Source of the DNA: Yoonia sp.
GTDB lineage: Bacteria > Pseudomonadota > Alphaproteobacteria > Rhodobacterales > Rhodobacteraceae
Length of the DNA stretch: 64,000 nucleotides
Direction of reading: 5' to 3'
Assembly: GCF_014859355.1 (NCBI RefSeq)
Contig: NZ_JACUUJ010000001.1
Span: forward strand, 62,001 to 126,000
The notes under the pieces: generated by a model
The model's input: only the letters and a program-made list of their open reading frames with translations
Database searches by the model: none
Told to the model about the DNA's origin: nothing
Position numbers and translations under genes: made by a program
Shown: positions 1 through 64,000 of the stretch, in pieces
How the letters are laid out: each line of letters begins with the position of its first letter
Position numbering within the stretch: the stretch's first letter is position 1

Positions 1-518
1 CGCAGCAGGTTTTCGATACCCATTTTCAACGTCAGCGTCGATGACGGGCAACCAGCGCAAGCACCCTGCATATGCAAATAAACGATCCCGCGGTCAAAGC
101 CGTGGAATGTGATATCGCCACCATCCTGCGCCACGGCAGGACGCACGCGGGTATCCAAAAGTTCCTTGATCTGGACAACGATTTCAGCGTCGTCGCCGGA
201 ATGGTCTGCGTGGCCGCTGGCAGGTTTATGGTCATCGGCCATGACAGGTTGGCCGGATTGGTAATGTTCCATGATCGCGCCCAGAATACCAGGTTTGATA
301 TGGTCCCATTCCATATTGTCCGCCTTTGTCACGGTCACAAAGTCGATCCCAAAGAAAACACCCGTCACATCGCCCGTTGCGAAAATGCGTTTGGCCAGAG
401 GCGAATTTTCCGCAGCTTCCGCGCTTGGGAAATCTGCCGTGCCAACCTCAAGCACATTTTGGCCAGGCAGGAATTTCAGCGTCGCCGGATTTGGTGTGGA
501 TTCTGTCTGAATGAACAT
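1..518 (-). CDS. nfuA: Nfu/NifU-family iron-sulfur cluster carrier (3' end outside window)
   Basis: Cytoplasmic Fe-S cluster scaffold/carrier that passes clusters to apo-enzymes. The gene starts at an ATG at 518 and runs off the left edge, so 172 residues are visible. The N-terminal Nfu domain (residues about 1-90, opening MFIQTESTPNPATLKF) is followed by a His/Asp-rich linker and a NifU C-terminal domain from about residue 110. That domain holds the cluster-binding pair C154/C157 in the motif CAGCPSST. This two-domain order is typical of alphaproteobacterial and mitochondrial Nfu. A strong hairpin terminator separates it from the gene upstream on the same strand, so it probably has its own promoter in 519-628. 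Only the last residues are missing. Confidence 0.93.
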   Translation of the reverse strand, partial: MFIQTESTPNPATLKFLPGQNVLEVGTADFPSAEAAENSPLAKRIFATGDVTGVFFGIDFVTVTKADNMEWDHIKPGILGAIMEHYQSGQPVMADDHKPASGHADHSGDDAEIVVQIKELLDTRVRPAVAQDGGDITFHGFDRGIVYLHMQGACAGCPSSTLTLKMGIENLL

Positions 519-628
519 TGGGCCAACCTTTTTTGTCAGGCTTCAGATATTGCGCCTGACAGCGCATAAGTCAAGGATTGGAATCATTCTAATCTTTGTT
601 CAAGCTGAAAACAGCCTCTTTGCCGGCA

Positions 629-658
629 AAAAGCCGACCCTGTTCAAGGTCGGCTTTT
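629..658 (-). terminator. Rho-independent terminator between the exported protein gene and nfuA
   Basis: An 11-bp perfect stem (629-639 with 648-658) closes an 8-base loop, with A and T runs at the two ends, so it can act in either direction. It lies 14 bases past the stop of the exported-protein gene on the minus strand. Confidence 0.85.
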
Positions 659-671
659 CGTGGATGTGCGC

Positions 672-1001
672 TCAACGTACAATATCGAAATCTTTTTGCG
701 CGACAATCTTGCCATCAACTTTCAAGACAGCGATCACATCTTGCTGCGGACGCTTGCCGATGTTGACGCGAACATCGGAGTTTGCACCGCCGCGGACAGA
801 ATATGAGCCTAGAAGTGCGCCTTTTTCACCGCGAACGTCGTCATAAATTTCGACGACACCGTCAGATTCTGCGCGGACAAGTCCAAGGTCCAGAACCGAA
901 GAGCTGCTGAGCGTTTCGCCAAATTCAAAGTAGTTATAGGCGGAAGCAGCGGAACCAGCGGCGGCAAGAGCGGCGGCAAGTGCGATTGATTTGATAAACA
1001 T
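672..1001 (-). CDS. Small exported protein of unknown function (109 aa)
   Basis: Not recognised as a named family. Residues 1-21 form a clear Sec signal peptide (MFIKSIALAAALAAAGSAASA) with an AxA cleavage site, leaving a mature protein of about 88 residues rich in alternating hydrophobic/polar beta-strand pattern and with no cysteines. It is probably periplasmic. The start is supported by AAGGAA about 7 bases upstream of the ATG. It stands alone, with a terminator immediately downstream and a 390-base gene-free region upstream. Confidence 0.75.
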   Translation of the reverse strand: MFIKSIALAAALAAAGSAASAYNYFEFGETLSSSSVLDLGLVRAESDGVVEIYDDVRGEKGALLGSYSVRGGANSDVRVNIGKRPQQDVIAVLKVDGKIVAQKDFDIVR

Positions 1002-1391
1002 GAGAAGTTCCTTTCGGGTTTATTTCTGCGGCGTCATTGCCGCGGTTGGTGAAACAAAGATCGGCCTAAAACAGCCCTGCGTGAAGGGCGCAGCCGGTCA
1101 CATAAAAGATGTTTAAAGTGAACGGTGCCTGTGCTTGACGTGCGATAAATCGTTACATTGGGGTAAAAGTTCGCATAAACGCACAGAAAAACCGGTGCTT
1201 TTGTGCGCAAATAGAAGTCTGGGCCCTGGCGATGTCTTTCAGGCGTTCACAAGTTTCACCAACGCGCAAATCTGTGACCGGCGAATATGTCGCCCGGCTC
1301 TCTGCTCTGTGAGCTGATATTCGTAAAATGTAATAAAAAACGGGATGTTATGACCTTAGGTCAAGCTATCTGCGCGGTAAGAATCAGCGCG
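1002..1391. other. Gene-free stretch of 390 bases
   Basis: Upstream region of the small exported protein (minus strand) and downstream region of the UspA gene. It contains the AAGGAA ribosome-binding site of the exported protein and a short GCGGC/GCCGC inverted repeat near 1028-1042 in its likely leader. A plus-strand ORF of 60 codons at 1135-1317 has no ribosome-binding site and no recognisable product. I see no RNA gene here. Confidence 0.5.
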
Positions 1392-1847
1392 TCAGGTAAT
1401 CGCTTCCAGCCGTTCCTTGGATAAATCACCCGGCACGATGGTGACCGGGATCGGCAGGCTGCCTGACTGGCGCACCAATTGCGTCACCAGCGGACCGGGG
1501 CCTTTGTTGTCGGTTCCAGCACCCAGCACCAGCACCCCGATTTCGGGGTCTTCCTTGATCTGGTTCATGATCTCGACCAAAGGCTCGCCTTCGCGGATAA
1601 CCAGTTCGGGGTTCAGCTGTTGCTTGTCGCGCATCCATTTCGCAAAAACTTCGAAATGCGCCTCGATCCGCTCCCGGGCTTCGGCGCGCATGATTTCACC
1701 TACACCGATCCAATGGTTGAATTCATCAGGGGGGATGATCGACAGGATCGCAACACCGCCACCCGTGTTTGCAGCCCGCATCGCGGCAAAGCGCATGGCG
1801 TTAAGACATTCGCGGCTGTCATCCAATACCACCAGAAACTTGCGCAT
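1392..1847 (-). CDS. UspA-family universal stress protein
   Basis: Single-domain universal stress protein of 151 residues, the usual length for UspA. It begins MRKFLVVLDDS, the first beta strand with the conserved Asp, and ends with the ATP-binding signature GAGTDNKGPG followed by VTIVPG, so it is probably an ATP-binding UspA. The start was taken at 1847 rather than further upstream because GGGGAG lies 6 bases before this ATG and the family consensus begins here. It follows the class IV aminotransferase gene on the same strand after 99 bases and may be cotranscribed. Its precise stress role cannot be read from sequence. Confidence 0.9.
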   Translation of the reverse strand: MRKFLVVLDDSRECLNAMRFAAMRAANTGGGVAILSIIPPDEFNHWIGVGEIMRAEARERIEAHFEVFAKWMRDKQQLNPELVIREGEPLVEIMNQIKEDPEIGVLVLGAGTDNKGPGPLVTQLVRQSGSLPIPVTIVPGDLSKERLEAIT

Positions 1848-1946
1848 TGTATTCTCCCCTATAGCCAGGCCGATATTGGCGCATCGCTGCGGCGCTGGCA
1901 ACGGGTCTTGCGGGGCGGGGCAAGCTGGCAGTTATCCAGTCTGCCA

Positions 1947-2810
1947 TCATGCGGCAGACGCGGCCCAGTCCCAATACATATCACGGACCCGGCGCGTAAC
2001 GGGGCCCACCTGATATTCTTGGTCTTCGATCGCGGTGACAGGCGTCACTTTTGCCATGTTGCCAGACAGGAAAACTTCGTCCGCGGTCCTGAAGTCATCA
2101 AATCCCAGAACGGTTTCATGCACTGTGATCCCGTCGGCACGCATGTTGGCAATGTGCCGCGCCCGGGTAATTCCTGCCAGAAAGGTGCCATTGGCAATTG
2201 GGGTCAAGACAACCCCGTCGCGCACCATAAAGACATTGGCCGTTGCGCTTTCGGCGACGTTGCCCAAGGCATCGGCCACCAAGGCATTGCCAAAACCGCG
2301 CGCGCGCACCTCGGTCAGCATCCGGGCGTTGTTAGGATACAGGCACCCTGCCTTGGCGTTGACCACGCTGCTTTCCAGCACAGGGCGGCAAAACCGGGTG
2401 CGGCCCAGCGTCGTTGTCGCGTCAGGCGGGGCCATGGGGATCGCTTCCAGGCAGATGGCAAAACCGGTGGTGTCCGCCCTTGGGACGATGGCGGTGGCAT
2501 CGCCGTCGATCCCCCAATACATCGGCCGGATATAGACCGCTGCCTGATGCGCATATGCGCCAAGCCCGTCCTGAATGATGGCAACCATGTTTTCCGTGCT
2601 GACTGTCGGTGTGATCATCAGCGCACTGGCAGACCGGTTCACACGGGCGCAATGCAGGTCCAGATCGGGGGCCAGGCCGTTCACGAAACGCGCCCCGTCA
2701 AACACAGTGCTGCCCAGCCATGCGCCATGGTCAGCGGCGCGCATGATGGGCAGGTCGCCATCGTGCCACTGTCCTTGGAAATAGGTGCGGATATGGGTGC
2801 CGGTCGCCAT
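1947..2810 (-). CDS. Class IV PLP aminotransferase (branched-chain amino acid aminotransferase type)
   Basis: Fold-type IV PLP enzyme of 287 residues. K153 in the motif SSVVNAKAGCLYPNNARM is the Schiff-base lysine, and E187 in GNVAESATANVFMV matches the conserved Glu that contacts the PLP ring nitrogen. Family members transaminate Val, Leu and Ile with 2-oxoglutarate, but D-amino acid transaminases and aminodeoxychorismate lyases share the fold, and the short N-terminus leaves the substrate open. Calling it IlvE is plausible but not proven. Starts at an ATG at 2810, with AGGAGG in front. It may be cotranscribed with the UspA gene downstream. Confidence 0.85.
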   Translation of the reverse strand: MATGTHIRTYFQGQWHDGDLPIMRAADHGAWLGSTVFDGARFVNGLAPDLDLHCARVNRSASALMITPTVSTENMVAIIQDGLGAYAHQAAVYIRPMYWGIDGDATAIVPRADTTGFAICLEAIPMAPPDATTTLGRTRFCRPVLESSVVNAKAGCLYPNNARMLTEVRARGFGNALVADALGNVAESATANVFMVRDGVVLTPIANGTFLAGITRARHIANMRADGITVHETVLGFDDFRTADEVFLSGNMAKVTPVTAIEDQEYQVGPVTRRVRDMYWDWAASAA

Positions 2811-2870
2811 GGTCTGTCCTCCTTGCGGTGGACACTAGAGCGCGGTCGAAAAGAGGTAAACCCGCATATG

Positions 2871-2896
2871 CGCCCGGTGTCGGGGAACACCGGGCG
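2871..2896. repeat. Perfect 10-bp inverted repeat between VOC and aminotransferase genes
   Basis: CGCCCGGTGT at 2871-2880 and its exact complement at 2887-2896 flank a 6-base spacer. No T run follows on either strand, so it is not a canonical terminator. It could be the 3' hairpin of the VOC transcript or an operator in front of the aminotransferase gene. Confidence 0.6.
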
Positions 2897-2995
2897 CGCT
2901 GCCGGGGGATGTCGCAGGGCAGGGGACGGACACCCAAGGCATGACCACAGATCGAATCGATGCGGTTCATGACATGATGATGGGCGGGGCTTGAT

Positions 2996-3487
2996 TCAGT
3001 TTTGTGACAGGTCTGCGAGGGCAACCAAAGCAGCCACATCCAGCGGCCCGTTGATCATCCGCAGTTCACCGTTTGCGTTGCGTGGCCATTCGGCCCGAGG
3101 TTTATCGACATATAGCTCGACCCCGTTCTGATCGGGGTCGCGTAGATAAACCGCTTCGCTGACGCCATGGTCCGCAGCGCCGTCCAGCGGGATGCCGGCG
3201 GCCAGCACACGGGCGATAACCGCCCCTAGCGACGCGCGATCAGGATAAAGAAACGCGCTGTGATACAGCCCTGTATGCCCCGCTGGCGGTGGTGATGCGC
3301 CAAGGCTTTCCCACGTATTCAGGCCGATGTGGTGGTGATAATCACCCGCAGCCAAAAAAGCCGCGCCAGAACCATAGCGCTGGGTCACGGTAAAACCCAA
3401 CACGCCTTGGTAAAATGCGATCGCGCGGTCAAGGTCAGACACGCGCAGGTGGATATGCCCGATGCGGGCCTGGGCAGGCGCAGACAT
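2996..3487 (-). CDS. VOC-superfamily protein (glyoxalase/extradiol dioxygenase fold)
   Basis: Vicinal-oxygen-chelate protein of 163 residues related to the catechol 2,3-dioxygenase CatE-like group. The first repeat opens IGHIHLRVSDLDRAIAFY. Candidate metal ligands are H11 or H13, H76 in GLYHSAFL, and E124 in NGVELYVDKP. The length corresponds to one pair of beta-alpha-beta-beta-beta modules, so activity would need the usual domain pairing. It is monocistronic or the first gene before the aminotransferase; a strong palindrome lies between them. The substrate (methylglyoxal, an aromatic diol or another) is not predictable from sequence. Confidence 0.85.
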   Translation of the reverse strand: MSAPAQARIGHIHLRVSDLDRAIAFYQGVLGFTVTQRYGSGAAFLAAGDYHHHIGLNTWESLGASPPPAGHTGLYHSAFLYPDRASLGAVIARVLAAGIPLDGAADHGVSEAVYLRDPDQNGVELYVDKPRAEWPRNANGELRMINGPLDVAALVALADLSQN

Positions 3488-3585
3488 TGCAATTCTCCAA
3501 AATGAATTACTATCATCACCCTACAGCAAAGCGCTCATGCGCAAAACTGCCCAGATCACGCTATCATTGTGCATTTTTGCGCGGG

Positions 3586-4602
3586 TTATGACCGCAGCAG
3601 CCCGACGATATCATAGGTCTGGCGCAGGATCGGTTCAGCAATTCCGCGGGCCTTTTGCGCACCTTGGCCCAGAATGCGGTCGATTTCGGCGGGGTCATCC
3701 ATCAGCCGGGCCATTTCCAACGAGATGGGCGACAGTTTCTCAACCGCCAGATCGGCGAGCGCCGGTTTGAAACGGCCCCAGCCTGCGCCCGCATATTCCG
3801 CGATCACCGCCTCGGCTGTCATGTCGTTCAGGGCGGCGTAGATTTCGACCAGATTGCGCGCCTCGGGCCGGGTGGCCAGCCCGTCGATGGTTTCAGGCAT
3901 CGGTTCGGGGTCTGTCTTGGCCTTTTTGAATTTCTTGGCGATGGTGGTGGCATCATCGGTCATGTTGATGCGTTCCATGTCGCTGACCCCGGATTTGGAC
4001 ATTTTCTTGGTGCCGTCGCGCAGGTTCATGATCCGCATGGCGGGGCCTTCGATGACGGGTGTGGTCAACGGGAAAAAATCCGCGGCAAAGTCGTGGTTGA
4101 ACTTTGCCGCGATGTCGCGGGTCAGTTCCACATGCTGTTTCTGGTCTTCGCCCACGGGCACATGGGTCGCGTGATACAAAAGGATATCGGCGGCCATCAG
4201 CGCCGGATAGGCATAAAGCCCCAATGACACCTTTTCGGCATTGCTGCCCGCCTTGTCCTTGAACTGGGTCATGCGGTTCATCCAGCCGACGCGGGCGACA
4301 CAGTTGAAAATCCACGCCAGTTCCGCATGGGCGGGCACTTGGGACTGGTTGAACAGGATGGATTGCGCAGGGTCCAGACCGGCGGCCAGATAACCTGCCG
4401 CGACCTCGCGCGTCATGTTCGCCAGTTCCTTGGGATCCTGCCAGACCGTGATCGCGTGCATGTCCACCACGCAATAGATGGTTTCCATCTGCCCCTGCAT
4501 GCCCACGAACCGTTTGATCGCACCCAGATAATTGCCCAGTGTCAGGCCACCCGAAGGTTTGATCCCGGAAAAGACGCGCGGGGTGAATGTGGTTTGTGTC
4601 AT
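3586..4602 (-). CDS. trpS: Tryptophanyl-tRNA synthetase
   Basis: Class Ic aminoacyl-tRNA synthetase that charges tRNA-Trp in the cytoplasm. At 338 residues it has the bacterial TrpRS length. The HIGH-equivalent is [12 protein letters not shown] (residues 16-27), and the KMSKS loop is exact at residues 200-204 in [10 protein letters not shown]. The motif [13 protein letters not shown] (151-163) contains the conserved ATP/Trp pocket residues. Starts at an ATG at 4602. It lies near glnD-murJ in an arrangement common in Rhodobacterales. Confidence 0.97.
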
Positions 4603-4693
4603 GGTGCAATGTCCGGGCTGGATTTCGGGGCAGGGGTCGCATACCCATGCCAGACAGACCCGTCAACTTCAACTGCTCGCAAAGGTTTTGATA

Positions 4694-5374
4694 ATGCAGC
4701 CTGAACGCGCCCTGAATGTCATTCCCCCGGTGGTGATCGCCCTGACCCTGCTGATCCTCGGGGTCGAAGGCCTGCTGCAATTGGCCGATGCCGGGTTTAT
4801 CGGTGGCCCGCAAGGCGTGGGCTGGCGGCTGGCGGCGATACAGGAATACGGGTTTTCGTCGCGCGTGTTTGACCGCGTGGTGATGCAGGGCGATCTGTCG
4901 TTTGACCTGCTCAAGCGGTTTGTGACCTATCCCTATGTCAATGGCCAGCTGACGCAGGTGGCGTTTTGTGCCGCGCTGACGCTGGCGCTGGGTAAATTCA
5001 CCGGTGAATATTACGGCGGCGCACGGGTGCTGGTAGTTTATGTGGCATCAACCATCTTTGGCGCGATTGCCTTTGGCCTGCTGGCCAGCGGAAACTATCC
5101 GCTGTTTGGCGGCTTTACCCCGGTTTACGGGCTGATCGGGGCCTATACCTATGCGCTGTGGTTACAGCAGGCACAGGCGGGCGAAAACCAGTTGCTGGCG
5201 TTTCGGCTGATCGGGTTCTTGCTGGGGATCCAGTTGGTCTTTGGCTTGATCTTTGGCAGCACCCCCGCGTGGATCGCGGAACTGGCCGGTTTTGTGGCGG
5301 GGTTCGGCCTGTCGGTGCTGTTGGCACCGGGGGGCTGGGCGTCCTTTGTCAGCCGGATGCGTCAGCGGCCCTGA
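4694..5374 (+). CDS. Rhomboid-fold membrane protein lacking the catalytic dyad
   Basis: Integral inner-membrane protein of 226 residues with about six hydrophobic segments arranged as in bacterial rhomboids (S54). The TM4 region PLFGGFTPVYGLIGAY aligns with the rhomboid GxSG motif, but the nucleophile Ser position is Phe141, and the TM6 partner His position in WIAELAGFVAG is Glu196. The His and Asn residues usual near TM2 are absent too. It is therefore predicted to be a non-proteolytic rhomboid relative. The start was taken at the ATG at 4694, directly before the first membrane segment; upstream in-frame codons are not hydrophobic. Its last 13 bases overlap the end of murJ on the other strand. 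Confidence 0.75.
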   Translation: MQPERALNVIPPVVIALTLLILGVEGLLQLADAGFIGGPQGVGWRLAAIQEYGFSSRVFDRVVMQGDLSFDLLKRFVTYPYVNGQLTQVAFCAALTLALGKFTGEYYGGARVLVVYVASTIFGAIAFGLLASGNYPLFGGFTPVYGLIGAYTYALWLQQAQAGENQLLAFRLIGFLLGIQLVFGLIFGSTPAWIAELAGFVAGFGLSVLLAPGGWASFVSRMRQRP

Positions 5375-6921
5375 CCGCGCATGGTGCGGCGGAATTCGCT
5401 CAGGCGGAAGGCACCGACCAGATGGCCGATGCCGAAATAGCTGACGATGCCGACGGCGACCAACAGCGCCAGCGCGCCATAGCGTAGCGTGGCGACGGCA
5501 AAGAACGGTGTCATCAAGGCGGACAGCGCGGCAAGGATCACCCCCATGCCAAATGCCGCCAGAATGATCCGCAGCAGCCGCCGCTTGAACCGGTCGTCGA
5601 ATGTGGCGGCATTGCCCATGTTGCGTGATCCGCGCCACAGCAAAATCACCATGGCCCACCCCGTCAGTGATGTGCCGACCGCCGCCGCGGCAAAGCCGAT
5701 GACCGGCGACAGCCCGATCGCCAGTGCTGCGTTCAATGCCAGCGCCCACAGCGCATAATAGAATGGGCGTTTGGTATCCTCGCGCGCAAAAAACAGCGGT
5801 TGCAGGGTCTTTTGCAGCACAAAGGCGGGCAGGCCCAGCCCGTAAATCGCCACCGCCAATGCCGTGGCCGCCGTGTCATCGGCCCCAAAGGCACCGCGTT
5901 CATACAAAACGCTGACCAGTGGCATCGGGATCACCAGCAGCGCGATGGCGGCAGGAATGGTCAGTGCAAGGCTGATTTCGCAGGCGCGGTTGAATGCGTC
6001 CCGCCCGCCGTTGTCATCCCCCGCCCGCAGGCGGCGCGACAGATCGGGCAGCAGCACCACGCCGATGGCAATACCGACGACGCCCAGCGGCAGTTGATAC
6101 AGCCGGTCGGCATAGTTTAGCCATGCGACCGCCCCGTCAAAGAAACTGGCGACCTGCCGCCCCACCAGCAGATTGACCTGCACGACTCCACCCGCCAGCG
6201 CGGCAGGGGCGGCGATGACGGCAAGGCGTTTGAGTTCGGGTGTCATTTTCGGCCAACCCGGCATCAGGGCAAAGCCTGCCCGTTTGGCCGCCACCCAGAC
6301 CATCATCATCTGTACGACCCCGGCAACAGGCACGGCATAAGACAGGGTTTGGCCAATGGCCGTTGGTTCCTGCCCACCAAAGACCGCACCGATCAGCAGG
6401 GCCAGGATGAAAACGATGTTCAGCAAAACAGGGGCCGCCGCCGCCGCCGTGAACCGCCCAATCGCGTTCAGCACACCCGACAACAGCGCCGACAGCGAAA
6501 TGAACAGGATATAGGGAAAGGCGATCCGCCCATACCAGACCGCCAGATCGAACCGTTCCGTCCCGATGAAACCGCTGGCCATCATCGTGACCAGCACGGG
6601 CATCATGATCACACCGCCCACAGTGAAGAGTGTCAGAATCCCTGCCATTCCGACGAAGGCATCCTGTGCAAAGCGGTGCGCGTCTTCGTCGCCTTCCAGC
6701 TTCTTGGAAAACATCGGCACAAAGGCCATGTTGAACGCGCCTTCGGCAAAGAAACGGCGAAACAGGTTCGGCAGCGAAAACGCGACCAGAAACGCCTCGG
6801 CCACGGGGCCGGTGCCAAGATAGGCGGCGATCATGATGTCGCGGACAAATCCGATCAACCGGCTGAGCAGCGTCCAGATGCCAACGGTGAAAAAGCCCGA
6901 CATCAGGCGGATGGGTTTCAC
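5362..6921 (-). CDS. murJ: Lipid II flippase MurJ (MviN)
   Basis: Inner-membrane MATE/MOP-superfamily flippase that moves lipid-linked peptidoglycan precursor to the periplasmic face. At 519 residues it has about 14 hydrophobic segments. It opens MKPIRLMSGFFTVGIWTLLS and carries the conserved AYLGTGPVAEAFLVAFSLPN and FRRFFAEGAFNMAFVP stretches. Starts at a GTG at 6921 that overlaps the glnD stop (GTGA), so translation is coupled to glnD. The tail overlaps the rhomboid-like gene convergently by 13 bases. Confidence 0.96.
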   Translation of the reverse strand: MKPIRLMSGFFTVGIWTLLSRLIGFVRDIMIAAYLGTGPVAEAFLVAFSLPNLFRRFFAEGAFNMAFVPMFSKKLEGDEDAHRFAQDAFVGMAGILTLFTVGGVIMMPVLVTMMASGFIGTERFDLAVWYGRIAFPYILFISLSALLSGVLNAIGRFTAAAAAPVLLNIVFILALLIGAVFGGQEPTAIGQTLSYAVPVAGVVQMMMVWVAAKRAGFALMPGWPKMTPELKRLAVIAAPAALAGGVVQVNLLVGRQVASFFDGAVAWLNYADRLYQLPLGVVGIAIGVVLLPDLSRRLRAGDDNGGRDAFNRACEISLALTIPAAIALLVIPMPLVSVLYERGAFGADDTAATALAVAIYGLGLPAFVLQKTLQPLFFAREDTKRPFYYALWALALNAALAIGLSPVIGFAAAAVGTSLTGWAMVILLWRGSRNMGNAATFDDRFKRRLLRIILAAFGMGVILAALSALMTPFFAVATLRYGALALLVAVGIVSYFGIGHLVGAFRLSEFRRTMRGQGR

Positions 6922-9731
6922 GCCTCGGCCCTTTGCACGCCTTGCACGATGGCCTCGCGCAGTTTGCGTTCGAGACTTGCGCGCTTGGCCTCTGAATGGA
7001 ATTTCAGCCCGACCATATCCTTGACATAAAAGGTATCGACCACCTGTTCGCCATAGGTCGCGATCACGGCAGAGGCGATATAGACATGGTTCGCCGCAAG
7101 TGTGCGCGTCAGATCATACAGCAGACCGGGACGGTCGCGGGTGTCCACCTCGATGATGGTGTAGATCTCGGATCCATCGTTATCAAAGGTGATATTGGTC
7201 GGCACACGAAACGCGCGTTCGCGTTTCTTGATCTTGTCCTTGTCTTTCAGCGCCTCGCGGGCCACGATCTCGCCGCGCAGGGTGCGGCTGATCATCTGGC
7301 GCAGGCGCGGCAGGCGCGATTCCTCGTAGGGGTTGCCCTCGTTGTCCTGCACCCAGAACACAGCAGTGGCAAAGCCGTCCTTGGATGTGTAGGTGCGCGC
7401 ATCCACCACGTTGGCCCCCACCAGCGCCAGTGCGCCGGTCATCCGGCTGAACAGCCCCGGATGATCGACCGTGGCAAAACAGGCGCGGGTGGCGTCGCGG
7501 TCTTCGTCCGGCATCAGGTCGATCTTGATCTGATCATTGGACAGATCGCGCAAAAGATTGGCGAATACGATATGCGTGGACAGCGGCAGACCCTGCCAAT
7601 AGGTGCCGTAATGGCGGCCCATTTCTGTGCGCAACGCCTTGCTGTCCCAATCGGCAAGGGCGGCGCGCAGGGCGCGCTTTGCCTCGTTTTCGCGGGTTTC
7701 GCGGTTCAGATCTTCCAGCCCGTTTTCCAGCGCGTCCCGCGTTGCCTTGAAAAGATTGCGGATCAGCACCGCCTTCCAGTTGTTCCATGTGTCCGGGCCG
7801 ACGCCGCGTATGTCGCAGACGGTCATGACCGTCAGCAAGTCAAGCCGTTCTACCGATTTGACCGCCTTGGCAAAGCCACGCACAGTGCGCGGTTCGGCAA
7901 TATCGCGTTTCTGGGCGGTGTCCGACATCATCAAGTGGTGCCGGACCAACCATTCGACGGTATCACAATCCTTTTTGTTCAGCCCCAGACGCGGGGCCAC
8001 CTTGCGGGCGATTTGCGCACCAAGGATCGAATGGTCCTCATCCCGGCCCTTGCCGATGTCATGCAGCAACAGGGCCACATACAGCACCTTGCGGTTCACC
8101 CCGCGTTCCAGAATCCCCGAAACAACGGGTAATTCCTCGATCAATTCCTTGCGTTCAATCTGGGCAAGGTTGCTGATGCATTGGATCGTGTGTTCATCCA
8201 CCGTGTAGTGGTGATACATGTTGAACTGCATCATCGCGACAATCGCGGCAAATTCTGGGATGAATGTGCCCAGAACGTCCAATTCGTTCATCCGGCGCAG
8301 GCCCCGTTCGGGGTTGCCGTGCTTTAGCATCAGATCAAGAAAAATGCGGTTCGCCTCGCGGTTGGTCCGCATCTCGTCGTCGATCATGTCCAGATTGGCG
8401 GCAATCAGCCGCATGGCGTCCGGGTGCAGCAGGGTGCCGGTGCGCAGGGCTTCTTCGAAGATGCGCAGCATGTTCAGTTTGTCAGCAAAAAAACCTTCCT
8501 CATCTGCGACGGTCAGGCGGTTTTGCTTGATGGCATAAGGTGGCTTGGCCTTTTTGCGGCGCAACATCAGCCGCACCAGCATAGGGTCGGGTTTGGTATG
8601 GGTTGCCTCAAGCGCGGTCAGAAAGATGCGCGTCAGTTCGCCCACACGATTAGCTTGCCGGAAATAAGCCTGCATGAAATGTTCAACCGCACGCCTGCCG
8701 CCGTGATCGGTATATCCCATTGCAGCGGCCACCTCGACCTGCATGTCGAATGTCAGCTGATCTACTGCGCGCCCTGACAACAGGTGCAGATGGCAGCGGA
8801 CGGCCCATAGAAAATCCTCGGCGGTGACAAAGGTTTCAAATTCTTCCGCGGTGAAAACACCAAGTCCGACCAATTCGGCAGCATCTTTGACGCCATGAAT
8901 ATACTTGCCCATCCAAAACAGGGATTGCAGGTCGCGTAACCCGCCCTTTCCTTCCTTGACGTTTGGTTCGACGACATAACGCTGGCCGCCCTGCTTGCGG
9001 TGGCGTTCGGCGCGTTCGGCAAGCTTGGCCTCGATGAAATCGCTGGCGGTTGATTTGAAAAGATCGTGCCACAGGCGTGACCCCAGCTCTTTTGCCAGCG
9101 CGGCATCTCCGGCCAAAAAGCGGTTTTCAACCAGCGATGTGCGGATCGTATAATCTTGCCGGGCAAGGCGGATGCAGTCCTTGATCGTGCGGCTGGCGTG
9201 GCCAACCTTCAGCTTCATGTCCCACAGGATATAAAGCATCGATTCGATCACGCTTTCGGCCCAAGGTGTCATCTTGTAAGGCGTCAGAAACAGCAGATCG
9301 ACATCCGAAAACGGCGCCATTTCGCCACGCCCATAGCCCCCGACAGCGATCAGCGTCAGCTTTTCGGCCTCGGTGGGGTTGGGGCGCGGGTGCAGTTGCT
9401 TGACGGCCACATCCATTACGAGCCCGACAACCTGATCGGTCAGCCAGCTATAGGCGCGGGTTGTGGGCTGTGATGCAAAGGGCTGCGCCTGAAAAGCTCG
9501 CGCGATTTCCGCCATGCCGTGATTGCGCGCCTCGGACAGAACACGCACAGTCGCCTGTCGCACGTCTTTTTCGCAAACAGCGGTCTGCGTCGCTGCACTC
9601 AGCGCCGCCAGAACGGCCGCCCCGTCAAAAATGGTGTGCGCCGGACAGATCAGATTGTCCGGTGTGTCATGCGCCGCGGGCTGCGAAGGCTCAGAAACCC
9701 GCCGCGCCGAAATTTCTTGGGGCTTGTTCAA
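6918..9731 (-). CDS. glnD: Bifunctional PII uridylyltransferase/uridylyl-removing enzyme
   Basis: Nitrogen sensor that uridylylates PII proteins when glutamine is low and deuridylylates them when it is high. Domain order is canonical: nucleotidyltransferase with GGYGRGEMAPFSDVDLLFL near residues 131-149, HD domain with LLHDIGKGRDEDHS, then two C-terminal ACT domains (DHPGLFSRMTGALALVGANV and DTRDRPGLLYDLTRTLAANH) that bind glutamine. The frame is open further upstream, but no ATG or GTG is suitable. I chose the TTG at 9731 because AGGTGG lies 6 bases before it; a TTG at 9764 is the alternative. Either start overlaps the end of the lipoprotein gene (by 41 or 74 bases). 937 residues with this start. 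Confidence 0.94.
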   Translation of the reverse strand: MNKPQEISARRVSEPSQPAAHDTPDNLICPAHTIFDGAAVLAALSAATQTAVCEKDVRQATVRVLSEARNHGMAEIARAFQAQPFASQPTTRAYSWLTDQVVGLVMDVAVKQLHPRPNPTEAEKLTLIAVGGYGRGEMAPFSDVDLLFLTPYKMTPWAESVIESMLYILWDMKLKVGHASRTIKDCIRLARQDYTIRTSLVENRFLAGDAALAKELGSRLWHDLFKSTASDFIEAKLAERAERHRKQGGQRYVVEPNVKEGKGGLRDLQSLFWMGKYIHGVKDAAELVGLGVFTAEEFETFVTAEDFLWAVRCHLHLLSGRAVDQLTFDMQVEVAAAMGYTDHGGRRAVEHFMQAYFRQANRVGELTRIFLTALEATHTKPDPMLVRLMLRRKKAKPPYAIKQNRLTVADEEGFFADKLNMLRIFEEALRTGTLLHPDAMRLIAANLDMIDDEMRTNREANRIFLDLMLKHGNPERGLRRMNELDVLGTFIPEFAAIVAMMQFNMYHHYTVDEHTIQCISNLAQIERKELIEELPVVSGILERGVNRKVLYVALLLHDIGKGRDEDHSILGAQIARKVAPRLGLNKKDCDTVEWLVRHHLMMSDTAQKRDIAEPRTVRGFAKAVKSVERLDLLTVMTVCDIRGVGPDTWNNWKAVLIRNLFKATRDALENGLEDLNRETRENEAKRALRAALADWDSKALRTEMGRHYGTYWQGLPLSTHIVFANLLRDLSNDQIKIDLMPDEDRDATRACFATVDHPGLFSRMTGALALVGANVVDARTYTSKDGFATAVFWVQDNEGNPYEESRLPRLRQMISRTLRGEIVAREALKDKDKIKKRERAFRVPTNITFDNDGSEIYTIIEVDTRDRPGLLYDLTRTLAANHVYIASAVIATYGEQVVDTFYVKDMVGLKFHSEAKRASLERKLREAIVQGVQRAEA

Positions 9732-10872
9732 GGGTGACCACCTGATTGTTTTGAATGGTTGCAACAGCCAGCGCGCGTTCGTTCAGCCCGTTGGGCAGCA
9801 GCCGGAAAACACCCGACGTGCCGCGAAATCCTGCAGGTGTGGTCAAGGCGGCCTTGGTCAGGGCATCGCGGTTGCCCGTGGCCACAAGCGCGCCAATCGC
9901 GGCTATCCCGTCATAGGCAAGCCCGGCCAGTGGATGCGGTTGCTCGCCGTATGTTGCGGCATAGCGGTTTACAAACTGGTTGGCAGTGCCCTGATCCGGC
10001 ATGGTAAAAAGCCCCCCCTGAAGTCCCGGTAACGCAAGCGCCTGCGGCGCCGAATCCCACCGCGTCAGCCCGATAAACCGCACTGAATCAGCGTCTAGCC
10101 CGGCATCCGGCAGGGCGGTTGCCAAAATCGGGAGATCGGCGTTGACGCTGGCCGTTATAAAAACTGCCTGCGCAGCAGAGTTGCGCGCGCTGGCCACGAT
10201 CTGCCGGGTCGCACCAAAAATTCCCTGTTGCGATAATGGATAGCCTTCGACGGCAACCACTTGGGCACCGTTGCGCTGAACAGAGCGCGAAATCGCATCG
10301 CGACCGGCTTGCCCCGCGAGATCATCGCCATAAAGCACCATGTAGCGGTTGATCCCTTGCCGGGTGCCATATTGCACCAACCGGTTCGCCGTGTTGTCAA
10401 ATGTTGCCCCCAACACGAAAACATTCCCCCCCGCAATTGCGGGATTGTTGGAAAATGCCAAGACGTTCACGTTGCGACCTGCCACCGCAACGCCTGCGGC
10501 ATTTGCCGTCTCGGCATAAAGCGGGCCAATGATGATCTTGGCCCCGTCGTTGACAGCCGCGCGCGCAACTGCGGCCGCTTGCGCCGGGTTTCCAGCCGTA
10601 TTGTAGATGCGCAGCGCAATCTCTGCCCCCGTAAGATCGGCAATCGCCAGGCGCGCCGCGTTTTCAAAGTTCTGCGCAAGAAAATCATCGCTGCCCTGGC
10701 CGGAACCACGCGGGACCAAAAGCGCGACCTGCACCGGGTCTGCCGGGTCGATCTGCCGGCCTGTATTTGCCTGTGGCGCGACAGCAACATCGCAGGCCGC
10801 GAACCATAGCAGTGATATCATGGCGAAAAATTGCATGATCGGCTTGCGGGCAGTCGTGAAACGGGCAAACAT
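9691..10872 (-). CDS. LpoA-like lipoprotein: periplasmic-binding-fold penicillin-binding protein activator
   Basis: Lipoprotein with a type 1 periplasmic-binding fold, of the family annotated as penicillin-binding protein activators (COG3107-like) or Leu/Ile/Val-binding proteins. The start at 10872 is supported by GAGGAGGAG 8 bases upstream; the frame is open to 10926 but without such a site. A basic N-terminus and a hydrophobic stretch lead to a lipobox-like LLWFAAC with Cys27 as the lipidation site. The body has Rossmann-like elements (VQVALLVPRGSG, AKIIIGPLYAETANAAG, RYMVLYGDD). 393 residues. No transporter genes are nearby, which favours a cell-envelope role over solute uptake. Divergent from rsmI. 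Confidence 0.8.
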   Translation of the reverse strand: MFARFTTARKPIMQFFAMISLLWFAACDVAVAPQANTGRQIDPADPVQVALLVPRGSGQGSDDFLAQNFENAARLAIADLTGAEIALRIYNTAGNPAQAAAVARAAVNDGAKIIIGPLYAETANAAGVAVAGRNVNVLAFSNNPAIAGGNVFVLGATFDNTANRLVQYGTRQGINRYMVLYGDDLAGQAGRDAISRSVQRNGAQVVAVEGYPLSQQGIFGATRQIVASARNSAAQAVFITASVNADLPILATALPDAGLDADSVRFIGLTRWDSAPQALALPGLQGGLFTMPDQGTANQFVNRYAATYGEQPHPLAGLAYDGIAAIGALVATGNRDALTKAALTTPAGFRGTSGVFRLLPNGLNERALAVATIQNNQVVTLEQAPRNFGAAGF

Positions 10873-10978
10873 GGCGCGAACTCCTCCTCGGTGGCGCGAC
10901 AAGATCAAAGGGCGCTGTGCCTGCAAATCTGTCGCCTGTCAGGGGCCATCATAAAGCAGGGGGCAGGCGGGTCCAGCC

Positions 10979-11839
10979 ATGAATCATGTTAACAAGCCGC
11001 TCTCTGCCGGATTGTATTTTGTCGCAACCCCCATCGGGTCGGCGCGCGATATCACGTTGCGGGCGCTTGATATCCTTGCTTCGGCCGATTTGATCGCGGC
11101 GGAAGATACGCGAACGGCGCGAAAACTGATGGACATTCATGGTGTTGCCTTGAACGGGCGCAAGGTTGTGGCCTTTCATGACCACAGTGGCGAAGCTGCC
11201 GTGGCCCGGCTGGTTGCAGATATCGATGCCGGAAAATCCGTGGCCTATGTGTCTGAAGCAGGCACCCCGCTGGTCGCGGATCCGGGGTATGAACTGGGGC
11301 GCGCCGTAATCGCGGCCGGTTTGCCGGTTACATCTGCGCCGGGACCGTCGGCGGTCCTCGCGGCGCTGACCGTTTCTGGCCTGGCAACCGACAGGTTTGC
11401 CTTTGTCGGGTTCCTGCCCCCATCGCAAAGCCAGCGCGAAACTGAAATCGCCATGCTGCGCGATGTGCCTTTTACGCTGGTTTTTTATGAAAGCCCGAAG
11501 CGCGTTGGTGAAATGTTAGGTAATCTGCGCGATGTTCTGGGGGGTGACAGGCAGGCAGTTGTTTGCCGGGAACTGACAAAACGATTCGAAGAGGTGACGC
11601 GCGGCACGCTGGCAGAACTGGCCGATGCCTTTGCAGATCGCAACATAAAGGGTGAACTGGTTGTACTTGTGGGGCGAGGTGGCGCGACGGATGTCGCCGA
11701 TGCCGATGTTAAACAGGCCTTGCGCGAGGCGATGAAAACAATGCGGGTAAAAGATGCCGCAAGCGTGGTTGCGGGTGCGCTTGGCCTGCCGCGCAGGCAA
11801 GTCTACCAGATCGCGCTGAACATGGGAGGTGACGAATGA
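10979..11839 (+). CDS. rsmI: 16S rRNA 2'-O-ribose C1402 methyltransferase RsmI
   Basis: SAM-dependent tetrapyrrole-methylase-fold enzyme that methylates the 2'-O of C1402 in 16S rRNA. Recognised by LYFVATPIGSARDITLRAL near the N-terminus, AAEDTRTARKLM, SEAGTPLVADPGYEL and APGPSAVLAALTVSGL, and VFYESPKR. 286 residues is normal. It is divergent from the LpoA-like gene, a pairing frequent in Proteobacteria (lpoA-rsmI-yraN). The stop overlaps the yraN start by four bases (ATGA). Confidence 0.97.
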   Translation: MNHVNKPLSAGLYFVATPIGSARDITLRALDILASADLIAAEDTRTARKLMDIHGVALNGRKVVAFHDHSGEAAVARLVADIDAGKSVAYVSEAGTPLVADPGYELGRAVIAAGLPVTSAPGPSAVLAALTVSGLATDRFAFVGFLPPSQSQRETEIAMLRDVPFTLVFYESPKRVGEMLGNLRDVLGGDRQAVVCRELTKRFEEVTRGTLAELADAFADRNIKGELVVLVGRGGATDVADADVKQALREAMKTMRVKDAASVVAGALGLPRRQVYQIALNMGGDE

Positions 11840-12192
11840 CCGGATCGGTTGGGTATCATGCGGGATTGGCTGCAGAGGATATTGTGGCGGCAGATTACGC
11901 GCGCCGGCATCATGATCTTGCTGCAAGGCGTTGGCGCGGTCAGGCGGGCGAAATAGATCTGATCCTGCGCGATGGCGAAACAGTTGTTTTTGTCGAGGTC
12001 AAGAAAAGCCGGACCATGGCGCGGGCTGCCGCCCGGTTAGGACGGCGCCAGATGGACCGAATTTGCGCTGCGGCGGGTGAATTTCTGGCGGGTGAACCGC
12101 GCGGTCAATTGACGGATGTGCGCTTTGATCTGGCGATGGTGGATGGCTACGGCATGACCTCTGTGATCGAGAACGCTTTTATGGAAGCCTAA
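11836..12192 (+). CDS. YraN family protein (UPF0102, nuclease-like fold)
   Basis: Small protein of 118 residues with a restriction-endonuclease-like core: GLAAEDIVAADYARR, then GEIDLILRDGETVVFVEVK, in which the Asp and the ExK match the PD-(D/E)xK catalytic pattern. The family is found next to rsmI in many bacteria and is suspected to act on nucleic acid, but its biochemical role is not established. The start overlaps the rsmI stop by four bases, so the two are translated together. Confidence 0.92.
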   Translation: MTGSVGYHAGLAAEDIVAADYARRHHDLAARRWRGQAGEIDLILRDGETVVFVEVKKSRTMARAAARLGRRQMDRICAAAGEFLAGEPRGQLTDVRFDLAMVDGYGMTSVIENAFMEA

Positions 12193-12261
12193 GCGCCCAT
12201 TGCGCCGCTGTCGTTGCTGCGGCATGTATCCTTTGAACACTGCTAAAAAAGAGGATATCCC

Positions 12262-13203
12262 ATGGCGCTGAAGATTGCTTTTCAGATGGATCCGATCGGG
12301 TCGATCAATATAGACGCTGACAGCACCTTTCGCATTGCCGAAGAGGCCCAGGCGCGGGGACACAGCCTTTTTTATTACACGCCTGACAAACTGGCCTATG
12401 ATCAGGGCCGTGTCATCGCGCGGGGCTGGCCGCTGAGCGTGCAGCGCGTGAAAGGCGATCATTTCCGTTTGGGGCAAGAAACGGCGATGGATCTGGCGGA
12501 TATTGATGTGGTCTGGCTGCGTCAGGATCCGCCCTTTGACATGAGCTATATCACGACAACCCATATTCTGGATATGGTCCACCCGGACACGTTGGTTGTG
12601 AATGATCCGTTCTGGGTGCGCAATTACCCTGAAAAACTGCTGGTTCTACAATTCCCCGACCTGACACCGCCCACGATGATTGCCCGCGATCTTGAGACGC
12701 TGAGATCCTTCCGGCGCGCGCATGGCGATGTCATTCTCAAGCCGCTTTACGGCAATGGCGGGGCTGGGGTTTTCAAACTCTCCCATGCCGACAGTAACCT
12801 TGCGTCGCTGCACGAGTTGTTTTCGGGCATCAACCGCGAACCTTTGATCATGCAGAAGTTCCTGCCTGCCGTGTCCAAAGGTGACAAACGGGTGATTCTG
12901 GTCGATGGCGAACCGGTTGGGGCAATCAACCGTGTGCCCGCCGAAGGTGAGACCCGATCGAACATGCATGTCGGCGGCCGCCCGGAAAAAGTGGCGCTGA
13001 CCGACCGCGACCGCGAAATCTGCGCGCGAATCGGGCCGCTTTTGCGCCAGAAAGGCCAGATTTTCGTAGGTATTGACGTGATTGGTGACTGGCTGACGGA
13101 AATCAACGTGACCTCTCCCACCGGTATTCAGGAGTTGGAACGGTTCGACGACGTGAACATTGCCGAGAAGATATGGCAGGTGATCGAGGCGCGGCGCCAG
13201 TGA
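12262..13203 (+). CDS. gshB: Glutathione synthetase
   Basis: Prokaryotic ATP-grasp ligase joining gamma-glutamylcysteine and glycine. 313 residues. It opens [17 protein letters not shown], characteristic of GshB. ATP-grasp signatures include [18 protein letters not shown] (the loop after the ATP lysine), [20 protein letters not shown], and [20 protein letters not shown], which holds the Mg-binding Glu/Asn. Preceded by AGAGGA at a good distance. The stop overlaps a GTG start of the esterase gene. Confidence 0.97.
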
Positions 13204-14084
13204 CCTGGCGGCTGGCTCTTTTGAATTGGCATTTGCGCCGGTTTGAAAAGCCGGCACTGGCGCGGCACAGCATCGACAGGTTGCGCAAATCATTCGACGT
13301 CAAGGCACGCCTGTTTTTTCACGCTCCTTTCGGCAGCCGGCACCGCCGCGACACATTGGGTGGGGTGGCGGTGCAATGGGTCATGGCGCGCAACACGCCC
13401 GCGCCTGTGGTCATTCTTTTCCTGCATGGCGGGGCTTATGTTTTCGGGTCATCTGACACCCATCGTGCAATGCTCGGCAAGCTATCGGCCTTGACAGGTT
13501 TGCCCGCCTGTTTGCCGGATTACCGGCTGGCCCCGGAACACCCGTTTCCGGCGCAAATTTCAGATGCACTGGTGTGTTATCGGGCGCTGCGGGCTGATCA
13601 TGACGTGATCATTGGCGGCGACAGTGCTGGCGGCGGGTTGGCGCTGGCGCTGCTGCATGAAATATTGCGCCTGGATCTGCCGCCGCCACGCGGCGTGTTC
13701 GCCTTTTCGCCGCTGACCGACGTAACCTATTCGGGCAAATCAGTTGTTGAGAACGCACAAAGTGACGCCCTTTTGACTGCCACGCGCATTGATGAAATGG
13801 TGCAGGCATTTATCGGGGCGCACGATCCGAAGGACCCGCGTGCGTCGCCGCTGTTTGGTCAATTCAACGGCGCGCCGCCGGTGTGGCTGTCGGTGGGCGA
13901 TACGGAAATATTGCGTGATGATTCCCTGCGAATGCAGGCCGCATTGCAGGCGCAGGGGGTAGAATGCGCGCTGACGGTGACACACGATCACCCCCACGTC
14001 TGGCCAATATTTCATAACATCCTGCCAGAGGCGCAGGCAACGTTGCGCGATCTTGCGGACTGGATTTCCGCGCGGCGTGCCTGA
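13200..14084 (+). CDS. Alpha/beta hydrolase of the hormone-sensitive lipase (HSL) family
   Basis: Carboxylesterase-type hydrolase of 294 residues. The oxyanion-hole motif HGG is at residues 76-78 in [11 protein letters not shown]. The nucleophile is S142 in GGDSAGGG. The acid is probably the Asp in [12 protein letters not shown], and the base the His in [10 protein letters not shown]. The start was set at the GTG at 13200, which overlaps the gshB stop as GTGA; an ATG at 13173 would overlap gshB by 31 bases. No signal peptide, so cytoplasmic. The physiological ester is unknown. It converges with comM nine bases away. Confidence 0.88.
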
Positions 14085-14093
14085 TTGTCGCCG

Positions 14094-15608
14094 TCAATTT
14101 TCGCGGGCAGTTATCAGACGATAGCTGACGGCCTCGGCCACATGGGGTTTGCGCACGTCATCGCTTGCGTCCAGATCAGCGATGGTGCGGGCGACACGCA
14201 AGACCCGGTGATATCCGCGCGCCGACATCCCGAACCGTTCGGCCACCCGGACCAGCAGGTCGCGCCCTTCGCTGTCGGGGGTGGCAATTTGGTTCAGCAG
14301 GTGGCCTTCGGCATCGGCGTTCACCCGCGCGTTGTCATGTCCGGCGAAACGTGCGGTCTGGCGCGCACGGGCTGCGGAGACGCGGGCGGCGACGGTGGCG
14401 GAACTTTCGCCGCCATCCGGTAGATCAAGATCGGTAAAGGCGACGGGTGGCACCTCGACCCGCAGATCGAAACGGTCCATCAGGGGGCCGGAAATGCGGC
14501 CCATGTAATCTTCGCCGCACAGCGGTACGCGGGCGCAGGCGCGGGCGGGGTCGGCCAGATAGCCGCATTTGCAGGGGTTTGCCGCTGCCACCAGCATGAA
14601 CCTGCAAGGATAACGCACATGCGCATTGGCGCGCGCGACGACGACCTCGCCGGTTTCGATGGGCTGGCGCAGGGTTTCCAGCACGGTGCGGGCAAATTCG
14701 GGAAATTCATCCATGAACAGCACGCCGTTATGCGCAAGGCTGATTTCGCCCGGTTTGGCGCTGCGCCCGCCGCCGACGATCGCCGCCATGGATGCGGTGT
14801 GGTGCGGTTCGCGAAAGGGTGGTTCGCGGTTGATCCCGCCTTCGTCCAGCAGGCCCGACAGCGAATGGATCATGGATGTTTCCAGCGCCTCTACCGGGGT
14901 CAGTGGTGGCAAAATGCCCGGAATACGCGCCGCCAGCATGGATTTTCCCGAACCGGGCGATCCGACGAACATCAGGTGGTGCCGCCCCGCAGCGGCGATT
15001 TCCAGCGCGCGTTTGGCGCGTTCCTGGCCCTTGACCTCGGACAGGTCGCGGGTGGTTGTGGTGCCGTGCACCTCGCCCGGTTCGGCGGGCGACAGCACCG
15101 ATTGGCCGGTATAATGCCGCACGACATCGGACAAACTGCGCGGTGCGATGACGTTCGCGGCCCCGACCCACGCGGCCTCTGCCCCGCAGGCGTGGGGGCA
15201 CAGCAGGGTGCGATCGTCTTCTGCGGCGGCCATGGCGGCGGGCAGGGCGCCGATAACAGGCACCAGCGTGCCGTCCAGCGATAATTCGCCCAAGGCGACG
15301 GTTTGTGCGGCGTCGTCAAGCGGGATGATGTCCAGCGCAGCCAGCAGGGCCAGCGCGATGGGGAGGTCGAAATGCGACCCTTCCTTGGGCAGGTCGGCGG
15401 GGGACAGGTTCACCGTGATACGCTTTGACGGCAGGGCAATCGCCATGGCGGTCAGTGCCGCGCGCACCCTTTCGCGGGCTTCCGACACGGCCTTGTCTGG
15501 CAGGCCGACGATGGAAAACGCAGGTATGCCGGGGGCGATGGCGCATTGCACCTCGACCAGGCGGGCCGCGATCCCTTCGAATGCTACCGTGTAGGCCAGC
15601 GCGACCAT
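14094..15608 (-). CDS. comM: YifB/ComM family Mg-chelatase-like AAA+ ATPase
   Basis: AAA+ helicase-type ATPase; the ComM branch promotes branch migration during integration of transformed DNA in competent bacteria. Order: N-terminal ChlI/Lon-like S5 domain (AFSIVGLPDKAVSEARERVR), Walker A GSPGSGKSMLAARIPGILPP, Walker B LFMDEFPEFARTVLETLRQP, a cysteine cluster (CKCGYLADPARACARVPLC), and the C-terminal Mg-chelatase domain with SARGYHRVLRVARTIADL. At 504 residues it is full length. Whether this host is competent is not shown here. Monocistronic. Confidence 0.93.
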   Translation of the reverse strand: MVALAYTVAFEGIAARLVEVQCAIAPGIPAFSIVGLPDKAVSEARERVRAALTAMAIALPSKRITVNLSPADLPKEGSHFDLPIALALLAALDIIPLDDAAQTVALGELSLDGTLVPVIGALPAAMAAAEDDRTLLCPHACGAEAAWVGAANVIAPRSLSDVVRHYTGQSVLSPAEPGEVHGTTTTRDLSEVKGQERAKRALEIAAAGRHHLMFVGSPGSGKSMLAARIPGILPPLTPVEALETSMIHSLSGLLDEGGINREPPFREPHHTASMAAIVGGGRSAKPGEISLAHNGVLFMDEFPEFARTVLETLRQPIETGEVVVARANAHVRYPCRFMLVAAANPCKCGYLADPARACARVPLCGEDYMGRISGPLMDRFDLRVEVPPVAFTDLDLPDGGESSATVAARVSAARARQTARFAGHDNARVNADAEGHLLNQIATPDSEGRDLLVRVAERFGMSARGYHRVLRVARTIADLDASDDVRKPHVAEAVSYRLITAREN

Positions 15609-15706
15609 CCATCACCCTCCGTTGATGGTTAACGGGTAGCGGGGCGCAGTTTACGAAAGGTTAATTTTCGGACAGAAGAGGCGATGCGACCGGTTTCGGC
15701 CGGTTT

Positions 15707-16273
15707 TCACGCACTGTGATTGATTTGCCCGACTGTCCAGGCACCGTCATACCGCAAATCGGTCACTGACAGGTTGTCGATTTTGTGGCCAAAGGCGGCA
15801 TAGGCGCCGATGCCAAGCGCGCGCTGAAGCTGCGTCAGGATCATGCCGAAATGTGCCACGACGATCAGGTCGGCATGGCCCGCCTGCACATACCCGTCAA
15901 TCGCCGTATCGACACGCGCCCGCACCGCGTTCCAGCTTTCGCCGCCGGGCGGGGCGATATCGCCGGGGTTTTCCCAATAGGCGCGGATGGTGGCGGGGTC
16001 TTCGGTCTCGATTTCGATGAATGTGCGCAGTTCCCACGTGCCAAAATTGATCTCGCGCAGGGCGGGGTCATGCGGCAGGCGGTGGGGGCGGGCTAGCGCA
16101 TCGGCGGTGGCGGAGGCGCGGATCAGGTCGGATGACACGACGGGTGCGTCGGGCAGATAGGCGCGCAGACGGGCAAGGGCGGCAGTATCGGACAGGTCCG
16201 CGGGCAAATCAGACCAGCCGACCATCGTTTTCGCATGGGTCGGCCCGTGGCGCACCAGCCAAAGACGGGTCAC
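15707..16273 (-). CDS. Histidine phosphatase family protein (CobC/alpha-ribazole phosphatase-like)
   Basis: Phosphoglycerate-mutase-fold phosphatase, 188 residues. The catalytic RHG motif is right at the N-terminus (RLWLVRHGPTH), the acid is in REINFGTWE, and the second His is in LIVVAHFGMIL. The start was chosen at the GTG at 16273, which overlaps the cobU stop as GTGA; the open frame extends upstream but inside cobU and without family similarity. Coupling to cobU suggests alpha-ribazole-5'-phosphate dephosphorylation in nucleotide loop assembly of cobalamin, though the family is broad and the substrate is inferred from context only. Confidence 0.85.
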   Translation of the reverse strand: MTRLWLVRHGPTHAKTMVGWSDLPADLSDTAALARLRAYLPDAPVVSSDLIRASATADALARPHRLPHDPALREINFGTWELRTFIEIETEDPATIRAYWENPGDIAPPGGESWNAVRARVDTAIDGYVQAGHADLIVVAHFGMILTQLQRALGIGAYAAFGHKIDNLSVTDLRYDGAWTVGQINHSA

Positions 16274-16794
16274 GGCAGCTTGCCTTTCAGGACCAGCGGC
16301 AGCCCGGCCATGACGGCGACAACCAGATCGGCCTTGGTCGCGATGATCTGGTTCAGCGTGCCTTGGGCGTTGCGGAATTTGCGTGACAGCGCGTTGTCGG
16401 GTACGATCCCCTGACCAACCTCGTTCGACACGATGACGACACGGGCGGGGCAGGTGCGCAGCGCATCGCACAGCCGGTTTGTGTGCGCGGCGATGTCATG
16501 GTCGCCCAGTATGACATTTGTCAGCCAAAGCGTGGCGCAGTCGATCAGAACCGCCTGATCGGGGGTGCAACGGGCCAGTGCGGCGGGCAGGTTCAGTGGT
16601 TCTTCGATTGTGGTCCAGCCATTGCCGCGCTGATCACGATGGCGTGATACCTTGGCGGCCATTTCATCGTCAAAGATTTGCGCTGTCGCGATGTAAACAG
16701 GGGCATGCGCCCCTTGTAAAACAAGGCTTTCCGCAAAGGCCGATTTCCCGCTGGCCGCGCCCCCTAGCACCAAAGTCAAATTGGGCAATGTCAT
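16270..16794 (-). CDS. cobU: Adenosylcobinamide kinase / adenosylcobinamide-phosphate guanylyltransferase
   Basis: Bifunctional late-step cobalamin enzyme (CobU in Salmonella, CobP in Pseudomonas). It phosphorylates adenosylcobinamide and then transfers GMP. 174 residues. Walker A is LGGAASGKSAFAES near residues 10-23. YIATAQIFDDEMAAKVSRHR holds the His guanylylation site of the family, and VVIVSNEVGQGIVPDNALSR is the conserved second motif. It is followed by the coupled RHG phosphatase. No B12 riboswitch-like leader was recognised upstream. Confidence 0.95.
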   Translation of the reverse strand: MTLPNLTLVLGGAASGKSAFAESLVLQGAHAPVYIATAQIFDDEMAAKVSRHRDQRGNGWTTIEEPLNLPAALARCTPDQAVLIDCATLWLTNVILGDHDIAAHTNRLCDALRTCPARVVIVSNEVGQGIVPDNALSRKFRNAQGTLNQIIATKADLVVAVMAGLPLVLKGKLP

Positions 16795-16886
16795 CTTGGC
16801 ATCTTTGTGTGATCCACCTGCGTTAATGGGCCGTAACTAAAACGAACAACAAACAGGCGCAACCTGCGCAACACGGGAGAAATAAC

Positions 16887-17765
16887 ATGGGAACGTCCGG
16901 TTTTTCTGATCAAAGTTTGTCGCGCACGGCCATGAAAGCCGAGCTGCTGGATGCGGAAACCGAACTCAGGCTGGCATACGCATGGCGCGACCAGCGCGAT
17001 GAAGAGGCGCTGCACCGTTTGATCACAGCCTATATGCGGCTGGCCATTTCCATGGCTTCGAAATTCAAACGTTACGGCGCACCCATGAATGACCTGATCC
17101 AAGAGGCTTCGGTCGGGTTGATGAAGGCCGCTGACAAATTCGACCCGGACCGTGGCGTGCGTTTTTCTACCTACGCAGTCTGGTGGATCAAGGCGAGCAT
17201 TCAGGATTACGTGATGCGCAACTGGTCGATGGTGCGCACCGGGTCCACGTCTTCGCAAAAGTCGCTGTTTTTCAACATGCGCCGCGTGCAGGCCCGTCTG
17301 GAACGCGAAGCCGCCGCTGAAGGCCGCACGTTGGAACTGCATGACCTGCACGAAATGATCGCAACCGAGGTGGGCGTGCCATTGCATGACGTGCAGATGA
17401 TGGATGGCCGCCTGTCAGGGTCTGACTTTTCGCTGAACGCGACTCAATCATCCGAAGACGAGGGCCGAGAGTGGATTGACGCGCTAGAGGATAACGGCCC
17501 GCAGGCCGCCGAAACCGTCGCCAACAGCCATGACAACGCGACATTGCGGCAGTGGTTGGTCACCGCGCTATCCGGCCTGAATGACCGTGAACAGTTCATC
17601 GTGCGCGAACGCAAGCTGCGCGATGACCCCCGGACGCTGGAAAGCCTTGGCACCGAACTGGGCCTTTCCAAGGAACGGGTGCGCCAGCTAGAGGCGGCGG
17701 CCTTTGGCAAAATGCGCAAGAGCCTTGAATCCCAAAGTAGCGAAGTTCACGCATTTTTTGCCTGA
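16887..17765 (+). CDS. rpoH: RNA polymerase sigma-32-type factor (RpoH family)
   Basis: Group 3 sigma factor directing transcription of heat-shock or oxidative-stress genes. 292 residues. Region 2 is clear (LIQEASVGLMKAADKFDP and RFSTYAVWWIKASIQDYVMR), and the RpoH box is present as QKSLFFNMR at residues 124-132. Region 4 ends with a helix-turn-helix (LGTELGLSKERVRQLEAAAF). Rhodobacterales often carry two paralogues, one linked to heat shock and one to singlet-oxygen response; which one this is cannot be decided here. A strong palindrome follows the gene. Confidence 0.93.
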   Translation: MGTSGFSDQSLSRTAMKAELLDAETELRLAYAWRDQRDEEALHRLITAYMRLAISMASKFKRYGAPMNDLIQEASVGLMKAADKFDPDRGVRFSTYAVWWIKASIQDYVMRNWSMVRTGSTSSQKSLFFNMRRVQARLEREAAAEGRTLELHDLHEMIATEVGVPLHDVQMMDGRLSGSDFSLNATQSSEDEGREWIDALEDNGPQAAETVANSHDNATLRQWLVTALSGLNDREQFIVRERKLRDDPRTLESLGTELGLSKERVRQLEAAAFGKMRKSLESQSSEVHAFFA

Positions 17766-17785
17766 TCACATGTCATTGTGTTTCT

Positions 17786-17821
17786 GGTGTCATCTGACCT
17801 AATGTCCGGTCAGATGGCACC
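17786..17821. repeat. 14-bp inverted repeat between rpoH and coaBC
   Basis: GGTGTCATCTGACC at 17786-17799 pairs with 17808-17821 over 14 positions with a single G-T wobble and an 8-base loop. No T run follows; instead a G-rich coaBC ribosome-binding region begins immediately. It may be the 3' hairpin of rpoH mRNA or a regulatory structure in the coaBC leader. Confidence 0.7.
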
Positions 17822-17832
17822 GGGGGCGGCAC

Positions 17833-19026
17833 ATGCTGGCTGACAAACATATCCTGTTAATCGTGGGTGGCGGAATCGCAGCGTTCAAGGCGTTGGATCT
17901 TGTGCGCCGCTTGCGCGAACGCGGCGCGCGGGTGACGCCGGTGCTGACCCGCGCCGGCGCGGAATTTGTAACGCCGCTTAGCCTTGCGGCCTTGTCAGCT
18001 GCGAAAATCTATCAGGATCTGTTCGATCTGACGGACGAGGCCGAGATGGGCCATATCGAACTGTCCCGCGCTGCTGACCTGATCGTCGTGGCCCCGGCAA
18101 CTGCTGATCTGATGGCGAAAATGGCGGGCGGGTTGGCGAATGATCTGGCCAGCACATTGTTGTTGGCCACTGATGAACGCGTGTTGATTGCCCCCGCGAT
18201 GAATGTGCGCATGTGGGAACATGCCGCGACGCAGCGCAATCTGGCGACGTTGCAAGGCGATGGCATTCTGGTCGTTGGCCCAAACAACGGCGATATGGCC
18301 TGCGGCGAATATGGTCCGGGGCGCATGGCTGAAGTGCCCGAAATCATTGCCGCGATTGATGCGGCCCTGTCGGATGGGCCGCTGCGCGGTAAACATGTGC
18401 TGGTCACATCCGGCCCCACGCATGAACCGATTGACCCTGTGCGTTACATCGCCAACCGGTCGTCGGGGGCGCAAGGCACCGCGATTGCCCGCGCGCTGGC
18501 AGATCTGGGGGCCGATGTAACATTCGTGACCGGCCCCGCCGATGTGCCGCCGCCCGCCGGTGTGACCGTCGTCAAGGTCCAGACCGCGCGCGAGATGTTG
18601 GCCGCCGTGCAGGCGGCGCGCCCCGCCGATGTGGCTGTCTTTGCCGCCGCTGTGGCGGATTGGCATGTGATGAACGCAGGGCAAAGCAAGATCAAGAAAG
18701 ACGGCAACCGTTTGCCGGTGCTGGGATTTGCCGAAAACCCCGACATTCTGGCAACGGTTTCGCATGCGAAACATGGCCGCCCCGGGCTGGTGATTGGTTT
18801 TGCCGCCGAAACGGATGACGTGATCGCCAACGCCACGGCGAAACGCGCGCGCAAGGGCTGTGACTGGATCGTCGCCAATGATGTATCGGCCGCGACGGGT
18901 ATCATGGGCGGCACTGAAAATGCGGTTACCCTGATCATGAAAGACGGGTCTGAAACATGGCCTCGCATGACAAAGGATGCGGTCGCCACCGCCCTTGCCA
19001 AACGCATCGCAGAGGCGATTTCGTGA
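17833..19026 (+). CDS. coaBC: Bifunctional phosphopantothenoylcysteine decarboxylase/synthetase
   Basis: Two consecutive steps of coenzyme A synthesis: CoaB ligates 4'-phosphopantothenate to cysteine, and CoaC (FMN-dependent) decarboxylates the product. 397 residues. The N-terminal CoaC flavoprotein half starts [20 protein letters not shown] and has [10 protein letters not shown]; the C-terminal CoaB half has [28 protein letters not shown] and the CTP-binding KIKK segment. The stop overlaps a GTG start of dut. Confidence 0.97.
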
Positions 19027-19478
19027 CGCCGGATATTCTGTTGCAATGGGATGACGGCGCAGACGCCCGCCTTGGCCTGCCGTCATATGAAACCGCAGGT
19101 GCGGCGGGCGCCGATTTGCGCGCGAACCTGCCCGGTAAACGGCCTGTCGCATTGCCCACGGGCGCACGCGCGCTGATCCCGACAGGGCTGCGCATGGCGA
19201 TCCCGCAAGGGTTTGAGGTGCAGATCAGGCCGCGGTCGGGCCTTGCGTTGAAACATGCGGTGACGCTGGTCAATACGCCCGGCACGATCGACAGCGATTA
19301 TCGTGGGCCGGTGGGTGTGATCCTGATCAATCTGGGGCAAGAGGTGTTTACAGTGACACATGGGATGCGCATCGCGCAAATGGTGGTGGCCCCCGTGGTG
19401 CAGGCGCGTTTTGTTGCGGTGCCTGCGCTGGATGAAACCCCGCGTGGCGCGGGCGGTTTTGGGTCCACCGGCCTATGA
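19023..19478 (+). CDS. dut: dUTP diphosphatase (dUTPase)
   Basis: Homotrimeric dUTPase that hydrolyses dUTP to dUMP and pyrophosphate. 151 residues. Five conserved motifs are visible, among them [45 protein letters not shown] and a C-terminal [10 protein letters not shown]. The start is the GTG at 19023, overlapping the coaBC stop (GTGA); the family begins here, whereas the longer open frame lies inside coaBC. The coaBC-dut order is widespread in Proteobacteria. Confidence 0.96.
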
Positions 19479-20515
19479 TTATGGTCGGTGCAATGATCGC
19501 CGCCCTTTGGGGGATCGGGGCCGTGATGAAGGCCCCGCATCAGGCGCGCTGGACAATGATTGCCATTTTGCTGGTGGCAGTGATGGTGTTGCAGTTGGTC
19601 CTGCCTGCGGGTCACCCCCTGCGCGCGGCGACGGGTGGCGATGCGCGGCTGTGGGGCTTGGTTATTGCTTTTGGGTTTATCGTGTGGGGCTATCGGCAGT
19701 TGTTGCGCCGGTTGCGCGCGCGGGTTGCTGGAAATGCGGCCCCTGTGGTGGCATCCGATACGTTTTCCCCGACCGAGCTTGACCGCTATGCCCGCCACAT
19801 CATGCTGCGCGAGGTCGGCGGGCCGGGGCAAAAGGCGCTGCGCAATGCGCGAGTTCTGGTGATCGGGGCCGGTGGCCTGGGCGCGCCTGCGCTGCAATAT
19901 CTTGCCGCTGCTGGTGTGGGCACGATTGGCGTGATTGACGATGATCTGGTCGAAAATGCCAATCTGCAACGGCAGGTGATCCACCTTGACCGCAACATCG
20001 GTATGCCCAAGGTCCATTCCGCAGCCGAGGCGATGACGGCGCAAAACCCCTTTGTCACCGTGCGCCCCTATCACCGGCGGCTGGAGGCGGATATCGTCGG
20101 CGCACTGTTTGCCGACTATGATCTGGTGCTGGATGGCACCGATAATTTCGCCACCCGCTATCTGGTGAACCGCACCGCTGTCGCGCTGGGCAAGCCGTTG
20201 ATTGCCGCAGCCCTGACGCAATGGGAAGGTCAGATCAGCCTGTATGACCCGGCCCATGGCACGCCTTGTTACGCATGCGTTTTCCCCATTGCCCCCGATG
20301 CTGCACTGGTGCCCAGTTGCGCCGAGGCGGGGGTGATCGGCCCATTGCCCGGCGTGATCGGCGCGATGATGGCGGTCGAGGCGGTCAAGCAGATCACCGA
20401 CGCGGGGCAGGGCTTGGGCGGGCGGTTGCTGATCTATGACGCGCTATATGCACAAACGCGGACGATTGCGATCAAACCGCGGGCAGATTGTCCGGTTTGT
20501 GGCGCAATGGGCTGA
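19475..20515 (+). CDS. Membrane-anchored MoeB/ThiF/HesA-type adenylyltransferase
   Basis: E1-like enzyme of the MoeB/ThiF family, which adenylates the C-terminal Gly of a ubiquitin-like sulfur carrier (MoaD or ThiS). 346 residues, about 90 longer than MoeB. The extra N-terminus carries two or three hydrophobic helices (residues about 1-75), so the catalytic domain should be membrane tethered. That domain shows [20 protein letters not shown], the Arg-bearing [24 protein letters not shown], and two zinc pairs (CYAC, CPVC). The start overlaps the dut stop (ATGA). Which sulfur carrier it serves is unknown, since no moaD or thiS is nearby. Confidence 0.88.
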
Positions 20516-20521
20516 CGTAGT

Positions 20522-20555
20522 GGGCCTGCTGCGCAGGCCCGTTTTGAGTATTTTT
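20522..20555 (+). terminator. Rho-independent terminator of the coaBC-dut-moeB-like operon
   Basis: Perfect 8-bp stem GGGCCTGC (20522-20529) with 20533-20540, loop of three, then GTTTTGAGTATTTTT. It begins seven bases after the operon's last stop codon. Confidence 0.8.
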
Positions 20556-20626
20556 GGCAAGATGATGAGACAGGTTCTGGCAAAAGCCAGACGGCGGGCC
20601 TAGCTTTAGGGCAAAGGAGATTTGCC

Positions 20627-22654
20627 ATGACAAACCCGTTGCTTGCCGATTGGGACACGCCGTTCGGGCTGCCACCGTTCGACCGGATTTCAGACGATGA
20701 TTTCGCCCCCGCCGTTGATGCGGCTTTGGCCGAGGCCCGCGCCAATATTGCCGCGATCACCGAAAACCCCGCACCGCCCACATTCGCCAATACCATCGAA
20801 GCATTGGAACAGGCCGAGGAAACACTGGGCCGCGTGTTAGGCGCGTTTTACGGCATGGCCGGCGCTGACAGTAACCCGGCGCGCGAGGCGTTGCAGCGTG
20901 AGTTTGCCCCATTGTTGGCGGCTTATGGGTCCGAGATTTCGGAAAACAAGGCGCTTTTTGCGCGAATCGACGCGATATGGGCCGACCGTGATGCGCTGGC
21001 GCTTACGGATGAACAACAGCGCGTGCTGCTGCTGACGCGCCGCGGCTTTGTCCGTTCGGGTGCGCAGCTTGACGGTGCCGAAGCAGAGGCGCTGCGCGCG
21101 GTCAAATCGCGCCTGTCAGTGCTGGGCACGCAATTCACCCAGAACCTGCTGGCCGATGAACGCGCGTGGGTCATGCCGCTGGGTGACGATGACTTGGCCG
21201 GTTTGCCCGATTTCGTGATTACGACGGCCGGGGCCGCAGGTGCTGAAAAAGACGCAGGCGGCCCTGTCGTTACCCTGTCGCGGTCGTTGATCGTGCCGTT
21301 CCTGCAATTTTCCGACCGGCGCGACCTGCGCCAAAAGGCGTATGAGGCGTGGGCAGCGCGTGGTGCCAATGGTGGTGCCACCGACAACCGCGCCCTTGCA
21401 GCGGAAACGCTGAAATTGCGCGAAGAACGGGCGCGCCTGTTGGGCTATGACACATTTGCCGATTTCAAACTGGAAACAGAAATGGCGGGCACGCCTGCTG
21501 CCGTGCGTGATTTGCTGATGCAGGTCTGGGAACCGGCCAAGGCGGCGGCCACGGCGGACGCCAAAGTCTTGGAACGGATGCTGCATGCCGATGGGTTTGA
21601 CGGCCCGCTGGAACCTTGGGATTGGCGCTATTATTCCGAAAAGCGGCGCAAGGAACTGCATGATCTGGATGAGGCAGAGCTAAAGCCGTATCTGCAACTG
21701 GACCGGATGATCGACGCGGCTTTTGCCTGTGCCAACCGTTTGTTCGGGCTGGAATTCGCAGAGATTTCCGGCCCCACCTATCACCCTGATCTGCGCATGT
21801 GGGAGGTGACGCGCGGTGGCGCACATGTGGCGGTTTTCATGGGTGACTATTTCGCGCGTGGGTCGAAACGGTCGGGCGCTTGGTGCACCGCGATGCGCAC
21901 GCAGAAGCGGCTGGGCAGCGACACCCGCCCGCTGGTGCTGAATGTGTGTAACTTTGCCAAGCCACAGGATGGAAAGCCTGCATTGCTGTCCTATGATGAT
22001 GCGCGCACGTTGTTTCATGAATTCGGCCATGCGCTACACCAGATGCTGTCGGATGTGACCTATGAAAGCATCAGTGGCACATCCGTGGCACGTGATTTCG
22101 TGGAATTGCCCAGCCAGTTGTTCGAACACTGGCTGGAGGTGCCAGATGTGTTGGCGGAATTCGCGACCCATGCGGACACAGGCCAGCCGATGCCGCAGGA
22201 TTTGCTGGACAGGATGCTGGCCGCCACGACCTATGACATGGGGTTCCAGACCGTGGAATATGTCGCATCGGCGCTGGTTGATCTGGAATTTCATAACGGC
22301 ACCGCCCCGGCGGACCCGATGCAGAAACAGGCGGAAATTCTTGAAAGCATCGGCATGCCCCACGCGATCCGCATGCGCCACGCGACGCCGCAATTTGCCC
22401 ATGTGTTTTCCGGTGACGGATATTCCAGCGGCTATTACAGCTATATGTGGTCCGAAGTCATGGACGCCGATGCCTTCGCCGCCTTTGACGAGGCGGGCGA
22501 CCCGTTTGATGCGGATATCGCCAAACGGCTTGAGGAAACGGTGCTGTCATCGGGCGGATCGGTGGATGCCGCTGATCTTTATACCGCGTTCCGTGGCCGG
22601 TTGCCGGGGGTTGATGCGCTGTTGAAGGGGCGCGGGCTGGACAGAGCCGCCTAG
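20627..22654 (+). CDS. M3-family metallopeptidase (peptidyl-dipeptidase Dcp / oligopeptidase A type)
   Basis: Cytoplasmic thimet-type zinc peptidase that trims short peptides. 675 residues, full length. The zinc motif HEFGH is at residues 464-468 (TLFHEFGHALHQML); the third ligand Glu lies in the downstream segment VARDFVELPSQLFEHW. No signal peptide. Preceded by AAGGAG at 7 bases. Dcp and OpdA are hard to separate by eye. The last four bases overlap the CDF gene convergently. Confidence 0.93.
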   Translation: MTNPLLADWDTPFGLPPFDRISDDDFAPAVDAALAEARANIAAITENPAPPTFANTIEALEQAEETLGRVLGAFYGMAGADSNPAREALQREFAPLLAAYGSEISENKALFARIDAIWADRDALALTDEQQRVLLLTRRGFVRSGAQLDGAEAEALRAVKSRLSVLGTQFTQNLLADERAWVMPLGDDDLAGLPDFVITTAGAAGAEKDAGGPVVTLSRSLIVPFLQFSDRRDLRQKAYEAWAARGANGGATDNRALAAETLKLREERARLLGYDTFADFKLETEMAGTPAAVRDLLMQVWEPAKAAATADAKVLERMLHADGFDGPLEPWDWRYYSEKRRKELHDLDEAELKPYLQLDRMIDAAFACANRLFGLEFAEISGPTYHPDLRMWEVTRGGAHVAVFMGDYFARGSKRSGAWCTAMRTQKRLGSDTRPLVLNVCNFAKPQDGKPALLSYDDARTLFHEFGHALHQMLSDVTYESISGTSVARDFVELPSQLFEHWLEVPDVLAEFATHADTGQPMPQDLLDRMLAATTYDMGFQTVEYVASALVDLEFHNGTAPADPMQKQAEILESIGMPHAIRMRHATPQFAHVFSGDGYSSGYYSYMWSEVMDADAFAAFDEAGDPFDADIAKRLEETVLSSGGSVDAADLYTAFRGRLPGVDALLKGRGLDRAA

Positions 22655-23598
22655 GGGCGGGTGTCGTTGGGGTGGCGTTGCACCCCGACCGGGTCTTTGT
22701 GGATCAGCACGTCGGCGCGGGGGTAGGCCGCAGTAATGGCCCGGCGCAGGGCCGCGCCGATGTCATGGGCTTGTTCCAGCGTCTGATCGCCGTCCAGTTC
22801 GATATGCAGGTTCACGAACACACGGCTGCCTGCGACGCGGGTTTTCAGGTCGTGAAATCCGTGCACGCCGGGAAAATCGGCGGTGATGGCGCTGATCCCG
22901 GCAATCATTTCCCGGTCGGCTTGCCGGTCCATCAGCGCGTCCCATGCGCCCTTGCCGATTCGCAGCGCGCCCACCGCCAGTAGGGCGGCGGCCCCCAGTG
23001 CGACAACGCTGTCGATCTGCCCCAGCCCAAAAGCGGCTGATGCCCAAAGCGCGATGATCGCGCCGATGTTGGGGATCAGGTCGCCCAGATAGTGCAGGCT
23101 GTCGGCCTTGACGACCTTGTTGTCGGTCTTGCGCGCCACATGCCGCTGCCACAGCACCAGCCCCAGCGTCAGCGCAATGGATAACAGCATGATCGCGATG
23201 CCCTGCCCTTCGCGTTCGGGCAGGGTCACAGCGTCGTCCAGCAGGCGCAAGATGGCGGCGACGGTAATAACCCCGGCAGAAATCAGGATGAACAGCGATT
23301 GACCCAGTGCTGCCAGATCCTCGGCCGAGGTGTGGCCGAAATTATGATCATCATCTGGGGGTTTGGCGGCATAGGTAATGGCGGCTAATGCGCCCAGCGA
23401 CATCATCAGGTCCATCGCGCTATCGGCCAGTGTGGCGGCCACGGCCAGTGATCCGGTTTGTGCCAGCGCCCAAAGTTTTGCCAGCACCAGCACCAGTGCC
23501 ACGATCACCGACATGACGCCTGCAGACAGGTTCAGGCGGGTGTCATGGCGTTGGGTCATCGGTTTGGCCTGCGGTGGTTTGGGCAATGTATCACCCAT
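22651..23598 (-). CDS. Cation diffusion facilitator (FieF/CzcD-type metal exporter)
   Basis: Inner-membrane proton-coupled divalent metal exporter, 315 residues. Six hydrophobic segments are visible. Metal-site residues appear in AATLADSAMDLMMS (TM2, the DxxxD pattern) and SLHYLGDLIPNIGAIIALWA (TM5, HxxxD), so the four-ligand site looks like HD-DD (Zn/Fe/Cd type). The C-terminal cytoplasmic ferredoxin-like domain has GVHGFHDLKTRVAGSRVFVN and a histidine-bearing HIELDGD strand. The start is uncertain between 23598 and an internal ATG at 23559; neither has a strong ribosome-binding site. Confidence 0.92.
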   Translation of the reverse strand: MGDTLPKPPQAKPMTQRHDTRLNLSAGVMSVIVALVLVLAKLWALAQTGSLAVAATLADSAMDLMMSLGALAAITYAAKPPDDDHNFGHTSAEDLAALGQSLFILISAGVITVAAILRLLDDAVTLPEREGQGIAIMLLSIALTLGLVLWQRHVARKTDNKVVKADSLHYLGDLIPNIGAIIALWASAAFGLGQIDSVVALGAAALLAVGALRIGKGAWDALMDRQADREMIAGISAITADFPGVHGFHDLKTRVAGSRVFVNLHIELDGDQTLEQAHDIGAALRRAITAAYPRADVLIHKDPVGVQRHPNDTRP

Positions 23599-23751
23599 GT
23601 TTGCGGAACACTGTCCTATGCGTTGTTCCTTTACGCATCAAGCGCTAAGCAACGGTTTTGAGGGGCGCCCAAATTTTAGGCAAAATTTGTTTGCCGCACA
23701 ATCGATGTGCGGCCCTATTGCGCATTTGTTGTTTCCCGCTACCGTAGTTAT

Positions 23752-25179
23752 ATGACCAATAAACCTGATTATTTTGATGAAATGATGCAGGCCGGTGGTG
23801 CGCCGCGTGCGCCCTACGCCGATTACCATGACTGGTTCACGAGCGAAGAACCCGGTCGCCTGCTGGAAAAGTCAGCCGAGGCCGAGGCGTTGTTCCGCCT
23901 GACGGGCATCACCTTTAACGTTTACGGCGACCCAGGTGCTGCCGAACGGCTGATCCCCTTTGACCTGATTCCGCGCATTATCGGCGGGCGGGAATGGGCG
24001 CTTGTGGCCAAGGGGATCGAACAGCGGGTGCGGGCACTGAATGCGTTTCTGCACGATATCTATCACCGGCAGGAAATCATCAAGGCGGGGCGCATTCCCG
24101 CCCGTATGATCGCGCAGAACGCCGCGTTTCTGCCCCAGATGATTGGCATGACCCCACCTGGCGGCATTTATACCCATATTGTCGGCACTGATCTGGTGCG
24201 CACCGGCCCGGATGAATTTTTCGTGCTGGAAGACAACGCGCGCACCCCTTCTGGCGTGTCCTACATGCTCGAAAATCGCGAAACCATGCTGCACATGTTT
24301 CCCGAACTGTTTTCCAAGGTAAAGGTGCAAAGCGTGTCGCAATACCCCCGGTCGCTGCGGCGGTCGCTGGGGGCTTGCGCGCCCAAGGCTTGCGAAGGTC
24401 GCCCGACGCTGGCGGTGCTGACGCCGGGGATGTATAATTCTGCCTATTACGAACACGCCTTTCTGGCCGATCAGATGGGCGCCGAACTGGTCGAGGGGCA
24501 TGACCTGCGGGTCGTGAATGGCCGTGTCGCGATGCGCACGACGCAAGGGTATAAACCGATTGATGTGCTGTATCGCCGGATCGACGATGATTACCTTGAC
24601 CCGCTGAATTTCAATCCTGATTCCATGCTGGGTGTGCCCGGTATCATCGATGTCTACCGCGCGGGTGGCATCACGCTGGCCAATGCGCCGGGCACGGGCA
24701 TTGCCGACGACAAGGCGATCTATTCCTATATGCCCGAGATCGTGGAATTCTACACCGGCGAAAAGGCGATCCTGAAAAATGTCCCGACCCATCGCTGTTC
24801 GGAACCCGAGGCGTTGAAATATGTTTTGGATAACCTTGCCGAACTGGTCGTGAAAGAGGTGCATGGGTCAGGCGGTTACGGCATGCTGGTCGGCCCTGCG
24901 GCCAGCAAACAGGAACTGGCTGCGTTCCGCGCCAAGCTGGAGGCAAACCCCGACAATTACATCGCCCAGCCGACGCTGGCCCTGTCCACGGTGCCGATCC
25001 TGACCGATGCGGGCCTTGCACCGCGCCACGTCGACCTGCGCCCCTATGTGCTGGTATCACCGGGCAAAATCGACATTACCCCCGGTGGTCTGACCCGCGT
25101 GGCCCTGACCGAAGGGTCGCTGGTGGTGAATTCGTCCCAAGGGGGCGGCACCAAGGACACCTGGGTGCTGGAGGAGTAG
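23752..25179 (+). CDS. Circularly permuted ATP-grasp protein (COG2308)
   Basis: Predicted amide/peptide-bond ligase of the circularly permuted ATP-grasp class 2 family (COG2308), 475 residues. Recognisable stretches are VYGDPGAAERLIPFDLIPRI near the N-terminus, FFVLEDNARTPSGVSYMLEN, ETMLHMFPELF, VDVLYRRIDDDYLDPL-like metal-binding sequence, VVKEVHGSGGYGMLVGP, and VDLRPYVLV. The start is the ATG at 23752; an upstream in-frame ATG at 23707 has no family similarity. It is followed four bases later by the alpha-E gene, then a transglutaminase and an Anbu hydrolase. Comparative-genomics work has predicted such clusters to build and cleave a peptide tag; no substrate is known to me. Confidence 0.92.
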   Translation: MTNKPDYFDEMMQAGGAPRAPYADYHDWFTSEEPGRLLEKSAEAEALFRLTGITFNVYGDPGAAERLIPFDLIPRIIGGREWALVAKGIEQRVRALNAFLHDIYHRQEIIKAGRIPARMIAQNAAFLPQMIGMTPPGGIYTHIVGTDLVRTGPDEFFVLEDNARTPSGVSYMLENRETMLHMFPELFSKVKVQSVSQYPRSLRRSLGACAPKACEGRPTLAVLTPGMYNSAYYEHAFLADQMGAELVEGHDLRVVNGRVAMRTTQGYKPIDVLYRRIDDDYLDPLNFNPDSMLGVPGIIDVYRAGGITLANAPGTGIADDKAIYSYMPEIVEFYTGEKAILKNVPTHRCSEPEALKYVLDNLAELVVKEVHGSGGYGMLVGPAASKQELAAFRAKLEANPDNYIAQPTLALSTVPILTDAGLAPRHVDLRPYVLVSPGKIDITPGGLTRVALTEGSLVVNSSQGGGTKDTWVLEE

Positions 25180-25183
25180 GGCA

Positions 25184-26125
25184 ATGCTAGGCAAGACAGC
25201 AGGCGGGCTTTTCTGGCTTTTCCGGTATATGGAACGGTCCGAAAACACAGCGCGGATGATTGATGCAGGGCTGCGGATTTCGCTGACACGGTCCAGTGCG
25301 GCGGTATCGGAATGGACGTCGATCCTGAACGCGACGGGGTTGCAGAATGTTTATCTGCAACGCTATGACACCTACACCGGCCCGCAGGTGATTGATTTTC
25401 TGCTGCGCGATGAAACCAACCCCGGCAGCGTGCGCGCCGTTGTCGAATCGGCGCGCAACAATGCCCGGTTGGTGCGCACCGCCCTGACCCGCGAGGTGTG
25501 GGAGGCGGTGAACGAATGCTACATGGCGTTGACCGCTGTGCTGGCCAACCCTGTCAGTGATCGCGACCTGCCGCGCGTATTGCAGATGATCCGCCAGCGC
25601 AGCGCCTTTGTGCGCGGGGCGCTGCATGGCACGATGGTGCGCAACGACATGTATGACTTTGCCCGCATCGGCACGTTTTTCGAACGCGCCGACAATACTG
25701 CCCGTATTCTGGATGTGAAATATTATATCCTGTTGCCGTCGATCATGCATGTGGGCACCGCCACCGACAACGTGCAGTGGGAAACCATCCTGCGCGCCAC
25801 GTCATCCGTGCGCGCCTATCAAACCCTGCATGACGGCGAAGTTGACCCCAAAAGCATCGCGCATTTTCTGATACTGGACCGGCGCCTGCCGCGTAGCCTT
25901 GCGTTCTGTTATAGCAAGATCAAAGACAACCTTGCCTATCTGGAAACTGATTATGGCACGCGCCACCCCTGTCACGATCTGGCAGACCGGATCTGCAAGC
26001 GGTTTTCGACATTCGATGTCGATATGATCTTTGAATACGGATTGCACGAATACATTCAGGATTTCCTGACCGACAGCGCCGCCCTTGGGCAGCAGATCGA
26101 AACCGATTATCGTTTTATAGAGTGA
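25184..26125 (+). CDS. Alpha-E domain protein (COG2307)
   Basis: All-alpha protein of 313 residues belonging to COG2307, whose members nearly always accompany COG2308 ATP-grasp proteins. It starts MLGKTAGGLFWLFRYMERSE, the family's hallmark opening, and has FFERADNTARILDVKYYILL in the middle and HEYIQDFLTDSAALGQQI at the end. No catalytic residues are assigned in the family; a partner or scaffold for the ATP-grasp enzyme is the usual suggestion. Spaced four bases from the ATP-grasp gene. Confidence 0.92.
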   Translation: MLGKTAGGLFWLFRYMERSENTARMIDAGLRISLTRSSAAVSEWTSILNATGLQNVYLQRYDTYTGPQVIDFLLRDETNPGSVRAVVESARNNARLVRTALTREVWEAVNECYMALTAVLANPVSDRDLPRVLQMIRQRSAFVRGALHGTMVRNDMYDFARIGTFFERADNTARILDVKYYILLPSIMHVGTATDNVQWETILRATSSVRAYQTLHDGEVDPKSIAHFLILDRRLPRSLAFCYSKIKDNLAYLETDYGTRHPCHDLADRICKRFSTFDVDMIFEYGLHEYIQDFLTDSAALGQQIETDYRFIE

Positions 26126-26130
26126 CGCCC

Positions 26131-26931
26131 ATGCGCCTGAAAATCGAACACCAGACGACCTATACCTACGATCATCCTGTTCCTTACGGGTTGCAACAGC
26201 TTCGCCTGCGGCCCAAGTCGCGCGATGGTCAAGAGGTGCTGTCGTGGGATATTGATGTGCGCGGCGGCACCCGCGAAGTGACCTATGAGGACGAACACGC
26301 CAATACCGTCGATCTGATCAGCTTTGACGCAGGGCAACACGAAATCAGCATCATCTGCAAAGGCGAGGTTGACGTGACGGACAGGGCTGGCGTGGTCGGG
26401 CGCCAGATGGGGTTTGTGCCGCTATGGCTATATCAGCGCAGCACGCCGTTGACTGCGGCTGGCCCGCTGGTCAGGGCGCTGGTCGCGCAGGTGAAACGGG
26501 CAGACACCGAACTTGCCACATTGCACGCACTGTCGGCGCATATCTTGCAGGCCGTGCCTTATTCCACAGATCAGGCAGCGTCTGACCTGACGGTCGAACA
26601 GGCGCTGGCTGCCGGTCATGCGGTTTGTCAGGATCATGCGCATATTTTTGTGTCTGCGGCGCGCGCGATGGGATTTCCCGCGCGCTATGTGTCGGGCTAT
26701 CTGATGATGGATGATCGGGTGATGCAGGATGCCAGCCATGCCTGGGCCGAGGCGCATGTCGCCGGGTTGGGCTGGGTTGGGTTCGATGTGTCGAACGGAA
26801 TTTCGCCTGATGCGCGTTACGTCCGTGTGGCAACAGCCCTTGATTATCGCGGGGCGGCCCCCATTTCCGGTCTGCGTTTCGGGCATGGCCACGAAAGCAT
26901 GAATGTATCCTTGCAGGTGCAGCAGCAATAG
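26131..26931 (+). CDS. Transglutaminase-like cysteine protease (bacterial transglutaminase N-terminal + core domain)
   Basis: Papain-fold protein of 266 residues. The N-terminal beta-sandwich (bacterial transglutaminase-like N domain) covers roughly residues 1-90 and opens MRLKIEHQTTYTYDHPVPYG. The core has a complete triad: C166 in AAGHAVCQDHAH, H203 in DASHAWAEAH and D219 in WVGFDVSNG. Such proteins in COG2307/COG2308 clusters are thought to act as peptidases or amidases. The start is set at the ATG at 26131; a GTG at 26122 overlapping the previous stop is an alternative. Cytoplasmic, no signal peptide. Confidence 0.92.
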   Translation: MRLKIEHQTTYTYDHPVPYGLQQLRLRPKSRDGQEVLSWDIDVRGGTREVTYEDEHANTVDLISFDAGQHEISIICKGEVDVTDRAGVVGRQMGFVPLWLYQRSTPLTAAGPLVRALVAQVKRADTELATLHALSAHILQAVPYSTDQAASDLTVEQALAAGHAVCQDHAHIFVSAARAMGFPARYVSGYLMMDDRVMQDASHAWAEAHVAGLGWVGFDVSNGISPDARYVRVATALDYRGAAPISGLRFGHGHESMNVSLQVQQQ

Positions 26932-26999
26932 GTGCAAGTTAACGCGCAGGCAATAACCCCGTGTTAAGGGGTGTGCGTTGATAGCAGGCGGACGGAAAG

Positions 27000-27737
27000 A
27001 TGACATATTGCGTTGGGATGCGGTTGGACCGTGGGCTTATTTTCATGGCGGACACGCGCACCAATGCCGGGATCGACAACGTCTCGACCGCCAAAAAGCT
27101 TCATCTGTGGAACGTGCCGGGTGACCGGGTGATTACGCTGATGACAGCCGGCAATCTGGCGACCACGCAGTCGGTGGTCAGCCTGCTGGATGAACGGGCC
27201 AAGGCCCCGCCGGATCGCAAACCATCCATCCTTGAGGCGCCTTCTATGTTTCAGATCGCGCGCGAGGTGGGGCAGACCCTGAAAGAGGTCATACAAGCCA
27301 ACGCCATGACCGGCGAAAGCGCCGATGCGACCTTTGGCGCTACAATTATTCTGGGCGGGCAGATCAAGGGGGCGCCGCCGCGTCTGTTCCTGATCTACCC
27401 CGAGGGGAATTTCATTGAAGCATCCGATGACAACCCGTTTTTCCAGATTGGCGAAACCAAATACGGCAAGCCTATTCTTGTGCGCGCCTACGATCCGGCC
27501 ATGAAGTTCGAAGCGTCGCTGAAACTTCTGATGGTCAGTTTCGATTCAACGATCAAATCAAATCTGTCAGTCGGTTTGCCGCTGGATTACATGACCTACG
27601 ATACCGATGCGCTTGTGCCGGGCCACGTGGGGCGGATTGCTGCGGACAATCCCTATTACGCCGCTGTGTCGAATGGCTGGGGAGAGGCGCTGAAAGCGGC
27701 TTTTGATCATTTGCCGGAATTTACGTTTGACCCTTGA
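27000..27737 (+). CDS. Anbu-type proteasome-like Ntn hydrolase (COG3484)
   Basis: Ancestral-beta-subunit-like peptidase, 245 residues, with the HslV/proteasome beta fold. Removal of Met1 would expose Thr2 as N-terminal nucleophile (MTYCVGMRLDRGLIFMADTR). D18 and a Lys at 32 or 33 match the Asp17/Lys33 pair of the proteasome active site. No dedicated unfoldase gene is adjacent. It closes the ATP-grasp/alpha-E/transglutaminase row after a 68-base gap. That gap contains a possible stem-loop (ACCCC/GGGGT within AACGC/GCGTT), so its expression could be set separately. Confidence 0.92.
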   Translation: MTYCVGMRLDRGLIFMADTRTNAGIDNVSTAKKLHLWNVPGDRVITLMTAGNLATTQSVVSLLDERAKAPPDRKPSILEAPSMFQIAREVGQTLKEVIQANAMTGESADATFGATIILGGQIKGAPPRLFLIYPEGNFIEASDDNPFFQIGETKYGKPILVRAYDPAMKFEASLKLLMVSFDSTIKSNLSVGLPLDYMTYDTDALVPGHVGRIAADNPYYAAVSNGWGEALKAAFDHLPEFTFDP

Positions 27738-28268
27738 TCAATCCTCGATTTCTTCTGGTGTAACACCCCAAAGCGCGGATTTGAGCGCCCACCCCCGATA
27801 GCCGCCTGCGGACAGTTTGCACCAATCGGCGTTACACTCGGCCAGCCGGGCGATGACGCCGGGTTCCAGAATGGCGTTTTCCAGTGCTTTTTCGTCGGGG
27901 CGGGCGCGTAGCGCTGTCGCTTGTTCGTTGATCAGCACGGTGCGTGCGCCTGACAACAGGGTATAATGGACCCAACCGCCTTGCCCGTCGCGGTCAATCA
28001 CGCGCCGCCATTGCCCGTATTCCGCGACAACCTGCAAAGGCATATTGCGGCGGGTATAGACCCAGTCGATCCGGTGCGACAGTGACGGCCCCCGGCGCAC
28101 GTTCGTTTCGGATGCCTTGAGCGAGACGAAGCGCGGCAAAGGAAGGTTTGTTTCCGGGCCTAATGCGGGTGACTGGGGGGCCGATTGCGCGCCGACCATG
28201 CCGACAGACAGCACGATCGCGCAGATCATCATCAGCACCACACGGAAACCTTGTGCCCATGCACTCAT
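27738..28268 (-). CDS. Exported protein with bacterial SH3 domain
   Basis: Periplasmic protein of 176 residues. Signal peptide at about residues 1-27 (hydrophobic VVLMMICAIVLSVGMVGA). The mature part starts with a bacterial SH3-like domain, SLKASETNVRRGPSLSHRID followed by WVYTRR and GQWRRVIDRDGQGGWVHYTL. A second SH3-like module fills the rest (TALRARPDEKALENA, CNADWCKLSAGGYRGWAL). Such modules bind cell-wall peptides (COG3807 type), so a role at peptidoglycan is likely but the ligand is unknown. It abuts the Anbu gene tail to tail without a gap. Confidence 0.85.
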   Translation of the reverse strand: MSAWAQGFRVVLMMICAIVLSVGMVGAQSAPQSPALGPETNLPLPRFVSLKASETNVRRGPSLSHRIDWVYTRRNMPLQVVAEYGQWRRVIDRDGQGGWVHYTLLSGARTVLINEQATALRARPDEKALENAILEPGVIARLAECNADWCKLSAGGYRGWALKSALWGVTPEEIED

Positions 28269-28377
28269 TGTCTGCCCTTAACTGCTCAAAATTCGGTGCG
28301 CGGTTCTTGTGCTGCGCGTCCCTTTCGCGCAACCTGCCACGACAAGGATGATTTGGAAAGCCATGGGAGGGCATACC

Positions 28378-29364
28378 ATGCCGGGTAAGCATTTGAGTGT
28401 TGTTGTTTCGCGACGGTTGCCCGAGGTGGTGGAAACCCGGATGAAGGAATTGTTCAACGTTACCCTGCGCGAAGACGACACCGCGATGACGCCCGATGAA
28501 CTGGCCGCCGCCATGCAGGATGCGGATGTTCTGGTATCGACGATCACCGACCAGATCGACGCGAAACTGCTTGGCCGCGCGGGTGACAAGCTCAAGCTGA
28601 TTGCGAATTATGGGGCTGGCGTGGATCATATCGACGTCGCGACAGCCCGCCAGCGCGGTATCCATGTGTCCAACACCCCCGGCGTTGTCACTGATGATAC
28701 CGCCGATATGGTCATGGCGCTGATTCTTGCGGTGACACGGCGGCTGGGCGAAGGGATGAAGCTGGCGCAATCGGACGATTGGCAGGGCTGGTCGCCCACG
28801 GCGATGCTGGGGGGGCGCATTGCGGGGCGGCGGCTGGGCATTCTGGGCATGGGCCGGATCGGGCAGGCGGTGGCCAAACGCGCCGCTGTGTTCGGCATGC
28901 AGGTGCATTACCACAACCGCAAACGCCTGCGCCCCGAAATCGAGGATGCGCTGGACGCCACATATTGGGAAAGCCTTGATCAGATGGTGGCGCGGATGGA
29001 TGTGATTTCCATCAACTGCCCGCATACGCCATCGACTTTCCACCTGATGAATGCGCGGCGGTTGAAGCTGATGAAGCCGACCGCAGTGATCGTGAATGCC
29101 TCGCGTGGTGAGGTGATCGACGAAAACGCATTGACCCGTATGTTGCGCGCCGGTGAAATAGCGGGTGCCGGGCTTGATGTGTTCGAACGCGGCCACGAGA
29201 TCAACCCGCGCCTGAAGGAACTTCCCAACGCGATATTGCTGCCGCATATGGGGTCTGCCACGCTGGAAGGCCGGATCGAGATGGGCGAAAAGGTGATCGT
29301 GAACATCAAGACCTTCGCCGATGGCCACAGACCGCCCGATCTGGTTGTGCCGTCGATGCTGTAA
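28378..29364 (+). CDS. D-isomer-specific 2-hydroxyacid dehydrogenase (glyoxylate/hydroxypyruvate reductase type)
   Basis: NAD(P)-dependent 2-hydroxyacid dehydrogenase of 328 residues. The nucleotide-binding loop is GILGMGRIGQAVAKRAAVFG. The catalytic Arg-Glu-His set is visible: Arg in VNASRGEVIDENAL, Glu in GAGLDVFERGHEINP (D/E region), His in AILLPHMGSAT. The pattern fits glyoxylate/hydroxypyruvate reductases, reducing glyoxylate or hydroxypyruvate. The start at 28378 has GGGAGG 7 bases upstream; the frame is open to 28309 but unsupported. Confidence 0.92.
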   Translation: MPGKHLSVVVSRRLPEVVETRMKELFNVTLREDDTAMTPDELAAAMQDADVLVSTITDQIDAKLLGRAGDKLKLIANYGAGVDHIDVATARQRGIHVSNTPGVVTDDTADMVMALILAVTRRLGEGMKLAQSDDWQGWSPTAMLGGRIAGRRLGILGMGRIGQAVAKRAAVFGMQVHYHNRKRLRPEIEDALDATYWESLDQMVARMDVISINCPHTPSTFHLMNARRLKLMKPTAVIVNASRGEVIDENALTRMLRAGEIAGAGLDVFERGHEINPRLKELPNAILLPHMGSATLEGRIEMGEKVIVNIKTFADGHRPPDLVVPSML

Positions 29365-29471
29365 CCACGGCCGAGTCTGTCGGTTTTGCGCGGTAAGCGG
29401 TCGGCTGGTTCTTTCTTTGTGGGCCGGTTTCGCGCAGATTGGCCCCGAATGGTGACACCGGGAATCGTGAA

Positions 29472-31964
29472 ATGAAAACGCAAGTCAAAGCATTGGTCGT
29501 GGGCGGCGGGGCTGTTGGCACGTCAATCGCCTATCATCTGGCCCGCGCGGGCTGGGAAGATGTGATGCTGCTGGAACGTGATGAACTGACATCGGGGTCC
29601 ACATGGCACGCGGCGGGTTTGTTGCCGTTGTTCAATATGTCTTTTGCGACGACCCATATTCACAAATACTCGGTCGACTTTTACAAAACGCTTGAGGCCG
29701 AAACCGGCCTGAACGCCGGTTTTGCCGTGGTAGGCAACCTGCGGATGGCGCAGACGCAGGAACGCATGGATGAATACATGCTGTATGCGTCCACCGCCGA
29801 AACCTGCGATGTGCCCTATGTTTGGATGACGCCGGACGAGATCAAGGCGAAATGGCCGCTGATCAACACAGACGACCTGAAAGGTGCACTGTATCACAAC
29901 ACTGACGGCTATATTAACCCCGCCGATGTGACGCAGGCAATGGCCAAGGGCGCGCGTCAGCGCGGGGTCGAGATTGTGCGCAAATGGCAGGCGGACGCGT
30001 TTCACTGGAACGGCACCCATTGGGAAGTGACCGCGACCCGTATGGTCGAAAAGGGTGGCAACCTTGTGCCGTCCGACGAACAGGTCGTCATTACCGCCGA
30101 ACATGTCGTGACCGCCAGCGGCAACCACGCCCAGACCACCGCCAAAAAGCTGGGGATCAAGATCCCCGCGATTCCCGTCGAACACCAGTTCATCGTAATG
30201 GATCAAGACCCCGCGCTGGTGGCCTATCGCGCCGCAGGCAACCCCGAACACCCGGTAATCCGCGATGCCGATGCGCAATCTTACGTGCGCGAGGAACGCG
30301 GCGGCTGGATCCTGGGTGTTTACGAGAAAAACGCGCCTGCGGTGTTTGAATACGGCGTGCCCGACAGTTTCCGTGCTGACCTGTTCCCGCTCGACCTGGA
30401 ACGGATAGAGGATCAGTATATGGCGATGATCCACCGCATTCCGTCTTGCGAAGACTCGGGGCTAAAGGATGATTTCAACGGCCCCATCTGCTATACCCCC
30501 GACGGCAACCCGTTGGTTGGCCCTGCACCGGGCCTGCGCAACATGTGGCTGGCAGAAGGGTTTTCCTTTGGCATCACAGCGGCGGGCGGCACCGGTTATT
30601 ACCTTGCACAACTGATGGTGAATGGCGAGGCCGAGATCGACATGGCATCGCTTGACCCCAAACGTTACGGCGACTGGATGACCACGGAATTTGCGGCGCG
30701 CAAGAACGAGGAATGCTACGACCACGTCTATATTCTGCACCACCCCGACGAAGAACGCCCTGCCTGCCGTCCCCTGCGCACATCGCCCGCCTATGACCGG
30801 CAGGCAGCCCGTGGCGCGCAGTTTGGTTTCGTGAACGGCTGGGAACGCCCGAATTATTTTGCGCCCATGGGGTTCAACGACCACGACGCGCGGTCGTTCC
30901 GGCGCGGCGGATGGTGGCAATATGCCGTGGAAGAGGCGAAAGCGATCCGCGAAGGCGTGGGCCTGATCGACGCAACGGCCTTTACCAAGCATATTGTTAA
31001 AGGCCCCGGCGCAACCGCGTTTCTGGACTGGTTCACCACCAACAAACTGCCCCGCGTCGGCCGCATCAACCTGACATATGCGCTGACGGCCCACGGCACG
31101 ACGCGCACGGAATATACCATCGTGCGGCTGAAGGCTGATGAATACTATCTGGTCAGCGCCGGGGCATGGACGGCCTATGATGCGGATTACCTGCGCAAGG
31201 CGGTGGAGGATAAGGAACCTGAGTTTGGCCGGATCGACGTGCAGAACGTCACGACCCAATGGGGTGTTTTTGCTATCGCTGGCCCGAAATCGCGCGATGT
31301 GCTGAACGCGGTGATCAAGGACGCCGACCCGGCGACGGCGCTGTCGAACAAACGTTTCCCATGGCTCTCTGCACGGCCGATCGAACTGGGCATGTGCCCG
31401 GTCAACGCGATCCGCGTGGCCTATACGGGCGAATTGGGGTGGGAATTGCACCACCCGATCGAGATGCAGAACTATCTGTTCGATCTGCTGGAAAAGGCAG
31501 GCGAGCCGCATGGCATGAAACTGGTGGGCGCACGGGCGCAAAACTGGTTGCGGCAGGAAAAGAGCTATCGCGCATTTGGCAACGAACTGGGCCGCGACGC
31601 GACCCCGATCGAGGCTGATTTGCCGCGCTTTGTCGATATGTCCAAGGACTTCCACGGCAAGGCCGAAATGGAAGCTAAGGGGATCAGGTCAAAATGCGTC
31701 ACCCTGCTGATCGATGGGCCGGACGATGCCGACCCGTGGGGCCGCGAGGCGCTGTATGATGGGGACACCCGCGTGGGGCGCCTGACGTCGGGGGGCTATT
31801 CGGTGGCTTTTGGCAAATCCATCGGCATGGGCTATGTCCGCCCCGATCTGGCCGTGGTTGGCACCAAGTTGCAGGTCAAGATGCTGGACCGGCTGTGGCC
31901 TGCCACGATCGTCGAGGACAGCCCGTATGATCCGTCAAACGCCACGATCCGGGTGGATGGCTAG
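29472..31964 (+). CDS. FAD-dependent oxidoreductase fused to GcvT domain (dimethylglycine/sarcosine dehydrogenase family)
   Basis: 830-residue flavoenzyme. The N-terminal DAO domain begins with the FAD-binding motif VVGGGAVGTSIAYHLARAG, followed by SGSTWHAAG, which in relatives carries the covalently flavinylated His. The middle FAO region and a C-terminal folate-binding GcvT domain follow (EGVGLIDATAFTKHIVKGPG, GELGWELHHPIEMQ), ending with a GcvT barrel. Such enzymes demethylate N-methylated glycines and pass the one-carbon unit to tetrahydrofolate. The exact amine is not clear. The start was chosen at the ATG at 29472; upstream only a TTG extends the frame. Confidence 0.92.
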   Translation: MKTQVKALVVGGGAVGTSIAYHLARAGWEDVMLLERDELTSGSTWHAAGLLPLFNMSFATTHIHKYSVDFYKTLEAETGLNAGFAVVGNLRMAQTQERMDEYMLYASTAETCDVPYVWMTPDEIKAKWPLINTDDLKGALYHNTDGYINPADVTQAMAKGARQRGVEIVRKWQADAFHWNGTHWEVTATRMVEKGGNLVPSDEQVVITAEHVVTASGNHAQTTAKKLGIKIPAIPVEHQFIVMDQDPALVAYRAAGNPEHPVIRDADAQSYVREERGGWILGVYEKNAPAVFEYGVPDSFRADLFPLDLERIEDQYMAMIHRIPSCEDSGLKDDFNGPICYTPDGNPLVGPAPGLRNMWLAEGFSFGITAAGGTGYYLAQLMVNGEAEIDMASLDPKRYGDWMTTEFAARKNEECYDHVYILHHPDEERPACRPLRTSPAYDRQAARGAQFGFVNGWERPNYFAPMGFNDHDARSFRRGGWWQYAVEEAKAIREGVGLIDATAFTKHIVKGPGATAFLDWFTTNKLPRVGRINLTYALTAHGTTRTEYTIVRLKADEYYLVSAGAWTAYDADYLRKAVEDKEPEFGRIDVQNVTTQWGVFAIAGPKSRDVLNAVIKDADPATALSNKRFPWLSARPIELGMCPVNAIRVAYTGELGWELHHPIEMQNYLFDLLEKAGEPHGMKLVGARAQNWLRQEKSYRAFGNELGRDATPIEADLPRFVDMSKDFHGKAEMEAKGIRSKCVTLLIDGPDDADPWGREALYDGDTRVGRLTSGGYSVAFGKSIGMGYVRPDLAVVGTKLQVKMLDRLWPATIVEDSPYDPSNATIRVDG

Positions 31965-31965
31965 G

Positions 31966-32277
31966 CTATTTTCGCGCGCGAAACCTGCGCCGCAGGGTGT
32001 TTATCCTGCGGCGGCCGCGAATGATGAGTGATGCAATCGGCCCTTGCAACATTGGCACATCGACAGCCAGCAGCAAAAGCCCCAAGGGGATCATCCACAG
32101 GCCAAACACCGGCAGGATGGCCATAAGCCCGCCAAGGATGAACACCAAAGCAAGCGTAACGCGCACGATCATCCATCCGGGACTGCGGATTTGCGCCATG
32201 CCGGGCACCAGTTTTGACATGCGGTGGAACTGCCGTTCAAAGCGGTGGCGGATCGCGGTGCGTTTGTTGCGTTTCAT
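31966..32277 (-). CDS. Small basic membrane protein (PGPGW-like)
   Basis: 103 residues, strongly basic at both ends (MKRNKRTAIRHRFERQF and RRRINTLRRRFRARK). Between them lie two adjacent hydrophobic helices separated by a short turn, the second within GLWMIPLGLLLLAVDVPML. This resembles the PGPGW family of small transmembrane proteins of unknown function, though the exact signature is degenerate. The ATG at 32277 was chosen over longer upstream extensions that overlap the neighbouring gene. Tail to tail with the FAD-GcvT gene. Confidence 0.7.
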   Translation of the reverse strand: MKRNKRTAIRHRFERQFHRMSKLVPGMAQIRSPGWMIVRVTLALVFILGGLMAILPVFGLWMIPLGLLLLAVDVPMLQGPIASLIIRGRRRINTLRRRFRARK

Positions 32278-32324
32278 AACGCTTAGATGGTGCTGTCGCC
32301 GTCCGTTTGAAAGGGGCGTTTGCC

Positions 32325-33398
32325 TCAGTTCTGAAAACGTGCGGGCGACAATGCGCTGATGGTATCTGCGGACAAAGCCGAAGGTTTGCCGCTGATCAGG
32401 TCGGCCAGCAATTGGCTGGCCGCCGGGCTGGATTGCATCCCATAGCCACCTTGCCCCGCGCACCAGATAAAGCAGTCATCTTGCGGGTCCGGCCCCAGCA
32501 CCAGCGTGCGGTCGGGCGCGAAAGTGCGCAACCCCGCCCATGACGCCAGCAATCGTGTCACGGGTTCGGTCACATGCGCCTCGTATCGCGCCAACCCTTC
32601 GGCCAGCACCATGTCATCGGCATAGGCGTCGTGGGGGTCTACCGGGTCTTCCTCGGCGGGGGACACGATCAGCGCGCCGGCGTCGGGTTTGGCATACCAA
32701 TTTTCACCGGGGCCAAAGATCATCGGCCAGCCTGACACGTCGTGCCCAGCGGGTGCGGGGATGCGGGCCATGGACCGGCGCAGGGGTGTGAAACCCAGGG
32801 GCGTGATCCCAGCCAAGCGCGCGATCACATCAACCCAAGCGCCAGCGGCGTTGACCAGCTTGCGCGCCTGATAGGTCGCGTCTTTGGTGGTTACGTCCCA
32901 GCCTGTCGCGGTGCGGGTGATACCTGTGACCTGTGCCCGTGTCACAATGGTGCCGCCATTCGCACGCGCCGTGCGGGCAAAGGTCTGGATCAGCTTGTCG
33001 GTGTCGATATCCCAAGCGTCGGGGTGATAGGCGGCGCGATCAACCACCGCCGGATCAAGGATGGGAACCAGCGCGCGGGCCTGCGCGGCGGTGATTTCGG
33101 GCAGTTTCATATGCGCCCTGTCGGTTTCGAACGCGGCGGCGGTATCGGCTGTGCCGACCAGCATCAACCCCCGCGACGACAACACATCGGCGCTGCGATG
33201 AAACGCAAGGCTCGCGGCGTTCAGCGCCACGGTTGACGGTTTGCCATAGCTTTCCTCGAACAGGGCCGCCGACCGGCCGGATGCGTGATAGGCCAGCGCA
33301 TCTTCGCCTTCCAGCAGGGTGACGCTGCCCAGTTCCGACAGGCGCGCGGCGGCGGATACGCCACCGACACCGCCGCCGATAATCAGAAAGTCGATCAT
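32325..33398 (-). CDS. DadA-like FAD-dependent oxidoreductase
   Basis: D-amino-acid-oxidase-fold flavoprotein, 357 residues. The dinucleotide-binding motif is at the extreme N-terminus (FLIIGGGVGGVSAAARLSEL), and HASGRSAALFEESYG is typical of the DAO family. Near the C-terminus, FIWCAGQGGYGMQSSPAASQ forms the second FAD-contact segment. The substrate is probably an amino acid or amine, but cannot be assigned. The start overlaps the stop of the aldo/keto reductase gene upstream (ATGA), so the two form a bicistron. Confidence 0.9.
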   Translation of the reverse strand: MIDFLIIGGGVGGVSAAARLSELGSVTLLEGEDALAYHASGRSAALFEESYGKPSTVALNAASLAFHRSADVLSSRGLMLVGTADTAAAFETDRAHMKLPEITAAQARALVPILDPAVVDRAAYHPDAWDIDTDKLIQTFARTARANGGTIVTRAQVTGITRTATGWDVTTKDATYQARKLVNAAGAWVDVIARLAGITPLGFTPLRRSMARIPAPAGHDVSGWPMIFGPGENWYAKPDAGALIVSPAEEDPVDPHDAYADDMVLAEGLARYEAHVTEPVTRLLASWAGLRTFAPDRTLVLGPDPQDDCFIWCAGQGGYGMQSSPAASQLLADLISGKPSALSADTISALSPARFQN

Positions 33399-34327
33399 GC
33401 TTCCTCCAGTCGGTCAGTTGCGGGTGCCGGGGTTGGGCTAAGTGCTGTGATCCGGTCATAAAGCGCGGGTGTCATGGTGAAATCGGCCGCCGTCAGCGAT
33501 GGCTGCAACTGCGCCACCGATCGGGCGGATATGATCGGCGCGGGCTGCGTGGCATGGGCCATGATCCATGCAACGGCAAGGGTCGCGGGGGCGGTGCCCA
33601 ATTCTGCCGCCAGGGTGGACAGGGCGGCAGCCGTCTGGTGCATCCAGTCTTGCCCGTAGCGGGCGCGATAGCGCGGGTCATCTGTCAGCCGGCCGGTGCC
33701 GCCGCTGGTGTATTTGCCCGTCAGCAACCCGCCCCCCAGTGGCGAATAGGGTATGATAACGATATGCTGATCCATGGCCATGGGAAAGATTTCAACCTCG
33801 GCCTGTCGTTTGACAAGGCTATACATGGGCTGGATCACGTCAATTTTCGTGCCAAGCGATTTTGCCACCGTCTGTGCCTTCATCACCTGCCATGCGGCGT
33901 AATTTGACACGCCGATTTGCCGGATCACGCCGGACTGCTGCCATTCGGCCAGCGTGCTGAACGTTTCCTCTAGCGGGGTGTCGGGATCGAACCGGTGCAG
34001 ATACAGCAGATCGACGGCATCCTGATCCAACTGCCTGCGGCAGGTATCGAAATGTGCGGTGATATTGGCGCGGCCCGCGCCGCCGGTATAGCCGACCTTG
34101 GTCGCCAGATAGATATCGTCGCGGTCCTGTTTGATGAACCCGCCCAGCAGGGTTTCCGATGCCCCGCCGGTATAGCCGACGGCGGTGTCGAAATGGGTGA
34201 TCCCTGCGGCAAGGGCGGCATCGAACATGGCGCGACTTTCGCCTGCATCCGCCTTGCCGCCGAACTGCATGGTGCCGAAAACCAGCCGTGAAACGGGGGT
34301 GTTATTGCGTGTGGTCAACTGTGTCAT
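33395..34327 (-). CDS. Aldo/keto reductase
   Basis: NADPH-dependent (beta/alpha)8 oxidoreductase of 310 residues. The catalytic tetrad is readable: Asp in HFDTAVGYTGG, Tyr in the same strand, Lys in LATKVGYTG and His in LLYLHRFDPDT. The cofactor region is IISARSVAQLQPSL. Transcribed first in a two-gene unit with the DadA-like oxidase, suggesting it reduces the carbonyl product or a related compound, but this is inference. Starts at an ATG at 34327. Confidence 0.9.
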   Translation of the reverse strand: MTQLTTRNNTPVSRLVFGTMQFGGKADAGESRAMFDAALAAGITHFDTAVGYTGGASETLLGGFIKQDRDDIYLATKVGYTGGAGRANITAHFDTCRRQLDQDAVDLLYLHRFDPDTPLEETFSTLAEWQQSGVIRQIGVSNYAAWQVMKAQTVAKSLGTKIDVIQPMYSLVKRQAEVEIFPMAMDQHIVIIPYSPLGGGLLTGKYTSGGTGRLTDDPRYRARYGQDWMHQTAAALSTLAAELGTAPATLAVAWIMAHATQPAPIISARSVAQLQPSLTAADFTMTPALYDRITALSPTPAPATDRLEEA

Positions 34328-34386
34328 GGCACGACATTGTCACGGGGTGTGCGCGATGAAAAGGCGGGTTTGCGGGAAAATTGCGG

Positions 34387-35040
34387 TCATGCAGGCGCGG
34401 GGCGTTCGCGCCGCCGCAGATAGATTTCCAGCCCGATCAGATAAGGCAGGAAGAACGCGACATTCTGCACCAGATCAAACCCGCCGGTAAATTCCGGATT
34501 GGACCAAAGCCCGCCTGTCGTCAGATACCAAAGCCCGTAATGCACCCGGTAAAGCCACGACCCAAGTACCAGCCAGAACAGCCGCAGCGCCCATGCGTTA
34601 TGCTGGGCTATGCGCCCTGCGCGGGCGTGCCGGATCGTTTGCGTGGCGGCCAGCAGCGTCAGGCCGCCATAAAGCGTAAAGCCTACATTCATCGCCGCCC
34701 CGCCAATGGTGCCCCGCAGGATGATATAGGTCAGCCCGCCGATGGCCGTCAGGATCGCCGCCAGCACAATCAGCCGCCCGGACCAGCGGTGCAGTCGGGG
34801 GAACTGTCGGCGCAGTGGTGCGGCCAGTTGCAGCGGAACAAGCAAGGTAATCAGCGCCCCTGCGACCATATGGGAAAAGATGCTGTTGTTGGCCGGGATG
34901 TTGCTGGAAAACAGATAATGTGGTTCGGTCAGGGCTGCGCGCAGCCCCGCCTGCCCGAAATTCGCGGCATAGAAAGCGAATGGCAAGGCCAATGCGATCA
35001 CCACGAACAAAATCGGTGTCTGTAAATTGAAACGTCGCAT
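34387..35040 (-). CDS. DUF2306-type multi-pass membrane protein
   Basis: Predicted inner-membrane protein of 217 residues with about six hydrophobic helices. It contains HMVAGALITLLVPLQL, PRLHRWSGRL (a conserved His/Arg loop of DUF2306 proteins), GGAAMNVGFTLYGG and HNAWALRLFW. The family is uncharacterised; paired histidines in the helices suggest heme binding, which is speculative. The start is uncertain: the ATG at 35040 sits right before the first helix, while in-frame ATGs exist up to 35133; none has a good ribosome-binding site. Confidence 0.75.
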   Translation of the reverse strand: MRRFNLQTPILFVVIALALPFAFYAANFGQAGLRAALTEPHYLFSSNIPANNSIFSHMVAGALITLLVPLQLAAPLRRQFPRLHRWSGRLIVLAAILTAIGGLTYIILRGTIGGAAMNVGFTLYGGLTLLAATQTIRHARAGRIAQHNAWALRLFWLVLGSWLYRVHYGLWYLTTGGLWSNPEFTGGFDLVQNVAFFLPYLIGLEIYLRRRERPAPA

Positions 35041-35179
35041 GGCAACAAGAATAGGCGCAGGTTGGGGGTGCGCAATACCGATGACGCGTTCACTGGCCGA
35101 CATACCGCTGCGATCACGCGCGGTTGACATCAAACAGACCGCATGATGGATTCAACTAAATCGTTATAGGAGATACGAC

Positions 35180-36214
35180 ATGACATATGTGCCCGCCGAG
35201 GATCGGTATGAAAAAATGGTGTATCGCCGCTGCGGCGCATCGGGGGTGCAACTGCCTGCCGTGTCGCTGGGTCTGTGGCACAATTTTGGCCACGACACCC
35301 CGCACCAGACAAAGCGCGACATCTGCCGCGCCGCCTTTGACCACGGAATCACGCATTTCGATCTGGCCAACAACTATGGCCCGCCACCCGGTTCAGCAGA
35401 AGAGGCGTTCGGCGCGATCCTTGCAACGGATTTTGCAGGTTATCGGGACGAACTGATCATCAGTTCCAAGGCTGGCTATGGTATGTGGCCAGGCCCTTAT
35501 GGCGAATGGGGCAGCCGGAAATATCTGGTGGCATCCTGCGACCAGTCGCTGAAACGGATGGGGTTGGATTACGTCGATATCTTTTATTCGCACCGCTTTG
35601 ACCCCGACACCCCGCTAGAGGAAACGATGGGCGCGCTGGATTACATCGTACGTTCGGGGCGCGCGCTTTATGCAGGGATTTCATCGTATAATTCCGAACG
35701 CACCCGCGAGGCGGTGGCGATATTGCAAGATCTCGGCACGCCCTGCCTGATCCACCAGCCCAGTTATAACATGCTGAACCGCTGGGTCGAACGTGACGGG
35801 CTGAAACAGACGTTGATTGAATTGGGCATCGGGTCCATCGCCTTTACGCCCCTGGCCCAAGGGATGCTGACCAAGAAATATCTGGGCGGCATCCCCGCCG
35901 ATAGCCGCGCCGCACAGGATAAATCGCTGTTCCCGTCGATGCTGACGGATCGGGCGATTGGCAACATCCGCAAGCTGAACGAACTGGCCGAAAGTCGCGG
36001 GCAAACGCTGGCGCAGATGGCGATTGCATGGGTGTTGCGCGATGGCGGGATCACGACCGCACTGATTGGCGCGTCACGGCCGTCGCAGGTCGTGGATTGT
36101 GTGGGCGCGATCGGCAATCTGGACTTTACGGCCGACGAACTGACGCTGATCGACGAATACGCCGATGAAGAACAGATCAACCTGTGGGCGCAGTCAGCCG
36201 AGCTTGATGCATGA
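35180..36214 (+). CDS. Aldo/keto reductase, YghZ/GPR type
   Basis: 344-residue NADPH-dependent reductase of the subfamily containing E. coli YghZ (L-glyceraldehyde 3-phosphate reductase). Visible residues: Asp and Tyr in HFDLANNYGPPPGSAEEAFG, Lys in IISSKAGYGMWPGPYGEWGS, His in IFYSHRFDPDTPLEET. The WPGPYGEWGS insert is characteristic of the subfamily. Preceded by AGGAGA. The stop overlaps the GH43 start (ATGA), so it belongs with the glycosidase and propeller genes; a role in the metabolism of the released sugar is likely but not shown. Confidence 0.9.
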   Translation: MTYVPAEDRYEKMVYRRCGASGVQLPAVSLGLWHNFGHDTPHQTKRDICRAAFDHGITHFDLANNYGPPPGSAEEAFGAILATDFAGYRDELIISSKAGYGMWPGPYGEWGSRKYLVASCDQSLKRMGLDYVDIFYSHRFDPDTPLEETMGALDYIVRSGRALYAGISSYNSERTREAVAILQDLGTPCLIHQPSYNMLNRWVERDGLKQTLIELGIGSIAFTPLAQGMLTKKYLGGIPADSRAAQDKSLFPSMLTDRAIGNIRKLNELAESRGQTLAQMAIAWVLRDGGITTALIGASRPSQVVDCVGAIGNLDFTADELTLIDEYADEEQINLWAQSAELDA

Positions 36215-37806
36215 TCGTCAACCCGATTTTGCCCGGTTTCAACGCTGATCCGTCGTTTTGCCGGGTGGGGCAGGATTACTATATCGCGGTATCCACATTT
36301 GAATGGTATCCCGGTGTGCAGATTTACCATTCGTGCAATCTGGTGAACTGGGATCTGGTCGCGCGCCCGCTGAACCGTGCGGCGCTGCTGGACATGCGCG
36401 GCAATCCCGACAGTTGCGGGATCTGGGCGCCTTGTCTGAGCCACGCCGATGGTAAGTTCTGGCTGGTTTACACGGATGTCAAACGGCTGGATGGCGCGTT
36501 CAAGGATGCGCATAATTACATCACCTGTTGCGACACGATCAACGGGGATTGGTCAGACCCCTGGTATGTGAACAGTTCCGGTTTCGATCCGTCGCTGTTT
36601 CATGATGACGACGGGCGCAAATATTTCGTGAACATGCAATGGAACCATCGCGGCCCCGGCACGGGCGGCAACCGGGCACATGCATCGTTTGACGGGATTT
36701 TGTTGCAGGAATGGTCGGCGGAACGCGGGCTGTTCGGCCCTGTGCGCAACATTTATGAAGGCACGCCGCGCGGGCTGACCGAGGCGCCGCATATCTTCAA
36801 ACGCAATGGCTATTATTACCTGACCACAGCCGAAGGCGGCACGGGCTATGACCATGCGGTGTCGCTGGCGCGGGCACGCGATATCTGGGGGCCATATGAA
36901 AACCACCCTGACAATCACGTGATCTGTGCTGCCAGAACAGATGGCCCGATCCAGCGCACGGGGCATGGGCAATATGTGGAAACATATTGGGGCCGCCATT
37001 ACCACACCTTTCTGATGGGACGGCCGGTGCAGGGGCCGCATGGCCCGTTTTGCGCGCTGGGTCGCGAAACCGGCTTGGCCGAGGTCGTCTGGCGCGATGA
37101 TTGGCTGTATCTGGTGAACGGCGGGCTGGTGCCCCCGCAAGAGGTGGCAGCCCCCGTTGCGGTGGTGCCGCGTCTGGCGGGGCCTGTCAGGCGGAAACTG
37201 GGCGGCGCGCTGCCGCCGGAATTTCAATGGCTGCGCACGCCAGAGCCGGACCGGATTTTCCGGCTGGAGGATGACGCGCTGGTCCTGATCGGGCGCGAAA
37301 GCATCGGTAGCTGGTTCGAACAGGCGCTGGTGGCCCGCAGGCAGGAACACCACGCCTATGCATCGGAAACCACGGTGGATTTCGCACCAGAAACATATCA
37401 GCAGGCCGCAGGGCTGACGACATACTATAACCGGCATAAATTTCATGCCGCCCTGATCAGCGATGAACCGGGGATTGGGCGTGCGCTGGTGCTGATGTCT
37501 TGTGCGGGCGATTGGCCCGATGGCGCGCTGACATTTCCATGCGCAGCTGTGCCGCTTGCGGATGGCCCTGTTGCGCTGCGTGTCACTGTGGACGGGCCGG
37601 TGCAGCAGTTCTGGTATGCGCTGGGCGATGGCTGGGTGACGTTAGGCCCGCAGCTGGATGCGTCTGTCATCTCTGACGAAGGTGGGCGCGGGGAACATGG
37701 GTCTTTTACCGGGGCGTTTGTGGGCATGGTCGCCTTTGACATCACCGGGCGCGGGCAAGAGGCGCGGTTTGCAAGGTTTGATTATCTGCCGGGGGCGGTC
37801 GGTTGA
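36211..37806 (+). CDS. GH43 glycoside hydrolase (beta-xylosidase / alpha-L-arabinofuranosidase type)
   Basis: Five-bladed-propeller glycosidase, 531 residues. Family 43 catalytic residues are in place: general base D13 in LPGFNADPSF, pKa modulator D126 in SSGFDPSLFHDD, general acid E191 in GLTEAPHIF. After about residue 320 a beta-sandwich domain follows, as in xylan 1,4-beta-xylosidases of this family. No signal peptide, so it should work on short xylo- or arabino-oligosaccharides already in the cytoplasm. It overlaps the aldo/keto reductase by ATGA and the propeller gene by TTGA. No sugar transporter is adjacent. Confidence 0.93.
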   Translation: MIVNPILPGFNADPSFCRVGQDYYIAVSTFEWYPGVQIYHSCNLVNWDLVARPLNRAALLDMRGNPDSCGIWAPCLSHADGKFWLVYTDVKRLDGAFKDAHNYITCCDTINGDWSDPWYVNSSGFDPSLFHDDDGRKYFVNMQWNHRGPGTGGNRAHASFDGILLQEWSAERGLFGPVRNIYEGTPRGLTEAPHIFKRNGYYYLTTAEGGTGYDHAVSLARARDIWGPYENHPDNHVICAARTDGPIQRTGHGQYVETYWGRHYHTFLMGRPVQGPHGPFCALGRETGLAEVVWRDDWLYLVNGGLVPPQEVAAPVAVVPRLAGPVRRKLGGALPPEFQWLRTPEPDRIFRLEDDALVLIGRESIGSWFEQALVARRQEHHAYASETTVDFAPETYQQAAGLTTYYNRHKFHAALISDEPGIGRALVLMSCAGDWPDGALTFPCAAVPLADGPVALRVTVDGPVQQFWYALGDGWVTLGPQLDASVISDEGGRGEHGSFTGAFVGMVAFDITGRGQEARFARFDYLPGAVG

Positions 37807-38633
37807 AACCCACCTTACGCAGCCAGCTTTGCACCTATGACCTTGCCGATGGGGCGGTCAGGATCGTTCTGGATCACGCGGGCCATATCGAGGCACCGAA
37901 CTGGCACCCGGATGGTTATCTGGTGGTGAACGGCGATGGGCGGCTTTACCGTGTGCCGCTGGATGCGCCGGAACTGGTGCCGATCGACACCGGCTTTGCC
38001 ATTGCCTGTAATAACGATCACGGGGTGTCGCCCGATGGCACCCGGCTGGTGATCAGCGACAAAAGCCGGACGCAGGGCAGTTGCATTTATACGCTGCCCA
38101 TTGCGGGCGGTGTGCCGCGGCGTGTCACGGGTGCGGTGCCGTCCTATTGGCACGGCTGGTCGCCTGATGGGCTAATGCTGGCCTATGTGGGCCGACGGGA
38201 CGGGCGGTTCGTGCTGTTGACCTGTCCGGTGGACGGCGGGGCAGAGGTTTGCCTGACCGACGCCTTTGATCACGTTGACGGGCCGGATTACACACCGGAT
38301 GGCGCGTGGATCTGGTTTAACGGGGAACGCGACGGCGCGGTTGATTTGTGGCGGGTCAGGCCCGATGGCACAGACTTGCAACAGAAGACCGATGACGCTG
38401 CGGTCAACTGGTTCCCGCATCCGTCACCTGATGGGGCGCATGTGCTGTATCTGGCCTATCCGGCGGGTACGGCGGGCCACCCCGGCGGTTTGGACGTGGC
38501 GCTGCGCCTGAAGCCTGCAGGGGGTGGACCTGCGAAGACCCTGACGCGCCTTTACGGCGGGCAGGGCACGATCAATGTGCCCTGCTGGTCGCCCGACAGC
38601 CGCGCGTTTGCCTTTGTGCGGTTTGTGCCCTGA
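37803..38633 (+). CDS. Cytoplasmic TolB-like beta-propeller protein (PD40 repeats)
   Basis: 276 residues made almost wholly of WD40-like/PD40 repeats, each with a PDG turn: [64 protein letters not shown]. It resembles the propeller half of TolB or the oligogalacturonide-lyase-like propellers. There is no signal peptide, so it is not the Tol-Pal periplasmic TolB. The start is probably the TTG at 37803, which overlaps the GH43 stop (TTGA). Coupling suggests it works with the glycosidase, possibly binding or cleaving the same polymer; no catalytic site is evident. Confidence 0.82.
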
Positions 38634-38694
38634 AGGGGTTTACTTTTTCGTCATCTGTCGGCTTTTCTGCCGCACAGGTTCAAAAGGAGCGGAT

Positions 38695-39288
38695 GTGCGC
38701 AGATTTCCGGTTGCCAAGGCGGGACAGGTGATTGGCCTGTTGGGCGGGTCGTTTGATCCGCCGCACAGGGGGCATGTGCATATCACCAAAGAGGCGCTAA
38801 AGCGGTTCGGGCTGGATCATGTCTGGTGGCTGGTCAGTCCCGGCAACCCGCTCAAGCGAAATGGCCCAGCGCCTTTGGCGGACCGGATGCAGGCCGCGCG
38901 TGTGCTGATGGACCATCCGCGCGTGACCATCACGGATATCGAGGCGCAGCTTGGCACCCGTTACACAGCGCAAACGCTTGTGGCCCTGCGCCGCAGATTT
39001 CCCGGCGTGCGGTTTGTCTGGTTGATGGGGGCTGATAATCTGGCACAGTTCCACCGCTGGCAGGACTGGCGCTGGATCATGGATAACGTGCCGGTGGGTG
39101 TGATCGCGCGCCCCGGCGATCGGATATCTGCGCGGCTGTCCAAGACGGCAAAAGTTTATCAATCTGCCCGTCTGCCCGGTCGGGCCAGTCACATTCTGGG
39201 GCAGGTGCGCCCGCCGGGCTGGTGTTTTGTCAATCTGCCAATGTCAGGGCAATCGTCATCGGCGATCCGGGCAAGGGGGGAATGGTAA
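38695..39288 (+). CDS. nadD: Nicotinate-nucleotide adenylyltransferase
   Basis: Converts nicotinate mononucleotide to deamido-NAD using ATP. 197 residues. The phosphate-binding motif is [17 protein letters not shown], the middle has [11 protein letters not shown], and the C-terminal signature is [11 protein letters not shown]. The GTG at 38695 is the start because AAGGAG lies 6 bases before it and the family starts here; the open frame continues upstream inside the propeller gene. The stop shares one base with the dacB start (TAATG). Confidence 0.95.
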
Positions 39289-40745
39289 TGCGGCTGTCAA
39301 GGCGTGCGATGCTAGCAGGGGCGGGGGCCACACTGGCGACGGGGGCTTGGGCTGATGCGCCGCTGACGTCGCTGCGGCCGCGCGCGCGGGTCGCATTTGC
39401 AAACCCGTCAGAACGGATGATCGCGGCAGCGGGGCTGTCTGACAAGGTTGGGTTCGTCATTGCAGATGCAAGAACCGGGAACATACTGGACAGCGTAGCC
39501 CCTGACCGGCTGCACCCGCCGGCCAGCGTGACAAAAGCGGTCACGGCGTTCTATGCGCTTCGGTCTTTAGGGGCCGGGTATCGGTTTGAAACACGTGTTT
39601 TTGCCGATGGACAGATAAAAAACGGTATTTTGCATGGTAATTTGATCCTGGCGGGTGGCGGTGACCCTAATTTGCAAACCGATGATCTGGCGGCACTTGC
39701 CGCTGATCTGAAAAAAAGCGGGCTGACCGAAGTGCGCGGCGATTTCCTTGTCTGGGACAAGGCGCTGGTGCATCTGGATGTGATCGACCGCACCCAATTG
39801 GACCATGTGGGGTATAATCCGTCCATTGGCGGGCTGAACCTGAATTTCAACCGCGTGCATTTTGAATGGAAACAACAGGGCGCGGATTTCATCACGACCT
39901 TGGATGCCCGCAGTGAAAATTTCCGGCCTGCTGTCACAACTGCAAAAGTGCGCATCGTGGACCGGGCGGTGCCGGTGTTTACTTATCGCGCGGGGCAGGG
40001 CGTTGACGAATGGACCGTGGCGCGCGCGGCCCTGAATGCAGAAGGGTCGCGCTGGCTGCCGGTGCGCAACCCCGCGCTTTATGCGGGCGAGGTGTTTGCA
40101 ACCTTTGCCCGGTCGCAGGGGATTGTTTTGAAATACCCGCGCAAGCAAGAGCAAGCGCCGCAGGGTAATGTGCTGGCCCGTTTCCAAAGCGCGCCGCTGC
40201 CCGATATGCTGCGCGGTATGTTGCGCTATTCGACCAACATCACTGCCGAGGCTGTCGGCCTGTCTGCGACCCAAGCACTGACGGGGCAAAAACGCGATTT
40301 GCAGGCATCAGCGCAAGGAATGGCGCGTTGGGCGCAACCTTGGATGGGGGGGGCGCCGTTTTTTGCGGATCATTCAGGTTTGGGTGATATGTCACGGCTG
40401 TCAGCGGCGGACATGGTGGCGATGCTGCGTGCCGATGATGTGCAACGCACGCTGTTGCCCTTGCTGCGGACGATCCCCTTGGTTGATGCGCAAGGGCGCA
40501 CCTTGCCGGGACCAAAAGCCGAAATCAGGGCCAAGACCGGCACACTGAATTTCGTCTCGGCGCTTGCCGGGTATCTGCGCCGTGATGATGGCCGCGATCT
40601 GGCCTTTGCATTTTTTGCGGCAGATATGGATGCGCGAAAGGCGGGCAAGCGCAGCGGCGAGGAAACGCCGCGCGGTGCGCGTGGGTGGAATACGCAGGCA
40701 CGACGGTTGCAACAACAATTGTTGCAGCATTGGGCCGCGGCCTAG
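39288..40745 (+). CDS. dacB: D-alanyl-D-alanine carboxypeptidase/endopeptidase (PBP4, DacB family)
   Basis: Class C penicillin-binding protein (peptidase S13) that trims or cleaves peptidoglycan cross-links in the periplasm. 485 residues. A signal with twin arginines ([20 protein letters not shown]) suggests Tat export. Active-site motifs: SxxK in PASVTKAVTAF, SxN in YSTNITAEA, KTG in RAKTGTLNFVSA. The long insert between the first two motifs is typical of PBP4. The start at 39288 overlaps the nadD stop by one base; an ATG at 39282 is the alternative. Confidence 0.93.
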   Translation: MRLSRRAMLAGAGATLATGAWADAPLTSLRPRARVAFANPSERMIAAAGLSDKVGFVIADARTGNILDSVAPDRLHPPASVTKAVTAFYALRSLGAGYRFETRVFADGQIKNGILHGNLILAGGGDPNLQTDDLAALAADLKKSGLTEVRGDFLVWDKALVHLDVIDRTQLDHVGYNPSIGGLNLNFNRVHFEWKQQGADFITTLDARSENFRPAVTTAKVRIVDRAVPVFTYRAGQGVDEWTVARAALNAEGSRWLPVRNPALYAGEVFATFARSQGIVLKYPRKQEQAPQGNVLARFQSAPLPDMLRGMLRYSTNITAEAVGLSATQALTGQKRDLQASAQGMARWAQPWMGGAPFFADHSGLGDMSRLSAADMVAMLRADDVQRTLLPLLRTIPLVDAQGRTLPGPKAEIRAKTGTLNFVSALAGYLRRDDGRDLAFAFFAADMDARKAGKRSGEETPRGARGWNTQARRLQQQLLQHWAAA

Positions 40746-40747
40746 GG

Positions 40748-41167
40748 TTAAAGCGTCATGTGCCGCGCGCGTGCGCCGCGTTCGATGGCGGCGGCATGCA
40801 GGCGGTCAAGTTCCAATTCGTCACGGACTTCTTGCAGCATGCGCGCCTCTGTTCCTTCGATCCGGCCATCGGCGGCGGCCACATCGCACGACAGCGCATA
40901 GGCCGTTTCATAAAGCCGTTGTGGCAAAGCGGCACGGATCAGCCCGAACAGCGCCTCTAACCCGTCTTCCTGTTCCAGCAGATCGAACACCATTTGTGAA
41001 ATGCGCGGCAGGCGTTCGGCATCGTATCCGCTGAAAACGGGCAGGTTGTTGATGGCATTGCTCATCTTGACCAGTTCCGATGTGCGGATCTGTTCATCAG
41101 AGGCTGACACGGCGATCATCAACGCGCAAAGCGCATCCTGAGCTGTCATGGGGGCGTCGTCGATCAT
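40748..41167 (-). CDS. TerB-like (tellurite-resistance domain) protein
   Basis: All-helical protein of 139 residues matching the TerB/DjlA-N fold: DALCALMIAVSASDEQIRTS near the start, LPQRLYETAYALSCDVAAAD in the centre, and EGTEARMLQEVRDELEL. The paired acidic EF-hand-like turns (ASDEQI, AADGRIEG) are the usual metal-binding loops. No other ter genes are present, so a tellurite role should not be assumed. Its stop lies two bases from the dacB stop on the other strand. Confidence 0.85.
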   Translation of the reverse strand: MIDDAPMTAQDALCALMIAVSASDEQIRTSELVKMSNAINNLPVFSGYDAERLPRISQMVFDLLEQEDGLEALFGLIRAALPQRLYETAYALSCDVAAADGRIEGTEARMLQEVRDELELDRLHAAAIERGARARHMTL

Positions 41168-41277
41168 GGTTTGTCCTTTGCTTTAAGCACCCGTTTATTG
41201 ACGCCTTGCCGCTCTCGCAATAGGGAGTGCGCAATGCGGGTGCCATTGGGGGGCCCGATGGCTGGATGAGACTTAAG

Positions 41278-42849
41278 ATGAGCAAACTGCGTGACGCTGC
41301 GATGACGTCCAAGGCATGGCCCTTTGAAGAAGCGCGCCGTGTGCTCAAACGCTATGAAAAGAAAGCCCCTGAAAAGGGTTATGTCCTGTTTGAAACCGGC
41401 TATGGCCCGTCAGGCCTGCCGCATATCGGCACGTTTGGAGAGGTCAGCCGCACCACGATGGTGCGCCGCGCGTTCGAGATTATTTCGGATATCCCCACGA
41501 AATTGCTGTGTTTTTCCGATGATATGGACGGGATGCGCAAGATCCCCGGCAATGTGCCCGACCCTGCCGCGCTGGAACCGTTCATGCAAAAGCCGCTGAC
41601 ATCGGTGCCTGATCCGTTTGGCACGCATGGCAGCTTTGGCGACCATATGAATGCGCGGTTGAACAATTTTCTGGATACTTTCGGGTTCGCATATGAATTC
41701 GCATCGTCCACTGAATATTACCGGTCCGGCAAGATGGATGCGATTCTGCTGAAGGCGGCGGAAAAGTACGACGCGCTGATGGCGATCATGCTGAAATCCC
41801 TGCGCGAGGAACGCCAGCAGACCTATTCGATCTTTCTGCCGCTCAGCCCGACAACGGGGCAGGTGCTGTATGTGCCGATGAAGCAGGTGACAAAGGACGG
41901 CATGATCACATTCGACGATGTGGACGGGACAGAGGTGACGGTGCCGGTGACGGGCGGGAACTGCAAACTGCAATGGAAACCTGATTTCGGTGCGCGCTGG
42001 GCGGCGCTGGATGTGGATTTCGAAATGTATGGCAAGGACCATGCGACGAACACCCCGATTTATGATGGCATCTGCCGCGTGTTGGGTGGGCGTCCGCCGG
42101 AACATTTCACCTATGAGTTGTTCCTTGATGCTGATGGGCGCAAGATTTCCAAGACATCCGGCAACGGCCTGACGATTGATGAATGGCTGAGCTATGCATC
42201 AACCGAGAGCCTGTCATATTTCATGTATCTGAAACCCAAGACGGCCAAGCGGATGCACTTTGACGTGATCCCCAAGGCAGTGGATGAATATCACCAGCAG
42301 TTGCGCGCCTATCCCGATCAGGACGTAACCGCGCGGTTGAACAACCCGGTGTTTCACATTCACGGGCATGATGTGCCCGCGTCCGACATGGTTGTGCCAT
42401 TCGCGATGCTGCTGAACCTTGCGTCTGTTTCGGGGGCCGAGGACAAGGCAACGCTCTGGGGCTTTATCCAGCGTTATGCGCCTGATGCATCGCCAGCGGC
42501 CAACCCGCAGATGGATCAGGCGGCAGGGTTTGCTGTGCGCTATTACAATGACTTTGTGAAACCGGCCAAGGTTTACCGTGCGCCCAGTGAACAGGAACGC
42601 GCCGCGATGGCCGATCTGGCCGCGCGGTTGCAGGTCTGGGATGGCGGGCTGGATGCCGAAGCGTTGCAGACGATGGTGTTTGCCGTGGGCAAGGACCATG
42701 CGTTTGATCCGTTGCGCAACTGGTTCACCGCGCTTTACGAGGTGCTGCTGGGCGCATCGCAAGGGCCGCGCTTTGGCGGGTTTATCGCGCTTTACGGTGT
42801 CGATGAAACCATCGCCCTGATCAACGCACGGCTGGCCAGCGCGGACTAA
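41278..42849 (+). CDS. lysS: Lysyl-tRNA synthetase, class I
   Basis: Class I LysRS, the archaeal-type enzyme found in most alphaproteobacteria in place of the class II form. 523 residues. HIGH motif as PHIG at residues 48-51 in [16 protein letters not shown]; the KMSKS equivalent is KISKTSGN near residue 289. The start at 41278 ([20 protein letters not shown]) matches the family's usual beginning; the frame is open to a GTG at 41227 without similarity. Monocistronic. Confidence 0.96.
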
Positions 42850-42921
42850 CTGCGCAAAAGAAATGAAACTGGACCGCTGTTTCCTGCGTATCTTAATCAC
42901 AAGAACACAGGAGACAGCGAT

Positions 42922-43326
42922 ATGGGACGGATTTTTGCAGCGGTTTTCGGGCTTTTCCTGACGGTGATGCCCGTCCTGGCGCAGGATGCACGCGCCATCG
43001 AAAATGTGATCGGCAGCCAGCTAGAGGCGTTCAATGACCGCGATGTGGCGCAGGCCTGGACCTATGCCAGCCCCAATATTCAGCGCCTGTTTGGTGATCC
43101 GGGCAATTTTGGCATGATGGTGCAGCGCGGGTATCCCATGGTGTGGGATAATGCCGATGTGCGGTATCTGGACCTGCGCAAGATTGCGGGCAACCTGTGG
43201 CAAAAGGTGATGATCCGCGATGCCAACGGTGGCTTGCACCTGCTGGATTACCAGATGATAGAAACCGAAAATGGCTGGCAAATCAATGGTGTGCAATTAT
43301 TGCCTGCGCCAGATGTGGGGGCCTGA
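42922..43326 (+). CDS. Exported DUF4864 protein
   Basis: 134 residues with a Sec signal peptide (about residues 1-20, ending PVLAQD). The mature part is a small alpha/beta NTF2-like domain: IENVIGSQLEAFNDRDVAQA, then WTYASPNIQRLFGDPGNFGM, matching DUF4864. Function unknown; periplasmic. Preceded by AGGAGA. A REP-like palindrome begins three bases after the stop. Confidence 0.85.
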   Translation: MGRIFAAVFGLFLTVMPVLAQDARAIENVIGSQLEAFNDRDVAQAWTYASPNIQRLFGDPGNFGMMVQRGYPMVWDNADVRYLDLRKIAGNLWQKVMIRDANGGLHLLDYQMIETENGWQINGVQLLPAPDVGA

Positions 43327-43328
43327 AG

Positions 43329-43354
43329 GTAGGGCGGGTTGAAACCCACCCTAC
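43329..43354. repeat. REP-like palindrome after the DUF4864 gene
   Basis: GTAGGGCGGGTT (43329-43340) pairs with 43343-43354 over 12 positions with one C-A mismatch. A near copy of its right half (18 of 19 bases) lies at 37801-37819. The form (GC-rich, intergenic, directly after a stop) is that of repetitive extragenic palindromes common in roseobacters. It may also protect the mRNA 3' end. Confidence 0.65.
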
Positions 43355-43366
43355 GTGTTGCGTCGG

Positions 43367-43381
43367 GCACCGTGACGGTGC
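43367..43381. repeat. Short hairpin GCACCG/CGGTGC
   Basis: Perfect 6-bp stem with a 3-base loop just after the REP-like palindrome. No T run follows directly; it may assist termination of the DUF4864 transcript. Confidence 0.4.
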
Positions 43382-43411
43382 TGTCAGGCTGAATTCAGGC
43401 TTTTGATCTAT

Positions 43412-43446
43412 CCCTTTGGCCAGCGACGTATCTGGCTGCCAAAGGG
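43412..43446 (+). promoter_or_regulatory. Leader hairpin that would mask the ribosome-binding site of the beta-helix gene
   Basis: CCCTTTGGC (43412-43420) is the exact complement of 43438-43446, and the inner CAG (43421-43423) can pair with CTG (43432-43434). The right arm contains the Shine-Dalgarno AAAGGGG (43441-43447), seven bases before the ATG at 43455. In the folded form the ribosome-binding site is paired, suggesting translational control. Confidence 0.55.
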
Positions 43447-43454
43447 GTTTATGC

Positions 43455-45746
43455 ATGAACAAGGCGATTACAGACGGGATAGTTTTCAACCCATTGCCCT
43501 TTGCGGCGGGTTTGGGGGTGTGGTCCAGCGGCGATGGCACGCCGGGGTCTGACACCTATGCGGTCAGCGGGTCGGGTGTTTTTGTCGCTGCCGATGCGGA
43601 TTTTGCGGGTTGCCTTGAGGTGCTGAAAACAGCCCCTGTGGCGCGGGTGCGGTATATGGGCGAAACGCCGATCCTGCCGGGGTGCTACCTGCGGGTAACG
43701 GCGCGGGTCAAGGCGGTGTCCGGCCCCTTGCCCGCTGTGCGGGTTTCGGGCTGGGCCGGTCTGGCCGGGGGTGCGCCTGCGACAGGGTTGCCCGTTTCCG
43801 GGCCGTCGGTGCAACTGACCACCTATGGTGCCGTGGTCACGGTGACTGCCATTATCGGCACCGGCGATCGCAACGGGGTGGATCTGCTGTGGACGGGGGC
43901 ACATTATGGGCATTTGGGGATTGATCTGACCGGCCCCACAGGCGGGGTTGTCCGGGTTGATGACATCGTGATCGAAGATGTTACAGCGGTCTTCACCCGC
44001 GATCTGATCGCGCTGGTCGATGTGCGCGATTACGGGGCCAAGGGCGATGGCATCACCGACGATTCCGACGCGTTCGAGGCCGCAGATGCCGCGGCTGACG
44101 GGCGCACGGTGATGGTGCCTGAAGGCACCTATCTGTTGGAAAACAGTGTGACGATGGAAAACCGTGTCCGGTTTGAAGGGGCGGTTGTGCAGGCCCCGCA
44201 GCATCGTTTTATTCTGCAACGCGATTATCACTATGAAAGCTATCTGGATGCTTTCAAGGACGAAGAGGTTGCCTTTAAAAAGGCATTTCAGGCCCTCATA
44301 AATTTTTCGGATCATGAATCGCTGGATCTGAGGGGGCGGCGGATATCGCTGCGCGCGCCGGTGGACATGCAGGCCAGTGACCCGTCGCGCGACCGGTTTG
44401 AAACCCGCCGGGTCATTCGGAACGGGCAGTTCCAGCCTGTTGAAGGTCCAGCGTGGGATGTCACGGTCGTGACGTCACAGGCCACCTATGCGGCCTCTGA
44501 CGACAGGATGCTGACCAATGTGGTGGAAATCGCCAATATTCCCATGGGATCATTGGTGCAGGGCAACGGCGTGGGCCGCGAGGTTTACGTTAAATCGGTC
44601 GATGTTGCGAACCAGACGCTGGAATTGAGCCAGCCCCTGTATGATGCGGAAGGGACGCAGGTGTTTACCTTTACCCGGTTCAAATACCTGCTGGATTTTT
44701 CCGGCTTCCAAAAGCTGAGCCAGTTTGTGCTGGACGATATCGAGTTTCAGGGCAGCAATATCGCCAGCGGGATCATGATGGCACCAGAGGGGCTTACCTT
44801 TCATCTGCGGGATTGTTTTATCAATAAGCCTAAGGATCGCGGAATCACATCGCCGGGGTGGGGGTGTCAGGGGATGATGATCGACCGCTGCCAGTTGATT
44901 TCAAGTGAACAGGCGCTGCCGGTCAGCGCACGCGTCAGTATCGGTTTGAATACCAACGCAAATGACGTGAAAATCCGCGATAATCGTACAAGCCGGTTCC
45001 GGCATTTCTGCGTGCTGGCGGGCAACGCCAACCTGATTACGGGCAATCACTGGTTCCATGGCGATAACGAGGTGAACGGCGTGCGCATGGGGGGTGTTGT
45101 GATAACGTCACCCAACCCCAAAAGCGTTTTCACCGGCAATTACTGTGACAACAACTTTATCGAATGGACCAATGAACATTCTAGCGCACCCGCGTTGGGC
45201 CAGCAGTTTTCCTTTGGTGGGCTGACCATTACGGGGAATATTTTCACCACCAGCGACGTGGCTGAATGGGTGAATTTCATTGTGATCAAGCCCTATGGGC
45301 CGAACCATTACATCAACGGGTTTGCTGTGGTCGGGAATGTCTTTCGGTCAACCAATGGCCAGATTGACCGGGTGGAACATGTGGATACGACCTTTGCCGA
45401 TCTGGATTTCAGCCGCACGCGGGGGCTGCAGTTTACCGCAAATACGTTCCACAACATCAAGGAACCGGTGCAAAACCCTGCCTTTCTAAGCCATGATCAA
45501 GCGACAGCGGCGCCGACATGGGTAATGAACACCCGCACCTATCTGCCGTTTGGGGGGCGTGCGCGGTTTGTCGATGCCGTCATGCCAGAAGGCGCAATCA
45601 CCGATGCCGCCGGTCAGCGTGTGCATGATGCGCCATGGGCCGAAGGGCAGAAGGGCGCTGATCTGCGGTCGGTCCATCTGAACTGGCGTGTGCCTGTCAG
45701 GGGGCGGGTCCGTTATCAGGTGCGGATGGATACAGCCGATCTTTGA
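43455..45746 (+). CDS. Right-handed beta-helix protein of the pectate-lyase-3 / GH28-related type
   Basis: 763 residues. The N-terminal 190 residues form a beta-rich carbohydrate-binding-like region. Then VDVRDYGAKGDGITDDSDAF with TVMVPEGTYLLEN is the classic opening of pectate-lyase-3 beta helices, shared with phage tailspikes and exopolysaccharide depolymerases. The middle is a long series of Asn/Gly-rich turns (ITGNHWFHGDN, FTGNYCDNNFIEW, TITGNIFTTSD). No signal peptide is seen, so export, if any, needs another route. The start at 43455 follows AAAGGGG at 7 bases. It is framed by a leader hairpin and a terminator as a single-gene unit. The polymer it acts on is unknown. Confidence 0.82.
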   Translation: MNKAITDGIVFNPLPFAAGLGVWSSGDGTPGSDTYAVSGSGVFVAADADFAGCLEVLKTAPVARVRYMGETPILPGCYLRVTARVKAVSGPLPAVRVSGWAGLAGGAPATGLPVSGPSVQLTTYGAVVTVTAIIGTGDRNGVDLLWTGAHYGHLGIDLTGPTGGVVRVDDIVIEDVTAVFTRDLIALVDVRDYGAKGDGITDDSDAFEAADAAADGRTVMVPEGTYLLENSVTMENRVRFEGAVVQAPQHRFILQRDYHYESYLDAFKDEEVAFKKAFQALINFSDHESLDLRGRRISLRAPVDMQASDPSRDRFETRRVIRNGQFQPVEGPAWDVTVVTSQATYAASDDRMLTNVVEIANIPMGSLVQGNGVGREVYVKSVDVANQTLELSQPLYDAEGTQVFTFTRFKYLLDFSGFQKLSQFVLDDIEFQGSNIASGIMMAPEGLTFHLRDCFINKPKDRGITSPGWGCQGMMIDRCQLISSEQALPVSARVSIGLNTNANDVKIRDNRTSRFRHFCVLAGNANLITGNHWFHGDNEVNGVRMGGVVITSPNPKSVFTGNYCDNNFIEWTNEHSSAPALGQQFSFGGLTITGNIFTTSDVAEWVNFIVIKPYGPNHYINGFAVVGNVFRSTNGQIDRVEHVDTTFADLDFSRTRGLQFTANTFHNIKEPVQNPAFLSHDQATAAPTWVMNTRTYLPFGGRARFVDAVMPEGAITDAAGQRVHDAPWAEGQKGADLRSVHLNWRVPVRGRVRYQVRMDTADL

Positions 45747-45761
45747 CGCTTCAGGATATCG

Positions 45762-45785
45762 GGGGTGCCTTCGGGCGCCCCTTTT
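45762..45785 (+). terminator. Rho-independent terminator of the beta-helix gene
   Basis: GGGGTGCC (45762-45769) pairs with GGCGCCCC (45774-45781) around a TTCG tetraloop, with one T-G wobble, and TTTTCTT follows. It lies 15 bases past the stop codon. Confidence 0.8.
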
Positions 45786-45789
45786 CTTG

Positions 45790-46281
45790 TGCGCTTAAAC
45801 TATAAGCACCTTGCCCCTGTTTTTCCGGCTTGTCCGGTGCGCTCGGCCCCGCGCGCCGAAGGGGCGCTTTTGCTTTCGGCCAAGCGGCGTGGCGCGGGGA
45901 CTGTTATTGCCGATTTGCGGCAATCAGGGCCAATGAAGGCCCTGTTTCCGCAGGTTCGCGGTGACGCGCTGCAAGCGGTTTTTCTGAACGCGGCAGGCGG
46001 GTTGACCGGTGGCGACAAAATGCAGATCGACATCAGCACCGCGCTGGGCGCACACATTGTGGTTGCGTCGCAAGCGGCAGAGCGTGCCTATCGTGCGCAG
46101 CCCGGCCAGATTGCACAGGTGACCGTGACGCTGGATGCACGGTCGGGCGGGCGGATCGACTGGCTGCCGCAGGAAACCATTCTGTTCTAGGCCACGGCGC
46201 TGGACCGCCGCCTGATCGTGCATCTGGCCGCCGATGCGACCGCCCTGCTGGTCAAGCCGGTGATTTTCGGGTCGTGCCGCG
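45790..46281 (+). pseudogene. ureD: ureD remnant: urease accessory protein, nonsense-interrupted and truncated
   Basis: From about 45850 the reading is unmistakably UreD: LLLSAKRRGAGTVIADLRQS, GDALQAVFLNAAGGLTGGD, SQAAERAYRAQPGQIAQVT and GRIDWLPQETILF. A TAG at 46188-46190 then interrupts the frame. The same frame continues afterwards with the next UreD segment ([25 protein letters not shown]), so this is a point lesion inside a once longer gene. Near 46280 UreD similarity stops and UreC begins in another frame. The open frame from a GTG at 45765 starts inside the upstream terminator, so it is not a credible start. About 110 C-terminal residues of UreD are missing. Confidence 0.9.
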
Positions 46282-46887
46282 ATGGTCGAGGTGATGATCC
46301 GCACGCGGCAGACCGCGCACAAGATGAAGGTGCAGCGCGGCGCGCTGGCGGGCGAGGCGGGGGATAATGATAACCTGCGCGTGCGCCGCTATATTGCGAA
46401 ATACACGATCAACCCGGCAATTGCGCATGACATTTCCGCGCATGTCGGATCAGTCGAGCTGGGCAAGCGCGCTGATCTGGTAATGTGGGACACGGCCTTT
46501 TTGGGTGTCAAACCCGAAATGGTCCTGATGGGGGGCACGATTGTCTGTGCCCAGATGGGTGACCCGAATGCGTCGATCCCCACGCCGCAGCCGGTTTATA
46601 CGCGGCCCATGTTCGGGGCTTACGGGCGGTCGGTTGAACAGTCTTCGGTGACATTTGCCAGTGCCGCCGGGCAGGATGCCACGATCGGGAATGCGCTGGC
46701 GCTGGCCAAGCGGACTTTGCCGGTGGTCAACACGCGCGGGATCGGCAAGACCGATCCGAAGCTGAAGAATGCCATACCCCATATCGAGGTGAACCCCGAA
46801 ACCTATGAAGTGCGCGCCGATGGTGAACTTCGGACCTGTGAACCGGCCGCTGTTTTGCCCATGGCGCAGCGGTATTTCCTATTTTGA
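46282..46887 (+). pseudogene. ureC: ureC remnant: C-terminal third of urease alpha subunit
   Basis: 201 codons corresponding to the end of Ure[61 protein letters not shown] and a perfect UreC terminus ([15 protein letters not shown]). The complete protein has about 570 residues. The missing part holds every nickel ligand, the carbamylated lysine and the active-site Cys/His flap, so no urease activity is possible. The normally conserved Trp in IRTWQTA is Arg here. It is preceded directly by UreD-derived sequence, so ureA, ureB and most of ureC were lost in one deletion or in several. The open frame could still yield a non-functional peptide. Confidence 0.92.
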
Positions 46888-47003
46888 AACCCCGCAGGTT
46901 TGCATCGCTTGCAAGCCGGTGCGGCGCAAATGGACGTTGTGGAAAATGAAGGCGGATAGCATATCGACGGCAGGGAGGAACAGTCTAATCAAAGAGGCGT
47001 TCC

Positions 47004-47231
47004 ATGGCTTATCAAGCAGACAACACACTGATCACAAACCGCGAAATGCTGGGCGCCTTGGTTGCGCGTCCTTTCGTGGCCGTTTTCGAATTCCTGATCG
47101 CGCTTGCCGAGGCAAACCCGACGGCGCGTCAGTTGCAAACGCTCAGCGAAACGAGCGATGCGGCCCTTGCAACCCGGGGTTTGACCCGACAGGGCGAAAT
47201 CGCCAGGATCATGGGCGGGTCTTACATGTAA
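47004..47231 (+). CDS. Small DUF1127-like protein inside the urease remnant
   Basis: 75 residues. The C-terminal part (ARQLQTLSETSDAALATRGL then TRQGEIARIMG) resembles the DUF1127 pattern of a helix with a Leu-rich stretch followed by a conserved RGLTR-like turn. DUF1127 proteins are small, often Arg-rich, and in some bacteria influence RNA turnover or phosphate and carbon metabolism. The ATG at 47004 has AGAGG 8 bases upstream. It is uninterrupted although flanked by ureC and ureE fragments, so it may be an independent functional gene. Confidence 0.6.
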   Translation: MAYQADNTLITNREMLGALVARPFVAVFEFLIALAEANPTARQLQTLSETSDAALATRGLTRQGEIARIMGGSYM

Positions 47232-47282
47232 TTTCGGGCAGGGCGACCTGATGGGCACCCTGCCAATCGCTTACCGCATGTA

Positions 47283-47510
47283 AATCATGCTGCGGCCGAT
47301 GACCAAGTTGCTTTGGCTTGTGATGCGCGCCTGTTGTGGCTGGCATGGCATGTGGGCAACCGGCACGTGCCCTGTGCCGTCGCGGCTGATGCGTTGATCT
47401 TGCAACGCGAAAAGGTGATGCGCGCCATGCTGGAACAGTTGGGCGCCACGGTCACGGATTTTGACGGGACGTTCACCCTCGAAGGTGGTGCATATGGACC
47501 TGCCCGATAT
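47283..47510 (+). pseudogene. ureE: ureE remnant: urease nickel metallochaperone fragment
   Basis: The frame reads CDARLLWLAWHVGNRHVPCA, then VMRAMLEQLGATVTDFDGTF and LEGGAYG. The His of GNRH and the EGGAYG segment are UreE landmarks. The N-terminal peptide-binding domain (about the first 70 residues) is missing; no start codon or ribosome-binding site precedes the fragment. The His-rich nickel tail is also not seen. The sequence passes straight into UreF-like sequence in another frame, with the linking part deleted. Confidence 0.85.
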
Positions 47511-47805
47511 GGCCTATCCTGTGGCCGTGAGGCGGGCCGCCGGGTTGGTTGGCCTGCCTGTTGTGCCAACTGCGCAGGTGTGGTTGCAAGGCTTTGCCAG
47601 CAATCTGGTGCAGTCAGCACAGCGCCTGATGCCTGTGGGGCAAACGGCAGGGCAGCGTATTTTGGCGGGCCTTACACCAGTGTGCGGGGCGATGGGGGAA
47701 ATGGCTGCACGGGTCGCGCTGGATGATATCGGGTCGGCAACCTTAGCGGTTGATGTCGTATCCATGCAGCATGAAATGCAATATTCGCGTATCTTCAGAT
47801 CATGA
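47494..47805 (+). pseudogene. ureF: ureF remnant: C-terminal half of urease accessory protein UreF
   Basis: Reads AYPVAVRRAAGLVGLPVVPT, FASNLVQSAQRLMPVGQTAG, QRILAGLTPVC and ends with the typical UreF tail [17 protein letters not shown]. Only the last 100 of roughly 210 residues remain. The N-terminal half, including the early helices that contact UreD and UreG, is lost together with the end of ureE. The stop overlaps the ATG of the intact DUF3995 gene (ATGA), an arrangement that must date from the working operon. Confidence 0.9.
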
Positions 47806-48212
47806 TGATTCTTGCTCTTCTTCTGTCGGTTGTTCTGGGCGTGGTGGCGGTGATCCATGCGGCGTGGGGGTTTGGCATCTGGGTGCCGATCCGCAACGAA
47901 GATGCCTTGGTCCGTGCTGCAGTGGGGGCCGCAGGCGTGACACGTATGCCAGGGCCGATCCCTTGTTTTCTGGTGGTTGCGGGGCTGTTGGTCGTGCTTG
48001 GCGCGATCTGGATGCAAAGCGGGGTTTTGCGCGGTATCGTTTTATGGGCGGCGGCGGTTGTGTTTCTGGGGCGCGGGGCGATGGCCTATGCAAGGTTCTG
48101 GCGCAAGATGGCGCCAGTCGAACCCTTTGCCACCTATGACCGCCGTTATTATGGCCCGCTGAGCCTTGTTGTAGGGGTCGGGCTTTTGGTCATCGTTTCA
48201 GGGGGGTTTTGA
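47802..48212 (+). CDS. DUF3995 membrane protein, intact within the decayed urease operon
   Basis: 136 residues with four hydrophobic helices; DUF3995-type. It opens with a helix leading to [20 protein letters not shown], a typical start of the family, and contains [20 protein letters not shown] before the last helix. Its start overlaps the ureF remnant stop (ATGA) and its stop overlaps the ureG remnant start (TTGA). The gene has no lesions although its neighbours are dead. Function unknown; the former urease linkage suggests a role in urea or nickel handling, which is inference. Confidence 0.8.
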
Positions 48213-48807
48213 TTTCACCGCATGGACCCTTGCGCGTTGGTATTGGTGGCCCTGTCGGGGCGGGTAAGACAACGCTGACAGCCGCGCTGGCCCGCGCGCG
48301 ATGACATCAGCCTTGGGGTGATCACGAATGATATCTACACGCAGGAAGACGCCGAAGCCCTGATGCGGATGCAGACCCTGCCTGCGGATCGGGTGATAGG
48401 CGAGGAAACGGGCGGCTGTCCGCATACAGCAATCGGCTAAGATGCATCGATCAATCAGGCTGCCGTGGCCGAAATGCGCGCGCTCCACGATGATCTGGCG
48501 CTGATCCTGATCGAAAGCGGTGGCGACAACCAGTCGGCAACCTTTAGCCCGGAACTGGCCGATGTGACGATCTATGTGATCGACGTGGCCGCCGGAGAGG
48601 AAATACCCCGCAAGGGCGGCCCGGCGATTACTCGGTCGGACATTCTGGTGATCAACAAGACCGACCTGGCCCCGCATGTCGGGGCCTCGCTGGATGTGAT
48701 GGCGCGCGATGCAGGGTGATTTGCAGGTGGTTTTTGCCGGCCTGCGGCAGGCTGAAGGTGTCGCTGACGTGACCTGCGTGTTGCGCGAAATTGGCGGGCT
48801 TCAGTAG
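48209..48807 (+). pseudogene. ureG: ureG remnant: urease GTPase with frameshifts and a nonsense codon
   Basis: The first frame reads [20 protein letters not shown], including an intact Walker A, then hits a stop after ALARAR. In a second frame it resumes [20 protein letters not shown] and [15 protein letters not shown], with an in-frame TAA at 48438-48440 followed by [35 protein letters not shown] and [15 protein letters not shown]. After MARDA a third frame gives DLQVVFAGLRQAEGV to the end at 48807. So there are at least two frame changes and one nonsense codon, plus small deletions. The 3' end overlaps the barrel-protein gene on the other strand. Confidence 0.92.
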
Positions 48808-49487
48808 GTCGTCCAAAGATCCAGTTTGATGGCGGCGCCGTGATCGCCGGTTATCCCCTGAATCCAGCCCAGATTGACGCGGTAACGGTCCGTGATGGCA
48901 TAGCTGACGGATGCCGCTGTCTTGGCGTAATAATCATCCCTATAGCCTTGGCCGGTTTGCAACTGCGCAATCGTTGCCCAGCGATCATTGATGTTGTAAC
49001 CCCATGTCATGTCGACCTTGGGCCGAAACACGGTGTCGATGGTGGCATATGTGGCGGTGGCCTCGATTGTCAGCCAACCAGTGTCCAACCCCCGCCCCCA
49101 TGCCAGCCCGCCACGCAGCAGCGTTTCTGCCGGGTGATGGGCATCGACCCGCGCGCCATAGGCCAGACTGGCCGCCAGCCTGTCGCGCCCGGTGTTGTCC
49201 AGCAAGGGAAAGCTGGCAAAGACAAACCCGGTGTGAATGCGGCCCCGGTCAGCGGTGTGATAATCAATCCCGACAGTGACCCGCGGGGTCAGCCCATATT
49301 CGACATAGGCAGTCGGGTCATAATGCACCGGCAGTTCGGACCCGTCCGACAAAAACAGGTTGCTGCCCGTAGCGATGAACCACTGGCCGGTTTCGCGCGG
49401 CCATGGCCCGCCGTAGGCCGGCAGTGCAAGCGCCAGCAGACACCATGAAATGACGATTGCACGCACGACACGACCTTTACTAAGCAT
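48801..49487 (-). CDS. Outer-membrane beta-barrel protein of unknown function
   Basis: 228 residues. Signal peptide about 1-26 (VVRAIVISWCLLALALPAYG). The mature part shows alternating amphipathic strands, many aromatic residues at strand ends (YVEYGLTPRVTVGIDYH, MTWGYNINDRWATIAQLQ, VSYAITDRYRVNLGWIQGI) and a final strand ending in an aromatic residue (KLDLWTTY), which together suggest a small outer-membrane barrel of eight to twelve strands. No named family recognised. Its last seven bases overlap the ureG remnant convergently. Confidence 0.75.
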   Translation of the reverse strand: MLSKGRVVRAIVISWCLLALALPAYGGPWPRETGQWFIATGSNLFLSDGSELPVHYDPTAYVEYGLTPRVTVGIDYHTADRGRIHTGFVFASFPLLDNTGRDRLAASLAYGARVDAHHPAETLLRGGLAWGRGLDTGWLTIEATATYATIDTVFRPKVDMTWGYNINDRWATIAQLQTGQGYRDDYYAKTAASVSYAITDRYRVNLGWIQGITGDHGAAIKLDLWTTY

Positions 49488-49711
49488 CGGCAGTTTGCGC
49501 AGAAAGGGTTAAGGACAGGTTAAGATCAACGGCGGCAGAAATCTGGATTGTCAAATAATTTACAAAATTACTGCAGGCTGGTTGTGAAGATTGACAAAAC
49601 CCATGCTGGCGCTTTCGGGCGACTTGGATTCTTTTTCAATCTGCTCATGATGCACACTGAGGCGGCAGCGGCACGTGTCCGCGCCGAAAAACCAAGCACA
49701 AGGGGGGAGAT

Positions 49712-51673
49712 ATGATGACTGAACAGACACCCGCACTTTATCCGCCGTCGACCGCGTTTGCGAAAAATGCCCATGTCGACAAGGCCAAATATGAAGAAAT
49801 GTATGCGGCATCCGTGTCAGACCCCGCCGCGTTCTGGGCCGAACATGGCAAGCGCGTCGATTGGATCAAGCCGTTTACAAAGGTCCAGAACGCCAGCTTT
49901 GCGCCCGGCAGTGTTGACATCAAATGGTTTGAAGACGGCACGCTGAACGTCGCCGCCAACTGTATTGACCGGCATCTTGCCACCCGTGGCGACCAGACAG
50001 CGATCATCTGGGAACCCGATGATCCGAACGATGATGCGCTGCACATCACCTATAACATGCTGGCCGAACAGGTTGGCATCATGGCGAACGTCATGAAAAA
50101 GCTGGGCGTCGGCAAGGGCGACCGGGTGGTCATCTATATGCCGATGATCCCCGAAGCAGCCTATGCCATGCTGGCTTGCGCCCGGATCGGGGCGATTCAT
50201 TCGATCGTGTTTGCGGGCTTTTCCCCCGATGCGCTGGGCGCGCGGGTCAATGGTTGCGATGCCAAACTGGTCGTCACGGCCGATCATGCCCCGCGCGGTG
50301 GCCGCAAGACCAAGCTGAAAGACAATGTGAACCAGGCCCTGTTGAATGACTTTGACGAGGTGAAATGCCTTGTTGTCAAACGCACAGGCGATCAGGTTGC
50401 GTGGCGTGAAAACCTTGATTTCTGGCTGCACGAAGAGGCGAAAACCGTCACCGCCGATTGCCCGCCTGCGGAAATGAACGCCGAAGACCCGCTGTTCATT
50501 CTTTACACATCAGGGTCTACCGGCCAGCCCAAGGGTGTGGTGCATACCACCGGTGGTTATCTGGTCTATGCGTCGATGACGCAGCAATACACCTTTGATT
50601 ATCACGATGGCGATGTGTTCTGGTGCACCGCAGATGTGGGTTGGGTGACCGGCCACAGCTATATCGTTTATGGCCCGCTGGCCAATGGCGCGACCACGGT
50701 GATGTTCGAAGGGGTGCCAACCTACCCCGATGCGGGCCGGTTCTGGCAGGTGTGTGAAAAGCACAAGGTGAACCAGTTTTACACCGCCCCTACTGCCATT
50801 CGGGCGCTGATGGCGCAGGGCAACAGCTTTGTCGAAAAATACGATCTGTCCGATCTCAAGGTGCTGGGCACCGTGGGTGAACCGATCAACCCCGAGGCAT
50901 GGAACTGGTATAACGACGTGGTTGGCAAGGGGAATGTGCCCATCGTTGACACATGGTGGCAGACCGAAACGGGGGGGCATCTGTTAACCCCGCTGCCCGG
51001 CGCGACGGCGACAAAACCCGGGTCTGCGACGCTACCGTTCTTTGGCATCCAGCCTGTGATCCTGGAGCCGACCACCGGCGAGGAAATCACCGATACGGTC
51101 GCCGAAGGTGTCTTGTGCATCAAGAACAGCTGGCCGGGCCAGATGCGCACCGTCTGGGGCGACCATGACAGGTTTGAAAAAACCTATTTCGCGGATTACA
51201 AGAATTACTATTTTACTGGTGATGGCTGCCGCCGCGATGCTGATGGGTATTACTGGATTACGGGCCGCGTTGATGACGTGATCAACGTGTCCGGTCACCG
51301 CATGGGCACCGCCGAAGTTGAAAGCGCCCTGGTCGCACATGCCGCCGTCGCCGAAGCTGCGGTTGTCGGTTATCCACATCCTATCAAGGGGCAGGGCATT
51401 TACGCCTATGTCACCCTGATGAATGGTGAAACGCCAACGGATGATTTGCGCAAGGAACTGGAAGCCTTTGTGCGGACGGAAATTGGCCCGATTGCCAAAC
51501 CTGACCTGATCCAATGGGCACCGGGCCTGCCCAAGACGCGGTCGGGCAAGATCATGCGCCGCATCCTGCGAAAGATCGCCGAGGATGATTTCGGTGCGCT
51601 GGGCGATATATCGACCCTTGCCGATCCGTCCGTCGTGGACGATCTGATCGAAAACCGGATGAACCGCGGCTAA
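49712..51673 (+). CDS. acs: Acetyl-CoA synthetase (AMP-forming)
   Basis: Converts acetate, ATP and CoA to acetyl-CoA via acetyl-AMP. About 653 residues, full length. The N-terminal ACS domain is followed by the phosphate-binding loop [19 protein letters not shown], the aryl/acetate pocket ([17 protein letters not shown]), the hinge [20 protein letters not shown], and the C-terminal lysine motif [16 protein letters not shown], the site that is regulated by acetylation in relatives. A run AGGGGGGAG precedes; the spacing favours the second ATG (49715) slightly over 49712. A strong terminator follows. Confidence 0.97.
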
Positions 51674-51691
51674 AATACCCCGTATCACGAT

Positions 51692-51719
51692 AAAAGCCCG
51701 CCATCACTGGCGGGCTTTT
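51692..51719. terminator. Bidirectional Rho-independent terminator between acs and the HPF-like gene
   Basis: Perfect 12-bp stem (51692-51703 with 51708-51719), loop TCAC, followed by T residues on the plus strand and preceded by A residues. It serves acs and, on the other strand, the convergent HPF-like gene. Confidence 0.92.
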
Positions 51720-51745
51720 TTGTAGGGGCTGTCAGGCCACGTGCC

Positions 51746-52060
51746 TTAACGTTTTGCCAGTTTGCCGAATTCGCTGTCTAACAGGGCGCGCACCTTTTTC
51801 GCACCGCCGCGCAGGGCGGCTTCGGCGTTGGCATCAAAATGGGTGACGGTTTGCGGCTGCATCCCTTCGGGGCGGGCTTCGATAGTGCAGCGGATATCAT
51901 CGGCACCGCCTTTGGCGCCATTCACATCGGCAAGATGCACCTCGATCCGCGACAGGCGGCTGGTCAGATGCCCCAGCGCGGAAGACACGATCGTTTCTGC
52001 GATTTCGGCAAGGCGATCATCACCGTGGATGTTTGCATCTGTGTTGAATTGGAATTGCAT
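51746..52060 (-). CDS. HPF/RaiA-family ribosome-associated protein
   Basis: 104 residues, the length of a short hibernation-promoting factor. It opens MQFQFNTDANIHGDDRLAEI and continues with the family's beta-alpha-beta-beta-beta-alpha fold, including SRIEVHLADVNGAKGGADDI, where basic and acidic residues would face 16S rRNA. The C-terminal dimerisation domain of long HPF is absent. A role in silencing ribosomes in stationary phase is inferred. Start supported by GGAAGGA upstream. Confidence 0.8.
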   Translation of the reverse strand: MQFQFNTDANIHGDDRLAEIAETIVSSALGHLTSRLSRIEVHLADVNGAKGGADDIRCTIEARPEGMQPQTVTHFDANAEAALRGGAKKVRALLDSEFGKLAKR

Positions 52061-52171
52061 GTCGGTCCTTCCGCATTTTTCTGGTCTTATACCATATAGC
52101 TAATCACCAATCTGTAACTTTCCAAGGCACCGGCCAAGGGAAAGGGTACATCCTGGGCATTTGATTTGTTG

Positions 52172-53548
52172 TCAATCCGGCGCAACCCGCACATTCACCT
52201 GTTCGCTTTCCAGCAGTTTCACTTCCCTCTGAGGGAAAGGAATGCTGATGCCGTGTTCGGCAAAGGCATCCCATAAGGCCAGATAGATATTGCCGCGGAT
52301 GTTGGTCAGCCCGCCGGTGGGGTCGCTGATCCAGAACCGTAGGACATAGTCCACCGAACTGTCGCCAAAGCCGACGATATGGCACACGGTGGGCCGCGAT
52401 GTCAGCACGCGGTCAACCCCTTGGGCGGCTTCGACCGCGATCTTGCGCACCTCGTGCGGGTTGTCGCTGTAGGCGGTGCCGAAATGGATATCCAGCCGGA
52501 CAAATTCATTCGAATGTGACCAGTTGACGACTTGGCCAGTAATCAGATCCTCGTTCGGGATCAGGTATTCGCGGCCGTCGCGCGTGACAACGGACACATA
52601 GCGCGCGCCCAGCGAATTGATCCAGCCAAAGGTATCGCCCAGCGAAATCACGTCACCCGGTTTGATGGACTTGTCCAGCAGGATGATGACACCGGACACA
52701 AGGTTTGACACCACCTTTTGCAGACCAAACCCAAGACCCACACCAATGGCCCCAGACAGAACGGCAAGGCCGGTCAGGTCGATCCCCAGCGCGCGCACCC
52801 CGATGAAAAACGCAAAACCATAAAGCCCGAACTGCACGGCCTTGATCAGCAGCACCTGCATTGATGGGCTGATGTCCTGATTGCTGCGAATGCGGCTGGC
52901 CGTGCTGCGGGTAAAGAACCGCGCCAGCGCGATCAGCACCCCCAGAATGACCAGCGACTGCACCAGCAGCAGCAGCGAAAACCGGATATCGCCCATGGTG
53001 AAACCGATGCTGTCCAACAGGCGTTCGGCGGGGTCCAGAACGCCCAGAATACGCAGCGTGACATAAGCCCAAGCCCCATAGCGGATGCTGCGGCGCAGGG
53101 TCTGGCTTTTGATCAGGCGGGTCAGGAACGCAATGCAGAGCCATGCAAAGGCCAGTGTGCCGACAATGCCAAGCAGGTAGCTGCGGCTGGGCCACGTCAC
53201 CTCGCGCATGATGTAGATGGTCAGCCAGATCAGTGTGACAAAGAAAATCGCGCGCAGCCGCTGGTGGACAACGACCAAAATGCGCATCCGCCATTTCGGC
53301 CAGTTTTCGCGCGATGCCATCCATGCCCTGATCCGGGGGCCAAAAATCGCGCGCAACACATGCGCCAGCACCAGCAACCCAATGATAATGCCGATCTGAT
53401 ACATGTTCCATGTGCGGAACAGGCTTTGAACGAAGGTCTGCCCTTGGGTAAACAGATCTGTGCTGATCGCCAGAATTTCATCCAACTGCTGACCCGCCGT
53501 GTCTGTCGATACGGTCTGCGTTTGTGGTGTATTGGTATGATTGGCCAT
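52172..53548 (-). CDS. MscS-family mechanosensitive ion channel
   Basis: 458 residues. About five hydrophobic helices precede the MscS pore helix, recognisable as GAIGVGLGFGLQKVVSNLVS, and the cytoplasmic beta domain with DKSIKPGDVISLGDTFGWIN and GREYLIPNEDLITGQVVNWS. The C-terminal domain continues with VRLDIHFGTAYSDNPHEVR. The channel opens under membrane tension to release solutes on hypo-osmotic shock. The extended N-terminus puts it in the medium-sized MscS subgroup. It is divergent from leuC. Confidence 0.93.
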   Translation of the reverse strand: MANHTNTPQTQTVSTDTAGQQLDEILAISTDLFTQGQTFVQSLFRTWNMYQIGIIIGLLVLAHVLRAIFGPRIRAWMASRENWPKWRMRILVVVHQRLRAIFFVTLIWLTIYIMREVTWPSRSYLLGIVGTLAFAWLCIAFLTRLIKSQTLRRSIRYGAWAYVTLRILGVLDPAERLLDSIGFTMGDIRFSLLLLVQSLVILGVLIALARFFTRSTASRIRSNQDISPSMQVLLIKAVQFGLYGFAFFIGVRALGIDLTGLAVLSGAIGVGLGFGLQKVVSNLVSGVIILLDKSIKPGDVISLGDTFGWINSLGARYVSVVTRDGREYLIPNEDLITGQVVNWSHSNEFVRLDIHFGTAYSDNPHEVRKIAVEAAQGVDRVLTSRPTVCHIVGFGDSSVDYVLRFWISDPTGGLTNIRGNIYLALWDAFAEHGISIPFPQREVKLLESEQVNVRVAPD

Positions 53549-53807
53549 GAAACCCTATCGTATGTGTCGCACAAACTGTGGCACGCGCCCGATTGGGTGG
53601 CAAGCACCGGTCACCGATTGCAGCCCTTGCGAGACGGGGGGGCAAGGTGTATCTGCTAGGGCATGAAACAGGTTTTTGATATGGATGATCGCGCCCGTCT
53701 GCCTTGGCGGTTTTACGGCGCGACCTGCACGATCCTCGCGCGGCGCTGACCACCGCCAGTTTCCGCACGCCTGCCTTTTACTGACATTCTGACAACGGGA
53801 GAGGACC

Positions 53808-55214
53808 ATGTCCCCCAAAACGCTTTATGATAAAATCTGGGATGCGCATGTCGCGCATGAAGCCGAAGACGGCACCTGCCTGCTGTATATCGACCGCCAT
53901 CTGGTGCACGAAGTGACCAGCCCGCAAGCCTTTGAAGGGCTGCGCATGGCGGGCCGCACCGTGCGTGCACCGGACAAGACAATTGCCGTGCCCGACCATA
54001 ACGTGCCGACCACCCCCGGCCGCGATGACCCCAAGAACATGACCGAAGACAGCGCCATTCAGGTCGCTGCACTGGATACCAACGCCAAGGAATTCGGCAT
54101 TCATTACTATCCGGTGTCTGATGTCCGTCAGGGGATCGTGCATATCGTCGGCCCCGAACAGGGCTGGACATTGCCCGGCATGACCGTGGTTTGCGGCGAC
54201 AGCCACACCGCGACGCATGGCGCATTCGGTGCGCTGGCCCACGGCATCGGCACATCCGAGGTGGAACATGTGCTGGCGACACAAACGCTGATCCAGAAGA
54301 AATCAAAGAACATGAAGGTGGAAATCACCGGCAAACTGGCCCCCGGTGTCACCGCCAAGGATATTACGCTGTCCGTGATCGGGGCCACAGGCACCGCTGG
54401 CGGAACCGGCTATGTCATCGAATATTGCGGTGATGCGATCCGCGATCTGTCCATGGAAGGGCGGATGACCGTCTGCAACATGGCGATCGAAGGCGGCGCG
54501 CGCGCAGGTATCATTGCGCCGGATGAAAAAACCTATGAATACTGCAAGGGCCGCCCCCACGCCCCCAAAGGTGCCGCATGGGAAGCCGCCGTCGCCTGGT
54601 GGAAAACGCTTTATACCGACGAAGACGCGCATTTCGACAAGGTCGTGACGCTGAAAGGCGAAGATATCGCGCCCGTCGTCACGTGGGGTACATCGCCCGA
54701 AGACGTGCTGCCGATCACGGCATCCGTGCCATCCGCCGACAGTTTCACCGGCGGCAAGGTCGGTGCGGCGCAGCGTTCGCTGGAATACATGGACCTGACG
54801 CCCGGCACACCGTTGACCGACATTGAAATTGATACCGTGTTCATCGGGTCATGCACCAATGGCCGGATCGAGGATTTACGCGCCGCTGCCGCGATCCTGA
54901 AAGGCAAAAAGAAAAAAGACGGGCTGCGCGCGATGGTCGTGCCTGGCTCTGGCCTTGTGCGCGCACAAGCCGAAGAAGAAGGGCTGGCGCAGATTTTCAT
55001 CGACGCCGGTTTTGAATGGCGGTTGGCCGGATGTTCGATGTGTCTGGCGATGAACCCAGACCAACTGGCGCCGGGTGAACGCTGTGCGGCGACGTCCAAC
55101 CGCAACTTTGAAGGCCGCCAGGGGCGTGGCGGGCGCACCCACCTGATGTCGCCTGCCATGGCTGCGGCTGCGGCGATTACCGGCAAACTGACCGACGTGC
55201 GGGAGATGATGTAA
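53808..55214 (+). CDS. leuC: 3-Isopropylmalate dehydratase large subunit
   Basis: Aconitase-superfamily 4Fe-4S enzyme that isomerises 2-isopropylmalate to 3-isopropylmalate in leucine synthesis, together with LeuD. 468 residues. Cluster cysteines are visible in [14 protein letters not shown] and in [14 protein letters not shown]. The substrate-site loop [20 protein letters not shown] is conserved. GGGAGAGGA precedes the ATG. The stop shares one base with the leuD start (TAATG). Confidence 0.97.
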
Positions 55215-55819
55215 TGCAAAAATTCACCAAAATCAGCGGCATCGCCGCACCTATGCCTTTGGTCAATATCGACACCGATATGATCATCCCCAAACAGTTC
55301 CTGAAAACGATCAAACGGTCCGGCCTTGGCGTGAATCTGTTCGACGAGATGCGCTATGATGACGACCGCAACGAAATTCCCGATTTCGTGCTGAACAAGC
55401 CGCAGTATCGCGATGCACAAATTCTTGTGACGGGCGAAAACTTTGGCTGCGGGTCATCGCGCGAACATGCGCCATGGGCAATTGCCGATTTCGGCATCAC
55501 CTGCGTTATTGCGCCGTCCTTTGCTGATATTTTTTACAGCAACTGTTTCAAGAACGGGATCTTGCCCATCGCGTTACCGCAAGAACAGGTCGATGTGCTG
55601 ATGAACGACGCCGAAAAGGGATCAAATGCCCGGATCGAAGTCGATCTTGAGGCGCAGACGATCACGTCATCCGATGGCCAAGTTTTCACATTCGAGGTGG
55701 ATTCTTTCAAAAAACATTGCCTGATGAACGGCCTCGACGATATCGGATTGTCGTTGGAAAAAGTCGCCGCAATCGACGGATTTGAAGCAAAAGCCAGCGC
55801 AGAGCGCCCTTGGGTCTGA
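55214..55819 (+). CDS. leuD: 3-Isopropylmalate dehydratase small subunit
   Basis: Swivelling subunit of isopropylmalate isomerase, 201 residues. Conserved motifs: [19 protein letters not shown] near the start and [20 protein letters not shown], where the Ser-Arg pair binds the substrate. It follows leuC with a one-base overlap, so the two subunits are made in equal amounts. Strong hairpins lie downstream, so the following genes are probably not all read from the leuC promoter. Confidence 0.97.
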
Positions 55820-55873
55820 GGCGCTTTTGCTTTCTCTGAATGATCACACCGCCCGCGCTTTTCGGGCGGTGTG
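55803..55873 (+). terminator. Two hairpins ending leuCD
   Basis: First hairpin AGCGCC (55803-55808) with GGCGCT (55820-55825), followed by TTTTGCTTTC. Second, stronger hairpin is a perfect 11-bp stem 55845-55855 with 55863-55873 and a 7-base loop. The first overlaps the leuD stop codon. Confidence 0.75.
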
Positions 55874-56156
55874 GTGCCGCTTTTGAACGGTTTTCATCGG
55901 TTTTCGTCTTGATCGGGGCGCCAATTGGCCTTGTGTGTTTCGTTGCAAAATTAGCGCAAAGAGCTTGCAATCGCCTGTATCGATCCACCTAAATTGTTGA
56001 ACAATGGCCTGCTTTGCGCTGGATTGTATCCATGCTCAGGCGGCGTTGGGTTGACCAAGGCGCAGACAGCAGTGGGTTTGGGGCAGGCCACCACTGGTTG
56101 AATTGGGGCGTGCATCCTGGCATGTGCAGACTCCGAAAGAGGGTGAAAGCAAGCTG
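55874..56156. other. Gene-free leader region after leuD
   Basis: With the hairpins before it, 337 bases separate leuD from the membrane protein gene. I find no RNA gene, no reliable promoter and no supported ORF here. It presumably holds the promoter of the downstream membrane protein gene. Confidence 0.4.
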
Positions 56157-56978
56157 ATGTTTCGACTGCCAGCAGCTCTGATGCGCGCAGTTCTTGTTGT
56201 GACGCTGATTATTTTGCCGTCTGCAATTCTGCCGGGCGGGGCGGATGACAATACCCAGATCGTCGCTTTGGTCGCAATTTTTGCAGCCCTTTTCACGATT
56301 GTCGAATACAGCGCCAACAGCCCCAGCCTGGTCGAGTTTCGGGACGCTCCCCCCTTTAATCGTGTCCGATTTTTTGCGCTTTTTGCGACGGTGATCTGCC
56401 TTTCGCTGATTTTCCGGGGTTTTACATCGCCTTCGAAAATCACCGAGTCAGTTCAGAATTTGGGGCACCATATTGGCCGTGTCATCGACTTTCCCATGTC
56501 GCCGGTGCGGCTGATGGCCGACCTGATGCCGGCAGCTACCAGCCCTGAACTGGTCAACCAGTTGCGCGATGCGGCAGGGCTTAGCTATTTGATTTCGTTG
56601 GTTTCGGTCATCTGGTTCGTCATCATGTTGCGGTTGCAGCAATGGCCACGTCGCGGCGGGTCGTTCAACGTGTGGGTCAACTTGCCGACATTTGATCCAA
56701 CGGCCGGGGGCGATGTGGTAAAAAGGTTGAAACGTGATCGACTGTTTAACATTATCTTAGGGTTTTTGCTGCCATTTCTCATTCCGGCGATCATCAAACT
56801 GGCGTCGTTTTTGGGCGGCCCGGTTAGGCTTGATGATCCGCATGTATTGATATGGACGGTGACAGCATGGGCGTTTCTGCCTGCAAGTATTCTGATGCGC
56901 GGCGTGGCGCTGGGTCGGGTGGCGCAGATGATCGACCTGCAACGACAAAAAGCCCAATCAACAACCGCTTCAAATTGA
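56157..56978 (+). CDS. Multi-pass membrane protein of unknown function
   Basis: 273 residues with about six hydrophobic segments, among them residues about 8-26 (LMRAVLVVTLIILPSAILPG), ALFTIVEYSA, VRFFALFATVICLSLIFRG, LISLVSVIWFVIMLRL, a helix around NIILGFLLPFLIPAIIKL and a final one at WTVTAWAFLPASIL. No named family recognised. The ATG at 56157 directly precedes the first helix; longer starts have no support. Its stop overlaps the start of the secreted EEP-family gene (TTGA), so the pair is coupled. Confidence 0.7.
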   Translation: MFRLPAALMRAVLVVTLIILPSAILPGGADDNTQIVALVAIFAALFTIVEYSANSPSLVEFRDAPPFNRVRFFALFATVICLSLIFRGFTSPSKITESVQNLGHHIGRVIDFPMSPVRLMADLMPAATSPELVNQLRDAAGLSYLISLVSVIWFVIMLRLQQWPRRGGSFNVWVNLPTFDPTAGGDVVKRLKRDRLFNIILGFLLPFLIPAIIKLASFLGGPVRLDDPHVLIWTVTAWAFLPASILMRGVALGRVAQMIDLQRQKAQSTTASN

Positions 56979-57973
56979 TTTTGCTCGGGCTGCTTATTGA
57001 GTTTCTGCCGTTTTCTGCCGTCGCTGACACCCTTCGCATTGCCACTTACGCCGCCCCGTTAAGCCGTGATGGCCCGGGGCTGCTGGCGCGTGACCTGATC
57101 CAGCGGGATGATCCGCAAATTGCGGCTATTGTCGCTGTGATCGACGGTGTGCGGCCTGATATTCTGCTGTTGACAGATTTTGACTATGATCTGGACGGGG
57201 TTGCGCTGGCGGCCTTTGCCGCGCGTTTCGGGGGGCGATATCCGCATCAATACGCTGCGCGCCCGAACACCGGATTGCAGACCGGGCTGGATATGGACCG
57301 CAACGGTAAGATTGGACAGCCGCGTGACGCACAAGGCTATGGTCGTTTTGCAGGTGATGGCGGTATGGCGGTCTTGTCACGATTTGCGATTGGAAAGGTG
57401 CGGGAACTCTCTGGCCTTCTGTGGCGTGATCTGCCTGGTGCGGTTTTGCCCGTTTTGAACGGTGCGCCTTTTCACACGGATGACATGCTGGCGGTGCAGC
57501 GGCTTTCGACCAGCGGCCATTGGATTGTCCCGATCGACCTGGCCGACGGGGTGCTGCATATTCTGGCGTTTTCGGCAACACCGCCTGTTTTCGACGGGCC
57601 CGAAAGGCGCAATGCCTTGCGCAACCGTGACGAACTCCGCCTGTGGGAGGCGCTGCTGGACGGGGTGTTTGGCGCGGTGCCGGACAGGTTTATTATCGCC
57701 GGGAATGCCAACCTTGATCCGGTTGACGGGGCTGGTGACCGGGCGGCGATGGCGGCATTTCTTGCCCGCCCTGATCTGCAAGACCCCATGCCAGGAACCA
57801 AAACGGCGCATTGGCCCAACGATGACGGGCCGGGCCAGCTACGGGTCAGTTATGTGCTGCCGTCGGTCGCATGGCGACTGGCTGATGCGGGTGTTGCCGG
57901 GCCGGCTGCTGCTGATGCGCTGGCGGTCGACCTTGGCCCGCATCGCCTTGTTTGGGTGGATGTCATGCAATAG
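56975..57973 (+). CDS. Secreted endonuclease/exonuclease/phosphatase-family protein
   Basis: 332 residues with a signal peptide (hydrophobic LILLGLLIEFLPFSAVA, cut before DTLRIATY). The mature enzyme has the EEP fold: LRIATYAAPLSRDGPG, the metal-site stretch PDILLLTDFDYDLDG, GYGRFAGDGGMAVLSRFAIG, FIIAGNANLDPVDG (the GN/D-x-N phosphatase motif) and the terminal LGPHRLVWVDV with the catalytic His. Activity could be on nucleic acid, phospholipid or sugar phosphate. The TTG at 56975 overlapping the previous stop was chosen because it starts exactly at the signal peptide; an ATG at 56852 would overlap by 127 bases. Confidence 0.82.
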   Translation: MILLGLLIEFLPFSAVADTLRIATYAAPLSRDGPGLLARDLIQRDDPQIAAIVAVIDGVRPDILLLTDFDYDLDGVALAAFAARFGGRYPHQYAARPNTGLQTGLDMDRNGKIGQPRDAQGYGRFAGDGGMAVLSRFAIGKVRELSGLLWRDLPGAVLPVLNGAPFHTDDMLAVQRLSTSGHWIVPIDLADGVLHILAFSATPPVFDGPERRNALRNRDELRLWEALLDGVFGAVPDRFIIAGNANLDPVDGAGDRAAMAAFLARPDLQDPMPGTKTAHWPNDDGPGQLRVSYVLPSVAWRLADAGVAGPAAADALAVDLGPHRLVWVDVMQ

Positions 57974-58058
57974 TGGCCTGGCGCGCATCGCGCCCGTCTT
58001 GAATATCTTTGCTTGACGGGCTAGGGGCTGTGCAACCAATGCAACCAAGGAACATCCC

Positions 58059-59165
58059 ATGTCCAACCCTTCCCTTTTGATCCTCGCCGGTGACGGTATC
58101 GGCCCTGAAGTCATGGACGAGGTAAAGCGGATCATCACGTGGTTCGGCGAAAAGCGCGACCTTGGTTTTGACGTAACTGAAGATCTGGTTGGCGGCTGCG
58201 CCTACGATGTGCATGGTGTGCCCTTGACCGATGCCACAATGGCCCACGCACAAGAGGTGGACGCGGTGCTGCTGGGCGCTGTGGGTGGCCCGCAATACGA
58301 CAACCTTGATTTCAGCGTAAAGCCGGAACGCGGCTTGCTGCGCCTGCGCAAGGAAATGGACCTGTTCGCCAACCTGCGCCCCGCGCAGTGTTTTGATGCA
58401 TTGGCCGACTTTTCATCGCTCAAGCGTGATATTGTGGCCGGTCTGGATATCATGATCGTGCGCGAACTGACCTCGGGCGTCTATTTTGGCGAACCGCGCG
58501 GCATTCATATTGAAAACGGGATGCGCGTGGGCATCAACACCCAGCGCTATACCGAAGCTGAAATCGCACGCATCGCGCGGTCTGCGTTTGAATTGGCGCG
58601 CAAGCGGTCGGGTAAGGTCTGTTCGATGGAAAAGGCCAACGTCATGGAATCCGGCATCTTGTGGCGCGATGTCGTGACCGAGGTGCATCAGGCCGAATAT
58701 CCCGATATCGAACTTTCGCATATGTATGCTGACAATGGCGCGATGCAGTTGGTGCGCGCGCCCAAACAGTTTGACGTTATCCTGACTGACAATCTGTTTG
58801 GCGATATTCTGTCGGATTGTGCCGCGATGTTGACGGGCAGCCTTGGCATGTTGCCATCTGCCTCGCTTGGCCAGCCGATGGCCAATGGCCGCCCCAAGGC
58901 GATGTATGAACCGGTTCACGGGTCTGCCCCTGATATTGCCGGTCAGGGCAAGGCGAACCCGATTGCCTCTATCCTGTCGTTCGCGATGGCGCTGCGCTAT
59001 TCCTTTGACCAAGGTGCCGAGGCCGCCCGGCTTGAAGGCGCAATCGCCAAAGTCCTGGAAGACGGCGCACGCACTGGCGACCTGATGGGGCCAGAAGGTG
59101 GCACCCCGCTAAGCACAACGCAGATGGGTGATGCGATCTTGGCGGCGCTTGATGCATCTCTTTAA
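58059..59165 (+). CDS. leuB: 3-Isopropylmalate dehydrogenase
   Basis: NAD-dependent oxidative decarboxylase, third step of the leucine branch. 368 residues. [19 protein letters not shown] opens the protein; [12 protein letters not shown], the substrate-binding arginines in [19 protein letters not shown], and the NAD-site segment [20 protein letters not shown] are all present, as is the [10 protein letters not shown] metal site. It is separated from leuCD by the membrane/EEP pair, as in several Rhodobacterales. Confidence 0.97.
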
Positions 59166-59262
59166 AGTTTGACAGCTCTGGGGATGGCATGCGCGGGTTT
59201 TCCTTGACTTGCACATGCCACCCAGCTTGTTCTGGGCCCGCACCGGACGAAAGGAACAAGCC

Positions 59263-60222
59263 ATGTCGCCCAACGCAAAAGGTGCGGTCTTTGCGCTGAT
59301 CGCCTTTGGTATCTTTGCAACGCATGATGTCGTGGTCAAGGTACTGGGGGGCATCTATGCGCCATTCCAGATCGTCTTTTTTTCGGTGCTGTTCAGCTTT
59401 CCCTTGGCGACGGTCACGCTGATGCGCGATTCCAAACCGGGGACGCTGCTGCCGGTGCATCCTTGGTGGATGGCCGTGCGCACCATCGCGACCGTCATCA
59501 CCGGCGTATGTGCATTTTACGCATTTTCAGTGCTGCCACTGGCGGAAACCTACGCGATCCTGTTCGCTGCCCCGTTGTTGATCACCGTTTTGGCGATCCC
59601 TGTTCTGGGGGAAACCGTCCGTTTGCGCCGCTGGTTGGCAGTGATCGTGGGCTTGGTGGGGGTGCTGGTTGTGTTGCGTCCAGGCCAGACGGCATTGTCG
59701 CTTGGCCATTTGGCGGCTTTGACCGCAGCGATTTGCGGGGCGCTTTCCTCTATCATCGTGCGGAAAATCGGGTCGGTGGAACGCCCTGTCGTGATCCTGC
59801 TGTATCCGATGGTGGCAAATTTTGTCCTGATGGCGTGTGCGCTGCCGTTTTTTTATAAACCAATGCCGATTGAACATCTGGGTCTGGTGGGAATCATTGC
59901 AGCCTTTGGATGGATCGCGAACAGGTTGACCATCGCGGCCTATCAAGCCGGCGAGGCGGCGATCATTGCACCCATGCAATACAGCCAGATCATCTGGGCT
60001 ACGGGATTTGGTTTGTTGTTTTTTGACGAAACGATCGATCAGATGACAGCGATTGGCGCGGCGATCATTATCACGAGTGGCCTCTATATCGTTTTGCGCG
60101 AAAGCCGCGCCGGTGCGTCGGCGACAACCCCGGTTTTACGCACCCTTTCGCGAACTGAAACCGGTACGACGCCACGTGTCAGCCTGCTGATGCGGTTGCG
60201 CGGGAAAGAGCCGCCGCGATAA
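59263..60222 (+). CDS. EamA-family (DMT superfamily) transporter
   Basis: Inner-membrane transporter of 319 residues with ten predicted helices as two EamA repeats; examples are GAVFALIAFGIFATHDVVVK and WLAVIVGLVGVLVVLRPGQT, the second being a repeat-1 landmark. Family members export or import small metabolites such as amino acids or purines; the substrate is not predictable. The start at 59263 has AAGGA 7 bases before it; the upstream extension is not hydrophobic. The C-terminal tail of about 45 residues is polar and cytoplasmic. Confidence 0.9.
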   Translation: MSPNAKGAVFALIAFGIFATHDVVVKVLGGIYAPFQIVFFSVLFSFPLATVTLMRDSKPGTLLPVHPWWMAVRTIATVITGVCAFYAFSVLPLAETYAILFAAPLLITVLAIPVLGETVRLRRWLAVIVGLVGVLVVLRPGQTALSLGHLAALTAAICGALSSIIVRKIGSVERPVVILLYPMVANFVLMACALPFFYKPMPIEHLGLVGIIAAFGWIANRLTIAAYQAGEAAIIAPMQYSQIIWATGFGLLFFDETIDQMTAIGAAIIITSGLYIVLRESRAGASATTPVLRTLSRTETGTTPRVSLLMRLRGKEPPR

Positions 60223-60242
60223 ACCCAACTTGAACAAAGGGT

Positions 60243-61052
60243 TTAAAAATCAGGCGTTATACCCGGCAGATTCAGGGCGCGGATCAGGTCTCGCAATTCC
60301 TGGCGGGCTGCAATGTTGGAAATGTTCATGCCTTTGACGCCGATGTCGCGCAGGTCCAAGAGTGTCAGCCCACGGGGGAAAAGTTCACGGAAGATCACCC
60401 GTTCGTTGAAGCCGGGCGCTGTGCGAAACCCGATCCGTTTGGCGAGTTTGCCGACGGCGCGTTCCATCTTTTCCTTGTTGACCATGGCTTGCGCGCCGAC
60501 GCGGTTGCGCACGACGACCCAGTCAATTGGTTTCAGGCCAGCCTGCGCGCGCAGTTGTCGGGCGTTCCAGACCATTTCAGAATAGACCGAGGGGCCTGTA
60601 ATTTCTTCGCCATCGCTATCGACATGCGCAAGTAGGTCGAAATCGATGAAACTGTCGTTCAGCGGGGTGATCAGCGTGTCAGCAAGGCTATGGGCCACCT
60701 GGCTTAGCCGCGTGTGTGCCCCGGGGCAGTCAATCAGGATAAAATCGCTATCGCTTTCCATTTGTGCGACAGCAATGGACAAGCGGTGATCAAAAGCATT
60801 TTCGCCCGGTTTCAGGCTGTCCTGTCCAATATCGGGCAAATCATGATGCACCGGCGTCGGCAGGTTCAGCCCTTGTTTGGTAAGATATATTTGGCGGTTC
60901 AAAAGATACCGCCCCAGAGTTTTCTGCCGCAGGTCAAGGTCCAACGTTGCGACGCTGTGGCCCATGCGTGCAAGCGCCGTGGCCACATGCATGGAAACGG
61001 TCGATTTGCCCGCGCCGCCCTTTTCATTGCCAACAACGATGATATGCGCCAC
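60243..61052 (-). CDS. mipZ: Division-plane positioning ATPase MipZ (ParA/MinD family)
   Basis: P-loop ATPase that forms a gradient from ParB at the poles and blocks FtsZ polymerisation there, the alphaproteobacterial alternative to MinCD. 269 residues. Deviant Walker A at residues about 9-17 (NEKGGAGKSTVSMHVA), switch I with DLDLRQKTLGRYLLNR, and Walker B FILIDCPGAHTRLSQVAHSL. The long segment TLITPLNDSFIDFDLLAHVD distinguishes MipZ from plasmid ParA. Starts at a GTG at 61052. Confidence 0.93.
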   Translation of the reverse strand: MAHIIVVGNEKGGAGKSTVSMHVATALARMGHSVATLDLDLRQKTLGRYLLNRQIYLTKQGLNLPTPVHHDLPDIGQDSLKPGENAFDHRLSIAVAQMESDSDFILIDCPGAHTRLSQVAHSLADTLITPLNDSFIDFDLLAHVDSDGEEITGPSVYSEMVWNARQLRAQAGLKPIDWVVVRNRVGAQAMVNKEKMERAVGKLAKRIGFRTAPGFNERVIFRELFPRGLTLLDLRDIGVKGMNISNIAARQELRDLIRALNLPGITPDF

Positions 61053-61420
61053 GCGATAGCCCCCAACAATTTGTGGTTTGTCGCATTATATGGTGGCTAA
61101 TGGCCAAGGGAAAGCAATAGGGGCCTGGTGCAACGCAATTTTTGCATGGCCTTGACATATGCTGCCAAACCCATCATCTGCCAGTCAACCGATGCAAGCT
61201 GCCGCGTGAGCAGAGCGGGACGGAAAAGTCCATCGCAAGGCATCGTTTGATTTTCCAGGTTCCCACATCACGCAGGGGTCCCGCGCCAGATCGGCGCCCG
61301 GACAATGTGGTCTTGGCTGTCAGCATATGGCGCAACCTTGCACGGGTTCATCCGCACGATGCGGGTGCGCCGAACCATATGCACGGGCCTGATGCCCGAC
61401 AGACAGAAAGAGCGATCCAG
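61053..61420. other. 368-base intergenic region between mipZ and the RNA helicase gene
   Basis: Divergent leader region. It contains a perfect TTGACA hexamer at 61152-61157 on the plus strand that could be the -35 box of the helicase promoter, though no convincing -10 is seen 17 bases later. The frame of the helicase is open upstream to 61142, but I see no similarity and no ribosome-binding site there. No RNA gene recognised. Confidence 0.4.
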
Positions 61421-62728
61421 ATGGATTTTGACATGTTGGGCCTTGCGCCCCGCCTTATTGCAATTTTGAAAGAACAAGGGATCACCGATCCCACCCCGAT
61501 CCAGACGCAGGCGATCCCGCATGCGATGAACGGCCGCGATGTGATGGGCCTTGCCCAGACCGGCACCGGCAAGACCGCCGCCTTTGGCCTGCCGATGATC
61601 AATGCGCTGATGAAGGCGGGTGTGAAACCCAACCCAAAAACCGTGCGCGGCCTGATCCTTGCGCCCACGCGCGAACTGGCAAAACAGATTGCCGATAACC
61701 TGACCGCCTATACCAAAGGTAGCCACCTGAAGGTGGCGCTGGTTGTGGGCGGTGCGGGCATCGTGGCCCAGACCAAACGGCTTGCCGGTGGTGTGGATCT
61801 GCTGGTTGCGACACCAGGTCGCCTGATCGACCTGTTGGAACGACGCGCGGTGCGGCTTGATGAAACGGTCTATCTGGTGCTGGATGAAGCAGACCAGATG
61901 CTTGACATGGGCTTTATTCACGCACTCCGCCGGATTGCCCCGCTTTTAGCCAAGGACCGGCAGACGATGATGTTTTCAGCGACAATGCCGAAACTGATGG
62001 CAGAGCTGGCCGATACGTATTTGACTGACGCCGTGCGTGTCCAGGTGAACCCCCCGGGTCAGGCTGTGCAAAAAATCGAACAGTCGGTGCATTTCGTGGC
62101 ACAGGCGGCCAAGACAGACCTGCTTGTGGAACTGCTTGATCAACACCGTGACGAATTGGCGCTGGTGTTTGGCCGGACCAAACATGGCTGTGAAAAACTG
62201 TTCAAAACCTTGGAAAACAAGGGCTTTGCAGCAGCATCCATCCATGGGAACAAATCCCAAGGTCAGCGTGAACGCGCGATTGAGGCCTTTAAATCTGGCA
62301 AGGTTCGCGTGCTGGTCGCCACCGATGTGGCCGCCCGTGGCATTGACATTCCCGGGGTACGTCACGTTTACAACTACGATCTGCCGAATGTGGCGGAAAA
62401 TTATGTTCACCGTATTGGCCGCACCGCGCGCGCAGGTGCTGATGGGTGTGCCATCGCTCTGGTTGCACCGGACGAGATGATCGAACTGCAAGACATCGAA
62501 AGGGCGATGAAAGAAACGATTCCCGTCGCGTCAGGCCGCCCTTGGGAAATTCAGCCTGGTCAGAAAAAACGGCCGAATGGCGGCGGCGGCGGTGGGCGTC
62601 GTGGTGCTGGTGGCGGTGGCCAGCGGACTGGCGGCAAACCAGGGGGCGGTAAGATGGCGCAAGGGCGACCCGCAGGCAACCGTCGGCGTAACGGCGCTGC
62701 CAAAGGTGGGCGCAGCAACGCGGCCTGA
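61421..62728 (+). CDS. DEAD-box RNA helicase (RhlE type)
   Basis: ATP-dependent RNA helicase, 435 residues. Motifs in order: Q motif GITDPTPIQTQAIPH, motif I AQTGTGKTAAF, Ia PTRELAKQI, Ib TPGRLIDLL, II LDEADQMLDMGF, III FSATMPK, IV LVFGRTKHG, V ATDVAARGIDIPGV, VI HRIGRTARAG. The C-terminal 80 residues are Gly/Arg/Lys rich (GGGGGGRRGAGGGGQR), typical RNA-binding tails of RhlE-type helicases in ribosome assembly or cold growth. Start at 61421, preceded by AAAGAG. Confidence 0.95.
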   Translation: MDFDMLGLAPRLIAILKEQGITDPTPIQTQAIPHAMNGRDVMGLAQTGTGKTAAFGLPMINALMKAGVKPNPKTVRGLILAPTRELAKQIADNLTAYTKGSHLKVALVVGGAGIVAQTKRLAGGVDLLVATPGRLIDLLERRAVRLDETVYLVLDEADQMLDMGFIHALRRIAPLLAKDRQTMMFSATMPKLMAELADTYLTDAVRVQVNPPGQAVQKIEQSVHFVAQAAKTDLLVELLDQHRDELALVFGRTKHGCEKLFKTLENKGFAAASIHGNKSQGQRERAIEAFKSGKVRVLVATDVAARGIDIPGVRHVYNYDLPNVAENYVHRIGRTARAGADGCAIALVAPDEMIELQDIERAMKETIPVASGRPWEIQPGQKKRPNGGGGGGRRGAGGGGQRTGGKPGGGKMAQGRPAGNRRRNGAAKGGRSNAA

Positions 62729-62734
62729 TATGCT

Positions 62735-62765
62735 GCGGGGCGGGTGATTTGCCCGCCTCGCTTTT
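62735..62765 (+). terminator. Rho-independent terminator of the helicase gene
   Basis: Stem of ten pairs with one G-T wobble: 62735-62744 with 62752-62761, loop of seven, followed by TTTTCCTC. Seven bases after the helicase stop codon. Confidence 0.82.
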
Positions 62766-62934
62766 CCTCATAATCGTCGGCGGTGGCTCTTCACAAGTTC
62801 GGTGATGCCTGACCCACAGCCTGACCAGCGATATTGGCGCACAGCGTGCAGCGTTGTTTTCTTTGCTGCAGTTTTTTGCACTGCGGTTTTCAGGTTCGTC
62901 AGCAGGTAAGGTTGATAGCCGGACGCCATTATCG

Positions 62935-64000
62935 TCATGCCGCGCGCGTGGCCGCGTATTGTTTGTCGGTGGTCCGAAACTGTTGCAGGGTTGTGGTCAG
63001 GCGTATTGCTTCGGATTTCAGTGTGTCGCTGGCGGCATGCGCCTCTTCGCCCATGGCTGCGTTTTCCTGTGTCAAATTGTCGAGTTGTTGCACCCCGGCA
63101 CTGACTTCGGACTGACCTTTCGCCTGTTCTTTGACGGATAAGGCGATATCCTGGATCAGTGTGCCCATCTGTTCAACCTGGGCCAAGACTTGCCCGAGTG
63201 ACGTGCCGGTGTTCTGAACCAAGACAGTGCCTTCGCTGATTTTGGCCCTGCTTGCTGTAATCAAGGTGCGGATTTCGCGCGCTGATTCTGTTGCGCGCAT
63301 CGACAACCCACGGACCTCTGACGCGACAACGGCAAAGCCTCTGCCCGCCTCACCGGCGCGGGCCGCTTCGACGCCGGCATTCAGGGCAAGCAAGTTGGTC
63401 TGAAATGCTATATCTTCAATAACGGCGATGATCTGGTTGATTTGTCCGGATGATTCCTCGATTTCTTGAATTGCATGGGTCGCATCATCCAGGACCTGGC
63501 GGCTTTGGGTCGATAGGTTCAGGCTTTTTTGGGCCATATCATCGGCATTCTCGGCCTTGTCTGCGATCACCTTGCCAGTCTCGCTGAGGCTGTGCAGTGT
63601 GGAGGATGATTGCGCCAAGGTCGCGGCCTGATTTTCAACTCGCCGCGCCAGCGCATCCGACATGGAGGCAATGCCGGTAGCGGCAGATGTGACCTCTTCA
63701 GCGATGCTGTCAATTTCAGCCATCGTTGCGGCCAGGCTTTCGACAACGGCGTTGAAATCTTCGCGAAGCGCCTCGTAGGTCTGCGGAAAGGGATCATCTA
63801 GTGGAGAGCGTATTCTGTATGTCAGGTCGCGATCTGCCAAACGGCTTAGGCCATGACGCAAAAGTTCCATGACCTTGCCTTGTTCAGCCTGCGCCCTGCG
63901 GCTTTCGGTTTCCAGAACGTGATTGCGTTGCAGGTCCGCCTTGAACATCGTCACACGCGTGGCAATTTCGCCGATTTCATCACTCTTGCCATCGTGCGGA
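62935..64000 (-). CDS. Methyl-accepting chemotaxis protein (N-terminus outside window)
   Basis: The frame is open to the right edge, so at least 355 residues belong to it and the N-terminal sensor and membrane segments lie outside. The visible part starts with the end of a HAMP domain ([20 protein letters not shown]), then a long coiled-coil signalling domain whose hairpin tip [20 protein letters not shown] and [20 protein letters not shown] is the MCP hallmark that binds CheW and CheA. Methylation-site-like Gln/Glu pairs flank it. No CheR-binding pentapeptide is seen at the C-terminus (AATRAA). A GTG at 63954 is an internal codon, not the start. Confidence 0.92.

Follow-up and report, generated by a model that had tools for sequence, protein, structure and literature searches.

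A decayed urease operon in Yoonia and the repeated sparing of its interleaved genes

Membership of an operon is commonly read as a sign that a gene serves the pathway of that operon. What becomes of such genes when the pathway is lost is the question raised by 45.8-48.8 kb of the window, which here means the whole stretch of 64,000 nucleotides of Yoonia sp. that was analysed. This interval is a decayed urease operon with remnants of ureD, ureC, ureE, ureF and ureG in the ancestral order, and two small genes stand intact among them. The genome of the window is called G000 (2.98 Mb in 99 contigs, 99.7% complete), and other G and L numbers denote genomes and loci of relatives in this analysis. 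The locus consists of the following features.

43416-45746, plus strand: upstream flank, intact gene for a 776-aa pectate-lyase-like protein (PF12708, 1e-11), which marks the ancestral site
45807-46286, plus strand: ureD pseudogene, about aa 31-185 of 304 (profile and alignments with relatives)
46276-46293, no strand: junction of a deletion of about 2.3 kb, where the flanking matches overlap by several bases (microhomology-like)
46288-46887, plus strand: ureC C-terminal fragment, aa 371-569, in frame but without its native start (profile and alignments)
47004-47231, plus strand: DUF1127-like small gene, 75 aa, intact, interleaved (homology to operon proteins of relatives)
47295-47507, plus strand: ureE fragment, aa 69-139 of 151 (profile and alignments)
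47485-47805, plus strand: ureF C-terminal fragment, aa 131-236, fused to the ureE fragment (profile and alignments)
47802-48212, plus strand: DUF3995 gene, 136 aa, intact, interleaved (PF13160, 3.8e-11)
48212-48807, plus strand: ureG pseudogene (profile and alignments)
48801-49487, minus strand: downstream flank, intact gene for a 228-aa protein without a Pfam or NCBIfam match, found in the same place in many relatives
49712-51673, plus strand: downstream flank, intact acetyl-CoA synthetase-like gene (acs, named by eye), syntenic in most relatives

A profile search of the window matched the remnants of UreD (PF01774, 1.6e-17), the UreC C-terminus (TIGR01792, 3.7e-80, model positions 370-568 of 568), UreE_C (PF05194, 2.6e-18), the UreF C-terminus (PF01730, 2.2e-13) and UreG (TIGR00101, 1e-38). 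Aligned with the intact relative G033, the pieces cover UreD aa 31-185 of 304, UreC 371-569 of 569, UreE 69-139 of 151, UreF 131-236 of 236 and UreG 1-202, the last split over three matches. Gene order and flanks are those of intact relatives, which fits a pseudogene remnant of the ancestral operon. The first-pass annotation had named five broken ure genes in ancestral order, and profiles and alignments agree with it; the two intact reading frames inside the interval were, however, missing from its inventory.

Lesions were called from alignments with five intact relatives for each gene, six relatives overall, and eleven were found. In ureD, the 5' end is gone and the start with it, a +1 frameshift lies near 46269, and the nonsense codon noted earlier is a TAG at 46188-46190. 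The reported loss of ureA, ureB and two thirds of ureC is due to the single deletion of about 2.3 kb with its junction at 46276-46293, which took the 3' end of ureD, both small genes and 65% of ureC (370 of 569 codons), including what we take to be the nickel ligands of urease. Both ureE and ureF are truncated at the 5' end as the first-pass annotation held, but ureE has lost its C-terminal end as well; it also carries a 1-base deletion near 47329, and a deletion of about 360 bases at about 47496 joins it to ureF. The start of ureG is changed from ATG to ATT (48212), and the frameshifts and nonsense codon described for this gene are a 5-base deletion at 48299, an 11-base deletion at 48708 and a TAA at 48438-48440. 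The locus does not qualify as a functional operon: ureA and ureB are gone, UreC aa 1-370 are absent, and ureD, ureE, ureF and ureG are truncated or frameshifted.

No second copy of the operon stretch was found as a DNA match elsewhere in G000, and searches of the genome gave no ureA or ureB and no intact UreC or UreG, the fragments at the locus being the only matches to the latter two. UrtA was not found in G000 at E 1e-60, and for urea carboxylase nothing exceeded the cut-off, with biotin-carboxylase-like and other partial matches only. A remnant of urtABCDE is present on another contig (G000:C30:84803-87874, minus strand, within region L196, G000:C30:82000-91000), recovered with the G033 operon, whose urt genes were named from a UrtA match and gene order. 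In this remnant urtA is frameshifted, lacks about 125 codons and has a stop, urtB lacks its first 422 residues, urtC has a deletion and a stop, urtD is unrecognisable save for a stretch that matches urtE better, and urtE is partial with a stop; the gene upstream matches over its length. The urt remnant adjoins an intact-looking hydrolase gene. Because no intact urease exists elsewhere and urtABCDE is also broken on an unlinked contig, urea uptake and hydrolysis are decaying together. The suggestion that urea is probably no longer used through this locus holds, with UreC and UreG present only as fragments, UrtA missing and the urt operon broken. Among 56 genomes of the genus, UrtA is absent in all 11 without an intact UreC and present in 43 of the 45 with UreC (exceptions G034 and G068); the Fisher p value of 5e-10 ignores kinship, and G001, G010 and G026 are less than 90% complete.

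The site can be followed in relatives through the pectate-lyase-like gene, which has a homologue in 55 of the 56 genomes, a few of these being split or broken. Intact sites have the order pectate-lyase-like gene, ureDAB, (Lys/Ala/Pro-rich gene), ureC, (DUF1127-like gene), (gene for a 198-aa protein), ureEF, (DUF3995 gene), ureG, often followed by the 228-aa gene on the minus strand and usually by acs. The genes in brackets are the interleaved ones, and their presence varies among intact sites. Urease is found at the site in 24 of the 55 genomes in the tree; of these 24 species, 21 have the DUF1127-like gene (six as partial matches), nine have DUF3995, and nine have the Lys/Ala/Pro-rich gene, which is not assessable in G069. 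Thirteen species have lost the urease of the site and have UreC elsewhere (G002-G004, G006, G009, G011, G015, G017, G019, G027, G060, G067 and G077), possibly as a replacement, and five have no intact UreC anywhere (G000, G024, G028, G035 and G074). In G067 (L092) the UreC elsewhere belongs to a compact ureDABCEFG operon that has no interleaved genes.

A wider tree, built on the pectate-lyase-like protein, has 81 loci, the window included. Besides the window, 24 have urease genes, 22 interleaved genes alone and 26 neither kind, and 8 are undetermined. Flavimaricola (L127) and a Rhodobacterales MAG (L144) share this site and carry interleaved arrays there, DUF3995 lying between ureF and ureG, and only interleaved genes occur at it in Alexandriicola (L147), Wenxinia saemankumensis (L161) and L140. 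Another Rhodobacterales MAG (L151, 12511-13957) has ureDAB beside the pectate-lyase-like gene and no ureC in the next 8 kb; this is either another decaying operon or a long insertion.

The DUF3995 protein scores 44.0 bits with PF13160 (cut-off 34.3) and belongs to that family. Its start codon overlaps the stop codon of ureF, so that its translation start lies in ureF, of which the last 106 codons in the window are still open up to that start. An AlphaFold2 model from a 22-sequence alignment is all helical with a mean pLDDT of 93.6; a fold search in the PDB gave no match at E 0.001, the best being VKOR at E 1.2. The gene is uncommon among genomes of the bacterial family (10 of 149, G000 included). 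For the DUF1127-like gene, the start and upstream region are conserved. Its product shares 52% identity over 62 aa with a G012 homologue encoded between ureC and ureE, which in turn shares 36% over 64 aa with a Leisingera operon protein annotated as DUF1127. PF06568 (DUF1127) matched neither the window protein nor two homologues of the genus, and the Leisingera homologue reached 15.9 bits against a cut-off of 23.3; DUF1127-like is therefore only a label. PhoR, a sensor kinase of Agrobacterium, is a binding partner of DUF1127 proteins (PMC12501420). The two proteins most likely have urease-independent roles, which for DUF3995 would be membrane-associated and for the DUF1127-like protein small and possibly regulatory.

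Two further companions occur in relatives, a Lys/Ala/Pro-rich protein with a conserved N-terminus and no Pfam match, encoded between ureB and ureC, and a 198-aa probably secreted protein.

L036, 5704-6507, reverse orientation: Lys/Ala/Pro-rich gene
L049, 7587-8192: Lys/Ala/Pro-rich gene
L055, about 4655-5307, reverse orientation: Lys/Ala/Pro-rich gene
L038, 8480-9076, reverse orientation: gene for the 198-aa protein, placed between ureC and ureE (also at L161, L140, L147 and L185)

The 198-aa protein is also found at urease-free sites of other genera, and beside DUF3995 in G224.

A tree of flanking proteins from 55 genomes (supports at the position of G000 are 64 and 82, i.e. weak) indicates five losses of urease from the site in clade B, whether or not the root had urease. 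These are G000 itself; G024, G027, G015 and G077, sister to the intact G012; G028, G074 and G035, sister to the intact G069; nine species around G002 (support 85), sister to the intact G076; and G067, sister to the intact G007. All 18 clade B species without an intact urease at the site retain two or three of the interleaved genes, still in ancestral order, and no ure genes were found at these sites at E 1e-3, the window excepted. In the whole tree, at least one interleaved gene is kept in 30 of the 31 tips without an intact urease at the site, and G026 keeps none. The Lys/Ala/Pro-rich gene survives in three of the four G012-sister species, in the nine-species clade and in G067. On the other hand, the nine-species loss is without DUF3995 although its sister has it, and the 198-aa gene was lost in the sister group of G012. 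Under random retention, a set made up of interleaved genes alone would be expected with a probability of 0.02-0.07 per loss, with a product of 3.5e-8 if the losses are independent. The interleaved genes are dispensable elsewhere, in that their presence varies at urease sites, G026 has none and 26 of the 81 loci have neither these genes nor urease.

Where urease has gone from the site, the interleaved genes are under purifying selection in three multi-species clade B losses, with dN/dS of about 0.1-0.3. The values in urease-free clades are 0.162 (3 species), 0.107 (4), 0.155 (9) and 0.186 (5) for the DUF1127-like gene and 0.104 (3), 0.087 (4) and 0.087 (7) for DUF3995. Those for the Lys/Ala/Pro-rich gene, 0.300 and 0.287, are rough because of its low-complexity tail, and the G024 row in the four-species alignment is probably a chance match, as no such gene was found at the G024 site. 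All reject a dN/dS of 1 (2dlnL 36-317), and acs as a control gives 0.02-0.06. Since G028, G074 and G035 lack both UreC and UrtA, the interleaved genes there are kept without a urea pathway.

The G000 branch was compared with the background by a codon branch test on an unrooted tree, with 2dlnL over 3.84 as significant. The dN/dS on the branch is 0.120 (background 0.044) for ureC, 0.221 (0.060) for ureE, 0.062 (0.027) for ureG, 0.183 (0.098) for ureF and 0.156 (0.104) for ureD. For the flanks it is 0.151 (0.070) for the pectate-lyase-like gene, 0.089 (0.051) for acs, 0.331 (0.100) for the 228-aa gene and 0.283 (0.121) for ORF141 (42922-43326), and for the interleaved genes, with few codons each, 0.152 (0.126) for DUF3995 (135 codons) and 0.242 (0.235) for the DUF1127-like gene (62 codons). 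The rise is significant for ureC, ureE, the pectate-lyase-like gene, acs and the 228-aa gene, and not for ureG, ureF, ureD, ORF141, DUF3995 or the DUF1127-like gene. The ure fragments, at 0.06-0.22 with a value of 1 rejected, were thus under constraint for most of the branch, and because they rise little more than their neighbours the decay appears to be young, in line with the recent loss proposed from the sequence. The intact flanks within 42922-51673 of the window all rise 1.7- to 3.3-fold on this branch. There is a hint of generally relaxed constraint in the G000 lineage.

Under plain neutral decay, the two small genes of the window might owe their intact state simply to small size and to the short time since decay began, and be the next to go. 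Within G000 the numbers allow this, for the ureC fragment is likewise stop-free over 199 codons, and with ure fragments also well below 1 and the flanks rising as described, dN/dS cannot separate neutral from selected genes. The other losses make it unlikely. Although ureA and ureB are of similar size (about 300 bases), they were not detected at the site in any loss, whereas none of the five clade B losses removed the DUF1127-like gene (about 225 bases), and DUF3995 (about 400 bases) outlasted three of the four in which the sister or the site itself shows it. The purifying selection on both genes in multi-species urease-free clades also speaks against it.

Further evidence comes from the bases before DUF3995, where up to 130 bases were compared with 300 first-order resamplings each. 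A scar of the UreF C-terminus directly precedes DUF3995 at six of seven urease-free loci (G024, G077, G015, G027, G074 and G028; p 0.003-0.010), the seventh, G035, giving 0.28. The six represent two losses and are not independent cases. Such scars are expected if ureF was deleted as far as a start region that is under selection. They are absent from six of seven clade A sites (G010 has p 0.007, out of position) and from the regions before the Lys/Ala/Pro-rich and DUF1127-like genes, save for an isolated p of 0.010 (G003). When all empty sites were searched at E 0.05, two weak UreF matches were obtained, and five triplet shuffles gave 0-2 each, so the scars are credible from the position-specific test and not from that search.

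It is far less probable that the interleaved genes are an older backbone around which urease was inserted piecewise, so that urease-free sites would be ancestral. This would suit clade A, where DUF3995 or the DUF1127-like gene occurs without urease at the site, and Fitch parsimony, which gives six changes with a urease-free root, so that clade A may never have had urease; Dollo parsimony gives seven losses with the halves of clade A counted apart and six with clade A as one. In clade B, however, urease-free groups are nested among urease-bearing ones, UreF scars precede DUF3995 at urease-free sites, other genera carry interleaved arrays at the same site, and in the window the opposite process is seen in progress. 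That the breaks are assembly or sequencing errors is hardly credible even in a draft of 99 contigs, given eleven lesions between intact flanks, the 2.3-kb deletion among them, and the decay of urt, an unlinked locus of this pathway.

The locus is very probably an orthologous Yoonia urease operon that was recently inactivated and is decaying around interleaved genes that urease does not need, with the urt operon decaying alongside. The ancestral operon would have been interleaved with such genes, and urea use would no longer be selected. The ure genes would then erode, and the deletions that survive would be those leaving the interleaved genes untouched, together with, for DUF3995, the 3' end of ureF in which its translation start is embedded. 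Removal would proceed by successive deletions and point lesions, with the unlinked transporter operon going too, towards the end state of the sister lineages, the same site with interleaved genes only. We infer that in G000 itself deletions hitting the interleaved genes are selected against.

More tentatively, and with considerable doubt, the Lys/Ala/Pro-rich, DUF1127-like, 198-aa and DUF3995 genes might form a functional set of their own, with the urease operon as its transcriptional home and a selected residual locus in species without urea use. If so, repeated urease loss in Yoonia unmasks a compact residual locus. Within one clade, nature has in effect carried out a deletion experiment about five times, parting the urease genes from mere residents. 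Position in the operon is therefore not enough to annotate DUF3995 and its neighbours as urease accessory genes. The window itself shows a two-locus pathway of uptake and hydrolysis caught in the middle of its loss in a mostly marine genus.

A literature search on DUF3995 gave no paper, and neither the locus nor the retention pattern is described in the available parts of PMC12661815, PMC10675870, PMC4886054, PMC11482539 and PMC6951406 or in the other literature found, mostly titles and the beginnings of abstracts. All seven Yoonia strains in a table of PMC11482539 have urease activity, suggesting that urease is the usual state of tested Yoonia type strains. The operons of the genus beside the pectate-lyase-like gene (G033, G012, G076 and others; Yoonia tamlensis, Y. 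litorea and Y. sediminilitoris) share site, order and flanks with G000 but differ in that all seven ure genes are matched over their full or nearly full length; some also carry the Lys/Ala/Pro-rich gene or that of the 198-aa probably secreted protein. A plasmid of Leisingera methylohalidivorans (NC_023146) has the same order, ureDABC-(DUF1127)-EFG, with the DUF1127 gene between ureC and ureE. In contrast to G000, its genes are annotated as whole, DUF3995 is missing and the operon is plasmid-borne. In the Roseobacter clusters AAPR and AAR, urea transporter and urease are both absent, just as both are decaying in G000; in the accessible text of PMC12661815 this absence is drawn from gene content and no remnants are described, whereas G000 has remnants. 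Streptococcus thermophilus has also lost a urease operon, by one deletion of the complete operon according to the title of a reference in PMC6951406, whereas the decay in G000 is piecewise and the interleaved genes are repeatedly spared. The loss of urease is of a known kind; what is new is that interleaved genes are spared in one loss after another.
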